From Crossaster papposus (lineage: Eukaryota > Echinodermata > Asteroidea > Velatida > Solasteridae), in NCBI GenBank assembly GCA_037893245.1, contig JBAIAA010000106.1, positions 1,612,001 through 1,676,000 of the forward strand: a stretch of 64,000 nucleotides of DNA, read 5' to 3'. The notes under the pieces were generated by a model. It worked only from the letters and a program-made list of their open reading frames with translations. It had not been told where the DNA came from and did not search any database. Positions 1 through 64,000 of the stretch are shown in pieces. Position numbers and translations under genes: made by a program. The stretch's first letter is position 1. Each line of letters opens with the position of its first letter.

Positions 1-537
1 TCTTTTTTTAACTATCACAGCTAAAAGAGTATGCTGTCTACAAGTACCGGGGCAGCTGCATTTTAATTTTTTTCCAATATTAATAATGTTTCATTGAAGA
101 GAGATTCACGTATACGCGCAATCAATTGCATTTAAATCAGCTTCATTCAGGCAATATAAATAGCCTAGGCCTATTCATTACAGAAAGAATAACTGGTTTT
201 AATCAGATTTGATCGCTTGTATTAGTTGTAACAAAAAAAACTATGTTTTTATTTACATCCGTGGCCACGCTGAGATACAGGCAAATTTCAGTATCGTCAG
301 GCCCTCTAAATTCACGCGGTTCTATTTCTACGCACTCACCTTTAACGTACCGGTACATGTACATGTACGTTTAGCGCGTGCATGAGCGTGAGGTACTGTA
401 CACGTGCGCAGATAACGGAGGGTCGAGGCTATACATGTACTGTAGTAATACGGTCATGTCTAAGTTGAGAGTTTTTATGTTTTTATGGTAACGAGTATAC
501 ATACACTGGTACATCATACAAGGTCCATAAATCAAGA
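1..537. other. No gene seen
   Basis: AT-rich sequence with no convincing open frame or family match. It contains short ACATGT/GTACAT-rich stretches near 345-370 and 434-440, but nothing that can be assigned. Confidence 0.6.
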
Positions 538-990
538 GTCGGTCAGGGGGCCGAGTCGGTCAGGGGGCCGAGTCGGTCAGGGGGCCGAGTCGGTCAGGGG
601 GCCGAGTCGGTCAGGGGGCCGAGTCGGTCAGGGGGCCGAGTCGGTCAGGGGGCCGAGTCGGTCAGGGGGCCGAGTCGGTCAGGGGGCCGAGTCGGTCAGG
701 GAGCTGAGTCGGTCAGGGGGCCGAGTCGGTCAGGGGGCCGAGTCGGTCAGGGGGCCAAGTCGGTCAGGGGGCCGAGTCGGTCGGGGGCAGATTCGGTCAG
801 GGGGCCGAGTCGGCCGGGGGCCGAGCCGGCCGGGGAGCGAGTCGGCCAGGGAGCGAGTCCGTCAGGGGGCGAGTCGGTCAGGGGGCGAGTGGGTCAGGGG
901 GCGAGTAGGTCAGGGGGCGAGTGGGTCAGGGGGCGAGTGGGTCAGGGGGCGAGTAGGTCAGGGGGCGAGTAGATCAGGGGGCGAGTTGAC
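538..990. repeat. 17-bp GC-rich minisatellite
   Basis: About 26 tandem units of GTCGGTCAGGGGGCCGA. The first ~14 (to about 780) are almost identical. Later units drift to a 16-bp form with GTGGGTCAGGGGGCGA or GTAGGTCAGGGGGCGA. The array happens to be open in one + frame from 485 to 1123, giving an SVRGPSRSGGRVGQGAE-like repeat, because 17 bp cycles through all frames without meeting a stop. Strong G-runs lie on the + strand. Confidence 0.95.
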
Positions 991-1465
991 CTACAAGTAC
1001 AATCCTAGAAGTATGATGATCTGTAGTTCCAGACACAAGGAAGACATACATGACATAAGCGAGATTTTGGCTTCCTTCATCATCAGCAATGCAACCAATG
1101 AAGAACGTCGTCCAACCTGCTGAGAGTGCTGGGCTAGGACGGTCTAGCCTTGTAGTCTAGTCTAGGGCAGGCTGAACTTCTTTTTCCGCGTTCAACTTCT
1201 GCTGTCCAAAAAACTGTAGCAGTTTGCAATTGTTCTAGATGTGTTCTATAATCTCTCAGCTTTAACTATCTGGAATAATGCTATAATCTTACCTTAAAAT
1301 TGTCCAGAAATATCGGCATCTATAGGTCGGGGCGGACGTATGTCCGCAATGATCAATTCTTCACTTCAGAGAGTACAGCTAATTTCATTCAATGGTAACT
1401 GCCAGTGCCATTTTGTATGACGTTTTGATGTGTGTGCATAATTAATACACAGAGCATGTCACGTA
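991..1465. other. No gene seen
   Basis: Unique-looking non-coding sequence between the minisatellite and a small MITE. No protein family or RNA gene recognised. Confidence 0.55.
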
Positions 1466-1700
1466 TGGGCCTTTTCGAAACCGTTGCTTCGTCTTTGGTT
1501 TGGCTTCGCCTCCGAATTCCGAAATACTGAGAAGCAAATAGAAATGGAAGAAAATTGAAATAGTCTAACTTTTGGGTTCACATCAATCGAGTGAATGTTT
1601 CTGAAGTACAACAGGCGTCAGAATGTGGCTGGAGATCTTGCAGTTGGGAGTCAAAAATCGCCTTAAGCCAAAGACGAAGACAGGGATTCGAAAAGGCCCA
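1466..1700. mobile_element. Short MITE-like inverted-repeat element
   Basis: The ends are inverted copies: TGGGCCTTTTCGAA at 1466 and its complement TTCGAAAAGGCCCA ending at 1700. The match extends imperfectly inward through CTTCGTCTTTGG. At 235 bp with no coding capacity it fits a non-autonomous DNA transposon. Related sequence (TTTTTCGAACCCC ... CCTCTGGCTTC) lies near 62675. Superfamily not assigned. Confidence 0.6.
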
Positions 1701-1718
1701 AGTTTCAGCCGTATATAT

Positions 1719-3320
1719 TAGCCTCTGTCATGAAATGACGAAAATCAACCGAAGAGGGCGTTTTACGGAAATTTGTCAATATGGAGCAAGTTCGGGCGCG
1801 AACTATAGTTAACCATTAGTCAGTCTCTGCTTTACCAATGCGCATGCTCAAATGCAGTTCGCTCGAACGGCTCTAGTCGAACTATTGTTGAAAAGATGGC
1901 AACCGATTTGTTTACATTTGCGACATGAATGAAATGGATTTTGCCACTATTCTTCCACGCATTATAAGTAGGATAAGCCATAACGTTGGTCAGGTTGGTC
2001 CAAAAACAAGACAAAAATTACATTAGGCCCGCCAGATTTTCACTTAACGTTACTGCCTTTCCCTCCATATGTTCCCTCCGTCCGACTACTGACTTCACCT
2101 TTTTCTACGTCACTGGTTCTCTCCATGTTTTCCTATGAAAAGAGGCTACTGTCAACCAGCGGCAACCGTGCTCCGGGGTCTGGTTCCAAATAGTCGACTA
2201 GATAGTCCAACCATTCTGCGTTCGAGCGATGTTAGTCGAACTATGGTTAACTATAGTTCGCGCCCGAACTTGCTCATGGCTTCCGATCGAGCTCTCGCGT
2301 AAAGACTAACGTAATTAGCTTTACCATGGAGGGAGGAAGGACAACAGATAGTTAGTGAATTGCGGGGAAATACTTAATAAAAAATTGCCAATCATAAAAC
2401 TAAATTTGTTTCCTGCACTTGAAAAGACCCGCCGTGTATTTATGCTCCTTAGAAAACCGGTTAGGCCCAACATTTTAACAACTTTTTTTTTTCAGTGGCA
2501 CTGAACTGAGCTTTATCGAATGCCATTAATTGAAGCCATACAGTAAAACGAATTCTGGGGCCAGATCATACAAGCAATATTCTTTTTGCATTTTAATATT
2601 TTTTGTTTGACATCAAATGTAAACTTTGTTAACATAATTACTATATGGACGTTAAACCACAACATTCCTGATCCGCAATGTTAATTTAAAACCAACCAGT
2701 TTGAGACGTCTGTGAAATCTAATATCTTTCACCCTTTTATTGACTGAAACCTCACATGGGTCATAAATGACATTTACTCTTAAAAGAAGTTCGTAAATGA
2801 TATTAAACTTGGATTTTCCACTAAGAATTGCGCCACGACTTATTAGGAACACTCGGTAGATTATGTGCCAAATTTCTGGACGCCATTTGTTTTTTTCGGA
2901 CTAGTTTACACCTAAATTATTGTTAACAGAATGTAAATAGCAAGCATTAATAACATTAACATGGTAAAGGTACAATGAATGTGCAGTTTGTCAACAAAGA
3001 AGTTTCAGCAACATTGCATGAGGAAAGTCGGCCCAACATTAACTGTTATAAACAATGTACGTCCAAGTGCTATAGCTACGCACGTACGTATAGCGCAGCA
3101 CAACTGACCATTTTTCAGTCACTCTTTCCTTCTCTTTCGTAATTTTACGATTTGGAGGACATTCAGCCTTATGCTACGGTTTATTCTTCCGAAATAGCCA
3201 CAGCCTTTAGAGTCAGTCCGTCGTAAGCCATACAGTTCTGACATCGACGACGCACGTAGTTGCTGTTGTAAGCGCCGCCATTTTGACAATTTTCCGCGCG
3301 TTGACCTTTTAAAAAGGTCA
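1719..3320 (-). mobile_element. Inverted-repeat element, copy 1 (with nested insertion)
   Basis: Left arm of a large palindrome. Its sequence is the reverse complement of the copy at 3322-4551, from TAGCCTCTGTCATGA at 1719 inward to about 3320. It lacks most of its inner terminal repeat, where it abuts copy 2 directly. A separate 492-bp element (1784-2275) is inserted near its outer end. There is no transposase, so it is probably a non-autonomous DNA element. Short frames in it are incidental. Confidence 0.8.
1784..2275. mobile_element. Nested MITE, ~32-bp TIRs
   Basis: Terminal inverted repeats begin GAGCAAGTTCGGGCGCGAAC at 1784 and continue through CTATAGTTAACCAT. The exact complement ends at 2275. 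Further partial symmetry (AGTCGAACTAT) lies inside. The surrounding element is continuous on either side when compared with copy 2, showing that this is an insertion into copy 1. Non-coding. Confidence 0.85.
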
Positions 3321-3321
3321 T

Positions 3322-4551
3322 TAGCCTCTGTCATGACCTTTCTAAAAGGTCAACGCCAGGAAAATTGTCAAAATGGCGGCGCTTACCAACAGCAACACGT
3401 GTGTCGTCGATGTCAGAACTTTATGGCTTACGACGGAGCTCTAAAGGCTGTGGTTATTTCGAAAGGATAAACCGTAGGCATAAGGCTAAATGTCATCCAA
3501 AACCGTAAAATTACGAAAGAAAAAGAAACAGCGACTGAAAAAATGGTCAGTTTGTGAAAGCGTGCTGCGCTATATACGTACGTGCGTAGCTAGCGGATGT
3601 CAGACAAGTCGACCGTTGAGACAACTCGACTCGGGACAAGTCGACCGTTGAGACAACTCGCCCGTTGAGACAACTCGCCCGTTGAGACAACTCGACCTTT
3701 GGGAGAGCTATAGCTGTACTTCGACGTTTACATTGTTTATAAACAGTTAGTGTTGGGCCGACTTTCCTCATGCAATGTTGCCATACTTCTTTGTTGACAA
3801 ACTGCAAATTCATTGTACCTTTACCATGTTAATGTTATTAATGCTTGCTATTTACCCTCTGTTGTAAGCTTAGTCCGAAAAAAACCAAAACGGTGGCGTC
3901 CAGAAATTGTGCACACAATCGACCGAGTGCTCCCTAATTGGTCGTGGCGCAATTGAATAATTTTTGGAAAATCCAAGTTTAATATTTACGAACTTCTTTC
4001 AATGTCAGGTTTCAGTTAATAAAAGGATAAAATATTACTAGATTTCACAGGCGTCTACATTTAATGTGACAGTATTTAAAACTGGTTTTTAAATTAACAT
4101 TGCAGGATCAGGAATTGTGAGGTTTAACGTCCATATAGTAATTATGTGAACCAAGTGCTTGTGTGTAAATAATTAAAAATACAAAAATAATATTGCTTGT
4201 ACATGTATCAAGTTGTTTGTTTACTGTATGGCATTCAAATATGGCTTTCAAATAAAGCTTCAGTTCAGTGCCACTGAATTTTTTGTTTTGTTTAAATGTT
4301 AATTTGGCCTAACCGGTTTTCTAAGGAGCATAAATACACGGCGGGTCTTTTCAAGTGCAGGAAAGAAAATCTAGTTTTATGATTGGCCATTTTTTATTAA
4401 GTATTTCCCCGCAATTCACTAACTATCTGTTGTCTTTCCTCCATGGTATGGCTACTTACGTTAGTTTTACGCGCGAGCTCGAAAGCCATATTGACAAATT
4501 TCCGCAAAACGCCCTCTTCGGTTGATTTTCGTCATTTCATGACAGAGGCTA
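3322..4551 (+). mobile_element. Inverted-repeat element, copy 2
   Basis: Bounded by TAGCCTCTGTCATGA (3322) and its complement TCATGACAGAGGCTA (ending 4551), length ~1.23 kb. It lies head to head with copy 1, forming a ~2.8-kb palindrome centred near 3321. A third copy in the same orientation starts at 62885. Near its 5' end is a short array of CCGTTGAGACAACTCG (about 3605-3700) that copy 1 lacks. No transposase domain. Confidence 0.8.
3605..3704. repeat. 16-bp minisatellite inside the inverted-repeat element
   Basis: About four to five units of CCGTTGAGACAACTCG, some separated by ACTCGGGACAAGTCGA. The homologous position at 63170-63228 has fewer units, so copy number differs between element copies. 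Minus-strand open frames here are only repeat translation. Confidence 0.8.
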
Positions 4552-5290
4552 ATGACAGAAGCTACACGGCCGTGACGTACGTACCAACCTCGTTACCATG
4601 GCTATGATCTTGCTGCGCCATGTTTTCCCACCATGCCTTGCGCGATCTTAACCCCATTGTTTTTGTGCCATTGTCATTGGCACATTTAAATTAGGGCTGC
4701 AGTCGATGCGTTAACGCGCGACGCCATCTTTAAAATTTTGTAATTGTTATTTTATAGAATTTTTCAAACATGATATTTTGACGTCGCGTTATTTAGCAAG
4801 GATTTATATTAAATTTACCTAAATTAAATTTATTGAAGGAACGCGCACGCGCCCATGGAATCGAGGCTGCGTAGGTACGCACTTACGTAGGCCTACATGT
4901 ACGTCGGGTTTGGAAACGATTTGCCGCCTGGTGTGTATTCTTAGGGTGCGTTCCACACTCACGCGCACGCGAACGTTGCCAACATTGGCCAACGTTAGCG
5001 TTGTTTTCGTGAGTGGAACGCAATGTGCGCCAATTATGTTGGTGAACTGGGCCCAATTTCTTGGCTCTGCTAACCACAGAATTCTGCGCTTACGGTCACC
5101 ATTTTCCGCTAACCGCGCTAGAAGAAAAATTTTGCGCTAAACCTGAAGCACAGAATCCTTAGTTACGGGATGTACGCATGCGGTGACCAAAATTCCTCGC
5201 TAACGTGTGAAATACGTTTACCGTAAGCACCGAATTCTCTGCTACTCAGGCGAACTTTTAGAACCAAACATACACTGTACGAATGAGGGA
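4552..5290. other. Non-coding, with a small hairpin at 4946-5023
   Basis: No gene. A ~78-bp inverted repeat has arms GTGCGTTCCAC..ACTCACG and CGTGAGTGGAACGCAA around a GCG/CGTT-rich loop. It resembles a tiny MITE. The rest is unassigned. Confidence 0.5.
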
Positions 5291-5410
5291 GTTTGCCGTT
5301 TTATTCGGCATTCGCATCCTTCGCAAATCGTTCGCGTGCCCCGTGAAAACCCACCTCACGGGGCACGCGAACGATTCGCGAAGGATGCGAATGCCGAAAA
5401 AATGGCAAAC
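5291..5410. repeat. ~120-bp near-perfect palindrome
   Basis: Arms of ~54 bp (5291-5346 and 5356-5410) are almost exact complements, including CATTCGCATCCTTCGC and GCGAACGATTC, around a ~9-bp loop. It could extrude as a long hairpin. It may be a miniature fold-back element. Non-coding. Confidence 0.8.
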
Positions 5411-5594
5411 TGTTTGCGCGAACATTCGCCTATGTTTTGAGTTGGCGCCAGTTGAAGTGGAACGATATCAGAGTGACATTTTGTTGGTTGGCTGCTGCAC
5501 CAATTTTATTGTCGAACTCATTATATTTCTTTACAAAAATGTTGTGACTGCCAAAACAATCCACCGAGCTAGAGGAGGTTTGTGCTGAGGTTTT

Positions 5595-8508
5595 TTGCAT
5601 GGAGGCAAGTGGATTGCTATAGTTATTTATCGTCCACCAAACGCTGGTGCTGATTATTGGGATATTTTACAAGCTAATATTGACGAAATCCAGAATGCTT
5701 CTACCCCATATAAAGGTGTCATCTTGACGGGTGACTTTAATATCGATCTGATGGCTGAACACGACAACCCGATGGCAAACAGGCTCCTGTCGGTTCTGGA
5801 CACCAATCCATGGACATGAATCAACTAGTGAAGTCTGTAACTCGCCCATCGTCCAATGACCCTACAAATGGGACAATTATTGATCATCTGTACACTTATC
5901 GTCCTGATGAGGTTTTCAACGATGCTTTAGTTCATCCTAATCCCGTCTCCAATGACCATCACGCCTTGTACTTCAGCCTTCGAATCCGCCCCATCAACAC
6001 AAGAACGATACACGTGAACGTCTTCTTTATAAACAGGCGGACTATGATCACTTCAATCGGTTGCTTGAATTGGCTCCATGGGATTTGTTCTTCGATCCAA
6101 ATGACGTGGATTCAAGTTGGGAAGGATTTCTTGACTTGTTTCATGCTGCGTCCAGGGATGCTGTTCCGCGTAAGATGAGAAGTTCCAGAAAAACCAAGCC
6201 CTGGATTACCCGAGATATAAAACGGTTAATCAATAAGAAAAACACCGTTTCTGCAAGCGTGCTAAACAAACCAACGATGCTGTGTACTAGAACAACTATA
6301 AGCATTTCCGTAATTTAGTCAAGAAGGAAACCAATGACTCATGGAGGTATGTTAATGATTTATTCGCGCTACCTGACAACCGTAAGCGTTTCTTCGCCTG
6401 TGTACGGACCCAAAAACGCAACCCACCTCCGGCCTCCTGTACTCACTGATAATGAAGCTGTCATCAACCAACCATGTGACATTGCAAAACAGTTTGCCAC
6501 CTTTTCCCAGTCTGTATTTTCCCCTGCTGGTAGTTTACCAACTCTGCCAGCAACGTGTGAACTGCCGATTCCTTCTTTTGAGACCATTCAAATTTGCGAA
6601 GGTGATGTATTATTTCGACAACTGACAAGTTGAACGAGCAGAAGTCACCAGGACCAGACGGACTCACGCCCACACTTCTGAAAAAAAGCGGCTAACACTG
6701 TCACATCTGTATTGCGACGCTTATTTCAACTACCAATCTCACGAGGGGTATTACCAACTCTGTGGAAATGTGCTCATATCGCCGGTGTTTATGTCCGGTG
6801 ATCGATCACTGACATCAAACTATTGTCCGGTTGCTCTGACATCAATAGTCAGTAAAATTATGGAAACAATTGTTTCTGTTGCCATTCGACGTCATATGAA
6901 CGATAACTGTCGGCTCTCTCCCGTGCAACATGGATTTACGCAACGCAAATCTCGCGTCACCCAGCTTATTAACATCACAAATGAATGGCTCTCAATCTTA
7001 GACCATCGAAGGCCACCAGTGATTGATGCTGTCTTCTTGGACTTTTCAAAGGCTTTCGATATCATGCCACATGACATTCTTCCCAACAAACTCTCCTCGC
7101 TCTACAACATTACCAGGGATGTGTGGTTATGGATCCGTTAATTTATCCATGACCGACGGGAGAGAGTGCAATATCAAGGACAGTACAAGGACCGCTTTTA
7201 TTTAACATTTTTATCAATGAACTACCATCTTGTTTTAAATCACCGTGTGCCTTGCATGTTTGCAGATGATACTGTTATTTAAAGGTCAGTTTTTACTCCT
7301 CATAATCAAACCTTGCTTCAAAATGTTCTTGATACAATGGCCCAGTGGTATTCTATTAACAAAATGCGATTAAATCCCAAAAAATCCAAAATGGTCCGAT
7401 TTACTTGCAGTAAAAACTCTGGTGTGCCTGTATATAAGCTGGACTCGGTACCCCTCCAAGTTGTAAAAGAGATCAAGTATCTTGGGATAATCCTAACCTG
7501 GGTTAACCACGTTAACTACATTACCTCTCGTGCTAACAGGATGTTGGGTCTGATTTCCAGTATGGCTGTATGTAATTCTACGCGTGATACTTTTTGTCTC
7601 TACAAGTCGTTAGTTTTACCGATTTTAGAGTACGGTTTGCCAGTTTGGAATCTGCACAATCAAAATCTTGCAGATAACTTGGAGAGAATACAAAGGAGAG
7701 CATCGCGGATTGTTCTTAAACAACGTATAATGGAAATGTCTTACCGTGATAGATTACAACACCTAAATTGGTTTACTCTCGAATTACGAAGAAAATATAT
7801 GTTATTGTCTTTTATTGCTTTTATTGTTTATACAAGGAGGTAAACAGTCAAACAGTTCTTAATCATGTTCAGATGAACGTTCGACATGTGGATGATCTTA
7901 ATTTTATTCATTTAGTTGCTAGAACACAAAGGCTGCATTTTACGCCGATACACGCCTTTCCGAGACTATGGGATGAACTTCCAAGACAGCTGAAAACTGA
8001 TTTCTTAACTGTTTCTTTGAAGAATTGGCTCAGTAGTCTCAAAGAATCTGTATGCACAAGACTGTAATTATTTTATCGTCATTTTATTTGCTTGCTAGTT
8101 TTAGTTTTTTTGTTTTTTTTCTTTCTTTTTCCCCAGTGATTTCGTTGCTTGAGTTAAGAATATGGGTCACCTTTGTATTCACGATTCTTCCATTCGCGTT
8201 TTAAACGTTTAAACATTTAATTTAACATTAAATTAATTTTAATTATTTTTTTTCCCTTTTTTTTTAGGAGTGGGGGGGGGGGGGGGGGGGGTGTTGCGGT
8301 GTTTGGTTGTGGGGTGGTGTTTGTTAACATGTTTGAACATTTTTATATTTTCAATTTCTTTTTAAAACTATTTATAAATGTATATAATTGGAGCCTTTTG
8401 ATGTGGGGCGACAGGTCCGCGGACAGTACTTCTGTTATACTTCTGTTGCCCCTGGCCCATCTCTGTGTTTTTGTAATTTTATGGTCGAATAAATAATAAT
8501 AATAATAA
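5595..8508 (+). pseudogene. Dead LINE A (CR1/L2/Jockey-type endonuclease-RT)
   Basis: Successive + frames give one non-LTR polyprotein broken by frameshifts and stops. An AP-endonuclease piece at 5595-5819 has IYRPPNA and GDFNID, followed by an endonuclease C-terminal part with NDHHALYF near 5950. RT pieces run from about 6625 (KSPGPDG), through 6770-7141 (LDFSKAFD) and FADDT near 7258, to the thumb at 7313-7843 (YLGI, LEYGLPVWN) and a tail ending at 8067. The 3' region ends in an (AAT)n tail at about 8487-8508. No RNase H seen. The clade call rests on motif style only. Many lesions show it is inactive. Confidence 0.85.
8272..8291 (+). repeat. Poly-G run (20)
   Basis: An uninterrupted run of 20 G inside the 3' untranslated part of LINE A. 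One of several such runs in the window. Confidence 0.95.
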
Positions 8509-9149
8509 CACAAAATAAGATGAAACGTAAATCAAAACCGTGAAAGCGCGTATATAGTTACATGTGCGGGTTATTTGTCGATCAACAGTGCACTTCTATA
8601 AGGTCACTAGAATGCATTTCTAAAATGTCCCCACAATGACATAATTTATTATTAAAAGTCTTTAAAAATCCAAGTGGCAGAAATATGTCTAATTTGCATA
8701 ATCCCTGTCGTGTAATATGTTTATTCCCATATTTGGGTATATATTTTATTTTAATTTTTTGAAAAGTTTATTTTGGCGATTATACTTACACATCCTTACT
8801 TCAATAACATTTTTAAAGCATGTAAGTGACTGAATAATTATGAAAATGTAGTAATGGTCCAAAATGACTAAATGACTACAATTATATCCTATAATTTGCA
8901 CGCATTAACCTTGTCTCCAGATATCATAAAGTAGTCAGTATTGACGTGCTTCAAATTCACCAAGTTGCTTACTGGCACAGTTATCCTATTAAAACCTTAT
9001 GGAAAATCAAATGAACAATTATAACATTGTGATGTTTAGCCCAGCAAACAAAAACTGGGGGAAAATGGTGTGTCCATAAATTGGGCTAACAAGTAGGTGA
9101 AGGGTTGCCTAAGGTGAGAGACTTGAACAAGTTCAAGGAAACCCCCCAA
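8509..9149. other. No gene seen
   Basis: AT-rich non-coding sequence between the two LINE remnants. No inverted-repeat element or RNA gene recognised. Confidence 0.5.
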
Positions 9150-10985
9150 ATTAAAGATTGGTCCTACATATTGGTCCTACACGCGAATGGAGGCGACTAA
9201 GGAACAAGGTCGGACGCGCCATCAGTAATGCTAAAGCTAGTTACTACGCTGATCGAGTTCAACGGCTGAAGAGGACCAACCCACGTGACTGGTTTAAACA
9301 AGTTCGCGTCATGTCGGGGAAAGACAAATCCACAAATATAAATGTCCCTGGAATTGACTCCTCCGACCACGAGGGAATTGCTAACACTATTGGTGATTTT
9401 GCGTCCATCACTGCTGATATGGAACCACTTGATGTGTCTGCGTTACCAGCGTATCTCCCATCACATCCTATGAAACCTGTTCAGCCATGGGAGGTCTTCA
9501 ATGAGCTTAAGAAAGTTAAACCACGAAAGTCTAGTGGCCCGGACGGGATTTCACCACGGTTTGTTCGCATGTTTGCTTATGAATTGAGTGCCCCGCTCGC
9601 AGACATCATTAATAGCTCGTACAGTCAGTCATTTGTCCCACTGCGATGGAAACTCGCTGATATTGTACCGCTGCCGAAATCTTCCCCTCCGCAAAGATCG
9701 CTGAACACTTCATTGCAAAGGAACTTATGCGATCGTTGCAACCGAAAATAGACCCTGCACAGTTTGGAAACTTGAAGGGCGTGTCAACATCACATTGCCT
9801 CGTCGATGTTCTGCATACTCTCCACGTAAATGCAGACAAACGTGGTACCTCCTCGACGATCCTCTTTACTGACTTTTGTAAGGCATTCGATCGCGTGGAC
9901 CACACAGTCGCATTATCCAAGTTGGTTAAATTGGACGTAAACCCTTGTCTGGTGTCATGGATTGCTAACTTCTTGACAGATCGCAGACAAAGGGTGAGGT
10001 ACAAAGGTGTGAAGTCAGCGTGGCGTACTACAACAGCCGGTGTTCCCCAGGGAACAAAATTGGGCCCAATCATTTTCCTGTCGCTCATCAACGACGCTCT
10101 GCGAGGTGAAGACACCAACATCAATGGACTCAATGATAAAGTCACTGCTCTTCACGTCTTTAAATACGTGGATGACTTGACAGTGGTAGAAACTCGCCCT
10201 GCGTCAGCTCACTCAAGATTGCCTGATGTTCTTGAGTCACTCGCGGAATGGTCCACTAGAAACAAAATGCGTCTTAATTTCAAAAAGTGGACATTGGACA
10301 TTTCCTTTGTGAAAAATGTTATTGTTCCATGTGCTCTAGAATTAGACGATGTCATCATTCAACAATCCAATACTGTTAAGTTGCTTGGGATCTTCATACA
10401 AGCGGATTTAAAATGGAATACGCATATTTCGTCCATGATTAAACGAGCCAACAGCCGTCTGTTCGTCTTACGGTGTTTAAAACATTATAAACTTCCTACG
10501 AGTGACCTTGTCACTATCTACACGACGATTTGTCAGGCCGATCGTGGAGTATGCTGCCGCTGTCTGGTCCGGAGGTCTAACAAAGGAGCAGTGTAGGAGC
10601 CTAGAGCGTATACAGAAACGAGCGTGCAGAATTATACTTGGTGGCAACTATGGACACTACTCGCAGGTGCTCATAGACTGTCAGCTTAAGACTTTGGAGA
10701 GTAGGCGTCATCAATTGTGCTATTCATTTGCCAAATCTTTGCAAGATCCATCCTCCAAACTCCATTATTTGCTTCCTCCTGAGAGACCTAAGGTATATCA
10801 AACTCGAAGTTTAGCAAAACGAACTGAATTCCGTTGTAGGACTGATCGATTTAGAAATAGTCCTCTTCCCTATTTAGTGCGAATCCTTAATTCTGCCTAA
10901 TTGCATCGTCTGCCAGCAATTTACAAAATTAAGTCAGATTATTATTGTGTTGTATGCACATAAACATAATAATATAATAATTTAT
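9150..10985 (+). pseudogene. Dead LINE B, RT half only
   Basis: A 5'-truncated non-LTR retrotransposon with no endonuclease. The first frame (9158-9751) carries the pre-RT linker (WFKQVRVMSG) and RT entry motif (KSSGPDGISP). A deletion with frameshift near 9690 moves into 9727-10596, which has LFTDFCKAFDRVDH, TTAGVPQGTKLGP and the catalytic YVDD at 10165-10176. A second frameshift near 10540 leads to the thumb and C-terminus (VEYAAAVWSGG ... ILNSA) ending at 10900. The AT-rich 3' end has ATAATAATATAATAAT. Sequence and motifs differ from LINE A, so it is a different family. Inactive. Confidence 0.85.
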
Positions 10986-12278
10986 ATATAAAACGGCGTG
11001 TTTTACTTATTATTAATTTGTGTGTACTTAAATTTCCAATGATTATTCAATCATCTGGTTAATCACTTTATTGCAAAACAGCTAGCAACTTATAATTTTG
11101 GTGCCCCCAGATCAACGCCGTTTTTCTTGCTTTGCTCAACATCCATAATTGAAAAACTTCGGACAGGTCAGTTAAACGATATTAACTATAAATTACAACC
11201 CCCCATTAACGTTTAAAAAAATAGCAGAAATCTCAGTACAATAGCTAATCTAGGGATTCGTATAATTTTCACGAACAAATAATTTTGAGATTTTTAATTT
11301 TTTTAAATTTAATTTTTCAGTCTTTATTTTTATTTTTCACTGTTCAAGATTTGCACTAATAAAACTCTCAATACTTTACCGTTATGATAAAATTCCCCCC
11401 CCCCCCCCCCCCCCACTGGGAAATAAACTAAAGGAATCACACAAACACGTGGCAAAATAACCTTTCTACTGTAAACCATCAAGGACATAAGGGGCATTTT
11501 CTTTGAGTTTTGTGTGCCGCGCCGACCGCGCGCGGAAATGATTCACGCACGAAATCTGCATATATTTCATTAAATGTTCCCAGCTGATGACGTCACACTA
11601 TTTTTAACTCCCTTAACAAGGGCTCAAAATAATAAGTCAAAATTAGCTGCTGATAGCTAAGCCAAATATTAAAAAAAACAAGTTATTTGTTACCTTTGCT
11701 TGCTTATTTTCCATAATTTCCTGATCTGTATTGGGTACAAAATTATTAGCCGCGAGTGTGGGAGGTTTCTTCACCTCTAAATCTGAATTTTAGTATAGAT
11801 CCTCATTGGGTATAAATCCTCATTGGGTATAAATCCTCATTGGATATGTCAAAAAAATACTGGTTTGAATCACCATCGAAATTGGCGAGTCAGTTCTTGA
11901 AGGTGGCATAACGTATATCTCGAAACGTATTCCTACTTACAAAAATAGACGGATCATCACTGGAAGACATTTTGCTGAAATTACAGAAACAGACACGCCC
12001 AATCGCGACATACAAGAATGTATGGCAGCAAATGAATGGATGTCCAACGTGCTGACACTTTTTGTTACTTTGAATATTGACAATGGGTGTAAAAGAGCCG
12101 TAGTTTAAGTTCGAGAAACGACTCAAAAGGAGGACATTCTTTCATTCCAATTGGGCTTGGACGCCATGCGTCATTGCCAATTCGAATGAAAGAATGTTCG
12201 CTTGTTCGTCATTTCTCCTTAACTTAAGAACATAAATGTGGGTCTATACCAGAGGCCAAGCAATTTGGCCGTTCTTAT
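10986..12278. other. Non-coding spacer with small repeats
   Basis: No gene. It holds a 20-C run (11395-11414); about 95 bp at 11110-11205 related to the interior of the MITE at 40743-41125 (shared ACAGGTCAGTTAAACG and ATTAACTATAAAT); three 17-bp tandem units of TATAAATCCTCATTGGG at 11794-11844; and a hairpin at 12134-12197 with arms ACATTCTTTCATTC/GAATGAAAGAATGT. Confidence 0.6.
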
Positions 12279-12747
12279 AGCCCCTGTCACACTTGTCCGA
12301 ATCGTCACTCCGTTCATGTTCCGAGTAAACAATTGTGGATTCGGTGTTTAATCGTTTTGAATTGAACTCAAACAGAATTCCCTCGGTTTCCCTCGGTTTT
12401 CCAACGCTATATACTCGTGTACGTTCGGTGATATCACTGAGGAACTCGGAGAAATTATTGAACCTGTTTAATAATTTCTCCGAATTGTCGCGGCAACCTC
12501 AATACGAACGGTATCCGGTATACACACGGAATATGCACGGAATACACACTGTACTCATTCGTTGCAATGCGGAATAGGTACGGAAGAGTACGGAAAAGTT
12601 TGTAGTGCACGTTGAAAAGTCTTGAAGCGTTGTGAGAGAAGGTTGGTTGGTTGGGGGTGGTTAATGGCACTTCTGGCAATCTATGTGCCCTTTGTGCCAG
12701 TTGCTGTAGTCTTGCGATCCAGTAGGCAGTAGAGAGCTTGTCAAACT

Positions 12748-12998
12748 ACTTCCTTTTTTACTTTTATTTTCCTTCTTCTTTTTTCTTTTCTTTTCCTTTT
12801 TCTTTTTTCTTTTCTTTTCCTTTTTCTTTCTTCTTCTTTTTTTTTTTTTTTTCTTTTCTTTTACTTTTTTTATTTTATTTCTTTTACTATTTCTATTTTT
12901 TTCTTTTTTCTTTTTTCTTTTTTCTTTTTTCTTTTTTCTTTTTTCTTTTTAACTTTTTTCTTTTTTTCTTTTTACCTTTTTTTTTTTACATACGTGTA
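12748..12998 (-). repeat. Polypurine (A/G) tract, probable LINE C tail
   Basis: On the + strand this is ~250 bp of T with scattered C (TTTTC-type units). On the - strand it is an A-rich purine tract directly after the 3' end of LINE C, as expected of an expanded A-rich tail. The poly-Phe open frame on the + strand is an artefact of this tract. Confidence 0.8.
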
Positions 12999-13319
12999 GA
13001 CTATAAGAAGTTAGCTATCCAATGATGTCTTGAGGGTAATGACTATTTGGAAATAAAAAGAAAAGAAAATACATGTGAATCAAACAAATTTGTATGTGGA
13101 CTGTAGAGGCAAAACATGCAAAGAAAGCAGCGATGAGGCCAGTGTTAGCAAGGCATGTATGTAGGATGAGACAAGGGCTCATGCATTGTAGGAAGAAAAT
13201 ATGATATGATTTGTATACTGTGGGTGTGGATGTGAACATACATATGTGAACATACATGTATATTATAAGGAAATGTACATGGTTGGTTGGTATTGTTTGT
13301 GAAAAAGGATTAAGTTAAA

Positions 13320-16300
13320 TATCACTGTTAGTTTCTTTAATGAAATTTAATGTATGAAAGATGCTGTGTTTTGAGTTTAACAAATTTTTAAGTGTCAATT
13401 GGTCAGAAGTAAATTTAAGTGATTTTTTAAGTATTTGTCTATTATGTTCAAATTGTTTACATGTCGTGAGAAAGTGTTCGACATTATCATAAGTATTGCA
13501 TGTTTCGCAAAGTCCATCAGGATGTTTACCTATTTTTTGTAAGAAACTGTTTTTTGGGCAATCTGGTCTACTTTTTCATTTCCATAAATACCGCAATGTC
13601 CTGGTATTCACTCAAAAGTGACTCTATTAGCTTGGTTTTTAATACTTATCAGGGTGTGTCTAATGTCACAAACAATTTTATTGCTGGGATTAGGGTGTGA
13701 GATGGCTTGAATTGCACTTAAACAGTCACTGAAGATGCAGGTGTGCATGGGCTGAACGTCTTCAATCTATTCTACAGCTAACAGAAGAGCAAAGAGTTCC
13801 GCTGTAAAAATGAAAGCCTCATTGTTTAGTTTAATACTCTTGGAGTAACTGAATTGAGGAATATAGATTCCACATCCAACTGTGTTGGTAGTAGGATTAA
13901 GTGATCCGTCAGTGTAGATGTGGAGTGAATTTCCCCACTGGGTATGTATTGTTTCTGCAGCAATGATGCCCTTTTCATTGATGTTCGATATGTGTTTAAT
14001 GCGGTTGAAGATTTCGGCTGAGATGTCTGGTTTTGTGTAATGCCAGTAAAGAAAAAGGTTATGTAATGGAAAAATGTTGGAGTAAGGTTGACTGGATCTA
14101 GCTTCAAAAGGTGTGTGATGCAGACTATTTTTCCATTTTTCAGCAAAATAATGTTTCTGCCAGCAATCTGTTTGGACATACTTGTTGGGGTGAGAATTGT
14201 GCATGTTGAGTTTAATATTGTAGAGATTGCAGAGAAAACTGCGACGAAAACATAATGGGGGTTCACCACACTCTACTTGTAGTTTCTGACACGAAGTTCC
14301 GTAGAGTGCTCCGGAGCATATTCTCAGAGCCTGATATTGTATGCTGTCTAATTTCTGTTTATGTTCCATGGCCGCTGAATTAAAGGCTTCACATGCATAG
14401 TCCAGAATTGGTTTAATAAGTGTTTTGTATAGTTGAAAGAGAATACAACAATCCGCTCCCCAGTCCTTTCCGCTAACACATCTCAAGATATTGAGTTTGG
14501 ATTTGCATCTGTTGACAATATAATTAATATGGTCTTTCCAGTTAAGTTTGTTGTCAAAAATAATACCCACAAATTTAATATCAGTATTATTCATCTGTAA
14601 TTTACAGGAAGCATTGCGTTTTTGTGTAAAAAGAGTCGCAAAGGTTTTAAGAATGGATATTTTAAAACCCCATCTATCACACCAGGCAGAGATATCGTTT
14701 AAATTTTGTTGGATTTGTATGTTGATAAAGTTAATGTTTCTATTAGACTTCCAAATTACTATATCATCGGCATATTGGGAGATGTTGATTCCGTTTATGA
14801 CTTCAGATAGACCGTTGATAGCTATGTTAAAAAGAATGGGGCTGATGGCACTTCCTTGGGGAATGCCAATATTGACATTGTGCGAGTCGGAGTAGGTACC
14901 ATTGATATTTACTTGAATTTTTCTATTGGTAAGGAATCATCAATCCATTTAGTAATACATCCATATATTCCAAGGGAGTGAAGTTTAATGATTATGCCTT
15001 TTGGCCATACCATGTCATATGCCTTTTCAAGGTTTAAAAATACAGCGAGGGTGCTTTCCTTGTTGGCAAAAGCTTTATTTATGTTAGACTCTAGGTTAAT
15101 GATGTGGTCTTTAGTACTCCTTCCTTTACGAAAACCACTCTAATGAGCACTAAGTAGATTATGTTTTTCCAGATACCAGATGAGTCTGTTATTAACCATA
15201 CGTTCCATGATCTTACAGAATGTGGAGGTGAGGGCTATAGGTCTATGACTTAGGATCGGAGGGACTTTTGCCAGGTTTTAAAATAGGGACGAGAATAGCT
15301 TCCTTCCATGTGCTTGGGCATTGAGAAGTTTTCCATATTATGGTAAAAATGATAAGGAGAAAGCCACGGGCTTTCAGAGGGATATGTTTAATGATATTAT
15401 TACATATAATTATTATCTTTACCAGGAGAGGTACACTTAGCTGAATTGATGGCTTCGTCAAGTTCTGATATGTTAAAAAGATCATTAATGATGTTATCAT
15501 TTTCCTCAGAGTGGGAAAAGTTATCTTCTGCATTTTGTTTTACTTCAAGGAAGGAATCACTGTAGTTATTGTCACTACTGATGGAGGAAAAACTACTAGC
15601 AAGCAAGTTAGCCTTTTCTTTATCTGTAATGAAATCTTGATTGTTGTCTGTTAAAGTGGAAATATTAGTCTTGGTATGGGTATTGTTAATACGATGAATT
15701 TTGTCCCAGATCTTTTTAGAGGGAGTTTGGTAGTTTAAAGTATTGCAGAAATTTGTCCAATCCTCTCTTTTAGCCAATTTTATTGTTTTACGAGCTATGG
15801 CACAAGTATATTTATAGTGAATAAGGTCTTGGGGATGACGGGTTTTTTAAAGAGTTTTAAGGGCTTCTTTACGGTTTTTAATAGCTCTTTTGCAATCATC
15901 GTTCCACCATGTGGTGGGCTTTCTTTTAAAAAATTTCGTAGTAGTGGTTCAGGGATGGAACAGTTAATAGCCTCAGTGAGTTGATTGATGTATATGTTAT
16001 ATGTCTCTTCAGCACTGCAACATGTGGTTATGTTGGGTTTAGTAATGAAACTATCACAGGCAGTTTGAAAAGTATCCCAGTTTGCTTTTATTATAGACCA
16101 GTGAGGGATATGTTTACGTGGCGTATGAAGACATTTTTTATTTGATTCAAAAATTATAGGATGATGATCGCTACCCCATGTGTCATCTAAAATTTTCCAA
16201 TTGTAATTAGCTGCTATGTCAGAAGTGGTAAGAGTAATATCAATGCAGGTGATGGTACCATTAGAGGTATTAATTCTTGTTCCGTCTCCATTATTTATGC

Positions 16301-16800
16301 AGACAAGATGATGTTTGTCTATAAGATTTTCGATGACATGGCCATTTGTATCCATCTTCTTGCTTCCCAAAGGGGATTATGGCTGTTGAAGTCTCCACAA
16401 ATAATAGTATTTTTACCAATATGATTTTCAATGTCTATAAAGTTCTCCTCTTTCAGGGTGATACAAGGCATTGATAATTTTTAATTTACTTTTATCAGAA
16501 ATATAAATGTCAATTATTTGATATTGAATAGGAAATTGTTTGTCTATAATATTGTTGACGGTGAGATTTTTTCTAGTGAAGATGGCACATCCCCCGCCAG
16601 TATTTTTATGTTCTGGTTTTCTGTCATTACGGAAAATATTGTATCCAGGGAGATTGAAGTTTTTCCCTTCCTTGAGCCAAGTTTCTTGGACGCATATGAT
16701 TCATTTCCATGTGCAATAAGAGACTGGGCATTCCATTGTAAAATGAAGACCATGAGAATAATGTTCATGATTACGTTTGTTAATTTTCTCCTCTTGAGCG
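13320..16800 (-). pseudogene. LINE C ORF2: endonuclease-RT-RNase H, broken
   Basis: Reading the - strand: an AP-endonuclease start at ~16750 (ILQWNAQSL); a small deletion and frameshift; QETWL near 16690; GDFNSHNPLW near 16390; and GSDHHPI near 16160. RT follows from ~15780, with SPGKD near 15415, RPIALTS near 15240 and the catalytic YADD at 14763-14774. The thumb runs 14594 downward (LGIIFDNKLNWKDHI variants). RNase H begins near 13920 (IYTDGSL, AELFALLLAVE). A C-terminal zinc motif (CETC..EHFLTTC) lies near 13470. Several stops and frameshifts separate these blocks, so no functional protein is made. Confidence 0.85.
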
Positions 16801-17017
16801 ATTTGAAGTTTTCTGGTTTGTTTTTTGTGTTTCAGTTTGAGAGTTCTCTGTGGTGGGTTCGTTGGGTTTTGTTTTGGATTGAGAAGATCTAGTTTGTCGA
16901 ACAGGCTTATCAGGGGATTGCGAGGAATCATTATGTTTGCTCTGTTTTTTTTTGATATTGTGAGTTTTAGTTAACTGATGGTACAAGTGTTCAACTAGGG
17001 TCTTTATTTCTGGTTCT

Positions 17018-18384
17018 CTATTTTCCTTTTTTTTTAGTTGTCTCCCAGATTTGAAGAGTTCCGATAAGCAATTCTATCAGGGTATTGTCATGTTGTAGGT
17101 AAGTTGAGGTTGGTTCAGTTTGGCAAGCAACTGGAACTTTATCAGTTTGGGTGGATGCATCTACCGATATTTTGTTAGCAGAGGACATGTTTTGTTTTCT
17201 TTGTACTGGTACATCATTTACAGCTTGAGGAGTTTGTGGGATTGTCCAATTTCTTCGTTCAGGCCAGATTTGAGTTTGTTTAGGTGTTATTGTAGGTGTA
17301 CATGTATCCCTAGGTTTTCCAGCGTGGACAGTAATATTTGTGCTTATGGATTTGGCAGCTTCAGCATAAGAAATGTTGTAAGTAACTCTTACTTCTTGTA
17401 TCTTCTTTTCATGCTTCATGGTGTTACATCCGCCGTAGGCGGAGGAGTGATTTCCACCACATCTGCTACATTTCACCTGGTATTTTTGATCACATTCTTC
17501 ATATAAGTATGGTTTCCACTGCATCTAACACATCTGGTATTGCTTCGACAATTTGTAGCTGTATGACCTAGTCGTTGGCAATTGAAACAGCGAATGACTG
17601 GTGGAATGTATTGTTTGATATCAAAGTGTTGATAGCCGAATTTGATGCTCTGGGGTAAGTGAGGTGTGTTAAATGTGAGGCAGACAGAAAGGCTTTTCCC
17701 TGTTTGACCATTTCTTCTGAATGTGAGTCTGCGGACTTCTATAACGCCAGCTTTTTTGCATTTTTTGATTATGTCTTGTTCTGTAAGTTCTAAAGGAACG
17801 CCAGATATAACTCCCTTACTTTGAATTTCTGATTTTGCATAGTCGGTGGTGACTGCCCATTTTCCAAGATTGGTGATTTTCCTCAATTTGTTGGCCTGTC
17901 CTGGGGTGTAGCATTTGACACTAATGCCACCTTGATTAGTTTTAGTCACATTTTGTATGATGTCACTTCCTATTGCATTTAGTGCCTTAGCAATTTTTAG
18001 CGGATTTATTTGGGCAAGTTTGACGTCTGGTGAGTTTATAATTACTATGGTGGGGTTTCCTTGGGTGGAGTATGTGTTTCTTCTTTTTTGTTGTCTGTAG
18101 GAGCTATTATCAGAGTCGCTGGAATTGTCGCTTTGACTTTGTGTTTTTCTTTTGTTTGTTGCTTTCACAGAGACTTGAGAATCATTTTCATCAGCATTCG
18201 CATCCTTGTCGTCTTCTTGAGCTTGGCTTATTAATTTATCTAAAGTTGACCGAGGTTGGTTGTATTGTTGCCTGTTCCTGTTTTGAGATAGTTGCTGTTG
18301 GGATAAAAGGTCCCATGACATGTCTTCCTCCGAGTCGTCGGCCATGTTGGTCCGACGACCGAAAGGTTGTACAAAAGTATGCAA
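17018..18384 (-). pseudogene. LINE C ORF1: Gag-like zinc-knuckle protein, one frameshift
   Basis: Starts MHTFVQPFGRR at 18384. It has a Ser/Asp-rich low-complexity N-terminus, an RRM-like/PRE_C2HC middle part, then zinc knuckles: CFNCQRLGHTATNC, CVRCSGNH.. and CSRCGGNHSSAYGGC. The frame shifts near 17490-17510, inside the second knuckle; after the shift ISYAEAAKS, typical of I/Jockey ORF1 proteins, is visible. Apart from this shift the ORF (~440 residues) is open. It would be the RNA-binding RNP protein of the LINE. Confidence 0.85.
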
Positions 18385-18998
18385 AGAAAATAGTGTGGTA
18401 TAGCCAAGAAAGCAAGCAGCAACAAAGGAAAAGCAAGCAGGTATAAAGTAAGAAGGCGAGCTAAATAAGGAAAATAAATCTCACCACTCGCAGTTAAAGG
18501 CCCAGTCACACCGGATCGTACGATTTCTGGATCGTGCGAGTTGGTGCGATTTGGCAGAGATACGACCAATCGCCAATGTTTGCGACGATCTCCATAGCGG
18601 TCGTATGCTGTGATTGCTCTTAATACTGGTGGTAGGTCATCGTACGATTGGTGGCACGCTTGGTCGTGCGATCACAAGCGATTGGAAAAGATTGATCGCA
18701 AAATCAGTCGTAGGTAATCGTGCGACTGGTCCCAGGTACCCACGATTGATCGTACGAGCAATCGTGTATACCTGCAACCACTCGCACGATCAGTCGTGTA
18801 TACCTACAACCAGTCGCACGACTGATCGCATGTAGACACAGCCAGTTGTGCGATCGGTCGCAGGTCATTCAATCAGATATAAAAGGCTCTCAATCGTTCA
18901 TCAGGATCAGTAGCTATCTCCAAGAGTTCCAAGGTCCGAAGGCGTGCACTTCAGGAGTGTAGTAGTAACCTTTAGTAATATATACGTCATCACTCGCT

Positions 18999-20488
18999 AT
19001 GCCTCCCAAGAAAGGGAAAGGGCGTGGGAAAAGGATGCAGCCGGAGCCAGAGAGTGATGCAACCTCCGCACATGATGTCGTCCGGGAAACTGAAACCGAA
19101 ACACATCATTCTGGTGATGAATCGGCAGATCAAGCGGCAATCAAGAAGAAGAAAATGCCAGATCTAGAGCCAGCAGTAGAATAGGCTATCTGCGAATGGT
19201 TTGCCGACCACCCCCTGTTCTATGACATGAGTGACGCCAGTTTCAAGAACCGGCAGCGGAAAGACCGTCTCCTGGACCAGAAGGGCAAGGAGCTCAACAT
19301 TAGTGGTAAGTAACTTGGGCATTCTTACCCAGATATATGAATGTTGCAGTTATAAAATTGTCATGCAGTATTCCATGTATTTTCATCCATTTGTTAATTA
19401 TTTGTCTTATACTTACAGGGGAACAGCTGGCCATCTGGTGGAAGTCACAGAGGACCATGTATGGGAGACTTTTCAAGAAGAAGAGTGGCCAGGCGGCAAC
19501 ACGTATGACCGAGCGACAAAAATGGAACCTGAGGAACTTTAGCTTCCTGCAGTCCCATATCGCTGTCCCCACCATGACCAAGCAGTTGGGCAAGGTATGC
19601 ATTTGCAAACGTTAATAATACATTTTCCATTCAATTCCCATGCTTTTATTACCAGTACGGCATTATTATGACATGTATGGAATTAATATCTGCTCTCTAC
19701 CCACAGGTCCCGTGTCCGGAGCCTGAGATAGACGAGGATGGATCCCCCTCGGAATGCGACTCGGGTGGTCCCTCCATTTCCCTGGAGTCCAACCAGCCTG
19801 GTACCAGCTCGCAGGCCAATTCGCGACCCTCTCAAGTGTCCAAGTTTCCCAAGCAGAAGCATCAGAAGACAACTGCCATCGACGATGCCCTCCTCAAGCT
19901 GGTAGAGAAGTCATCGACTACACAGCGTCTCTGCCAGCAGGTCGACGAGGTGTTGAGCTCAAGCCGGAACACCCGCAGCACGTTCAGCCAGTGGATGGCG
20001 GCAGAGACGGAGATGCTGCCTGACTACATGTTCAGGCAATTCCAGACGGAGGTGTTTGCGGACGTCATGAAGTATACCACAACATGGCAGCCCAGCAATC
20101 GCAGGTTATGCCCATACCACAAACCATGCCACCCGTCATGCTGCAGCAACCGAGCATTTCGATGAGGTACCCTCAGCCGCCTCGCCCTGCCTCAGCTCCA
20201 CAGCCTATGTCTATGGCCTGGCAACCGCCCACGCAGATGTCCACTCAGGTGGCCACTCAGGACTGGCTCCAGTCCCCAGCACCCCAGCATCAACATACTG
20301 GACTGTCGTCCCTGAGCTTCTCAGGACTGAGCGGACTCCCGTTCTCCCCTGTGCCAAACCATGGTACCGGTATTCTGCCTGTGACAACAACTCCGTTTAA
20401 TATCTCCAACACTGCAGCCCAGGTAGTTCAGAGTAATCGGATCTTACAGGTAGATGACCTACAGGGAGATGGCCACTTGGACGAGTAA
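18999..20488 (+). pseudogene. Harbinger accessory MADF/BESS-like protein
   Basis: Three exons are visible: 18999-19305, 19419-19594 and 19707-20488, with GTAAGT..ACAG and GTATGC..ACAG introns. The start MPPKKGKGRGKR is basic. A MADF domain follows (ICEWFADHPLFYD ... IWWKSQRTMYGRLFKKKSGQ ... FLQSHI), then a linker, a BESS-like tail region and a Gln/Pro-rich C-terminus. An in-frame TAG at 19182-19184 lies just before the MADF domain, and a frameshift near 20075-20085 precedes the Pro/Gln-rich tail. In this superfamily the second protein binds DNA and helps import the transposase. It is judged dead here. Confidence 0.8.
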
Positions 20489-20928
20489 TGGACTACTGAA
20501 CTGTTTTGTGTTATCTGCTGTCTACAAATATAATTTGTTTGATAGTTGTGTATTTTTCAGATGAATGAGATGTTTCATTACATGTTTGTTTCATAAAATA
20601 AAGATACATTTAAAATACAAGTTGTTAGTACTTATTATTACACCTCATAAATATTAAGGAGACAATAACACAAATGTATTGGTCAATCGCAACTTGATAC
20701 AACAAACATAGATTTAGCTATCGACAGACATGGCCTATCTATCATGTGGAAGTTTTCCCTATCTTCCTGCATCGGGCTCATCATCTCTAGAGACAAATGT
20801 TTGTTTTCACATTTGTATAATGCTGTATGGTACTCCATAACACAACGGGAATTAATCAACAATGAAAACAATAAACAATGTCAGCGTCATGTCTCATGTT
20901 CCTGTTGCATGGTCGTGAGGAGACACCT

Positions 20929-22012
20929 CTAGCGCTGGGCGAGTATTCCAAAAGCGTTCTCCACTATCCTGCGGCCACGGGAAAGTCGGTAGTTCAAGAT
21001 ACGCTCTTCGACGGTCATGTTTCTATGTCCAAAAGGCTTCATCATCCAGGTCTGTAAGGCAAATTCGTCATCCCCGATGAAGAAGTATGGCATGTCACGG
21101 TCATCGTTAGGTAGTGGTTCAGCTGGCGGGAATCCGATGTCACCAGTTTCAAGGGATGTCTTGAGAGCGGAAGCGTTGAAAATTCCACTGTCCAAAGAGG
21201 AGCCATTACTGCCGATGTCACCCCACAGGAACTTGTACTGTGAATCTACCAGGCCAAAGAGTACAATGGAGAAAAAAACTTTGTAGTTGTAGAACAAGGT
21301 GCCAGAGTTTTTTTGGGCTTTGATAGCGATATGTTTACCGTCTAGGGCCCCACATGCATGATGAAAGTTCCATCGCTGCCCAAATCCCTCGGCGATCTGC
21401 AAAACACGATACAGAAATGCAAGTAAAGCTGTATATTATAATACAATAACATTAAATTAAATGCTAGAAACAAAATATAATCACAAGAGAATATCAGTTA
21501 CCTGACGCCACCTGTGGAGTAGTTGGAAAGTCAAATACATCGTCTTCGTATTCGGCCACGATGGCAGCAGACACTTCCTTTACAATGCCACTGATGGTGT
21601 TGTGGGGCACCCTGAAAGAGTATGACAGGCTGTGGTAACTGTCCCCAGTGGCCATATACCGTAAGGTGATGGCCAGCTTGAGTCCTGGTTCATGAGCACG
21701 TCGGTAGTTAGTGTCCTGCTTCGTCACACGGGGCGTCACTCGGTGAAGCAGTTCGTCGAACATGCGCGGTTCCATACGCATGTAGTTGGTGAAATCGCCT
21801 TGTCACTCCCTGTCCAGCTCCTTCATCAGGTTGGCATAGTGGCCGTACAAGACCCGCCTCCCGATCCAGGGACGCACCCAATACTGGCGCCGACGTCTCT
21901 CTTCGCGCTGGTTTCTTCGTCGGAGAAGTACAGCTGCGGCTACAGCACCCAACTGTTCTTGCTGTTCCATCTGGAGCCGGACCGATATAAGCTCGAGTCT
22001 TCCCGGTGGCAT
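20929..22012 (-). pseudogene. Harbinger DDE transposase
   Basis: Begins at 22012 (MPPGRLELIS). The N-terminal Harbinger block RRRQYWVRPWIGRRVLYGHY is followed by an in-frame TGA at 21803-21805, then MFDELLHRVTPRV and a helix-turn-helix-like YHSLSYSFRVPHNTIS. The intron is ~21400-21503 (donor CAG|GTAACT, acceptor GCAG|ATCGCC). A 1-bp shift just before the donor puts the WRQ motif out of frame. Exon 2 has GALDGKHIAIK, WGDIGSNGSSLDSGIF and NYRLSRGRRIVENAFGILAQR, carrying the D, D and E positions. A TAG at 20929-20931 then cuts off the C-terminus, whose next codons (CLLTTMQQE) are still recognisable. Inactive. Confidence 0.9.
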
Positions 22013-22641
22013 AACGATATTCCCTCTTTGGGCGTCGTAGTGGAGAGTGAGCTGAATCCCCAGACGCTAATCCATATTATACTGGTCTCGGCCAGCTAAA
22101 GACAGGTGGTACTACCAATCGCAAGGTCGTGCAACCAGTCGAGACAGGTCGTTACTGGTCGCACTACCGATCGTGAGGTCGTACCACATGTGGCACCACC
22201 AATTGTCATGTGGCACGACCAGTTTCACGACTAATCGTGCGACTGTGCGACCCGCGACCATCCACGAATGGTGGTGCGAGCATGCACGACTGGTGGTACG
22301 ACCATGTAAGACCTGTCTGCAACCTCCTACGATTTCGAATCGCAGGTCAGAAGTTTTGAACATGACCATCGACCTTGCTGCGACTGATTTTGCTGTTGCG
22401 ATGACCCACGACCTCTGCGACCAGTCGCACGCTCTTTGTACGATTTGCCCGCGATTGCAACATTTTTCGGTCGCAGCTAGGTCGTAACCTGGTCGCAAGC
22501 CCGGTGTGACTGGGCCTTAAGAGTCGGGCTGCGACCGATTAAAAGACGTCCACACTCTTCCAAAGCTCAAGCAAAAAAACTATGCACTGTAGTTGTTGTT
22601 GTTGATCATGTAGATAGATTTGGCGTGTCGTGAGAGAAGGT

Positions 22642-23048
22642 GCCGGGTGGCGAATTTGTTTTTCCCAAACAGGTTTGCAAAACTTCATGAATTATTCAGT
22701 AGTTTGGATGAGAAGTTATGTTTATTCATCGGAATAAAACATGACGTCACAACATTGTTGTTATTAGTTAACTAGTTACAATAAATCACTTTAAAGAACA
22801 GCTGTTGTCGAGCTGCTATACGTAGTGTAGTGGATAGTGGGATTGGCTATGGATCAAAGATCCCGGGTTCGAATCCTGGTGTAGTAGGTCACCTCGTTTT
22901 TCCTAGTCAAATTGATATCTTTAGAGTATTTTTAATTTAAGGGGAAAAGGAGACCTAGAACCTAAGTGTTGTACAGCGATCAACGCAACTACTGAATAAT
23001 TCATGAAATTGTGCAAACCTGTTTAGGAAAAAAAAATTCGCTGCCGGG
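22642..23048 (+). mobile_element. Fold-back element 1 with tRNA-like core
   Basis: Inverted terminal arms of ~60 bp: 22642-22705 and 22987-23048 share GCCGGG..GCGAATTT, AAACAGGTTTGC and CATGAATTATTCAGTAGTT in opposite orientation. The interior holds a tRNA-like unit (22815-22890). It is homologous to the neighbouring element 2, which lies in the opposite orientation. Confidence 0.75.
22815..22890 (+). promoter_or_regulatory. tRNA-like Pol III A and B boxes
   Basis: A-box-like TAGTGTAGTGGATAGTGG at 22823-22840 and a consensus B box GGTTCGAATCC at 22865-22876. The T arm can pair (CCGGG, loop TTCGAAT, CCTGG). No matching acceptor stem is seen, so this looks like a SINE head or tRNA-derived promoter rather than a tRNA gene. 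Confidence 0.7.
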
Positions 23049-23061
23049 TGCGCTCCTTTTT

Positions 23062-23527
23062 ATAGCCGTCCCACCCGCGTATTTTTTTTTAATTTTTTTT
23101 TAATTTTTTTTTCCTATGAGGGCTAGGGGTAATTATCATAAATGGGCGTTTCTACACCACACTGAGTAGAAGACACTTAGGTTCTCAGATCCTTATTTTC
23201 CCCTAAATTAAACTCACTCCAACAACAAACTTGGAGACCGAAATAGTCAATGAAAAATAGACAGAGAGCGAATTCGAACCCCAGTCGAACGATCTATAAC
23301 CTAACCCATTATCCACTATAGCTACTGGGAGAGGTCGACAGAAGCCGTTTTTCAAAGTGCTTTAATGTACCTCTGGGCTATGTGTAACTAGTTGATTGAG
23401 CAATAACAATGTATTAGCGTCATTGTTAAAACTACTGAATAATCATGACGTGAGGGGTCTAGAGCCGCCCATTTATGGTAATTACCCCTAACCCTCCTAG
23501 GAAAAAAAAAATTACGCGTCCCACCCT
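23062..23527 (-). mobile_element. Fold-back element 2 with tRNA-like core
   Basis: Arms near 23075-23150 and 23465-23517 are inverted copies (GGGTAATTA..ATAAATGGGCG with a T-rich/A-rich outer end). The direct repeat CGTCCCACCC lies at 23062-23071 and 23518-23527, a plausible 10-bp TSD. The interior, read on the - strand, matches element 1 (CAACTAGTTACA, the tRNA-like unit, AGAACCTAAGTGT). Confidence 0.7.
23262..23330 (-). promoter_or_regulatory. tRNA-like Pol III A and B boxes
   Basis: On the - strand, TAGCTATAGTGGATAATGG (A-box-like, 23306-23324) is followed by GGTTCGAATTC (B-box-like, 23270-23280). It is homologous to the tRNA-like unit of element 1 but in inverted orientation. Confidence 0.65.
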
Positions 23528-24047
23528 CGGTTGCCGTTTGGTGCGCCACCGGTACATGTTCGGAATAAATACGGAATGGCCGGAATACGCTCAGAATGCG
23601 ATCGGAATAGTTCGGAATGCATGCGGAATAGTCCGGAATTGCGTCGATTTTGACCGGTAGACGTTCGGTGAACAATTCGGTGCATATTCTTTGCAACCAG
23701 ATACGAACGGAATATAAACGGAATGTTCGGAAAGCGGTCGGTCTTGAGATCAATATTTTTCAAAGTTTGGCATGTCCGGATTGCAATCGGAATAGCAACT
23801 TATTAGATCCCTAATGAGACCGGATTATGATCGGTGTATTTTCATTTCTGGCTGTTTTTTTTACATTAACTCTCCGAACGTGTCCGAATTAATAATATTT
23901 CAGATCGGTTAATGAACGGAATTAAGTGGGACAGGGGCTTAACAGGCATATTTTTTTGAACAGGCACTGCGCTACTGACACAGAATAACACAAAATGTAC
24001 CAGAAACCATTGTGACATATAAACAGTGCATTTTAGCCTGTGGAATC

Positions 24048-24578
24048 AGAATGCAATAAGCCATTTGCGTGTTAAATTTGAATAATATCTGGTTCACTGA
24101 CTTGCTCAACATGTTTGCACAATTAAACTTTAAATTCTCTAGACTAACGATAATGTTGCTATATCACGTGATTCGGGGCAAGCCTAATTACGCTAGCAAC
24201 TTATACCCAGCACGATATGTGGCAGAGGGGTACCCCCCTCTTATCCCTATACTTTATACGCACTCAACACTATTGTAACCTAACCCATCCGTCCCCCCTT
24301 GAAACCTAAAAGGAATTCCTGAGATTCCGGGAACACAATGGTCAACACAAAAGAGGGGGGGGGGGGTTTCTCTGCCACATATATCGTGCTTCACAGCAAC
24401 TCCCAGCTCCGGAATGGTCTGGTGTCTTTGTGCCATTCTCACCCATTGTAAACAATGTATTGGCGCCAAGCGTCTCTTACGTAACTATACGTAACTAGTT
24501 AAAATGTGCCAAACATGTTGAGCAAGTCAGTGAATCAGAAATTATTTAAATTTAACACGCAAATGGCTTATTCAGAAT
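24048..24578. mobile_element. Fold-back element with nested palindrome
   Basis: Arms of ~70 bp at each end are near-complements (AAGCCATTTGCGTGTTAAAT and CACTGACTTGCTCAACATGT on the left). Inside, 24208-24393 is a second inverted repeat (GCACGATATGTGGCAGAGGG and complement) carrying a 12-G run at 24355-24366. This suggests one element inside another. Non-coding. Confidence 0.75.
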
Positions 24579-26625
24579 ATGTCTCACCCAATCAGGCTCC
24601 AACTTGCGAAACAAGGAAAATGTTATTTACTTTTAATCAAGGCATACGAGTATGCCACGATTACCGTAAATAAAAAAACATGTGAATGACTTAATCTGCT
24701 CATACAAGTTATCCTTTTGTAATTATTTTTTTTCTTTTAAGAGAAAGGCCGTAATTAAAAGGTCCAACCCGGCATTATTACCTACTGAAAGACACAGACT
24801 GCAGTTTGGACATTACACTTGATTGACATCAAAATACGCCAGAAGATGTTTTCCACTTTATTTACTTAGTCTTTATTTTCAACGGATATAATCCTAAGTA
24901 CAGATGTTCATCGAGCCCCATCCCCCGTTTAACAGTTTTTGCTTCGCTCACAATATTTAAAAGTCATCTTCACACCAATCTTAGCGCGAAAATTCACACA
25001 AAATGTATACACAATTTATAATAAATATTAAATAATATATAAACTTTTATTTACATTTGGACAGTATTATTACATGTACGCTCAGGTTTTTACACAAGTA
25101 CTAAACGGTTCAGGCCAACCAGGTAGTTAAAAAAAAATATATATACATCCTTAAATAGTTGGAATAATCCCAAACCTATATACCCCCAAGGATGCTCACT
25201 GTTATACATAAACACAATTGTTATCTGGCCAACAAGTTTGAACTTGTAAAAAAAATGGGCCAAACCACCCATACTGCCTCAGTGTTGGATAATATTATAC
25301 CAGTGTCATACACTTTTTATTCACACTAGCGATGTTTTTATGCACACATGTACAGATTTGAAGTCTTCAATCATTTCGTTAGCCAATTTAAACTGTTTGC
25401 AGATGCACAATCGGCAAATTATAAAAACGATTAACATAGACCCAGGTCATAGTTGACCCGAACAAATTATCGTCATTTTGACATAGAAATTGCCATTTCG
25501 ATTTAAGGAAAAAGTCATTTTACAGGAAAAAAAACCTTTTGATTAGTTGGTCATATCTGACCCGAATTCGGAGTAGAATCTGAGTCGGGACTTATAAGAG
25601 TGTAAACGTGACTCTGATGACCAACAATCAATTCGTACTAAGAGGGTGAAGAGCTAATTGCCTTACGCGCAGTGTGACCTAACTGACTATCTGAATCGAG
25701 AATGTGTTACAATGTTTGTGCTTTAAACTGCAAGCAGGCATCCTGGAGTGACAGAGTTTTTCTTATCGATTTTGTTCCGTGGAATTTGAACAGGTCCTCA
25801 ATTTGTTGGTGTCAACTATTGTTTTTGTTGGATAAAGAATTCCGATTTTACCCCAAACCAAACTCTTATTGTGTCTTAAATAGTTACTTTAAAGAACTTG
25901 AAAACGTATTAGCCGCGATCAACACTATTAAGTCTCCGTCGAATCTTCATCTGAACTTTATTTTCGAAGTTATGTTCTGAACACTCAAATATTTCTGCTA
26001 TTCTGACAAACACCCCGCCCCCTTTTTGACCGGGTGATGGGTCATTGGATCACCCCAGATTTTTGTGGCGAGAATAACAAACAATTGTGCTGGTTTTGAG
26101 GTATCTTTTACCTTTCCAACATAGGAAATGTAATTATATGTTTTCCCGGTCAATTTCGGCAAAAGAGCAGCCAATTTAACTACTACGCCATTTTATTTCG
26201 CGCGAAATCTAACGCTGCTGAAAATGTACCGTTCGATTCGATTTGATTGAGGAAAATAACCATCCAACCATCGGATTTCGTTTGTTTACCTTTTTTACGT
26301 TTTATTTTTTACAAGAACATAATCTCACATGAAAGCGAAATTAACTTCTGGGTACAGAATTTGTGGACCTAGTTTTAAAGTTATTTTTCTTAAAATTACA
26401 CGTGTAAAATCTTGGCACGTTCTGTAGCGAGAATGTGCCGATTCCGTATGGTTTTTGGGGCAGCCTGTTTCCTAATATTGTACGTCGTATATGGGATTGA
26501 ACCATACACGACATGTACATGTTTGTATCGTGAACAGCGCCCCGTCACGATATGTGATATGCAGCCCTGCAACTACCCCAACTACTCTCTTTTCCGCCCC
26601 CTAATTTTCTAATTTCCAAGGCGGA
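24579..26625. other. No gene seen
   Basis: About 2 kb of AT-rich sequence. Short open frames (for example 25702-25980 and 26412-26612) show no domain, no splice support and no repeat relationship. GTCATAGTTGACCCGAA and GTCATATCTGACCCGAA at ~25447 and ~25547 are similar, but no element boundary could be drawn. Confidence 0.5.
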
Positions 26626-26649
26626 GGGGGGGGGGGGGGGGGGGGGGGG
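26626..26649 (+). repeat. Poly-G run (24)
   Basis: The longest uninterrupted G run in the window. It lies just downstream of the PLE 3' end (the PLE reads on the - strand). Confidence 0.95.
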
Positions 26650-26689
26650 ATTTTGTCATCACGAATCCCCTCCGACACAGATTTACGCC

Positions 26690-28285
26690 ACTGCTTCTAT
26701 TACCAAAATTAACAAATCAAATAAGTTAAGAGGGTTAATATTTCGATCTTAACAAGATCTTCTTCAGAGACTAAATGACTGTGTACAAGAAACAAACATA
26801 TATAGGGCAAAATACAGCATGATGCACATCATTGACGCTGAAAAAACACAAAAGAAAAAAGCACAGAGTTCAATGGAACAAACAACAAAAGGAGGATTAG
26901 GCTGAGGGATAAAAGGGTGAGGTAAGTGTGGGTAGGATCAAAGGCGGGGTAGGAACAAAAACAGAAGGGGTAAAGCCACAAGGAAAGGGGTCCAGGGTGG
27001 AGATCAAAGGGAAGAACTAACAAAGAAGTATGAATAGGAGTAACGAGGAGGTGGGGGTTGAGGAAAACCAGAGGAGTAAGAACAAACAAAAACAAAATTC
27101 TGGCAAGGAATGAATCTGAAACAGATGACAAATGGAAAAAAAAATTGAAGTTAATCATTTCCTAGTTGGATGTTAAGCCCATGTGGTTGAATAGTCCGAA
27201 GACGATTCATCCACACTTTCTCCCGGCTGAGGCGGACTGAGTCGTTCCGATGGCCAAGTGATTCTATGCCCTGAAGAATCATATCAGAAATGCAAGGGTT
27301 AGGCTGGTTAAAGTGATGTCCTACAGGGGTATCCAGTTTCTTGGTGTTGACAGTCGATCGATGACCGTAGAAACGCTTTTTTAGGGCATTTTTGGTCTCT
27401 CCGACATACTAAACTCCACAAAACCTGCAAGAGATGAGATATATGTTACCAATAATTCTATGAGTAGTACCAGAAGAGTGGCCAGAAAAGGAGTCAGACT
27501 ACTGAATGTGGATCTGGCAGACCACACATCTAGAACTGCACTTGAAAGTTCCGTGCTGGATGGGGGGAGATGCATCCAAGCTGGGAACTTTGGCTCGAAC
27601 AATGAGGTCTCGTAGATTTTGAGGGCGTCTATAGGCCAATACAGGGCTTTCGGGGATGGCACGGACAAGGCGATCTGAAGTGTGGAGAATGTGATGGCTG
27701 TCGTTAGTGATTTTGCGAAGGGAAGGGAGACTGGGGTGAAAGGTAGTCACCAGGGGGATCATGGGTTTGGCATTAGCCTGGGAGGCCTTTACCTTTAGAG
27801 CCAAATTTCTAGGTACGGCTTTGGCTCTGGCAATGGCACGTTGAACTTGGCGGGAACTGTGACCCCTGGCAACCAAGTTGTTCTTCAGTATCTGTGAATG
27901 GCGGGAGAAATCATAGTCGTTAGAACAAATCCTTTTGAGTCTGAGGGCCTGACTAAATGCTATACCAGTCTTGCAATGCCTAGGGTGACAGCTGGAGGAG
28001 TGGAGATACTGGTGTGTGTCTGTGGGTTTAGAATACAGATCAGTGGTTATTAAGTTGTCCTCCTTGCGGATGGTGACATCCAGGAAGTGGGCCTGATGAT
28101 GTGAGTACTCTGATGTGAACTTGATGGTCCTGTGGAAGGAATTCATGTGATTAGTGAAAGTCAGCAGACTGTCTCCACCAGATCCAGGGACGGCACGGTG
28201 CTAAGGCAAGCATGCGTTCCTCGAGGTCACCCAAAAAGAGGCATGCAAAGGAGGATGCCATACGAGTACCCATTGCAGTACCATG
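26690..28285 (-). pseudogene. Penelope-like element, 3' part (RT end plus GIY-YIG)
   Basis: Reading leftward from 28285: GTAMGTRMASSFACLFLGDLEERM (PLE RT), then a deletion that has removed the catalytic IDD block, then FHRTIKFTSEYS, HFLDVTI, the TD(L)YSKPTDTHQYL block and C-terminal RT sequence to 27499. After an in-frame TAG comes a GIY-YIG endonuclease: NIYLISCRFCG, another TAG at ~27406, YVGETKNALKKRFYGHRS, ending MNRLRTIQPHGLN. Non-coding 3' sequence runs to about 26690. The RT upstream part continues at 37157 after the Gypsy insertion. Inactive. Confidence 0.9.
26741..26767 (-). ncRNA. Possible hammerhead-ribozyme core remnant
   Basis: On the - strand CTGAAGA (fits CUGANGA) is followed by a 6-bp stem, GATCTT and AAGATC with loop GTT, and then GAAA. 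This is the order of a hammerhead catalytic core. PLEs are known to carry hammerhead motifs in their terminal regions. Stems I and III and the cleavage site could not be built convincingly, so it may be a degenerate copy or chance. Confidence 0.35.
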
Positions 28286-29324
28286 TGTGAGGAGGCGTTC
28301 TTAGCTGTTATTGTTCAATTGTTATAAGTTGTTTTGTCTCTCTCCGCTGAACGGTGGCGCCCTTTATTTTAACATAATGTTCATGTAAAAGTTCGATGAC
28401 CCAAGGCTCCTTACTGCCTGCACAATCTTTCACAGGTGAGAACGTCAATTTTTGACTGATTATTTGAACCTAGATTTTGGAGATTACACATTAATGATAC
28501 TTGTCCATTATTATTTCCAGTTTATCCGCTTGGGTCAATAGCTCATGCCTATTGTACTTTTTATGTAAAACGTGGTACCAAAAAGTGTTATTTTGGAGTT
28601 TGGAAACTTGTGTCGAAGTGTCAAAAGTTTAGCGGTGACAGTTGCCGTGCGTTGCGTTTCTGCCAGAGCACAATATACATGTACGTGCTGTACGTGGTGA
28701 TTTGTGGAGGCAGTTGGCTTGTTGTGCGCGCGTGGAATAATAATTTAATTACAATGTATACATTGCTGGTTGTGGTGGGTTGCATGGATGTCGCTATGGT
28801 GCGCTGGACTTTGGGGGAATGGGCGTGTATTTTCTGTGTATGTGAATGAGTGCAGCTGGGCCCAGCGATGTGTGTTTGTGTCCCATACCCCTCCTGCCTA
28901 GCGTTTCTGTGGCATCTTTGCGACCTACATAATCTGGTATATTTAATTATTGAGAAATTGATGATGACATTTGTTGAAAGGAATGTTTATTGGAAAAAGG
29001 AGACAAATTAAGGTACAACAAGTTGGATACAGTAATACTATAGTCACTCTTAATTTTATTAATGTGCATTTTAAGTAATTATACAGTCACTTTTAGTTTG
29101 TTGATATTCTTTCAAATGTCAGTCATATTTGTTCATGTATTACAATTTGTCTAATTAATTATCTTGTCTTACTGCCTGCACAATCTTTCACAGTTTGTGC
29201 AGGTATCCCCCAGACGGCGACAATAAACCCGGCCCTGGCTGGAGAGAGACCCCAGAAAGAACCTGTGCTTTGTCCCCTCTTTCACCGGGAGTAACCGCGG
29301 CCCCGGATCTAGCCTCCCCTTACA
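28286..29324 (+). repeat. 5' LTR
   Basis: Begins TGTGAGGAGGCGTTC and ends CCTCCCCTTACA. It contains AATAAA at 29222-29227 and two copies of a 25-bp segment (28411-28435 and 29169-29193, core CTGCCTGCACAATCTTTCAC). The first copy runs into CACAG|GTGAGA, a good splice donor. A 79-codon open frame at 28610-28849 is not credible as a gene. Confidence 0.97.
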
Positions 29325-29326
29325 AC

Positions 29327-29344
29327 TGGCGTAGTCGGCAGGAT
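29327..29344 (+). promoter_or_regulatory. Primer binding site (tRNA-Ser)
   Basis: TGGCGTAGTCGGCAGGAT begins two bases after the LTR. It is the complement of CCA plus the acceptor and T-stem 3' side of animal tRNA-Ser (CCTGCCGACTACG-CCA, recalled from known tRNA-Ser genes), with 18 matching positions. It primes minus-strand cDNA synthesis. Confidence 0.85.
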
Positions 29345-30261
29345 GGGATTTTGAAGCTTCTCCAGACAGGTTGCAGGGCATACTCCGTCAGTCTGTGGAT
29401 TTGGTTACCGGTACCAGAGTCAAGTTTACTGTGGACTTCACGTCGTCACTTGTCCTCGTGTTGAAGAGTGCTCTTCGGACAATGTATATTAGGCTTGTCG
29501 ACAACAACTGAAGATAAAACTATTGTGGACTTAGTTTTTTCGAGCAGGACTTGCCAGTTTACATCAGCTTTGGAGATTTGATAATTGCAAAACAAGAACA
29601 GATTATTACGATTGAAATTTCTGGACTTAGCATTTTTATTCTGTCAAGCAAGAGTGACCAGTTTACATCGGCTTTGGAGGACCGCTAATTGCAAGGCAAG
29701 AACTAATAATTTTAATCGGACTTGTCGTTGTTGTTGGGGATCTACTGCATTACAGTTCTCAAGAACAGTGTTGGAAATCCTACAGTCAGAAACTGATAGG
29801 TGCAGCTGAGAGACCTGTTGTTTGGAAATATTTGCTTTGTGTTTTTAGTGTAATTCACACTCTTTTACATAATTCTTTTAATTGAGATTGAGGTTGTACT
29901 TTACACCGATCATTTGTTTTATATCTGGTGTTTATAGAAATTTGTGTATTGACATACTATGTGTTCCGAAGTATTGTCGTGTCAATAGACTGGTGTATTG
30001 TTGTATTGGATGTTCCTAAATATTGTCATATCAATAGGCTTGTGCCCGGTACAGTGAAAGGTTTTGATATGGTGTATAGTGTATAACACTCCATCAAATT
30101 GGTTGGTGGTTACTGTGTAATTGGCTGAGGCTGTCAGTCAGAGTGTTATACTGTACTATGTAACGTTTTACCGTAGTGTGAGGACACCACTTACATTGTG
30201 TATTTTGATAGACTTGAGTACCTTGTATTAATATTTTGGAAACAGGCATATCGATAGCACT
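29345..30261 (+). other. Gypsy leader with paired imperfect repeats
   Basis: ~0.9 kb of untranslated leader. Two ~55-bp imperfect direct repeats lie at ~29547-29605 and ~29653-29708 (shared CCAGTTTACATC, GCTTTGGAG, CTAATTGCAA/ATAATTGCAA). A second adjacent pair of ~50 bp lies at ~29944-30044 (TGTATTG...GTTCC...TATTGTC...TCAATAG). Such paired elements could form RNA structures for packaging or translation control. That role is inference. Confidence 0.6.
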
Positions 30262-31620
30262 ATGGCGGCATACATTAAGATCCAAGGGGACGGCCCCACT
30301 GTCCACCAATTCCCCCTGGACGAAGATGATGGCACCCTTAGTTTGGCTGTACTCCAGTCCCAATATCCCTCAGCTACGGGACTGTTATACCCAGACGGCG
30401 ACAGCAAAGTAGTGGTCCCAGCCCAGGAGGAAATTATAAAGCCGCCCAAAGAAGGATGGGGAGAACACACCTACTCTGTTCTTCTTCCAGAACAGGCTAG
30501 TTCTCAGAAAGAGGATTCTACTATTCTCGACATTCAGTCACAATTGATGAAGCTGCTTCTGAAACCTCAGTCTCAACTCGTCATGACCCCCGAGAGGAAA
30601 ATCTCCACATTTGAAGGGAAGGTTGGAGAGGTCCGCGAGTTCATCACTAGTATGGAGAATGCCTTTAAATGCTACTCCATTCCCGAGGATCAGAGAGGTG
30701 CCTTTCTTCTTGATTATCTACGCGGCGGTCCGAAAGCTGAAGTTAAGGCCCTCCTGGTGGAGAAGAAGACTGTCGACGAGATAATGGCGTTCCTACGCGA
30801 GTCGTACAGTGACAAGTTAGCTGTTGGTGAACTGCAGCGGATGTTTCTTGAGCGGAGACAGAAGAGTGGAGAAGCGATCCGAGACTATGCGGTCGATATC
30901 GAGAAGCGCTTCTTGAGACTGACACGCCGGGACCCAAAGCTCTACTCAACTCCAGACTCGACGCTTGCAGAACAGTTTATAGAGGGCATCGAAGATCTCT
31001 ACCTTCGCAACTCGTGCCGTGATCAATATGAACAAGGCACTATGGAGACGTTCAGAGAGCTACGGGAGTATGCAATCAAGCGCCAGGGACGAGAGGAAGC
31101 CCGGAACAATGCCAGCAGTGCATTCAACGCCGCAATGCAACTCCCTGGAGGCCCTCGCCCATCTACATCACCTGACCAAAGGGCATGTGACGAGATGATG
31201 TCGGCATTCAGAGAGATGGCCAACCAGGTAGTCGCGACAGTCCGGCAGATTGCCCAACCCACATCAAGCCGTGCTCATGGGCCACCAGTAAGCCAGACTT
31301 CATATGGAAGGGATAGACCCCGTGGTTGCTTCCGTTGTGGTGAATTCGGACACATCGCTCGCCACTGCAGACAAAGTTCCGCCCCTCAGTGGCCAAGGCG
31401 TGACCAGAAGTACTATCAGAGCCAGAGTTCAAACATATATCGACCACAGCAGGCCCAGTTTGCCACTCCCCCAGGTGTGGATATATCCTTGGGCTCTAGT
31501 ACCCATCAGAGCGGTCCCCAGGACACACTTCCCTTCGGTACGACACGAGGATCACGCGAGCAGAGACAGGCAAACCAGACAACCACTTCGAGCCAGGGAA
31601 ACTTCCCCCCTCTTCTGTAG
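30262..31620 (+). CDS. gag: Gag with TDP-43-like N-terminal domain
   Basis: 452 residues. ATG has A at -3 and G at +4. Residues ~1-82 resemble the N-terminal domain of TDP-43: MxxYIKI start, an acidic EDDGTLSLA segment, QYPSATGLLY, and EGWGEHTYSVLLP in the same order and spacing as EDDGT, QFPGACGLRY and GWG..VYVV of TDP-43. That domain has a ubiquitin/DIX-like fold and makes head-to-tail polymers. Residues ~110-280 look like a retrotransposon capsid (FITSMENAF, FLLDYLRGGPKAE, RYAV-like RDYAVDIEKRF). A CCHC knuckle CFRCGEFGHIARHC is at 356-369. The protein ends at TAG 31618-31620, just after two slippery heptamers. It should form the virus-like particle; the added domain may help assembly (inference). 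Confidence 0.93.
   Translation: MAAYIKIQGDGPTVHQFPLDEDDGTLSLAVLQSQYPSATGLLYPDGDSKVVVPAQEEIIKPPKEGWGEHTYSVLLPEQASSQKEDSTILDIQSQLMKLLLKPQSQLVMTPERKISTFEGKVGEVREFITSMENAFKCYSIPEDQRGAFLLDYLRGGPKAEVKALLVEKKTVDEIMAFLRESYSDKLAVGELQRMFLERRQKSGEAIRDYAVDIEKRFLRLTRRDPKLYSTPDSTLAEQFIEGIEDLYLRNSCRDQYEQGTMETFRELREYAIKRQGREEARNNASSAFNAAMQLPGGPRPSTSPDQRACDEMMSAFREMANQVVATVRQIAQPTSSRAHGPPVSQTSYGRDRPRGCFRCGEFGHIARHCRQSSAPQWPRRDQKYYQSQSSNIYRPQQAQFATPPGVDISLGSSTHQSGPQDTLPFGTTRGSREQRQANQTTTSSQGNFPPLL
31596..31620 (+). promoter_or_regulatory. -1 frameshift site, gag to pol
   Basis: GGGAAAC (31596-31602) and CCCCCCT (31605-31611) both fit X XXY YYZ in the gag frame, 16 and 7 bases before the gag TAG. Pol lies in the -1 frame and is open through this region, upstream of its first GTG at 31620. 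No pol ATG is well placed, so frameshift expression is favoured. The downstream stimulatory structure was not determined. Confidence 0.7.
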
Positions 31621-34600
31621 TGAGCCATACGGCAGAGGTTGGAGTAGATGGCTCAACAGGAGTGCTAGGATCCAACTTCCTTTCAAAGACTGTGGGTGAA
31701 TGTTATTCTGTTCGAGTTAAATTTGGAGGAGTACCAGTTAACTGTTTGCTTGATCCAGGATCACAAGTTACTACTGTCGGTGAGCATTTTTTCCACCAGT
31801 GTTTGGAGCCCCAGGGGTTTAAGCTACAGGGTATTCCAACAACATTTTCCCTGGTATCTGCCAGTGGTGCCCCCATCCCCTACGTCGGCTGTTTTGAGAC
31901 AGATGTATCTGCGCTGGGGCACAATGTCAAATCAAGGGTAGTTTTGGTGATCAAGGAGCAGTGGTCGGCATTAAAGAACTGGGAGGAGGCGAATGTCAGA
32001 GGTATCCTTGGTATGAATGTGCTCCGTGAGTGTTGGGAGGCACTCATTGATGTCAGAGGAGCAAATCACATCTGTAAGATAGACTGGCCCACACCGGAAA
32101 CGGCTTGGCAAACTGCGCTCCATATTGTTGGTGAAAAACTGTCCTTTGGTGGGAACACTGGCGAAGTAGGAAAGGCACGACTGGTAGAGGAGCAACGCAT
32201 TGTCGTCTCGGCCCGCCAGGCAGTCATACTGGAAGGAAGGGGACAGCGTGGTCCAGTTGGAGGCTCCTATGATGCAGTTCTTGAACCGGTTAGGGACAGT
32301 GGTATTCCGTCGGGTGTCGTTCCACCGTGTATGGTTAGAGTGGAAAATGGACGGTTCTCTATTGCACTCTTTAATGACACAGACATAGACCTGGTAATCC
32401 CGACTTCTGCTGAACTTGGTACGCTGTACCTGGGTATGGCCAATAGTCCAAAGGAAATGGAGCCCTGTGATCCACAAAGTTGTCCATTACCAGACAACCC
32501 CACTGATGCGACTGACCTCTCGGCAAGGGTTGCTTCAGTTGGAGTTGATGAGGAGCTTTATCCTATCCCTATCCCTGTCGATATTGACCCAACTCTGCTA
32601 AATGCTGAACGACATAACAAGCTTTGTGCACTACTGAAGAAGCACCAGACTGCTTTCTCATCAGACAATCAGGATTTTGGTTTTACAAGCACTATAACCC
32701 ATAGCATCGATACAGGCTCTTCACACCCAGTCCGACAACGTCATAGGTCTCTTCCACCGTCCCAGTACCAGGCTGTACGTGACCACATAAATGGTCTACT
32801 TGAGAAAGGAGTTGTTCGGGAAAGTAGCAGTCCATGGGCCTCTCCGGTTGTGGTTGTACAGAAAAAGGACTCGTCGATCCGCTTGTGTGTAGATTATCGC
32901 CTTCTCAACCGACTCACCCACCGGGACTCCTTTCCACTTCCACGCATCGAAGAGTCCCTCCAAGCCCTCGGCGGAGCCAAGTATTTTAGTGTTCTAGACC
33001 TAACCAGTGGCTACTATCAGGTTGCTGTTGATGCCGATGACATCGAGAAAACGGCCTTTGTCGTCCCTTTTGGACTATACGAATACACCCGCCTTCCATT
33101 TGGGCTGTCAAATGCCCCTGCTACCTTTCAACGGTTGATGCAGCGCTGCCTGGGAGATAAGTGTTTCGAGAGTGTACTCATCTACCTCGACGACATTATC
33201 GTTTACTCTGCCGATTTTGACACACACATGTCACACCTCGATGCAGTTTTTGCCAGACTTCGAGGTCATGGCCTGAAGCTAAAGCCCGCTAAGTGCCACC
33301 TACTTCAAAAAGAGGTTTGCTATTTGGGGCACCGGGTTTCTAGTGAAGGAGTAGCAGTCGATCCAGAAAAGATCAGAGTTGTAGAGAGCTGGCCAGCGCC
33401 GACGACTGTTCGTGAGATGAGAGCATTTCTGGGATTCACTGGATTTTTCCGGCGGTTCGTTCGGGGGTACGCAAACGTTGCCTCGCCTCTATTTAGGCAT
33501 CTGCAATGTAAACCTGGCACAAAACGAAAGGGGAGTAGGCCACCTGGAACGAAGATTACGCTAGACGCCGAGGACCAGGCTGCATTCGGGGCCCTAATTG
33601 ATTGCCTGACAAAGGCTCCAGTGTTGTCCTATGCTGACTTTTCCAAACCCTTCCGGGTGGAGACTGATGCAAGCAGTACAGGTCTTGGTGCAGTTTTGTT
33701 TCAAACGGATGACGAGGGCAATCACCATGCCATTGCATATGCTTCCCGCACACTGAGAGTAGCTGAGAAGTCTGGGCGTTACAGCGCATTTAAACTGGAG
33801 CTGTTAGCAATTAAGTGGGCAGTGACGGAAGTTTTCAAGGATTATCTCTTGGGCAATAAGTGTCTCGTCGTTACAGATCACCATCCCCTGAAGTACCTTG
33901 ATACAGCCAACTTGGGCTGCACAGAGATGAAGTGGGTTCAGCAATTGAGTTCATTCGAGTATGAGCTCGTTTATAGGCCAGGTAGATGCAATCAAGCCGC
34001 AGATGTTCTTTCCAGTAAAGGCCAAGGGGAAGATGCTGGTGAAGTTGTCCAAGTTGAACACCCAACGAGCCCTGTTGTAACTTCGAGTTCCATTGAAGCC
34101 TGTGTCCGGAGCTACTCGCCGGGCACACAACTACCCCCTGTCGTCTGTCACCACATTGAAGCTTGCCGTACAGGAGGGTCTAGCCGCCTGCCTGGATACT
34201 CACTTCGGCAAGTGACAGATAAACAGCAAGCAGATCCCACCTTGGGAAAGGTCATTGAGTTTGTAGAGAGGAAGCAACAACCGTCTCGCCGAGAGCGGGC
34301 CGGCTGCCCACATGATGTTCTGCGGCTCCTTCGGGATTGGGAGAGACTCTCTCTTCAGGATGGATGTCTATACCGTAGAGTCACATCGCCATCTGACCAG
34401 CAAACACATTATCAGCTGCTACTTCCATCACTCCTTCGTGATGAAGTCTTGACCAGATTCCATGATGAGGTTGGACACTTTGGTCCAAAGCGCACTTTCA
34501 AGTTCATCTGGCCAAGATTCTACTGGCACGGCATGCAAGATTTTGTCAAACAGTGGTGTACCAAATGCAAGAGATGTGGCGTCAGTAAACCGCCTATAAG

Positions 34601-35777
34601 ACGGACCAAACCCCCCTTTGGCACAATATCTGCAACAGCTCCTATGGAAGTGCTCGCTATGGACTTTACCCTCCTCGAGGCATCAGGCGATGGGTATGAA
34701 AATGTTCTCGTTGTCACGGACGTATTTACGAAGTATGCATGGGCCATCCCTACCAAGGACCAAAAAGCATCGACGGTCGCCAAAGCTCTTGTCAAGCATG
34801 TGTTTATCCCCTACGGCTGCCCACTGCGACTACACTCCGACAATGGCCGCAATTTTGAGTCCCATATTGTCGCAGAGTTGTGTGAATTATATGGAGTTAA
34901 ACGAAGCCACACCACACCGTATCACCCAGCAGGAAATGGGCAGTGCGAGCGGTTCAACCGCACCCTCCACAACATGCTCGCGTCACTACCTCCCAAGAAA
35001 AAGGCTAGGTGGACAGAATACATACAGGCACTTGTCTTCGCTTACAACAGCTCAGAACACTCAACTACTGGGGTTGACCCCTTCTTCCTAATGTTTGGGA
35101 GGAATGCTCGGTTTCCTCATAGTCTAGACTTAGGCGGGGAAGCCACCCATTCCAAGGCCAAGGATGTCGACTTGTATGTCCTGCAACACCAGGCAAGGTT
35201 GCAAGCTGCCCGTAAAGTGGCAATACAACACACAGATAGAGCGGTGGCGGCTCGAAAGGCTGCAAGAGCTGGAAAGGTGTTTGAGAAACCTCTTGGCGTT
35301 GGGCAATATGTCCTCATTCGTTGCCGATCTCATAAAGGCCGTTCAAAGATCCAAGACTACTGGGAGGAAGAGCCATTCATGATAGTTAAACAGCCATTTG
35401 AGGGACAACCGGTATATGTGGTTCGCAACCGTCAGAATCAGGAAAAGGTTCTCCATCGCAGCGAACTGAAACTCTGCCCATGGCCACCAAACAATGCCCT
35501 ATCTCCTTCAAGTGTGAGCGATACAGCACTTTCTTCATCCGACGAAGATTCCTCTCCATCCGCTACAGGATATGTTCTCCGTCCTGTTCGCGTTCCTAGT
35601 TCAACCGCAGGCTCGGTACCGGAGATCAATCCTGCACCTAGCCCAGATGACCGCAGCTCACACACTATTGATGTCAAGCCAGAAGTCTACGCTGGTGCAG
35701 CGGAAGAGGCTGCCCCATCACACCGCTACCCTCTGCGGTCCACTCGTGGCAAGCCACCAGACAGGCTGACCGTATAA
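31620..35777 (+). CDS. pol: Pol: protease-RT-RNase H-integrase
   Basis: 1,385 residues counted from GTG 31620, probably made as Gag-Pol. The protease has LLDPGSQVTTV (D45), with P where DTG/DSG is usual. RT: FSVLDLTSGYY (D460) and YLDD (522-525). RNase H: ETDASSTGLGAVLF (D683) and FKLELLAIKWAV. Integrase: zinc motif H948, H953, C980, C983; catalytic D1015, D1074, E1110 (DD35E); then a GPY/F-like module (VGQYVLIRC...HRSELKLCP) and a Ser/Pro-rich tail ending YPLRSTRGKPP. No chromodomain or envelope seen. Order PR-RT-RH-IN is Ty3/Gypsy. No stop or frameshift in the frame. It copies and integrates the element. Confidence 0.97.
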   Translation: MSHTAEVGVDGSTGVLGSNFLSKTVGECYSVRVKFGGVPVNCLLDPGSQVTTVGEHFFHQCLEPQGFKLQGIPTTFSLVSASGAPIPYVGCFETDVSALGHNVKSRVVLVIKEQWSALKNWEEANVRGILGMNVLRECWEALIDVRGANHICKIDWPTPETAWQTALHIVGEKLSFGGNTGEVGKARLVEEQRIVVSARQAVILEGRGQRGPVGGSYDAVLEPVRDSGIPSGVVPPCMVRVENGRFSIALFNDTDIDLVIPTSAELGTLYLGMANSPKEMEPCDPQSCPLPDNPTDATDLSARVASVGVDEELYPIPIPVDIDPTLLNAERHNKLCALLKKHQTAFSSDNQDFGFTSTITHSIDTGSSHPVRQRHRSLPPSQYQAVRDHINGLLEKGVVRESSSPWASPVVVVQKKDSSIRLCVDYRLLNRLTHRDSFPLPRIEESLQALGGAKYFSVLDLTSGYYQVAVDADDIEKTAFVVPFGLYEYTRLPFGLSNAPATFQRLMQRCLGDKCFESVLIYLDDIIVYSADFDTHMSHLDAVFARLRGHGLKLKPAKCHLLQKEVCYLGHRVSSEGVAVDPEKIRVVESWPAPTTVREMRAFLGFTGFFRRFVRGYANVASPLFRHLQCKPGTKRKGSRPPGTKITLDAEDQAAFGALIDCLTKAPVLSYADFSKPFRVETDASSTGLGAVLFQTDDEGNHHAIAYASRTLRVAEKSGRYSAFKLELLAIKWAVTEVFKDYLLGNKCLVVTDHHPLKYLDTANLGCTEMKWVQQLSSFEYELVYRPGRCNQAADVLSSKGQGEDAGEVVQVEHPTSPVVTSSSIEACVRSYSPGTQLPPVVCHHIEACRTGGSSRLPGYSLRQVTDKQQADPTLGKVIEFVERKQQPSRRERAGCPHDVLRLLRDWERLSLQDGCLYRRVTSPSDQQTHYQLLLPSLLRDEVLTRFHDEVGHFGPKRTFKFIWPRFYWHGMQDFVKQWCTKCKRCGVSKPPIRRTKPPFGTISATAPMEVLAMDFTLLEASGDGYENVLVVTDVFTKYAWAIPTKDQKASTVAKALVKHVFIPYGCPLRLHSDNGRNFESHIVAELCELYGVKRSHTTPYHPAGNGQCERFNRTLHNMLASLPPKKKARWTEYIQALVFAYNSSEHSTTGVDPFFLMFGRNARFPHSLDLGGEATHSKAKDVDLYVLQHQARLQAARKVAIQHTDRAVAARKAARAGKVFEKPLGVGQYVLIRCRSHKGRSKIQDYWEEEPFMIVKQPFEGQPVYVVRNRQNQEKVLHRSELKLCPWPPNNALSPSSVSDTALSSSDEDSSPSATGYVLRPVRVPSSTAGSVPEINPAPSPDDRSSHTIDVKPEVYAGAAEEAAPSHRYPLRSTRGKPPDRLTV

Positions 35778-36114
35778 GTCAAGTGTGATATTAACTCTGG
35801 CCGGTTGCCCTGTTAACCAATTTTGAGAGTTGCTTCTCTCTTGTTTTGCATTGTGTATTTTTACCGTTTGTTACTCCTCGTGTTTTGTGAGTCATGAATT
35901 TTCTGAATTTGCGAGATATTTTGGACTGAATCAAAATGGATTCCTCTGGCGACCGGCTGCACTTAATATTGCACCCTTGTTCTCACTTAGTGTGATTTAG
36001 CACTTAATTCTAAGAGTGACATCTTGCCTAGACTTGGAGCTTAGTTTAACCGATTGTTTAATTCATGTATATCCCCGAGTCATCAAGGGACGATGACTCC
36101 AAGGCGGGGAAGGT
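35778..36114 (+). other. Gypsy 3' untranslated region and polypurine tract
   Basis: ~340 bp between the pol stop and the 3' LTR. The purine-rich AAGGCGGGGAAGG just before 36115 is the likely plus-strand primer. No open frame for an envelope. Confidence 0.8.
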
Positions 36115-37153
36115 TGTGAGGAGGCGTTCTTAGCTGTTATTGTTCAATTGTTATAAGTTGTTTTGTCTCTCTCCGCTGAACGGTGGCGCCCTTTATTTTA
36201 ACATAATGTTCATGTAAAAGTTCGATGACCCAAGGCTCCTTACTGCCTGCACAATCTTTCACAGGTGAGAACGTCAATTTTTGACTGATTATTTGAACCT
36301 AGATTTTGGAGATTACACATTAATGATACTTGTCCATTATTATTTCCAGTTTATCCGCTTGGGTCAATAGCTCATGCCTATTGTACTTTTTATGTAAAAC
36401 GTGGTACCAAAAAGTGTTATTTTGGAGTTTGGAAACTTGTGTCGAAGTGTCAAAAGTTTAGCGGTGACAGTTGCCGTGCGTTGCGTTTCTGCCAGAGCAC
36501 AATATACATGTACGTGCTGTACGTGGTGATTTGTGGAGGCAGTTGGCTTGTTGTGCGCGCGTGGAATAATAATTTAATTACAATGTATACATTGCTGGTT
36601 GTGGTGGGTTGCATGGATGTCGCTATGGTGCGCTGGACTTTGGGGGAATGGGCGTGTATTTTCTGTGTATGTGAATGAGTGCAGCTGGGCCCAGCGATGT
36701 GTGTTTGTGTCCCATACCCCTCCTGCCTAGCGTTTCTGTGGCATCTTTGCGACCTACATAATCTGGTATATTTAATTATTGAGAAATTGATGATGACATT
36801 TGTTGAAAGGAATGTTTATTGGAAAAAGGAGACAAATTAAGGTACAACAAGTTGGATACAGTAATACTATAGTCACTCTTAATTTTATTAATGTGCATTT
36901 TAAGTAATTATACAGTCACTTTTAGTTTGTTGATATTCTTTCAAATGTCAGTCATATTTGTTCATGTATTACAATTTGTCTAATTAATTATCTTGTCTTA
37001 CTGCCTGCACAATCTTTCACAGTTTGTGCAGGTATCCCCCAGACGGCGACAATAAACCCGGCCCTGGCTGGAGAGAGACCCCAGAAAGAACCTGTGCTTT
37101 GTCCCCTCTTTCACCGGGATTAACCGCGGCCCCGGATCTAGCCTCCCCTTACA
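36115..37153 (+). repeat. 3' LTR
   Basis: Same length (1,039 bp) as the 5' LTR. The only difference noticed is G versus T near the 3' end (GGGAGTAACC versus GGGATTAACC). AATAAA at 37051-37056. Followed by the CATG target duplicate. Confidence 0.97.
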
Positions 37154-37157
37154 CATG

Positions 37158-37770
37158 TACCTGTAGATAGTGCTTATCTAGGAAGGAAAAATTATTCTTC
37201 GTTAGTACAAGTTTAATGAGGGCGCGAATGTCACTTATGGGAGGGGTCGTGTGTCCTGCCCTAGCTAGGGTTATGGAACAAGCACGAATACCTTCTTCGT
37301 GTGGTATGTTAGTGTACAAGGATGAGACGTCAAAAGTCCCAATCAATGATGGCCGTTCTGGGAATCTGGTCCTTGATTCCTTTGAGCTTGCGCAGGAAAT
37401 CTGGGGTGTCATGGATGTATGATGGAATCCTATTGACAAGGGGTTTAAGAAAACTGTCAATAAACAGGGAGATGTGATCAGTGGGTGAGCCATTACCCGA
37501 GACGATAGGCCTACCAGGGTTACCAGTCTTGTGAATCTTAGGGAGAAAATAAAACCTGGCAGTTCTACAGTCGGTGGGTGAAAGAAATTTGTGAGCTTTC
37601 TTTGACAGTTGGTCACGTGATCGCATGTCATCAAGCAACTGCTGTATCTCTCGAGAGAATGTACCTGTGGGATCAGAGTCAAGGCAGATATAGTTAGTAC
37701 GGTTGTCCAACTGACGGTGGGCCTCGTCGATGTACACTTTTGTTATGAGGCCTTTTGTTATGAGTAAATG
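37158..37770 (-). pseudogene. Penelope-like element, RT N-terminal part
   Basis: Reads leftward from ~37765: ITKVYIDEAHRQL, FYFLPKIHKTGNPGRPIVSGNGSPTDHIS (PLE RT fingers), a frameshift near 37345, then the motif A block TFDVSSLYTNIPHEEGI and NFSFLDKHYLQVH at the Gypsy junction. It continues into 28285 downward once the Gypsy is removed. The 5' end is truncated about 10 bp from the NLR stop codon, in the same orientation as the NLR gene. Confidence 0.9.
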
Positions 37771-37776
37771 TGAACC

Positions 37777-40526
37777 CTAAGCTATATGAACCCTAAGCGA
37801 CGGGAAGCGGGACTGCAAATCTAATCCAACTAATGGCCCGTTGAAACTTAAATCCAAGGCAGTCAGTTTGGGCATGTCGCGTGCAACCGAGGCAATGTGT
37901 TCAATGTCTGTCGGTGTCAAATCGCACCAGATCAGTTCCAGCCTACTTAAGTGCATCATTTTTGGCATTTCCTTGGCCCACAACTCAGCTGATCCGCCCA
38001 ATCTCAGGTTGCCACAAAGGACCAAGTCAGTCAGTCTAGGCATGTCACGTGCAGCCAAGGCAATGTGTTCAATGTCTGTCGGTGTAAAATCGCACCAGCG
38101 CATGTCCAGCCTACTTAAGTGCATCATTTTTGGCAATTCCTTGGCCCACAACTCGGCTGATCCGCCTAATCTCTGGTTGGCATACAGGACCATTAAGTCA
38201 GTCAGTCTGGGCATGTCATGTGCAGCAGAAGCAATGTGTTCCATGTCTGTCGGTGTCAAATCGCACCAGCCAAGGTCCAGTCTATTTAAGTGCATCATTT
38301 TCGACAATTCCTTGGCCCACAACTTGGCCGATCCTCCCAATCTCAAGTTGCGATTAAGGACCAAGTCAGTCAATCTGGGCATTGCACTTGCAGCTGAGGT
38401 AATGTGCTTAATGTCTTTCGGTGTCAAATTGCACACGCTCAGGTCCAGACTATTTAATTTTAAGTGCTTCATTTTCGGCAATTCCTTGGCCCATAGCTTA
38501 GCCGATCCGCCCAATTTTTCGTTGCCATCAAGGACCAAGTTAGACAGTATGGGCATTTCACGTGCAGCCGAGACAATGTGTTCAATGTCTGACCCCACTA
38601 GTCCACAACCACGTATGTAAAGTGTTCTCAGACTTGTCAAGTGTCGGATATGAGGGGCCCATTCTTTAGCTCTACCTCCCAATGTATGGCAACCTGTTAA
38701 GTCAAGACTGGTCAGGTCTTGGTTGCATTTTAGTGACGACAGAATTTTCCCAAGACCACCATCTACTAGATGACATTGGTCAAGTCTCAGTGTATTGAGG
38801 TTTTCCATGTAACCCAGAGCGGTAACTACATCGCTGACCGAAGACACCAAAGAAACCCAACAAGTTTTAACGCGTGCCAGCTGCGCCGTGCGGTTGTCGG
38901 ACCCACAGATGATTTTCAGAAGGTGTATGAGACTGCGCATATCATTATTGTTACGCACATCGATATATGAGGGGAAATTTGAGTCGCCGGTGAGACACTG
39001 TGGGACTATGCTTGACTGGCTTTCTGAAAAGCAGTTGCGACTAATCGCCTGTATAACATCTGACTGGTACTGTGGCTTATCATCATCCTTATTGAACTTA
39101 CGATCAAGGAAATTTACAATGTCAGTCATGCACTTCTCGTTGTCACCACAACAAAAACGCAACAGGAAATCGTTTGAAACCACGCCCTCTATTGTCTGAC
39201 AAAGTTGTCTTAAACTATTTTTAAATTCTCCGAATAAAAAAACTTTGTACACCGTACGCTTTGCAAATCCCCGGTTCGACATATGCACACTCTGCAAGTA
39301 TTTCGCTGCACAGTATTCCTGTATTGTCTTATGCATGAATTGTATGTTGTTGTCGTATTTGTGGTTTTTGATAGCTCTCTGCTTGGTTAGGATGCCTGCT
39401 TTTAGTGCCATGTTCAGTGCCTTCGGTTCAAACTCATCTTCTTGAAATGAAAATTTTTGGTTGGCACTCACAAGTCCACACAGCGCAGTTTTCCCTATGG
39501 TAATCACTGTTTTTGAAGCATCTTCGTCGCAGATATCTGCTTTTCTTGTGAACATGTAATCAACTGCCTCAGTGAAGAGGCGTGAAGTTGTTTCTGGTAG
39601 TTGGTTATTCTTTCTCCACAACAAATTCATAAGCAACAGTAACATTGGGTTCTTAGCAAAATCACGCAGCGTGTTGGAAGTTCCAATGGTTTGGATTAGG
39701 GCATTGCCACTATCAGGATCATTGTCATGGAATTTATGAGCGTATTCACTTACATCCTCGTCGGTAAACCCCAGAACCTCTACGTGTGTGCAAGGATTTT
39801 GGACAAGTTTTGATGTCAGTGTCCCAAGATGAGAGGGGCGGGTTGAGACACAGATGAAACATTCCCTGTATACTGTTCTTTTGAGTGCTTTGAGGACAGA
39901 ACCGAATAAGGCTGCATCAAGTGTTTCGGTCTTCATTTCGTCAAAACCATCCAAAAGAATCAAGACCTCATTTGAGTTGGCCACAATGAATTTATCAAGT
40001 TCATCTTTGTCTACTCCTGACTTTTCGCCCACAAGTTGATCAAAAAAGGAATCAACGAGATCCGATTCCTGTGACAGGGCATACATCTTTAAAAGAAAGA
40101 CGAGCTTGAATCTGTTTAAAATTTCGCTTACCCCATCGGCCCAATCGTATACAATCTTGTCAAAAATGGTTGACTTACCAACCCCTCCCATGCCGAAGAC
40201 AATTAGGCGTTTCATGAGTTCCCCAGTTCCTGTCCTTAATCTGAATATTTTGTCATACTCTGTTGAGTTTACAGTTTCTCCTTTCTGATGGTCAGTGACA
40301 ACTGCTACCCCTTCCCGTGTTTCTAACTGAACTTTAGTGTATATGCCAGCTATGTGCTTCTGGTCATTATCAACGCCAGGCAACAACTGCACGTAACTGC
40401 CTGTTGTTTTATAAACTGTCTTTAAAATAGCACTGGTCTTGTTACCGACATCTTGGTCGCTAGGAGACCCCAACCTTGGTTCTTGATCTGCACTCTGACT
40501 AAGCCGAGGTATCGGTGCAGGAATAC
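37777..40526 (-). CDS. NLR copy A, main exon: NACHT-LRR
   Basis: Final exon of an intracellular NOD-like receptor. Its acceptor is TTAAAAAAG|GTATTCC at 40526 and it stays open to the TAG at 37777. In the open frame starting at 40545, Walker A is GMGGVGKST (~118-126) and Walker B is VLILLDGFDEM (~194-204). NACHT helices and a winged-helix-like region (FMHKTIQEYCAAKYLQ) follow, then LRRs from about residue 590 to the end. The LRR part has five tandem ~57-residue units with LGGSAKLWAKELPKMMHL and LTPTDIEHIASAARDMPRLTDL. Phase 1 matches exon 2. No effector domain (Death, CARD, Pyrin) is seen. The intact frame suggests function in ligand sensing and oligomeric signalling, which is family knowledge. 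Confidence 0.92.
37860..38640 (-). repeat. ~171-bp tandem repeats encoding LRR units
   Basis: Four to five highly similar in-frame units spaced 168-174 bp. Each encodes a pair of leucine-rich repeats of the long RI-like type. Unit similarity is much higher than between ordinary LRRs, pointing to recent duplication or gene conversion inside the exon. Confidence 0.85.
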
Positions 40527-40742
40527 CTTTTTTAAGCCAAAACAAGAAAGAAGTTTTACTTCAATAATACATTGTTTCTGAAATGTATTGTGTCTAGTCT
40601 AGAAGAAAATTGTATGTAAAAGAAATGACTTTAAGATTTCTGGTGCTATTGTAAGGTACTGCACAAATAAGTTTGGTAAATAATATCTATACATGTGTTG
40701 GCAACTATAGCGCTGTTAGATGCAAACTTGTCAAGTGTTTTC

Positions 40743-41125
40743 TTAAAGGTAGGATACACCATTTGCAGATATCGAAAATATTTACTACAGAATTATTAAG
40801 AAATATCTTACTCATTTGAAAGTAAATAATGATTCTAGGCATCCAGCAAAATGATTATGATATCTTGTAATTATTCCAAAAAAAATGAATATTATAACAA
40901 CAAATTTGCGATTGATAGACGGCGATCGTGGAAAAAACAAAAATAACATAAGATTTACTGCTCGACACCGGTTTAAAACAAACGCTGTTTTTCGTGCTTT
41001 TTTCGGCATCCATGATTGTAAAACTTTGAACAGGTCAGTTAAACGGTATTAACTATAAATACAACCCCCAAAGCCACCTATTCATGATAATTCAAGCAAT
41101 TATCAATGGTGTATCCTACCTTTAA
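40743..41125. mobile_element. MITE in NLR copy A intron
   Basis: TIR TTAAAGGTAGGATACACCAT at 40743 and its complement ending at 41125. Copy B lacks it at the matching intron position (~53295), so it inserted after duplication. Its interior is related to 11110-11205. Non-coding. Confidence 0.85.
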
Positions 41126-41749
41126 GGTATATTCCAATTTTTTAAACCAACAAAAATAAATCCAGACAAAAAGCTGGTAACTGCAGGTGTACACAAAAAA
41201 TGACTAGACCTCATTCTCCTAAGACTCACTGAAATTATGGCAACTTATCATCCTGTGGTTGATGTACACCCCAAATAAGCCTTATCTGGTTCCTCAAATT
41301 TTGATTAAAGATAAGTTGAAGTATGCATGTCGCAATGTACGAACTCGTAAAATAAACTGGCTTTTATTACCGCGCACATTTATCATTATTATTGATTATT
41401 TTTCCCACTATAGTGTCGTTATTCATGTCATTCGTGCATAAATCCAAAATTAATGTGCGACTTAGCCCTTTTCAGAAGTGGTACACATAGAGGGTGCTAT
41501 TTGGCGTGGGTTCATACAGGAAACAATTCCAAGACGTCACCACTATAAATAACGCCATCATATTGTGTCCAGCATATATCCAACTAGCTTATTATTTGCA
41601 CCCAAAAAAATTAATGACTCTTTAGCTCGCAAATTTACAATAAGTTGGTTGTGTTCATGTTTATGTGGTTTACCACCTACTCCTCCAAAATACATTTGAA
41701 TTAATATAATTTACGCTACTTAAATTTTGACAAACAAGATTGTTTTTAC

Positions 41750-41869
41750 CTGGTCCTTCCATCTGGTAGTTGTAATTAGTGATATTAACACTTGAACCAA
41801 CAATGGTAGGGTTGTGGCTACCACTGACTGTGTCAATGCTTCCGATGGTTCCGGTTCGTTGTGGGGAAT
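41750..41869 (-). CDS. NLR copy A, exon 2
   Basis: 120-bp exon, acceptor TTTTAG|ATTCCCC, donor GGACCAG|GTAAAAA. Both junctions are phase 1. It encodes 40 residues (SPQRTGTIGSIDTVSGSHNP ... NITNYNYQMEGP), a linker with no named domain. Copy B has the same exon with 4-5 residue changes. No exon 1 lies directly upstream: the intron is cut at ~41960, where copy B NACHT sequence begins. It may splice to the exon 1 at 54377-54470. Confidence 0.8.
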
Positions 41870-41959
41870 CTAAAATCAAAAGCAAGAATAAAAATATACC
41901 TTAATAAAGTAGCTGACAAAATGAAGCATGTACTCGATTCAATATCTAATTATCGCCTG

Positions 41960-42393
41960 TGCCTCAAGATGAGAGGGGCGGACTGAGAAACAGATGAAAC
42001 ATTCAGGGTATTTTGTTATATTTGAGGGCTTTAAAGATAAAACCGATGAGTAGATCTGCATCGATTGGTTTGGCCCTCATTTCCTAGAAACCATCCAAAA
42101 GAATCAAGACCTTATTTGGGTTGGCCAGAATGAATTTTATATCATTTGCTAATCTCAAATCTTTGTCTAGAAGTTGATGGAAAGAGGAATCAACAAGATC
42201 AGATTCCTGCGACAGGGCACACATCTTTAAAAGAAAGACGAGCTTGAATCTTTTAAGGATTTCGCTTGCGTCATCGTATACAATCGTATACAATCTTGTC
42301 AAAAATGGTTGACTTTCCGACCCCTCCCATGCCAAAAAAAACAAGGCATTCGATAAGTTCCCCAGTTTTTGTCCTTAATCTGAATATGTTGTC
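41960..42393 (-). pseudogene. NLR copy B, NACHT fragment (3' piece)
   Basis: Homologous to 39830-40255 of copy A. It shows GMGGVGKST in one frame, then a 10-bp duplication (ATACAATCGT) that shifts frame, then LKRFKLVFLLKMCALSQESDLVDS and VLILLDGF followed by TAG where copy A has D of GFDEM. It ends at ~41960 in copy A intron sequence, an unequal-recombination joint. At 42393 it is cut by the 10-kb TIR element. Confidence 0.88.
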
Positions 42394-42679
42394 TTATAAC
42401 ACCTCACTCACAGAGTCTGTGTCTTGATTGGTCGAGAGCGCGGCACGTGTCACTTGCTATTTTTACTATTTTTTACTTGCGCTATCCGAAAAGACTATAC
42501 CACACAAAAAGGACTATGCGCATAGCAACACACGAACATGCGCATAGCAACGAAAGCGTGACTGAAACCCAGACGTGTGTTTCGGTGCATTGCGTAAACA
42601 TTGCTCTATCACCTTCGCACCCGTTCATCAAGGCAACAAAGTACACGTATGATCGAGAGACGTATAATTCGGAGATTTT

Positions 42680-42833
42680 AGCTGTTTCAGCATTTCAGCC
42701 GAAACAGCTATTGTATTCGTTCCGTTTTTTTTTTTTTTAGCTGTTTCGGCATTTCAGCCAAAACAGCTTTTGTTTTCGTTAAATTTTTTTTTTCTTTTTT
42801 TTTTAGCTCTTTCGGCACTACAGCCGAAACAGC
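42680..42833. repeat. Three similar 30-bp hairpins
   Basis: Hairpins at 42680-42709, 42739-42768 and 42804-42833, each with arms AGCTGTTTCGGC (or AGCTCTTTCGGC) and GCCGAAACAGCT, separated by T-rich spacers. They lie near the left end of the 10-kb element. Confidence 0.8.
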
Positions 42834-43599
42834 TATTGTATTCCTTTGTATTGTATTGTATTTTTTTTTTTTTTTTTCTCCTTCAGACCCTTCTCTATAG
42901 GGTTTGTACACGTTTTTTGTTCTGGCATAGCACTTTGGCACTTTGGTAAATCCGATCGACTTTAGACCACCAACCACAGATGATCCTAGAAGAAATGTGT
43001 CACGATTACGTCATTCGTGGTCACGTGACGTCACGTTCAAGGTACAGTTTTTTCCCATAGGATTTGTACACGTTTTTATTCAGAATATTAAATTTGACAC
43101 TTCTGTACATCCAATTGACTTGAGACTTAGCACAGACCTCGAACACCATCCCCAGTAGGGCCAAGAAGAAAATTGTCATGATGACGTCATCAGGGGTCAT
43201 GTGACATCACATTAAAGGTGCAGTTTTTAAGACCCTCTATCTCTGGAAATACAGGTCCGATTGTGGTCAAACTTGGTATTCATGTATTCCAGGATGAGTT
43301 ATATACGAAATTAGGATGACGTAATTATGACGTCATTGTTGGTCATGTGACATCACATTAAAGGTGCATTTTTTGGGACCCTTTATCTCTGAAAGTACAT
43401 GTCCGATTGGGGTCAAATTTGGTACATACAGGTATTCTGGGATGTGTTATGGACGAAATGTAGGTGACGTCATGATGACAACATTGTGGAACATGTGACG
43501 TCGCCTTTAAGGAGCAGTTTTTGATGATGTCGTGATGACGTCACCGTGTGATTTGTATATGAAATGTTGTGTTTTGTGACCTTTAAGCCATAATTATGG

Positions 43600-45020
43600 T
43601 GGCCTTGGAGGGACTACACAGAGTGTGAATATTGACATCAATATTTGCAACAAATGTTACGACTTTTTCCAAAGTCGCGAATATTGACGTCAAATTTCAC
43701 GACTTTCTCCAAAGTAGCGAATATTGACATCAATATTGACACCAATATTGACGTCAAATTTTAAGAGTTTCTCCGAAAGTCGCGAATATTTACGTCAAAT
43801 TTGACGTCGATATTCGCAACAAATTTTACGAATTGCTCCCAAAGTCGTGAATATCGTCGTAAATATTGACGTCAAATTTTATAACTTTCCCCAAAAGTTG
43901 CGAATATTGACGTCAATATTGACGTCAAATTTCACGACTTTCCCCAAGGTCGCGAACATTGACATCAATATTGACGTCAAATTTCAAGAGTTTCCCAAAA
44001 AGTTGCAAATATTGACGTCAAATTTTGACGGGGATATTCGCGACTTTCTCCAAAGTCGCGAATATTGATGTCAATATTGACGTCAAATTTCAAGAGTTTC
44101 CCAAAAAGTTGCGAATATTGACGTCAAATTTGACGTCGATATTCGCAACAAATTTCACGACTTGCCTCCAAAATCTTGAATATCTACGTAAATAGATAAA
44201 TGTCCGATTGGGGTCAAACTTGGTACATACAGGTATTCTGGGATGTGTTATAGACGAAATGTAGGTGACGTCATGATGACAACATTGTGGAACATGTGAC
44301 GTCGCCTTTAAGGAGCAGTTTTTTATGATGTCGTGATGACGTCACCGTGTGATTTGTATATGAAATGTTGTGTTTTGTGACCTTTAAGCCATAATTATGG
44401 TGGCCTTGGAGGGACTACACAGAGTGTGAATATTGACATCAATATTTGCAACAAATGTTACGACTTTTTCCAAAGTCGCGAATATTGACGTCAATATTGA
44501 CGTCAAATGTTATGACTTTCCCCCCAAAGTTGCTAATATTGACGTCAAATTTGACGACTTTCTCCAAAGTCGCGAATATTGATATCAATATTGACACCAA
44601 TATTGACATCAATATTGACGTCAAATGTTAAGAGTTTCTCCGAAAGTCGCGAATATTTACGTCAAATTTGACGTCGATATTCGCAACAAATGTTACGACT
44701 TGCTCCCAAAGTCTTGAATATCGTCGTAAATATTGACGTCAAATTTCACGACTTTCCCCAAGGTCGCGAACATTGACATCAATATTAACGTCAAATTTCA
44801 AGAGTTTCCCAAAAAGTTGCAAATATTGACGTCAAATTTGACGGCGATATTCGCGACTTTCCCCAAAGTCGCGAATATTGATGTCAATATTGACGTCAAA
44901 TTTCAAGAGTTTCCCAAAAAGTTGCGAATATTGACGTCAAATTTGACGTCGATATTCGCAACAAATTTCACGACTTGCCTCAAAAATCTTGAATATCTAC
45001 GTAAATATTGACATCCAATT
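43600..45020. repeat. AATATTGACGTC arrays (CRE palindromes)
   Basis: Dense short tandem and dispersed units of AATATTGACGTC and TTGACGTCAA, mixed with CACGACTTTCCCCAAAGTCG segments. A 12-bp period keeps several frames open, giving NIDV/ILTS repeat peptides that are not proteins. Similar arrays recur at 47050-47660 and 49690-50300. Confidence 0.85.
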
Positions 45021-48000
45021 TCACGACCGGTCATACATTTTGACCTGATTTTTGTTCCAGCAAGCTAGGTTTTTGTTGTCGGTTATTATGCGCACGCGCA
45101 GAATAATTGGGCGTTTGTACTTGCAAACATCATGCGACCGCATGCACTGGTACTTATGCACGATGAACATTGTAGGATTTTGGTTGATTTCAATCGTTTC
45201 TCGCAGTGTGCATATATAGTATCCCTAACTTAAGGTTCATCTGTGAACAAATTTAAAAAAAGCTAATTTCAACTGATTTGGGTAGGTATGGGTATGGACA
45301 ACTACCAACAAAAATAATTATTGACCTTTGGGACCAAATCCTGACCTCCGAAAATGAGGTCAAAGGTCACAAAACAATTTGATTACTAAAATGTCATATT
45401 TATAGCAACAAAATATAGATGATATTGGTGTCAAAATGCACAGGATTATGAAAGAAGATGACATAGAATAACTACTGGCCCCTTACAGAAGAAGGTCAAA
45501 GGTAAAAAATAGACATATTACTAAAATGTCATATTAGTAAAATAACAGGAAAATTACCATGAACAAAAACAAATCGAAGAGGCTAATTTCAACTTATTGT
45601 GGCGGGTATGGGGGTTATTATTTATTCCAAGAGCAAAGAAGGAGGGGAAATTCCCTTTCTGAGGGTCAAAGGATTTTGACCCTGCATTAAAACATTATAA
45701 ATTGTATCTCAGCAGCAGTATGTTTTTCATAGGTCTAAGGTACTATTTTTCCCGTAGGATTTGTACACGTTTTTTTCAACTAATATATCTTTGGCACTTG
45801 TGTAAATCCAATCGACTTCAGACTTGGCACACACATAGACCACCACACACACATATTGAAAGTAACGTTAGACAATCGAAACAGCTCTGTGTTTGTCCAC
45901 AAACACATATCTAGTATTTTTGTGTTTTTTTCCTCTTTCAGACTTTTCCCCATAGGATTTGTACACGTTTTTTCTGGCATAGCACTTTGACACTTTGGTA
46001 AATCCGATCGACTTGAGACTTGGCATACATTTAGACAACCACCCAAGGACGGCCCTAGAAGAAATTCGTCGCGATTACGTCATTCAAGGTCACGTGACGT
46101 CATGTTAAAGGTAACATTTTCCCCATAGGTTTTGTACACGTTTTTCTTCAGACTATTGACTTTGACACTTTGGTAAATCCGACCGACTTGAAACTTGGCA
46201 TACACTTAGAACACCACCCACATATAGCCCTTGAAGAAATTCGGCACGATTGCGTCTTTCAAGGTCACGTGACGTGACATTAAAAGTGCAATTTGTTTCC
46301 CATTGGTTTTGTACACGTTTTTCTTCAGACTATTGACTTTGACACTTTCGTAAATCCAATCGACTTGAAACTTGGCATACACTTAGAACACCACCCCCAG
46401 ATGTTTCTGAAAGAAATTCAGCACGATTTAAGGTCACGTGACGTCACGTTAAAGTTTCTATTTTTTTCCCATAGGTTTTGTACACGTTTTTCTTTAGACT
46501 ATTGCCTTTGACACTTTAGTAAATCTGATCGACTTGAGACTTGGCACACACAAAAGACCACCACACACATATTAAAAGTAATTTTAGACACTCGAAACAG
46601 CTCTGTGTTTGTCCACAAACACATGTCTAGTTTTTTTTGTTTCTTCTTCAGACTCTTCTCCATAGGGTTTGTACACGTTTTTTTGTTCTGGCATAGCACT
46701 TTGACACTTTGGTAAATCCGATCGACTTGAGACTTGGCATACACTTAGACCACCACCCACAGATGATCCTAGAAGAAATTTGTCACGATTACGTCATTCG
46801 TGGTCACGTGACGTCACGTTAAAGGTTCAGTTTTTTCCCATAGGATTTGTACACGTTTTTATTCAGAATATTAAATTTGACACTTCCAATTCAATTGTAC
46901 ATCCAATTGACTTGAGTATTCATGTATTCCAGGATGAGTTATATACGAAATTAGGATGACGTAATTATGACGTCATTGTTGGTCATGTGACGTCACATTA
47001 AAGGTGCAGTTTTTGGGACCCTTTATCTCTGAAAGTACATGTCCGATTGGGGTCAATATTGACGTCAAATGTTATGACTTTCCCCCAAAAGTTGCTAATA
47101 TTGACGTCAATATTGACGTCAATATTGACGTCAAATGTTATGGCTTTCCCCCAAAAGTTGCTAATATTGACGTCAATATTGACGTCAAATTTCACGACTT
47201 TCTCCAAAGTCGCGAATATTTACATCAATATTGACACCAATATTGACATCAATATTGACGTCAAATTTTAAGAGTTTCTCTGAAAGTCGCGAATATTTAC
47301 GTCAAGTTTGACGTCGATATTCGCAACAAATTTTACGACTTGCTCCCAAAGTCTTGAATATCGTCGTAAATATTGACGTCAAATTTCACGACTTTCCCCA
47401 AGGTCGCGAACATTGACATCAATATTAACGTCAAATTTCAAGAGTTTCCCAAAAAGTTGCAAATATTGACGTCAAATTTGACGGCGATATTCGCGACTTT
47501 CCCCAAAGTCGCGAATATTGATGTCAATATTGACGTCAAATTTCAAGAGTTTCCCAAAAAGTTGCGAATATTGACGTCAAATTTGACGTCGATATTCGCA
47601 ACAAATTTCACGACTTGCCTCAAAAATCTTGAATATCTACGTAAATATTGACATCCAATTTCACGACCGGTCATACATTTTGACCTGATTTTTGTTCCAG
47701 CAAGCTAGGTTTTTGTTGTCGGTTATTATGCGCACGCGCAGAATAATTGGGCGTTTGTACTTGCAAACATCATGCGACCGCATGCACTGGTACTTATGCA
47801 CGATGAACATTGTAGGATTTTGGTTGATTTCAATCGTTTCTCGCAGTGTGCATATATAGTATCCCTAACTTAAGGTTCATCTGTGAACAAATTTAAAAAA
47901 AGCTAATTTCAACTGATTTGGGTAGGTATGGGTATGGACAACTACCAACAAAAATAATTATTGACCTTTGGGACCAAATCCTGACCTCCGAAAATGAGGT

Positions 48001-49976
48001 CAAAGGTCACAAAACAATTTGATTACTAAAATGTCATATTTATAGCAACAAAATATAGATGATATTGGTGTCAAAATGCACAGGATTATGAAAGAAGATG
48101 ACATAGAATAACTACTGGCCCCTTACAGAAGAAGGTCAAAGGTAAAAAATAGACATATTACTAAAATGTCATATTAGTAAAATAACAGGAAAATTACCAT
48201 GAACAAAAACAAATCGAAGAGGCTAATTTCAACTTATTGTGGCGGGTATGGGGGTTATTATTTATTCCAAGAGCAAAGAAGGAGGGGAAATTCCCTTTCT
48301 GAGGGTCAAAGGATTTTGACCCTGCATTAAAACATTATAAATTGTATCTCAGCAGCAGTATGTTTTTCATAGGTCTAAGGTACTATTTTTCCCGTAGGAT
48401 TTGTACACGTTTTTTTCAACTAATATATCTTTGGCACTTGTGTAAATCCAATCGACTTCAGACTTGGCACACACATAGACCACCACACACACATATTGAA
48501 AGTAACGTTAGACAATCGAAACAGCTCTGTGTTTGTCCACAAACACATATCTAGTATTTTTGTGTTTTTTTCCTCTTTCAGACTTTTCCCCATAGGATTT
48601 GTACACGTTTTTTCTGGCATAGCACTTTGACACTTTGGTAAATCCGATCGACTTGAGACTTGGCATACATTTAGACAACCACCCAAGGACGGCCCTAGAA
48701 GAAATTCGTCGCGATTACGTCATTCAAGGTCACGTGACGTCATGTTAAAGGTAACATTTTCCCCATAGGTTTTGTACACGTTTTTCTTCAGACTATTGAC
48801 TTTGACACTTTGGTAAATCCGACCGACTTGAAACTTGGCATACACTTAGAACACCACCCACATATAGCCCTTGAAGAAATTCGGCACGATTGCGTCTTTC
48901 AAGGTCACGTGACGTGACATTAAAAGTGCAATTTGTTTCCCATTGGTTTTGTACACGTTTTTCTTCAGACTATTGACTTTGACACTTTCGTAAATCCAAT
49001 CGACTTGAAACTTGGCATACACTTAGAACACCACCCCCAGATGTTTCTGAAAGAAATTCAGCACGATTTAAGGTCACGTGACGTCACGTTAAAGTTTCTA
49101 TTTTTTTCCCATAGGTTTTGTACACGTTTTTCTTTAGACTATTGCCTTTGACACTTTAGTAAATCTGATCGACTTGAGACTTGGCACACACAAAAGACCA
49201 CCACACACATATTAAAAGTAATTTTAGACACTCGAAACAGCTCTGTGTTTGTCCACAAACACATGTCTAGTTTTTTTTGTTTCTTCTTCAGACTCTTCTC
49301 CATAGGGTTTGTACACGTTTTTTTGTTCTGGCATAGCACTTTGACACTTTGGTAAATCCGATCGACTTGAGACTTGGCATACACTTAGACCACCACCCAC
49401 AGATGATCCTAGAAGAAATTTGTCACGATTACGTCATTCGTGGTCACGTGACGTCACGTTAAAGGTTCAGTTTTTTCCCATAGGATTTGTACACGTTTTT
49501 ATTCAGAATATTAAATTTGACACTTCCAATTCAATTGTACATCCAATTGACTTGAGTATTCATGTATTCCAGGATGAGTTATATACGAAATTAGGATGAC
49601 GTAATTATGACGTCATTGTTGGTCATGTGACGTCACATTAAAGGTGCAGTTTTTGGGACCCTTTATCTCTGAAAGTACATGTCCGATTGGGGTCAATATT
49701 GACGTCAAATGTTATGACTTTCCCCCAAAAGTTGCTAATATTGACGTCAATATTGACGTCAATATTGACGTCAAATGTTATGGCTTTCCCCCAAAAGTTG
49801 CTAATATTGACGTCAATATTGACGTCAAATTTCACGACTTTCTCCAAAGTCGCGAATATTTACATCAATATTGACACCAATATTGACATCAATATTGACG
49901 TCAAATTTTAAGAGTTTCTCTGAAAGTCGCGAATATTTACGTCAAGTTTGACGTCGATATTCGCAACAAATTTTAC
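44697..49976. repeat. 2,640-bp tandem duplication
   Basis: Two head-to-tail copies with a constant 2,640-bp offset (for example 45702/48342, 46293/48933, 46998/49638). I found no difference between them in the stretches compared. A third, diverged unit follows from ~49977 to ~52370. It keeps ~180 bp (near 50595-50760) that both younger copies have lost. Recent unequal crossing-over, or an assembly duplication, is likely. Confidence 0.88.
45740..47020 (+). repeat. ~190-bp satellite-like units
   Basis: Repeated order: CCCATAGGATTTGTACACG, TTTGACACTTTGGTAAATCC, GATCGACTTGAGACTTGGCA, then an ACGTCATTC/GGTCACGTGACGTCACG block. Seven starts lie in this unit; about 20 occur across the 10-kb element. 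A hairpin with arms TGTGTTTGT/ACAAACACA recurs between some units. Confidence 0.85.
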
Positions 49977-52402
49977 GACTTGCTCCCAAAGTCTTGAATA
50001 TCGTCGTAAATATTGACGTCAAATTTCACGACTTTCCCCAAGGTCGCGAACATTGACATCAATATTGACGTCAAATTTCAAGAGTTTCCCAAAAAGTTGC
50101 AAATATTGACGTCAAATTTGACGGCGATATTCGCGACTTTCCCCAAAGTCGCGAATATTGACGTCAATATTGACGTCAAATTTCAAGAGTTTTCCAAAAA
50201 GTCGCGAATATTGACGTCAAATTTGACGTCGATATTCGCAACAAATTTCACGACTTGCCTCAAAAATCTTGAATATCTACGTAAATATTGACATCCAATT
50301 TCACGACCGGTCATACATTTTGACCTGATTTTTTTTCCAGCAAGCTAGGTTTTTGTTGTCGGTTATTATGCGGACGCGCAGAATAATTGGGCGTTTGTAC
50401 TTGCAAACATCATGCGACCGCATGCACTGGTACTTATGCACGATGAACATTGTAGGATTTTGGTTGATTTCAATCGTTTCTCGCAGTGTGCATAGTATCC
50501 CTAACTTAAGGTTCATCTGTGAACAAATTTAAAAGAAGCTAATTTCAACTGATTTGGGTAGGTATGGGTATGGACAACTACCAACAAAAAGGAAGGAGGG
50601 ATAGGGGTTGGTGATTTTTTTTATTAGAGGTCAAAGTTCATTGACCCCTGCCCAAATCACTAAAAATTATATTTTAGCAACAAAATATGGTATATAGATG
50701 ATCTTGGTGTCAAAATGCACAGAATTACAATAGAAGATGACATCAAATAATTATTGACCCTTGGGACCAAATCCTGACCTCCGAAAATGAGGTCAAAGGT
50801 CACAAAACAATTTTATTACTAAAATGTCATATTTATAGCAACAAAATATAGTATATAGATGATATTGGTGTCAAAATGCACAGGATTATGAAAGAAGATG
50901 ACATAGAATAACTACTGGCCCCTTACAGAAAAAGGTCAAAGGTCAAAAATAGACGTATTACTAAAATGTCATATTAGTAAAATAACAGGAAAATTACCAT
51001 GAACAAAAACAAATCTAAGAGGCTAATTTCAACTTATTGTGGCGGGTATGGGGGTTATTATTTATTCCAAGAGCAAGGAGGGGAAATTCCCTTTCTGAGG
51101 GTCAAAGGTCTTTGACCCTGCATTAAAACATTATAAATTGTATCTCAGCAGCAGTATGTTTTTCATAGGTCTAAGGTACAATTTTCCCCATAGGATTTGT
51201 ACACGTTTTTGTTCAACTAATATATCTTTGGCACTTGTGTAAATCCAATCGACTTCAGACTTGGCACACACATAGACCACCACACACACATATTGAAAGT
51301 AAGACAATCGAAACAGCTCTGTGTTTGTCCACAAACACATGTCTAGTTTTTTTTTTCGTTTTTTTTCAGACTTTTCTCCATAGGGTTTGTACACGTTTTT
51401 TGTTCTGCCAATACACTTTGACCTTTTGGTAAATCCGATCGACTTGAAACTTTGCATACACTTAGCACACCACCCACAGATGGTCCTATAAGAAATTCGT
51501 CACGTTTACGACATTCATGGTCACGTGACGTCACGTTAAAGGTGCAATTTTGTCCCATAGGGTTTGTACACGTTTTTTCTTCAGACTATTGACTTTGACA
51601 CTTTGGTAAATCCGATCGACTTGAGACTTGGCATACACTTAGACCACCATCCCTAGGAGGTCCAAGAGAAAAATTATCACAATGACGTCATCGTGGGTCA
51701 TGTGACGTCACATTTAAGGTGTAGTTTTTAAGACCCCCTATCTCTGGTAGTACAAGTCCGATTGGGGTCAAACTTGGTATGCAAGTATTCAAGGGTGTGT
51801 TATAGACACCAATTAAGATAACATCATGATTACGTCATCGTTGGTCATGTGACGTCTCATTAAAGGTTCAATTTTCCCCATTGGTTTTGTACACGTTTTT
51901 ATTCAGACTATTGAATTTGACACTTTGGTAAATCCGAGAGACTCGAGACTTAGTACACACCTCGACCACCATCCCCAGGAGGGCCAAGGAAAACATCGTC
52001 AGGATGACGTCATCGTTGGACATGTGACGTCATATTAAAGGTGTAGTTCTTAAAACTCTCTATCTCTGGAAGTACAGGTCCGATTTGGGTCATACTTGGT
52101 ATGCAAGTAATCAGGGATTGTTATAGACGAAAATTAAGATGAAGTAATTATGATGTCATCGTGGGTCATGGAACGTCATATTAAAGGTGTAGTTTTCCCC
52201 AAAGGATTTGTACACGTTTTTTGTCAACCAATATATTTTTGACTTCAGCTTTGCGACACACTTAGACCACCACCCACTTATTACAAAACAAATTAGACAT
52301 CCGAAACAGCTCTGTGTTTGTCCACAAACACATTTCTAGTTTGTCATTACTATACTTTCAGGAAGCTTAAATTGTGCAGAATCTGTGAGTGAAATGTTAT
52401 AA

Positions 52403-52568
52403 AACAAATATTGACTGCTTTATTTCGTGGTATAGTAAAACTAGCCTCCCTCGGTGATCCATGGAGCATTCTATTTTCCCTTGGCTTCGCCTCGGGAAAA
52501 TAGAATGCTCCATGGATAACCTCGGGAGGCTAGTTTTACTATACCACTCAAAGCAGTCAATATTTGTA
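52403..52568. mobile_element. 166-bp near-perfect palindromic MITE
   Basis: The TIR ACAAATATTGACTGCTT is complemented at 52568, and the arms continue as near-complements through GTATAGTAAAACTAGCCTCC and CATGGAGCATTCTATTTTCC to the centre. It is absent from NLR copy A at the matching site. It abuts the 10-kb element. Confidence 0.85.
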
Positions 52569-53088
52569 TAATACTCTGTTGAGTTTACAGTTTCTCCTTT
52601 CTGATGGTCAGTGACAATTGCTACCCCTTCCCGAGTTTCTAATTGAACTTTAGTGTACATTGTATATGCCAGCTATGTGCTTAGGGTCAATTTCATAGAG
52701 CTGCTTAACCATAAACATTGCTTAAGCACAAAACAATCTTGCTTAGTCAAACCAGCTTACAAGCCACAACTCAATGTAATGTATTTTATTTGTGATTGGT
52801 ATTTAGCTGTTGTTAGCTTAGCATAATGATCACATGGAATTTTGCCCCCTAACTTGATTTACCGTACCAAGCAAGGGCTTTTGTGCCTATTTCTGCTTAA
52901 GCAGCTCTATGAAATTGGCCCCTGGTCATTATTAACGCCAGGCAACAACTGTACGTAGCTGCCTGTTGTTTTATAAACTGTCTTCAAAATAGCACTGGTC
53001 TTGTTACCGAGATCTTGGTCGCTAGGAGCCCCCAACCTTGGCTCTTGGTCTGGTCTCTGACTAAGCTGAGGTATCGGTGGAGAAATAC
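52569..53088 (-). pseudogene. NLR copy B, exon 3 5' piece (with MITE)
   Basis: Starts at the acceptor AAAATAG|GTATTTC (53088). It encodes the linker before NACHT (PRLG.PSDQD.GNKTSAILKTVYKTTGSYVQLLPGV, split here for clarity, closely matching copy A). It is interrupted by a MITE at 52684-52921 and then resumes (YTKVQLETREGVAIVTDHQ, GETVNSTEY) to 52569. The rest of the exon is displaced to 42393. Not functional. Confidence 0.88.
52684..52921. mobile_element. MITE in NLR copy B exon
   Basis: The TIR GGGTCAATTTCATAGAGCTG (continuing CTTAA) is complemented by the right end TTAAGCAGCTCTATGAAATT GGCCC ending 52921. It is absent at the corresponding site in copy A (near 40360). 238 bp, non-coding. 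Confidence 0.88.
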
Positions 53089-53962
53089 CTATTTTAAACC
53101 AAAACAAGAAAGAAGTTTTGCTTCGATACATTGTTTCTGAAATAGATTGTGACTAGTCTAGAAGAAAATTGTATGTAAAAGAAATGACTTTGGAATTTCT
53201 GGTGCTACTGTAAGGCACTGCACAAATGAGTTTGGTAGTAATCTATAAATGTTTTAACAATTATAGCGCTGTTAGATGCAAACTTGTCAAGTGTTTCCCT
53301 AATATACATTCCCATTTTGAAACCAACACAAATATATCCAGACAAAAAGCTGGTAACTACAGGTGTACACACAAATTACTGGACCCCATTCCCCCAAGAC
53401 ATACTGAGATATGATAGCTATCATCTTGTGGTTTTTACACCTCGATTAAGCCATAATCCTTAAAATCTGATTAAAGATAAGTTGAAGTCCGTCGCAACGT
53501 ACAAACTCGTTAAATACATGTAAACTGGCTTTTTATCACCACGCACATTTATCATGATTATTGATAATTTTTCCCACAATAGTGTCGTTATTCATGTCAT
53601 TCGTGCATAAATCTAAAATGAATGTGCGACTTAGCCCTTTTCTTCTGAAGCGGTACACATAGAGGGCGCTATTTGGCGTGGGTGCATGGTTCATACACAA
53701 TTCCACAGACATGTCTGTGCACAATTCCCAAGACATGCTCATCACTATAAATAGCGCCCTCATATTGTGTTTAGCATATGTCTTATATAGCACTGACTTA
53801 TTATTTGCCCCAAAGAAAATTGACGATTCTTTAGCTTGCAAACTGACAATAAGTTTGTGTGTGTCCATGTTTATGTGGTTTATCACCCACCGCCAAAAAA
53901 GGATATTTGAATTGATATAAAGCTTTACTTTCAGTTTGACAAACAATTAAGATTGTATTTAC

Positions 53963-54082
53963 CTGGTCCCTCCATCGCGTAGTTGTAATTAGTGATATTA
54001 ACACTTGAACTAACAATGATAGGGTTGTGGCTACCACTGACTGTGCCAATGCTTCCGATGGTTCCAGTTCGTTGTGGGGAAT
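53963..54082 (-). CDS. NLR copy B, exon 2
   Basis: 120 bp with acceptor TTTTAG|ATTCCCC and donor GGACCAG|GTAAAT. Phase 1 at both ends; 40 residues (SPQRTGTIGSIGTVSGSHNP ... YNYAMEGP). The frame is intact even though exon 3 of this copy is ruined. It could still be used if transcripts skip to copy A exon 3 (same phase). Confidence 0.75.
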
Positions 54083-54238
54083 CTAAAATCAGAAGCCAGA
54101 ATTAAAAATCCTTAAATATAATAGCTGACTTAGCATGTTGCATGTACTCGGTTCAATATCTAATTAACCGTCTGTTAACTATTATTACTATATTACTATT
54201 AAAAGAAGGTAAAACAAAACCTAACCGTCATAGAGAAA

Positions 54239-54261
54239 GGGGGGGGGGGGGGGGGGGGGGG
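54239..54261 (+). repeat. Poly-G run (23)
   Basis: Lies in the intron between NLR copy B exons 1 and 2. On the transcribed (minus) strand sense it is poly-C. Confidence 0.95.
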
Positions 54262-54376
54262 CTACCACTCAACACATCTTCAGGCGAGGTGGTGAGGGGG
54301 AGGGTGGTTAAAGACCCCTCCACTCCCCAGTAAGGTTATACACTGAGTGACTTCAAGCAACTAGCTATGTACTGAC

Positions 54377-54470
54377 CTGTTGCAGCAGAGGGGGCGGGTA
54401 CCGGAGCCTGTGAACTCACGGTAGGGGCGTCAGTCTGTTGACAAGCTGCTTCGGATTGTGCCGCATCCAT
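54377..54470 (-). CDS. NLR exon 1 (start codon exon)
   Basis: Encodes 31 residues (MDAAQSEAACQQTDAPTVSS ... PSAAT), ending at donor GCAACAG|GTCAGT, phase 1, matching the G|AT of exon 2. ATG context AATCATGG is strong. A likely acceptor AACAG|GATTTG at 54498 gives a 28-bp untranslated lead. No known domain; low complexity, rich in Ala/Gln/Pro. Its frame also extends upstream without a stop to 54581. It is the only exon 1 found for the cluster. Confidence 0.6.
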
Positions 54471-54581
54471 GATTCTTTGGATCACCCGCCCACAAATCCT
54501 GTTAGCAATGATTTTGTTCATTGGTAAGTAAACTTGTGACCTCTGACATGACAGAAGGCAAGGCGAGCATAGTCTGAACAT

Positions 54582-55939
54582 TTTGGACTTTCAATACAAA
54601 TAATTGACATTGCATCAGGGGTATGGTCACATGGGCATAGCGATTAGGGGGTGTAGGGGGTGTAGGGATGTCAAACCCCTCCCCCCCCCAAAAAAAACCC
54701 AACAATTCCCTCAGTCAGCATTTCGAGCCTCAGTCGGCAACGTGACCACAAAAAATCAGTGAACAAAATGGGACACCAAATTAATAATTTTGTGGCCCAT
54801 TTGCCGACCGAGGCTCCAAATGCCCAGAGAGGGAAACAACACAGAAAGCCATCTTGGTAATACTCCAGCATATTTTATTTATCATCTATCATCAGATGTA
54901 CTTTGACCCCCATTTGACCCGAGTTATTGTGAGACTTGAGACTAAGTGACCATTAGGCAGGTCACTGAGAGTTCAAAATTACCACAGAACAGTAAATCTA
55001 GATGTCCTTACCTCATCAGTTCAAGTTTACACAGAACTATAAATCTGAATTATTAACCTACAATGTGTATTTTTTGTGTATACTACAGTGATTTGATAAA
55101 AGTAGGCGGTTTTGCAGTGAAATGTTTAATAGGCGATGATGTCTTGATGTTGATCACCTTTTGATCATGATGTCAGTCATCCCCTGCTCCCATTATGAGT
55201 TCCGCTCAGAAGAAAAATAATGCCAACAAAAATGCCAATATTGTTTTTGCAAATTTAATTCAAAATATCAGAGGAAAGTAGTAGCCAGGAAATGCCTCAG
55301 CTAGATTGCACTAGCATCTAGATTACATTTTATTCCCGGACCCCAAGCCGTAAATAGCTTCGCGCTCGCTCGGCTCCGAGTCGCCAAATTCACTTCCACA
55401 CACCCCCAATAAAAATGTCCTCGCTACGCCCCTGGGTATGCATGACAGACAACCGACGCGCAGTTCATGCACAAATCCTATAGAGACAGTGAACCAGTCA
55501 TGCATTTAATTTTCCCATCATCAATTCAGAATATTATGAGATTACGAGAAACATAAATTGTTAAATGTTAAAACATAAAATTCAAGTTTTTGTTATATTT
55601 TAGAAGGTTCTCAAAGTATTAATAATGGTTCTGACCAAAAATAAGCCTAATGTGCGTGTGCTTTTTTACCTTATCCATGCAACAATGTTCGGACTAAAAA
55701 CAAGAGTGCTCAAATCTTCAGTGTACCTGATGAATCAGAACAAAAGCCTGTTTAACTGTTTCACAGCGCCCCACAGGTTTGTGCACAAATTGGTTTAATT
55801 GTCATCCATACACAAATAATCATGAGTGTGTGGGTCCCAACAACCAGACAACATGCCCCTAATAAATAAATAAGTTGCCAAAAGTTTGAGCTGCGAAAGA
55901 AAGAAACAACATGCCTAAAATATTACGGTATGCTTTGTA
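54582..55939. other. NLR copy B upstream region
   Basis: Non-coding. Parts (54500-54640 and 55440-55950) match 57290-57490 and 57480-58460 respectively, showing that the promoter-side sequence of the NLR unit is duplicated. Confidence 0.6.
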
Positions 55940-55953
55940 ATTATTCTACTCAC

Positions 55954-56010
55954 TGCAGCCGTCTACAGTTCTGTCTTGTCGAGATGTTGCTGCGAGACCT
56001 GCACCTTCAA
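55954..56010 (-). other. Putative upstream (5') exon of NLR copy B
   Basis: The minus strand shows GACGGCTGCA|GTGAGT, a strong donor. The preceding sequence is open in one frame (AGLAATSRQDRTVDGC) and conserved with changes in the duplicate at 58460. It would be an untranslated or alternative first exon. The 5' boundary is unknown. Confidence 0.35.
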
Positions 56011-56484
56011 CATTTTATTTGTTGATCACAATTTGTTGAGAGAGTTACTGATGTCCAAACAAATTGAAGTTCCTTGTTTGCGTGCGCATATTATGTGCAT
56101 ACTAGATATAAGCCCGTGATAGGTACGGGATGGAAGAGGTGCCATAAGGTGAATCAATTGGGAAACAGTAAGTATTATGTTGCAATAGACCATGTATTGC
56201 TTGTACATGTACAGGAAGGATGTTTCTGTCGTTGTACATATTAATAATCATTGCTTGCACAAACAAGAGTCTTGATTTCCTCCTGTTGCACAAATCAAGG
56301 ACCATTGCTTACGCCATAAAGGAAGATAAACAGAGGCGCCTGAAAGTGCGCCATTTTGTCTTTACGCTTCCGGACCCCTCCGCCTCCGCCTCCGTACCCT
56401 TTTAATTCTATGGGCATTTGACACGGGGTTGCCCTTTCTCTTTTTTTTTAATTTCTTGACTGAATGATTTCTAAGCGAACTCGA

Positions 56485-56505
56485 CCCCCCCCCCCCCCCC
56501 CCCCC
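56485..56505 (+). repeat. Poly-C run (21)
   Basis: Uninterrupted run of 21 C in non-coding sequence upstream of NLR copy B. Confidence 0.95.
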
Positions 56506-57289
56506 TTCCCTCCCCGAGAAACATTCATGTTGTAAACGTTATCTTGGCAATCCACAAGAACAAAAGGATGATAAAGTAGTTGGAAATGGATGACAACTAA
56601 TTTTACTTACATCCTTTACATTCCGAGTTTCGTTCGTAGGTCTCGTTGTTTGATCACGTTTGCTTTCACACTTTGTACTTGCGTGAGAACGAAATGATCA
56701 ATAACACGGTGATTTATCCACCTAAGATGGATTCTAGATTTATTCCGGTTCGTTTTATTTACACTTTAAAAAAGTTTTTATCCACGGTCATTTTAGATTT
56801 GTTTGTAAATGAAAATATAGGTCCTTTAAGTTTACTCAAACAAATTGTGCCTAAAAATACATTTTAGTCTGATGTTGGTTTTTATACGATGACCGCCACA
56901 CAATTATTTAAGATTTTTTTCAATTATTCTTTTTGGCACGATATTTTTACAGAACCGTACTCTAATTGCTGAGCACTTTTGATGTTATATCTATGTTTTA
57001 GGAGAATTAAGTATATTCACAGTGTATGTAAAAATTGTATGAAATTTGAGAAAATATAATGTTTAATCAATATCCGTTTACATGTAAAAAAATGTATCAA
57101 CGTTAAAATTACACCTTTCTGCAAAACATCCGTGTTTCAACTTAATGTTATATATTTACAGCGTCTACAACCTCTATAAGTATATAAAACATATAAAGAA
57201 CAATGTCTGGCAATCACTTTTAATGTAAAATAACTGTTATTATTGTTTACAGTGCAGCAAGTCACCCCTAATATACGTACATGCAAGTC
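56506..57289. other. No gene seen
   Basis: AT-rich. A weak donor-like GGAT|GTAAGT on the - strand near 56610 is the only possible exon edge. The 73-codon open frame at 56646-56867 has no recognisable domain. Confidence 0.45.
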
Positions 57290-58610
57290 TTGTTAGCCAG
57301 CAATGATAAACTGTGCCATATTTTGTTCATTGGTAGGTAAACTTGTGAATGCTTTTAGCAGATTGTTTAACACACCTACATGTATGATCTTCTGACATGA
57401 CAGAATGCAATTAGGCAAGCACATTTGGGATGTTAAATAAATATTATTGAAATCGCATTATTCAGGGGTACGGGTATGGTTGACAGACAACCAATGCAGT
57501 TCATGCACAAATCCTATGAAGACAGTGAACCAGTCATGAATTTAATTTGTCATGAATTTAATTTGTTCATCATCAATTGAAGCAGAATAGTTTTCCCGGT
57601 TATTTTTAAACATTTTCCATTAAAATTCACCTACTCTCACATTAAATTTCGTCTCTTGAGAAAATGTATACATGTTTTTCCAAACCAATTTAGTCGTTTA
57701 CCATTTCAATTTTGGTCAAATCGAATAAACATTTCTGGGAGAACATTCGTCATTACAGATCAATTTCGTCTAAGCTGTTGCCGAAAGGCAGCATTCAGAG
57801 ATAAAATTCGTCTTATATCAATCAATTTCAAACTTACTTAAATAAATTAGTATAATGTGTGTTTGACACACACCAAACTAATTTACTAAGCATAAGTTGA
57901 AAATTGGTTTGACAAAAACTTGAAATGAAATGGTAAACTAATTTGGTTTGGTAAAAGCGTGTGAATTCCTTTCTTGGACAAAATTAAATGCACGAATCGA
58001 TACATTTGAATGAAAATTTTTCAAAATTAGCATGAGAAAACTTATATTATGAAATTATGAGAAACATCTATTGTAAAATTTTGAAACATAAAATTTAGGT
58101 TTTTAATTTTAATTTTAAAAGGTTTCTAGATTATTACTAATGGTTCTGACAATAACTTAGCCAAATCTGCCTTTTTTAAACGTAATACAGTACACATGCA
58201 ACACAGTTGTTATGTTCCAACTAAAACAAGAGTATACAATTTCAGGATAAAATCAGAGAAGAAGAAAAACCACAGCGCCCCACAGGTTTGCGCACAAATT
58301 GGTTTGGTTGGGATCCACACAAATCTTGTGTGAGAGTCCCAACAACCAGACAACATCCATGCCCCTAATAAAAAAGATAGTTGCCAAAAGTTTGGGCTGC
58401 CAAAGAAAGAAACAACATGCCTAAAATATTACGGTATGCTTTGTAATTATTCTACTCACTGCAGCCGTCTAAAGTTCTGTCTTGTCGAGCTGTTGTTGCG
58501 AGACCTGCACCTTCGAAATTAGATCACAATACTTTAAGAGAGTAATACTGATGTCTAAACAAATTGAAGTTATTTCCTTGTTTGCGTGCGCATAATGTGC
58601 CTAGATACGC
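57290..58610 (-). repeat. Third partial copy of NLR upstream region
   Basis: 57290-57480 resembles 54500-54640 (TTTTGTTCATTGGTA, TCTGACATGACAGAA), and 57480-58610 resembles 55440-56100 (CAGTTCATGCACAAATCCTA, GACAGTGAACCAGTCATG). It includes a second copy of the putative 5' exon with donor at 58460 (AGLATTARQDRTLDGC frame). Coding exon 1 is missing here. Confidence 0.7.
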
Positions 58611-59065
58611 GAGACAGGTGTCGTGCCAAAATGTGTCCGGTGCGAAATAGTGTCCGCGCCATGTGATTGGTCGTGCGCCTATGACGTCACATTGTTTACG
58701 GAAGCTTGCCAAATGGTGTCCGCGCTCTAAGTGTGCATCCTATTGCGTGCTGGCTGTTGAGCTGAGAAGACCGTGTTTATACAAGATCGCTTTTTATCCT
58801 GAAGTTCCTTTTGCCATATTTTGAAAGCTTTCCTTTTTATCTGTGATTGCTAAGGATTTGTGTATTTGTCTAGGCCTAACTAGCTAATTGATAGTTCATT
58901 TCGTAACGTTTATTGTCCAAGAACTACTGTACGGTGTTTTTCGTGGGACTGTTCTGTTTCAAAACAGCTTTTGGCACGAAACCGGGAAAAAGTCCAACCA
59001 TATAGAGCTCTGTGGTCCAACATACCATACATTATGGTATGGTGGCCCCGGAGGGAAACGCATAT
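58611..59065. other. No gene seen
   Basis: Non-coding. It contains two mentions of a GTGTCCG(C/G)GC motif (58633-58720). No gene assigned. Confidence 0.4.
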
Positions 59066-60405
59066 CGTGAATATTGACGTCAATATTCGCGACATAATTC
59101 ACGACTTGCCCCAAAGCCGCGAATGTTGACGACAAATTTACTACTTGCCCAATGTCGTGAATATTGACGTCAATGTTGTCATTTTGACGTGAATTTTTGT
59201 TCAAGCAAGCTAGGTTTTGGCAAACTTTTAGCCTAATAATAAGTCGATTTACGGCAATACAACATACACCTCACTAGCGTGTATTCTGCGGCGATCATAA
59301 ATATTACTTAAACAACGACTTACATGTAATATGAAGTCTATAATGCACACAGCCTAGCCAGGAACGGTAGTACGGAAGCCACTGGTATAGAGGTCAGTGA
59401 CGGAAGCCCAATAGTCAGTACGGAAGCCCAATAGGGCCAGGTACCTCTTTCTCTTTCACAGAGGTGCGTTTCTCTTCCTCGGTGGTGCGTTTTTCTTTCA
59501 CAGTAGCTCATCTCTCTTTCAGAACGTGTGTCTCTCTCTTTTAGAGGCAAGTCCTTTTTTCACAGGGGTGCATTTCTTATTTATTGCGATTAAGTAGCGG
59601 CCGCGACATAATTATCTCGCGGTCGCGACTTAATTGCAATGATTAGAAATGCACCCCTGTGAAAAAAAGGACTTGCCCCTTGAAAGAGAGAGACACAAGT
59701 TCTGAAAGAGAGATGAGCTACTGTGAAAGTATCCTTGGTCAAGGCGTTCATCGTTACCCGTCCGTACAGTCCGTACAGCGCAGCGGTAATCGGAGCTTAA
59801 ACAACTCGACCTCACGCGGCCACTATTATATGCAAATTAACTGAAGATAATGAACGCCTTGGATCAACTGAATCATCAAGTTGAGAAATATGGCGCAAAA
59901 TATAGGAAAAAAATAAGATTTCAAAAACCGTTGATCCAAGGCAAAAAAAGGAGTTTCAGTTGATTTGCATAAATAGTGGCCGTATGAGGTCGCTGTTCGC
60001 GCTGTATCTTTGCACGGGGAGCGCGAGCTAGCAGCGCGCGTGGCGTGTATTTCTGGACGGATAACGACAGACGGATAACGACGAACGCGCCTTGACCAAG
60101 GCTATACTGTGAAAGAGAAACGGACCACCGCGAAATAGAAACGCACCTCTGTGAAAGAGACAGAGGTACATGGCCCTATTGGGCTTCCGTACGATTGAAA
60201 TCAACCACATCCCACAACGTACATGTACATAGTACCAGTACGTGCGGTCGCCCAATCATTCCGTACGTGCGTGATACAAAAATCGCGTCAACATTAATGA
60301 CCCGACGTAAATTTCGACGTCAATATTCACGACTTTGGGGGCAAGTCGTGAATGTTGTCGTGAATATCGATGTCAATATTCGCAATTATAACACACCTCT
60401 TGCTA
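59066..60405. mobile_element. Nested fold-back complex
   Basis: Three layers. Outer arms 59066-59175 and 60300-60405 are inverted copies rich in GTGAATATTGACGTC, related to the 10-kb element. Middle arms ~59395-59640 and 59640-59732/60102-60195 are inverted copies (AGCCCAATAGGGCCA, CTTTCACAGAGGTGCGTTTC, GGGGTGCATTTCT) meeting at a GC-rich palindrome near 59600. A MITE (59733-60101) interrupts the right middle arm. No coding sequence. Confidence 0.7.
59733..60101. mobile_element. MITE with CCTTGGTCAAGGCG TIRs
   Basis: Starts CCTTGGTCAAGGCG and ends CGCCTTGACCAAGG. Removal rejoins the right arm of the middle fold-back (CTGTGAAAG...TATACTGTGAAAG side). Flanks contain TAT/TATA, so a TA-type target is possible. 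Internal GGATCAACTGA/GTTGATCCAAGG and GGCCACTATTATATGCAAAT/ATTTGCATAAATAGTGGCC also pair. Confidence 0.75.
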
Positions 60406-60638
60406 GTTCTGTATGTTGGCTGAAACACGGTCACGTGGGGTTAATACATAAATAGGCTAGTACATGAGATTTGCGCCACCGTGAATTTGCGGGGAATAGT
60501 TCCCGAAGCGGGCAGCGATTTTTTTCCGTACCACATTCGATCTATATGGGCGCATCATGATTGAACGGTTTTCACGAAAGGTCATGCATTATACATTTAG
60601 TGAACGCACATACGGTCACGACCGGTGATATATATACC
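60406..60638. other. No gene seen
   Basis: Short non-coding spacer before the minisatellite. Confidence 0.5.
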
Positions 60639-60862
60639 GGAAAACACCGGAAACTACCGGAAACCACCGGAAAACACCGGAAAATTGCCGGAAAACACCG
60701 GAAAATACCGGAAAACTACCGGAAAACTACCGGAAAACACACTAAATACCGGAAAACAAACTAAATACCGGAAAACACCGGAAAACACTTACCTACCGGA
60801 AAACACACTAAATACCGGAAAACTACCGAAAAATACCGGAAAACACCGGAAAACCACAGGTA
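60639..60862 (+). repeat. ACCGGAAAAC minisatellite
   Basis: About 20 tandem units of 9-11 bp (ACCGGAAAAC, ACCGGAAACT, with some ACTAAATACCGG inserts). An open frame through it gives a Gly-Lys-His-Arg-Lys peptide that is only repeat translation. Confidence 0.92.
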
Positions 60863-61544
60863 AAATAGTGCGATCACCACACAATAAGATTGATCTTATA
60901 ACATTACTTGGATAACATTTAGCTGCAAAAATACGTGCACATATCCACGTGGATAGCACTACCGTCGTACGCCTATAGCATTCGACCTCGTTGATCTCCC
61001 GCATTCAATGTCCTACCTATATTGAATTAAATGCCGTTTAGAGCCGTTATAAAAAGGGCCACCTCCATAAAGTAGGCATAAAACAAAGCGTAAATGTTGA
61101 TACATTTTCAACACAGTCACCGAATTTATTTGTATACCGTTTAATTGTTTTGTTTCAAGTCGCTCCTTTTGTGAATTCAGTGGCAAATTTTCCCCTTATA
61201 AAATAATGGTAAGAATGATCAAAAACAGACAATTACCAACCCAACTATCAAAACAGACGACACATAAAGTAAAGCAAGTTTATAATCAGTTGAGTACAAT
61301 TTTGTATTGACAAATGAACAGTGAACATTGTCCTTTGACAATATGCAGCTCGTATACAACATGTAGCTGGGGTGAAAGTACATTATTTAATAAGAACACT
61401 CAGTAGCTCATTAATTACTGGGTCATTCCATGTCAAATCACCCCCCAAAAGGTTTTTTAGAGGGGAAGTTTTAGCGGCATCCGACCAGCCGTTTTTCTGC
61501 TACCGCCTGCTATTTTTGAGAACAAAAATAGATGTGGCCGCCAA
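60863..61544. other. No gene seen
   Basis: AT-rich non-coding sequence; no element boundaries recognised. Confidence 0.5.
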
Positions 61545-61793
61545 TATAGATGATGTGCCTCTGTTTACATCTGTATTCAAATGTGCCCGTCAATATGCGC
61601 ACGAATCATGTTTTACATAAATTTGGTTAAGAGATCACATCAGAGGTCACATAATTCAAAGGCGATCTGACCTGCGACGTCAGTCTTTAAGCAAATTTTA
61701 TGTAAAACACGATGGGTGCGCATCACTGCCGGGCACATTTGAATACATATGTAAACACGTGACGTCAGAGGGCACATCGTCTATAACTCGCTT
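61545..61793. mobile_element. Inverted-repeat element
   Basis: Arms of ~85 bp (61545-61630 and ~61690-61793) are near-complements sharing ATTCAAATGTGCCCG, GCGCA and ATGTTTTACATAAA. Loop ~60 bp. MITE-like, non-coding. Confidence 0.7.
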
Positions 61794-61911
61794 ATGTATT
61801 TGGGCACATTTTGTGGAAAGGCAACATCACAAATAATCAAATTTTGACATTTTGTCATTTTCGAATAATTTGACCATCAATGACAATTTTAACTTTTAAT
61901 TTGATTTTATG

Positions 61912-62174
61912 TTAAAGGTAGTATATACATACAAACTAAATAAAAAACACTAGTGAATACTACATGTACGTACATGTATATGTAAATGAAAAAATAATCC
62001 AAATGCGTTCCTGTAAATCACGGCGCCCTGGTGTGATGTGGTTTTTAAGAAAAGTGGAATTTTGTGTCAATTTCAAACGATTGCTGGCCTGCAATCATAA
62101 CAACCTGACTAAATTTTCAAAATTTTCAAACACTGCCCCCAAGAACAAAAGCAAACGGTGTATACTACCTTTAT
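61912..62174. mobile_element. MITE, TTAAAGGTAGTATA ends
   Basis: Left TTAAAGGTAGTATA, right TATACTACCTTTATAA. Similar TIR start to the MITE at 40743-41125 (TTAAAGGTAGGATACACC), so probably the same superfamily. 263 bp, non-coding. Confidence 0.75.
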
Positions 62175-62884
62175 AACGCTAACAGCCATATTTTAGTGGC
62201 ATTGTGCTTATCACAATTGTTTTTATTGGGACCCTAGCTATACCTGCCATACAAATTCAACCAAAATCAACATTGGGGAAATATGTTAATTAATTAAAAA
62301 ACACAAATTCTGTTTTATTCAAAGGCACGTACTTCTGACACCTAGGCGAAATTGTATCATATTCCATTGAAAAGTTGGAAAAGGATCCTAACAAATGTTC
62401 ACCTTAAATCAATATAATAATGACAAAGGTGCAAACGTAATGAAAATTATGACCAACAAAATCTTTAAAAAAAAAAGCATTTTAAGGCCGTCGTTTTTTT
62501 ATTTTTGTCAGAATCATTGTCATCATCAAAATACTAAACGGCTTCTTCCCTCAAAACTCTTCGATATTGTAGGGTTAAATTTGTATGTGGGAGGATGAAC
62601 ATTTGTGAGAACACCTCAGATGTCCAAGCAAATGGACCAATAGAAATGCGCGTTGGTTCGCATGCCTTTGGCTGTTTTTCGAACCCCAGCTTTGTCCTCG
62701 CCTCTGGCTTCATTCATACAGTTTAGTAATAGGCTGTAGAAATGGGAAATGGCCTCGGTCTGTTTGTAACGGAGGCTCTGATTGGGCGCATGATTTTTGC
62801 GCTAATAACCACGAATCTGGCCGGATCTGGCCGAATGTCCGCAGGGGTTTGAGCGCTATTAGAAAGCGCGTAAAAGCGCTGCAT
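62175..62884. other. No gene seen
   Basis: Non-coding. Around 62640-62720 it resembles the interior of the MITE at 1466-1700, suggesting a fragment. Confidence 0.45.
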
Positions 62885-64000
62885 TAGCCTCTGTCATGAC
62901 CTTTCTAAAAGGTCAACGCGAGGAAAATTGTCAAAATGGCGGCGCTTACCAACAGCAACACGTGTGTCGTCGATGTCAGAACTTTATGGCTTACGACGGA
63001 GCTCTAAAGGCTGTGGTTATTTCGAAAGGATAAATCGTAGGCATAAGGCTAAATGTCATCCAAAACCGTAAAATTACGAAAGAGAAAGAAACAGCGACTG
63101 AAAAAATGGTCAGTTTGTGAAAGCGTGCTGCGCTATATACGTACGTGCGTAGCTAGCAGATGTCAGACAAGTCGACCGTTGAGACAACTCGCCCGTTGAG
63201 ACAACTCGCCCGTTGAGACAACTCGACCTTTGGGAGAGCTATAGCTGTACTTCGACGTTTACATTGTTTATAAACAGTTAATGTTGGGCCGACTTTCCTC
63301 ATGCAATGTTGCCATACTTCTTTGTTGACAAACTGCAAATTCATTGTACCTTTACCATGTTAATGTTATTAATGCTTGCTATTTATCCTCTGTTAACAAT
63401 TTAGGTGTAAGCTTAGTCCGAAAAAAACACCAAAACGGTGGCGTCCAGAAATTGTGCACACAATCGACCGAGTGCTCCCTAATTGGTCGTGGCGCAATTG
63501 AATAATTCTTGAAAAATTCAAGTTTAATATTCACGAAGTTCTTTTAATGTCAGGTTTCAGTCAATAAAAGGGTAAAATATTACTAGATTTCACAGGCGTC
63601 TGTACATTTAATGTGACAGTATTTAAAACTGGTTTTTAAATTAACATTGCAGGATTAGGAATGTTGAGGTTTAACGTCCATATAGTAATTATGTGAACCA
63701 AGTGCTTGTGTGTAAAGCCCCAAATTTATATTTGATGTCAAAAAATAATTAAAAATACAAAAATAATATTGCTTGTACATGTATCAAGTTGTATGAATTG
63801 GCCCCAGAATTTGTTTACTGTTTGGCATTCAAATATGGCTTTCAAATAAAGCTTCAGTTCAGTGCCACTGAATTTTTTGTTTTGTTTAAATGTTAATTGG
63901 GCCTAACCGGTTTTCTAAGGAGCATAAATATACGGCGGGTCTTTTCAAGTGCAGGAAAGAAAATCTAGTTTTATGATTGGCCATTTTTTATTAAGTATTT
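62885..64000 (+). mobile_element. Inverted-repeat element, copy 3 (cut by window end)
   Basis: Begins TAGCCTCTGTCATGACCTTT and follows copy 2 (3322-4551) closely to the window edge. It has fewer CCGTTGAGACAACTCG units and a few short indels (for example ~25 extra bases near 63718). Same orientation as copy 2. Confidence 0.85.

Follow-up and report, generated by a model that had tools for sequence, protein, structure and literature searches.

A TDP-43-type N-terminal domain in the Gag proteins of a Gypsy-type retrotransposon clade in the Crossaster papposus genome

TDP-43 (TARDBP) is a host protein linked to ALS, and carries two RRMs after its N-terminal domain (NTD). Contacts between successive NTDs have been placed at tail residues E14, E17, E21 and Q34 and head residues N45, S48, R52, R55 and N76, with either E17A/E21A or R52A/R55A abolishing TDP-43 oligomerisation (PMC5491494). 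Assembly of the human protein is also disrupted by S48E, E17R or Y4R, according to a second study (PMC5830921). The closest described mobile elements are the Ty3/Gypsy retrotransposons (Metaviridae), which share with the element reported here the order protease-RT-RNase H-integrase, the nearest RT, a Ty3/Arc/PNMA-like capsid, TG..CA LTRs and a 4-bp target site duplication; the latter differs from them by an extra host-type domain at the N-terminus of its Gag. PNMA, Arc and MOAP1 are domesticated Gags that are host genes, whereas this Gag belongs to a young element. Among papers judged by title or abstract start, we found none describing a TDP-43-type domain in a Gag, and the protein database already labels such Gags with PF18694 (precomputed).

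The element and its surroundings

The window, a 64,000-nucleotide stretch of the C. papposus genome, contains a Gypsy-type LTR retrotransposon (Table 1) whose LTRs end in TG..CA and differ at 1 of 1039 positions, as expected from the earlier note's claim of a young element; the gag frame, also claimed to be intact, is indeed open throughout. The presence of LTRs, a target site duplication and pol identifies the locus as an element and rules out a host gene. Membership of the Troyka lineage, which has CG..CG ends and 3-bp duplications (PMC12440569), was rejected because the window element has TG..CA ends and a 4-bp duplication instead.

The pol frame overlaps gag and is shifted -1 relative to it. 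Pfam recognises RT, RNase H and integrase domains, with RT before integrase, and gives a weak protease match. The top PDB matches of the RT are 4ol8 (1.4e-60), which we take to be Ty3 RT, and 7q5b, Ty3-G Gag-Pol (1.1e-59), so that the nearest solved structures are those of Ty3. The protease motif at 31752-31760 reads D-P-G in the window copy; the usual motif of retropepsins is D-S/T-G. In Gag, the N-terminal domain precedes a capsid-like fold and a CCHC knuckle that falls just below its Pfam cut-off, in line with the order initially proposed. The capsid model resembles PNMA2, MOAP1, dArc and Ty3, with rmsd values of ~6 A or more for two-lobe matches, and the capsid sequence matches the Pfam PNMA family at 17.4 bits, below the cut-off of 25.

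Table 1. Features of the element; positions are those of the window
Feature	Position	Strand	Basis
Target site duplication CATG, left copy	28282..28285	.	sequence
5' LTR, 1039 bp, TG...CA, 1 mismatch vs 3' LTR	28286..29324	+	
Primer-binding-site-like stretch TGGCGTAGTCGGCAGGAT, 2 bases past LTR	29327..29344	+	sequence
Leader between LTR and gag, 937 bases, six ATGs	29325-30261		
gag, open, 452 codons and stop	30262..31620	+	ATG at 30262
TDP-43-type N-terminal domain of Gag, residues 1-77	30262..30492	+	profile and structure matches
Predicted helix between domain and capsid, residues 88-99	30523..30558	+	model, pLDDT ~40-50
Capsid region, residues 105-293, predicted PNMA/Arc/Ty3-like fold	30574..31140	+	
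CCHC zinc knuckle, residues 354-371	31321..31374	+	Pfam 20.4 bits, cut-off 20.8
pol frame, stop to stop: protease-like, RT, RNase H, integrase	31500..35777	+	
GGGAAAC, candidate -1 frameshift heptamer, phase G GGA AAC, inside gag/pol overlap	31596..31602	+	
Polypurine-tract-like stretch preceding 3' LTR	36101..36113	+	sequence
3' LTR	36115..37153	+	
Target site duplication CATG, right copy	37154..37157	.	

The Gypsy element has inserted into a reverse transcriptase frame of the opposite strand, of which pieces lie on the minus strand at 27499-28200 and 37149-37742; once the flanks are joined, this frame runs uninterrupted through the insertion site. From its motifs we presume the interrupted frame to be Penelope-like, and its pieces matched no Pfam family. 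Beside the element lies a minus-strand frame with NACHT and leucine-rich repeats (37777-40560) and direct repeats spaced at 168-171 bp. Elsewhere in the window, two other RVT_1 reverse transcriptases and a CCHC protein (9661-10596, 13767-14936 and 17473-18480) probably belong to other retroelements.

Identity and distribution of the Gag N-terminal domain

The resemblance of the first ~80 Gag residues to the TDP-43 NTD, first noticed by eye, extends over residues 1-77 and proved significant in a profile search: the Pfam family TDP-43_N (PF18694) matches residues 1-85 at E 1.7e-13 (50.7 bits) and the whole Gag at E 3.6e-12 (46.5 bits), against a curated cut-off of 27.1 bits. Human TDP-43 was also the top PDB match both of the window Gag by phmmer (1.7e-6) and of a profile of eight Gags (3.7e-8). 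An AlphaFold2 model of residues 1-85, made with nine sequences (mean pLDDT 81, pTM 0.61), has the order b1-b2-a1-b3-b4-b5 of a ubiquitin/DIX-like fold, and all nine of its Foldseek matches at E <= 0.001 are TDP-43 NTDs; DIX, PB1 and ubiquitin share the same broad fold but rank lower. A viral structure library gave no match at E 0.001. The domain is 37% identical (30/81) to the host's own TDP-43 exon, and between the window Gag and its database relative P0006 identity is 36/76 in the domain, 5/20 in the linker and 113/189 in the capsid. By sequence and predicted fold, then, the Gag N-terminal domain is a homologue of the TDP-43 NTD, with which it also shares its N-terminal place before RNA-binding parts. 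No RRM is found among the Pfam matches of the window Gag, which has the capsid-like region and CCHC knuckle where TDP-43 has its RRMs.

The C. papposus genome (1.02 Gb) holds 86 TDP-43_N matches, all above the cut-off, and 14 control genomes hold none. Two are distinct TDP-43-like N-terminal exons (L001 and L002; G000 C261 and C410; E ~2e-25). For L001, an exon ~9.5 kb further on matches TDP-43 RRM1 (8e-13), confirming a TDP-43 gene; for L002, the last 3 kb of the 10 kb read contain frames in which nothing was recognised, and this exon may represent a paralogue or another haplotype. The remaining 84 lie outside these exons. In 80 of them a related capsid follows on the same strand, no more than 1.6 kb downstream; the other four are frames 115-117 residues long. 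Of the 84, 53 belong to stop-to-stop frames that span at least 390 residues and have a Met close to their start, and these fall into 12 families at 85% identity. Seven loci have a close capsid and no TDP-43_N match. Three form a family (L087-L089) with a strongly diverged domain below the Pfam cut-off (L087 16.9 and L088 17.5 bits), L091 retains the second half only, and the frames of L090, L092 and L093 begin past the domain and belong to the same families as domain-bearing copies. An eighth such locus, L105, is a fragment. A clade capsid match at G000 C596:897461-898006 lies in an open frame of 1735 residues, perhaps a fusion of gag and pol.

Gags with the same start, which the earlier note proposed to seek in other genomes, are present in the protein database. 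Residues 1-90 alone yielded 57 candidates and none at E 0.001, so relatives were sought with the whole Gag; one of these searches scored only the 7993 candidates sharing most words. Ten relatives were found, eight of them with the domain and seven over the cut-off; the only named domain-bearing protein is LOC119732212 of the sea star Patiria miniata, and P0007, as annotated, starts without the domain. No relative was found in viral contigs searched with the domain, the Gag profile and an RT piece, or in prokaryote genomes searched with the Gag profile.

Origin and maintenance of the domain

Among the matches listed from a capsid search of the genome (150 of 688 candidates scored), domain-bearing Gags of at least 42% identity and fragments are followed by families at ~27-32%. 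These include 12 loci (L094-L104 and L106) whose capsids are ~30% identical to that of the window Gag. The PNMA capsid model matched all eight members tested (seven families), over its cut-off in six, but TDP-43_N matched none of them. Seven of the 12 loci, all from this one genome, served as outgroup rows; in these a Met occurs only ~30 to 60 residues ahead of the capsid, and with so short a preceding segment the domain looks to have been added ahead of the capsid. The domain-bearing side comprised 19 rows, namely 14 families of the C. papposus genome and five database proteins, with P0005 and P0007-P0010 left out of the trees owing to a late start, fragmentation or absence of the domain.

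In the capsid tree a single branch separates the 19 domain-bearing rows from the seven without (100/100). Within the former, group I is weakly supported (80/48), and family H falls on different sides in the capsid and domain trees. In the unrooted domain tree three TDP-43 rows group apart from the Gags (99/99), joining the tree between its two main Gag groups with moderate support (86/80), an attachment expected from a single capture at the base of the clade. Residues R52-G53 (human numbering) are missing from 19/19 Gag rows and present in 3/3 TDP-43 rows, and a loss common to all Gags fits one origin. Taken together, the two trees and the shared loss make a single origin of the Gag domain likely. 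Since the related Gags without the domain lie outside the domain-bearing clade, the simplest interpretation is that the element gained it, and since the only other holders found in the genome are the two TDP-43-like exons, transfer probably ran from host to element. The earlier note had offered either capture from the host or a shared origin; homology stands and gain by the element is the likely course, as judged against an outgroup from one genome. Dating the capture by tree was rejected, since the three TDP-43 rows cannot place the Gag branch among animal TDP-43s; these trees give neither donor nor time.

Selection was assessed from variation within families, because no between-family pair had a capsid dS under 2. 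The count covers 11 families with two or more copies (52 of 53 loci, L023 being a single copy) and omits 31 of the 84 Gag loci, which have frames of <390 residues or no Met. Counting each variable codon once, against a neutral expectation that ignores transition bias, we find 26 synonymous and 23 non-synonymous in the domain (ratio 0.29, p 2e-5), 47 and 48 in the capsid (0.31) and 69 and 159 in other parts of Gag (0.70); an earlier pairwise count had given 0.39 for both domain and capsid. The contrast between the domain and the rest of Gag was rejected, being due for the most part to copies of odd length, some of which have a shifted tail: dropping the eight such copies gives 0.28 for the domain, 0.33 for the capsid and 0.31 for other Gag, and the domain is therefore not singled out. 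These counts show selection to retain the domain, similar in strength to that on the capsid and the remainder of Gag, which agrees with the initial view that the fusion is probably used.

Interface residues and possible function

The sites required for TDP-43 self-assembly have fared differently. Both host exons keep E14, E17, E21, Q34, N45, R52, G53 and R55, and carry T at position 48 and V at position 76. In contrast to TDP-43, R52, G53, R55, N45 and E17 are each kept in 0/19 Gag rows. Position 17 is occupied by R (8 rows), Q (4), K (2), L (2), C (2) or N (1), and is thus never acidic; the register of strand 2 is alignment-dependent, and this position is non-acidic in a second alignment too. 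At position 21 six rows have E, one has D and eight have a gap, while Q34 is kept in 8/19 and Y4 in 12/19. The window Gag itself retains only E21 and Q34 of E14, E17, E21, Q34, N45, R52 and R55. The expected conservation of the interface residues is accordingly not borne out, and the view that the domain brings TDP-43's own head-to-tail polymerisation into Gag is not supported in that form, E17, E21, R52 and R55 being needed for that polymerisation. The head region of TDP-43 has a net charge of +3 or +4, against -1 to -5 in all 19 Gags; for the tail region the values are -7 or -8 (TDP-43) and -5 to +3 (Gags). Among the two regions taken as controls, the b4-b5 loop is nearly unchanged (-2 or -3 vs a Gag mean of -2.0), but strand 1 is shifted (-1 or 0 vs a Gag mean of +1.58). 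As read from the alignment, the salt bridges of TDP-43 are lost in the Gags and the head and tail charges are shifted in opposite directions, a pattern that could reflect a rewired interface, but also a lost one.

On balance we favour an explanation in which a TDP-43-type domain was captured once, by an ancestor of the Gag clade and from host TDP-43, and now probably serves Gag self-association via a rewired interface. The ancestor of the whole clade would have gained the domain from the host gene, ahead of the capsid and RNA-binding knuckle, paralleling the position of the TDP-43 NTD ahead of RNA-binding domains. There it may add a weak, reversible Gag-Gag contact that would raise the local concentration of Gag on RNA ahead of closure of the capsid lattice, and an acidic head with a less acidic tail might allow this contact without co-polymerisation with host TDP-43. 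Such a contact through the domain is probable, although no Gag row retains the TDP-43 interface unaltered; given that the linking residues of TDP-43 are lost in every version compared, the capsid proteins probably stick together differently. A more specific form, which we regard as possible but doubtful, is that the clade captured the polymerisation domain and rewired its charges into an orthogonal head-to-tail Gag code on RNA that excludes host TDP-43. On this reading the strand that is acidic in TDP-43 would be neutral or basic in Gag and the face that is basic in TDP-43 acidic in Gag, but by sequence the Gag tail face is near neutral and falls short of a full sign reversal.

The domain might instead have retained its ubiquitin-like fold as a docking surface for another partner, or for nucleic acid, without self-association. 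Retention of the core with loss of the polymer interface is what such a role would leave, but we know of no partner, and we consider it unlikely. The title of one cited paper attributes single-stranded DNA binding to the TDP-43 domain, but an acidic head face in 19/19 Gags is unfavourable to nucleic-acid binding there. Host mimicry, in which the Gag domain would bind to or cap host TDP-43 and so blunt its action on retrotransposon RNA or ride into its granules, we hold to be quite improbable. The homology to the host exon, the partial retention of Y4 and Q34 and the title of a mouse study, according to which TDP-43 safeguards embryos from L1 retrotransposition (PMC9683724), speak for it; against it, both faces are altered, with the head residues R52, G53 and R55 absent throughout and tail position 17 never acidic. 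Nor is the leader clearly enriched in UG-rich TDP-43 sites, a candidate signal that was rejected: TGTGT/GTGTG occurs 6 times vs 3.6 expected, and 94 of 500 shuffles reach as many. That TDP-43 took its NTD from a Gag is very hard to credit: in plants, relatives of TDP-43 are reported to carry an RRM in the place of the animal NTD (PMC9676014), so that the animal lineage may have gained it, and TDP-43 lies between two Gag groups in the unrooted domain tree, but that moderately supported attachment is also predicted by capture in a Gag ancestor, related Gags lack the domain, and the two-residue loss common to all 19 Gags is absent from TDP-43.

With 84 of 86 genome matches outside TDP-43-like exons, a TDP-43_N label need not mean TDP-43. 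The Gag domain amounts to a natural experiment on the self-assembly domain of TDP-43, another branch of the fold having been retained by selection within a capsid protein without the interface residues that TDP-43 needs, and lets one ask which contacts assembly requires. It further suggests that self-assembly modules of the host can be taken up by retrotransposons for use in Gag.
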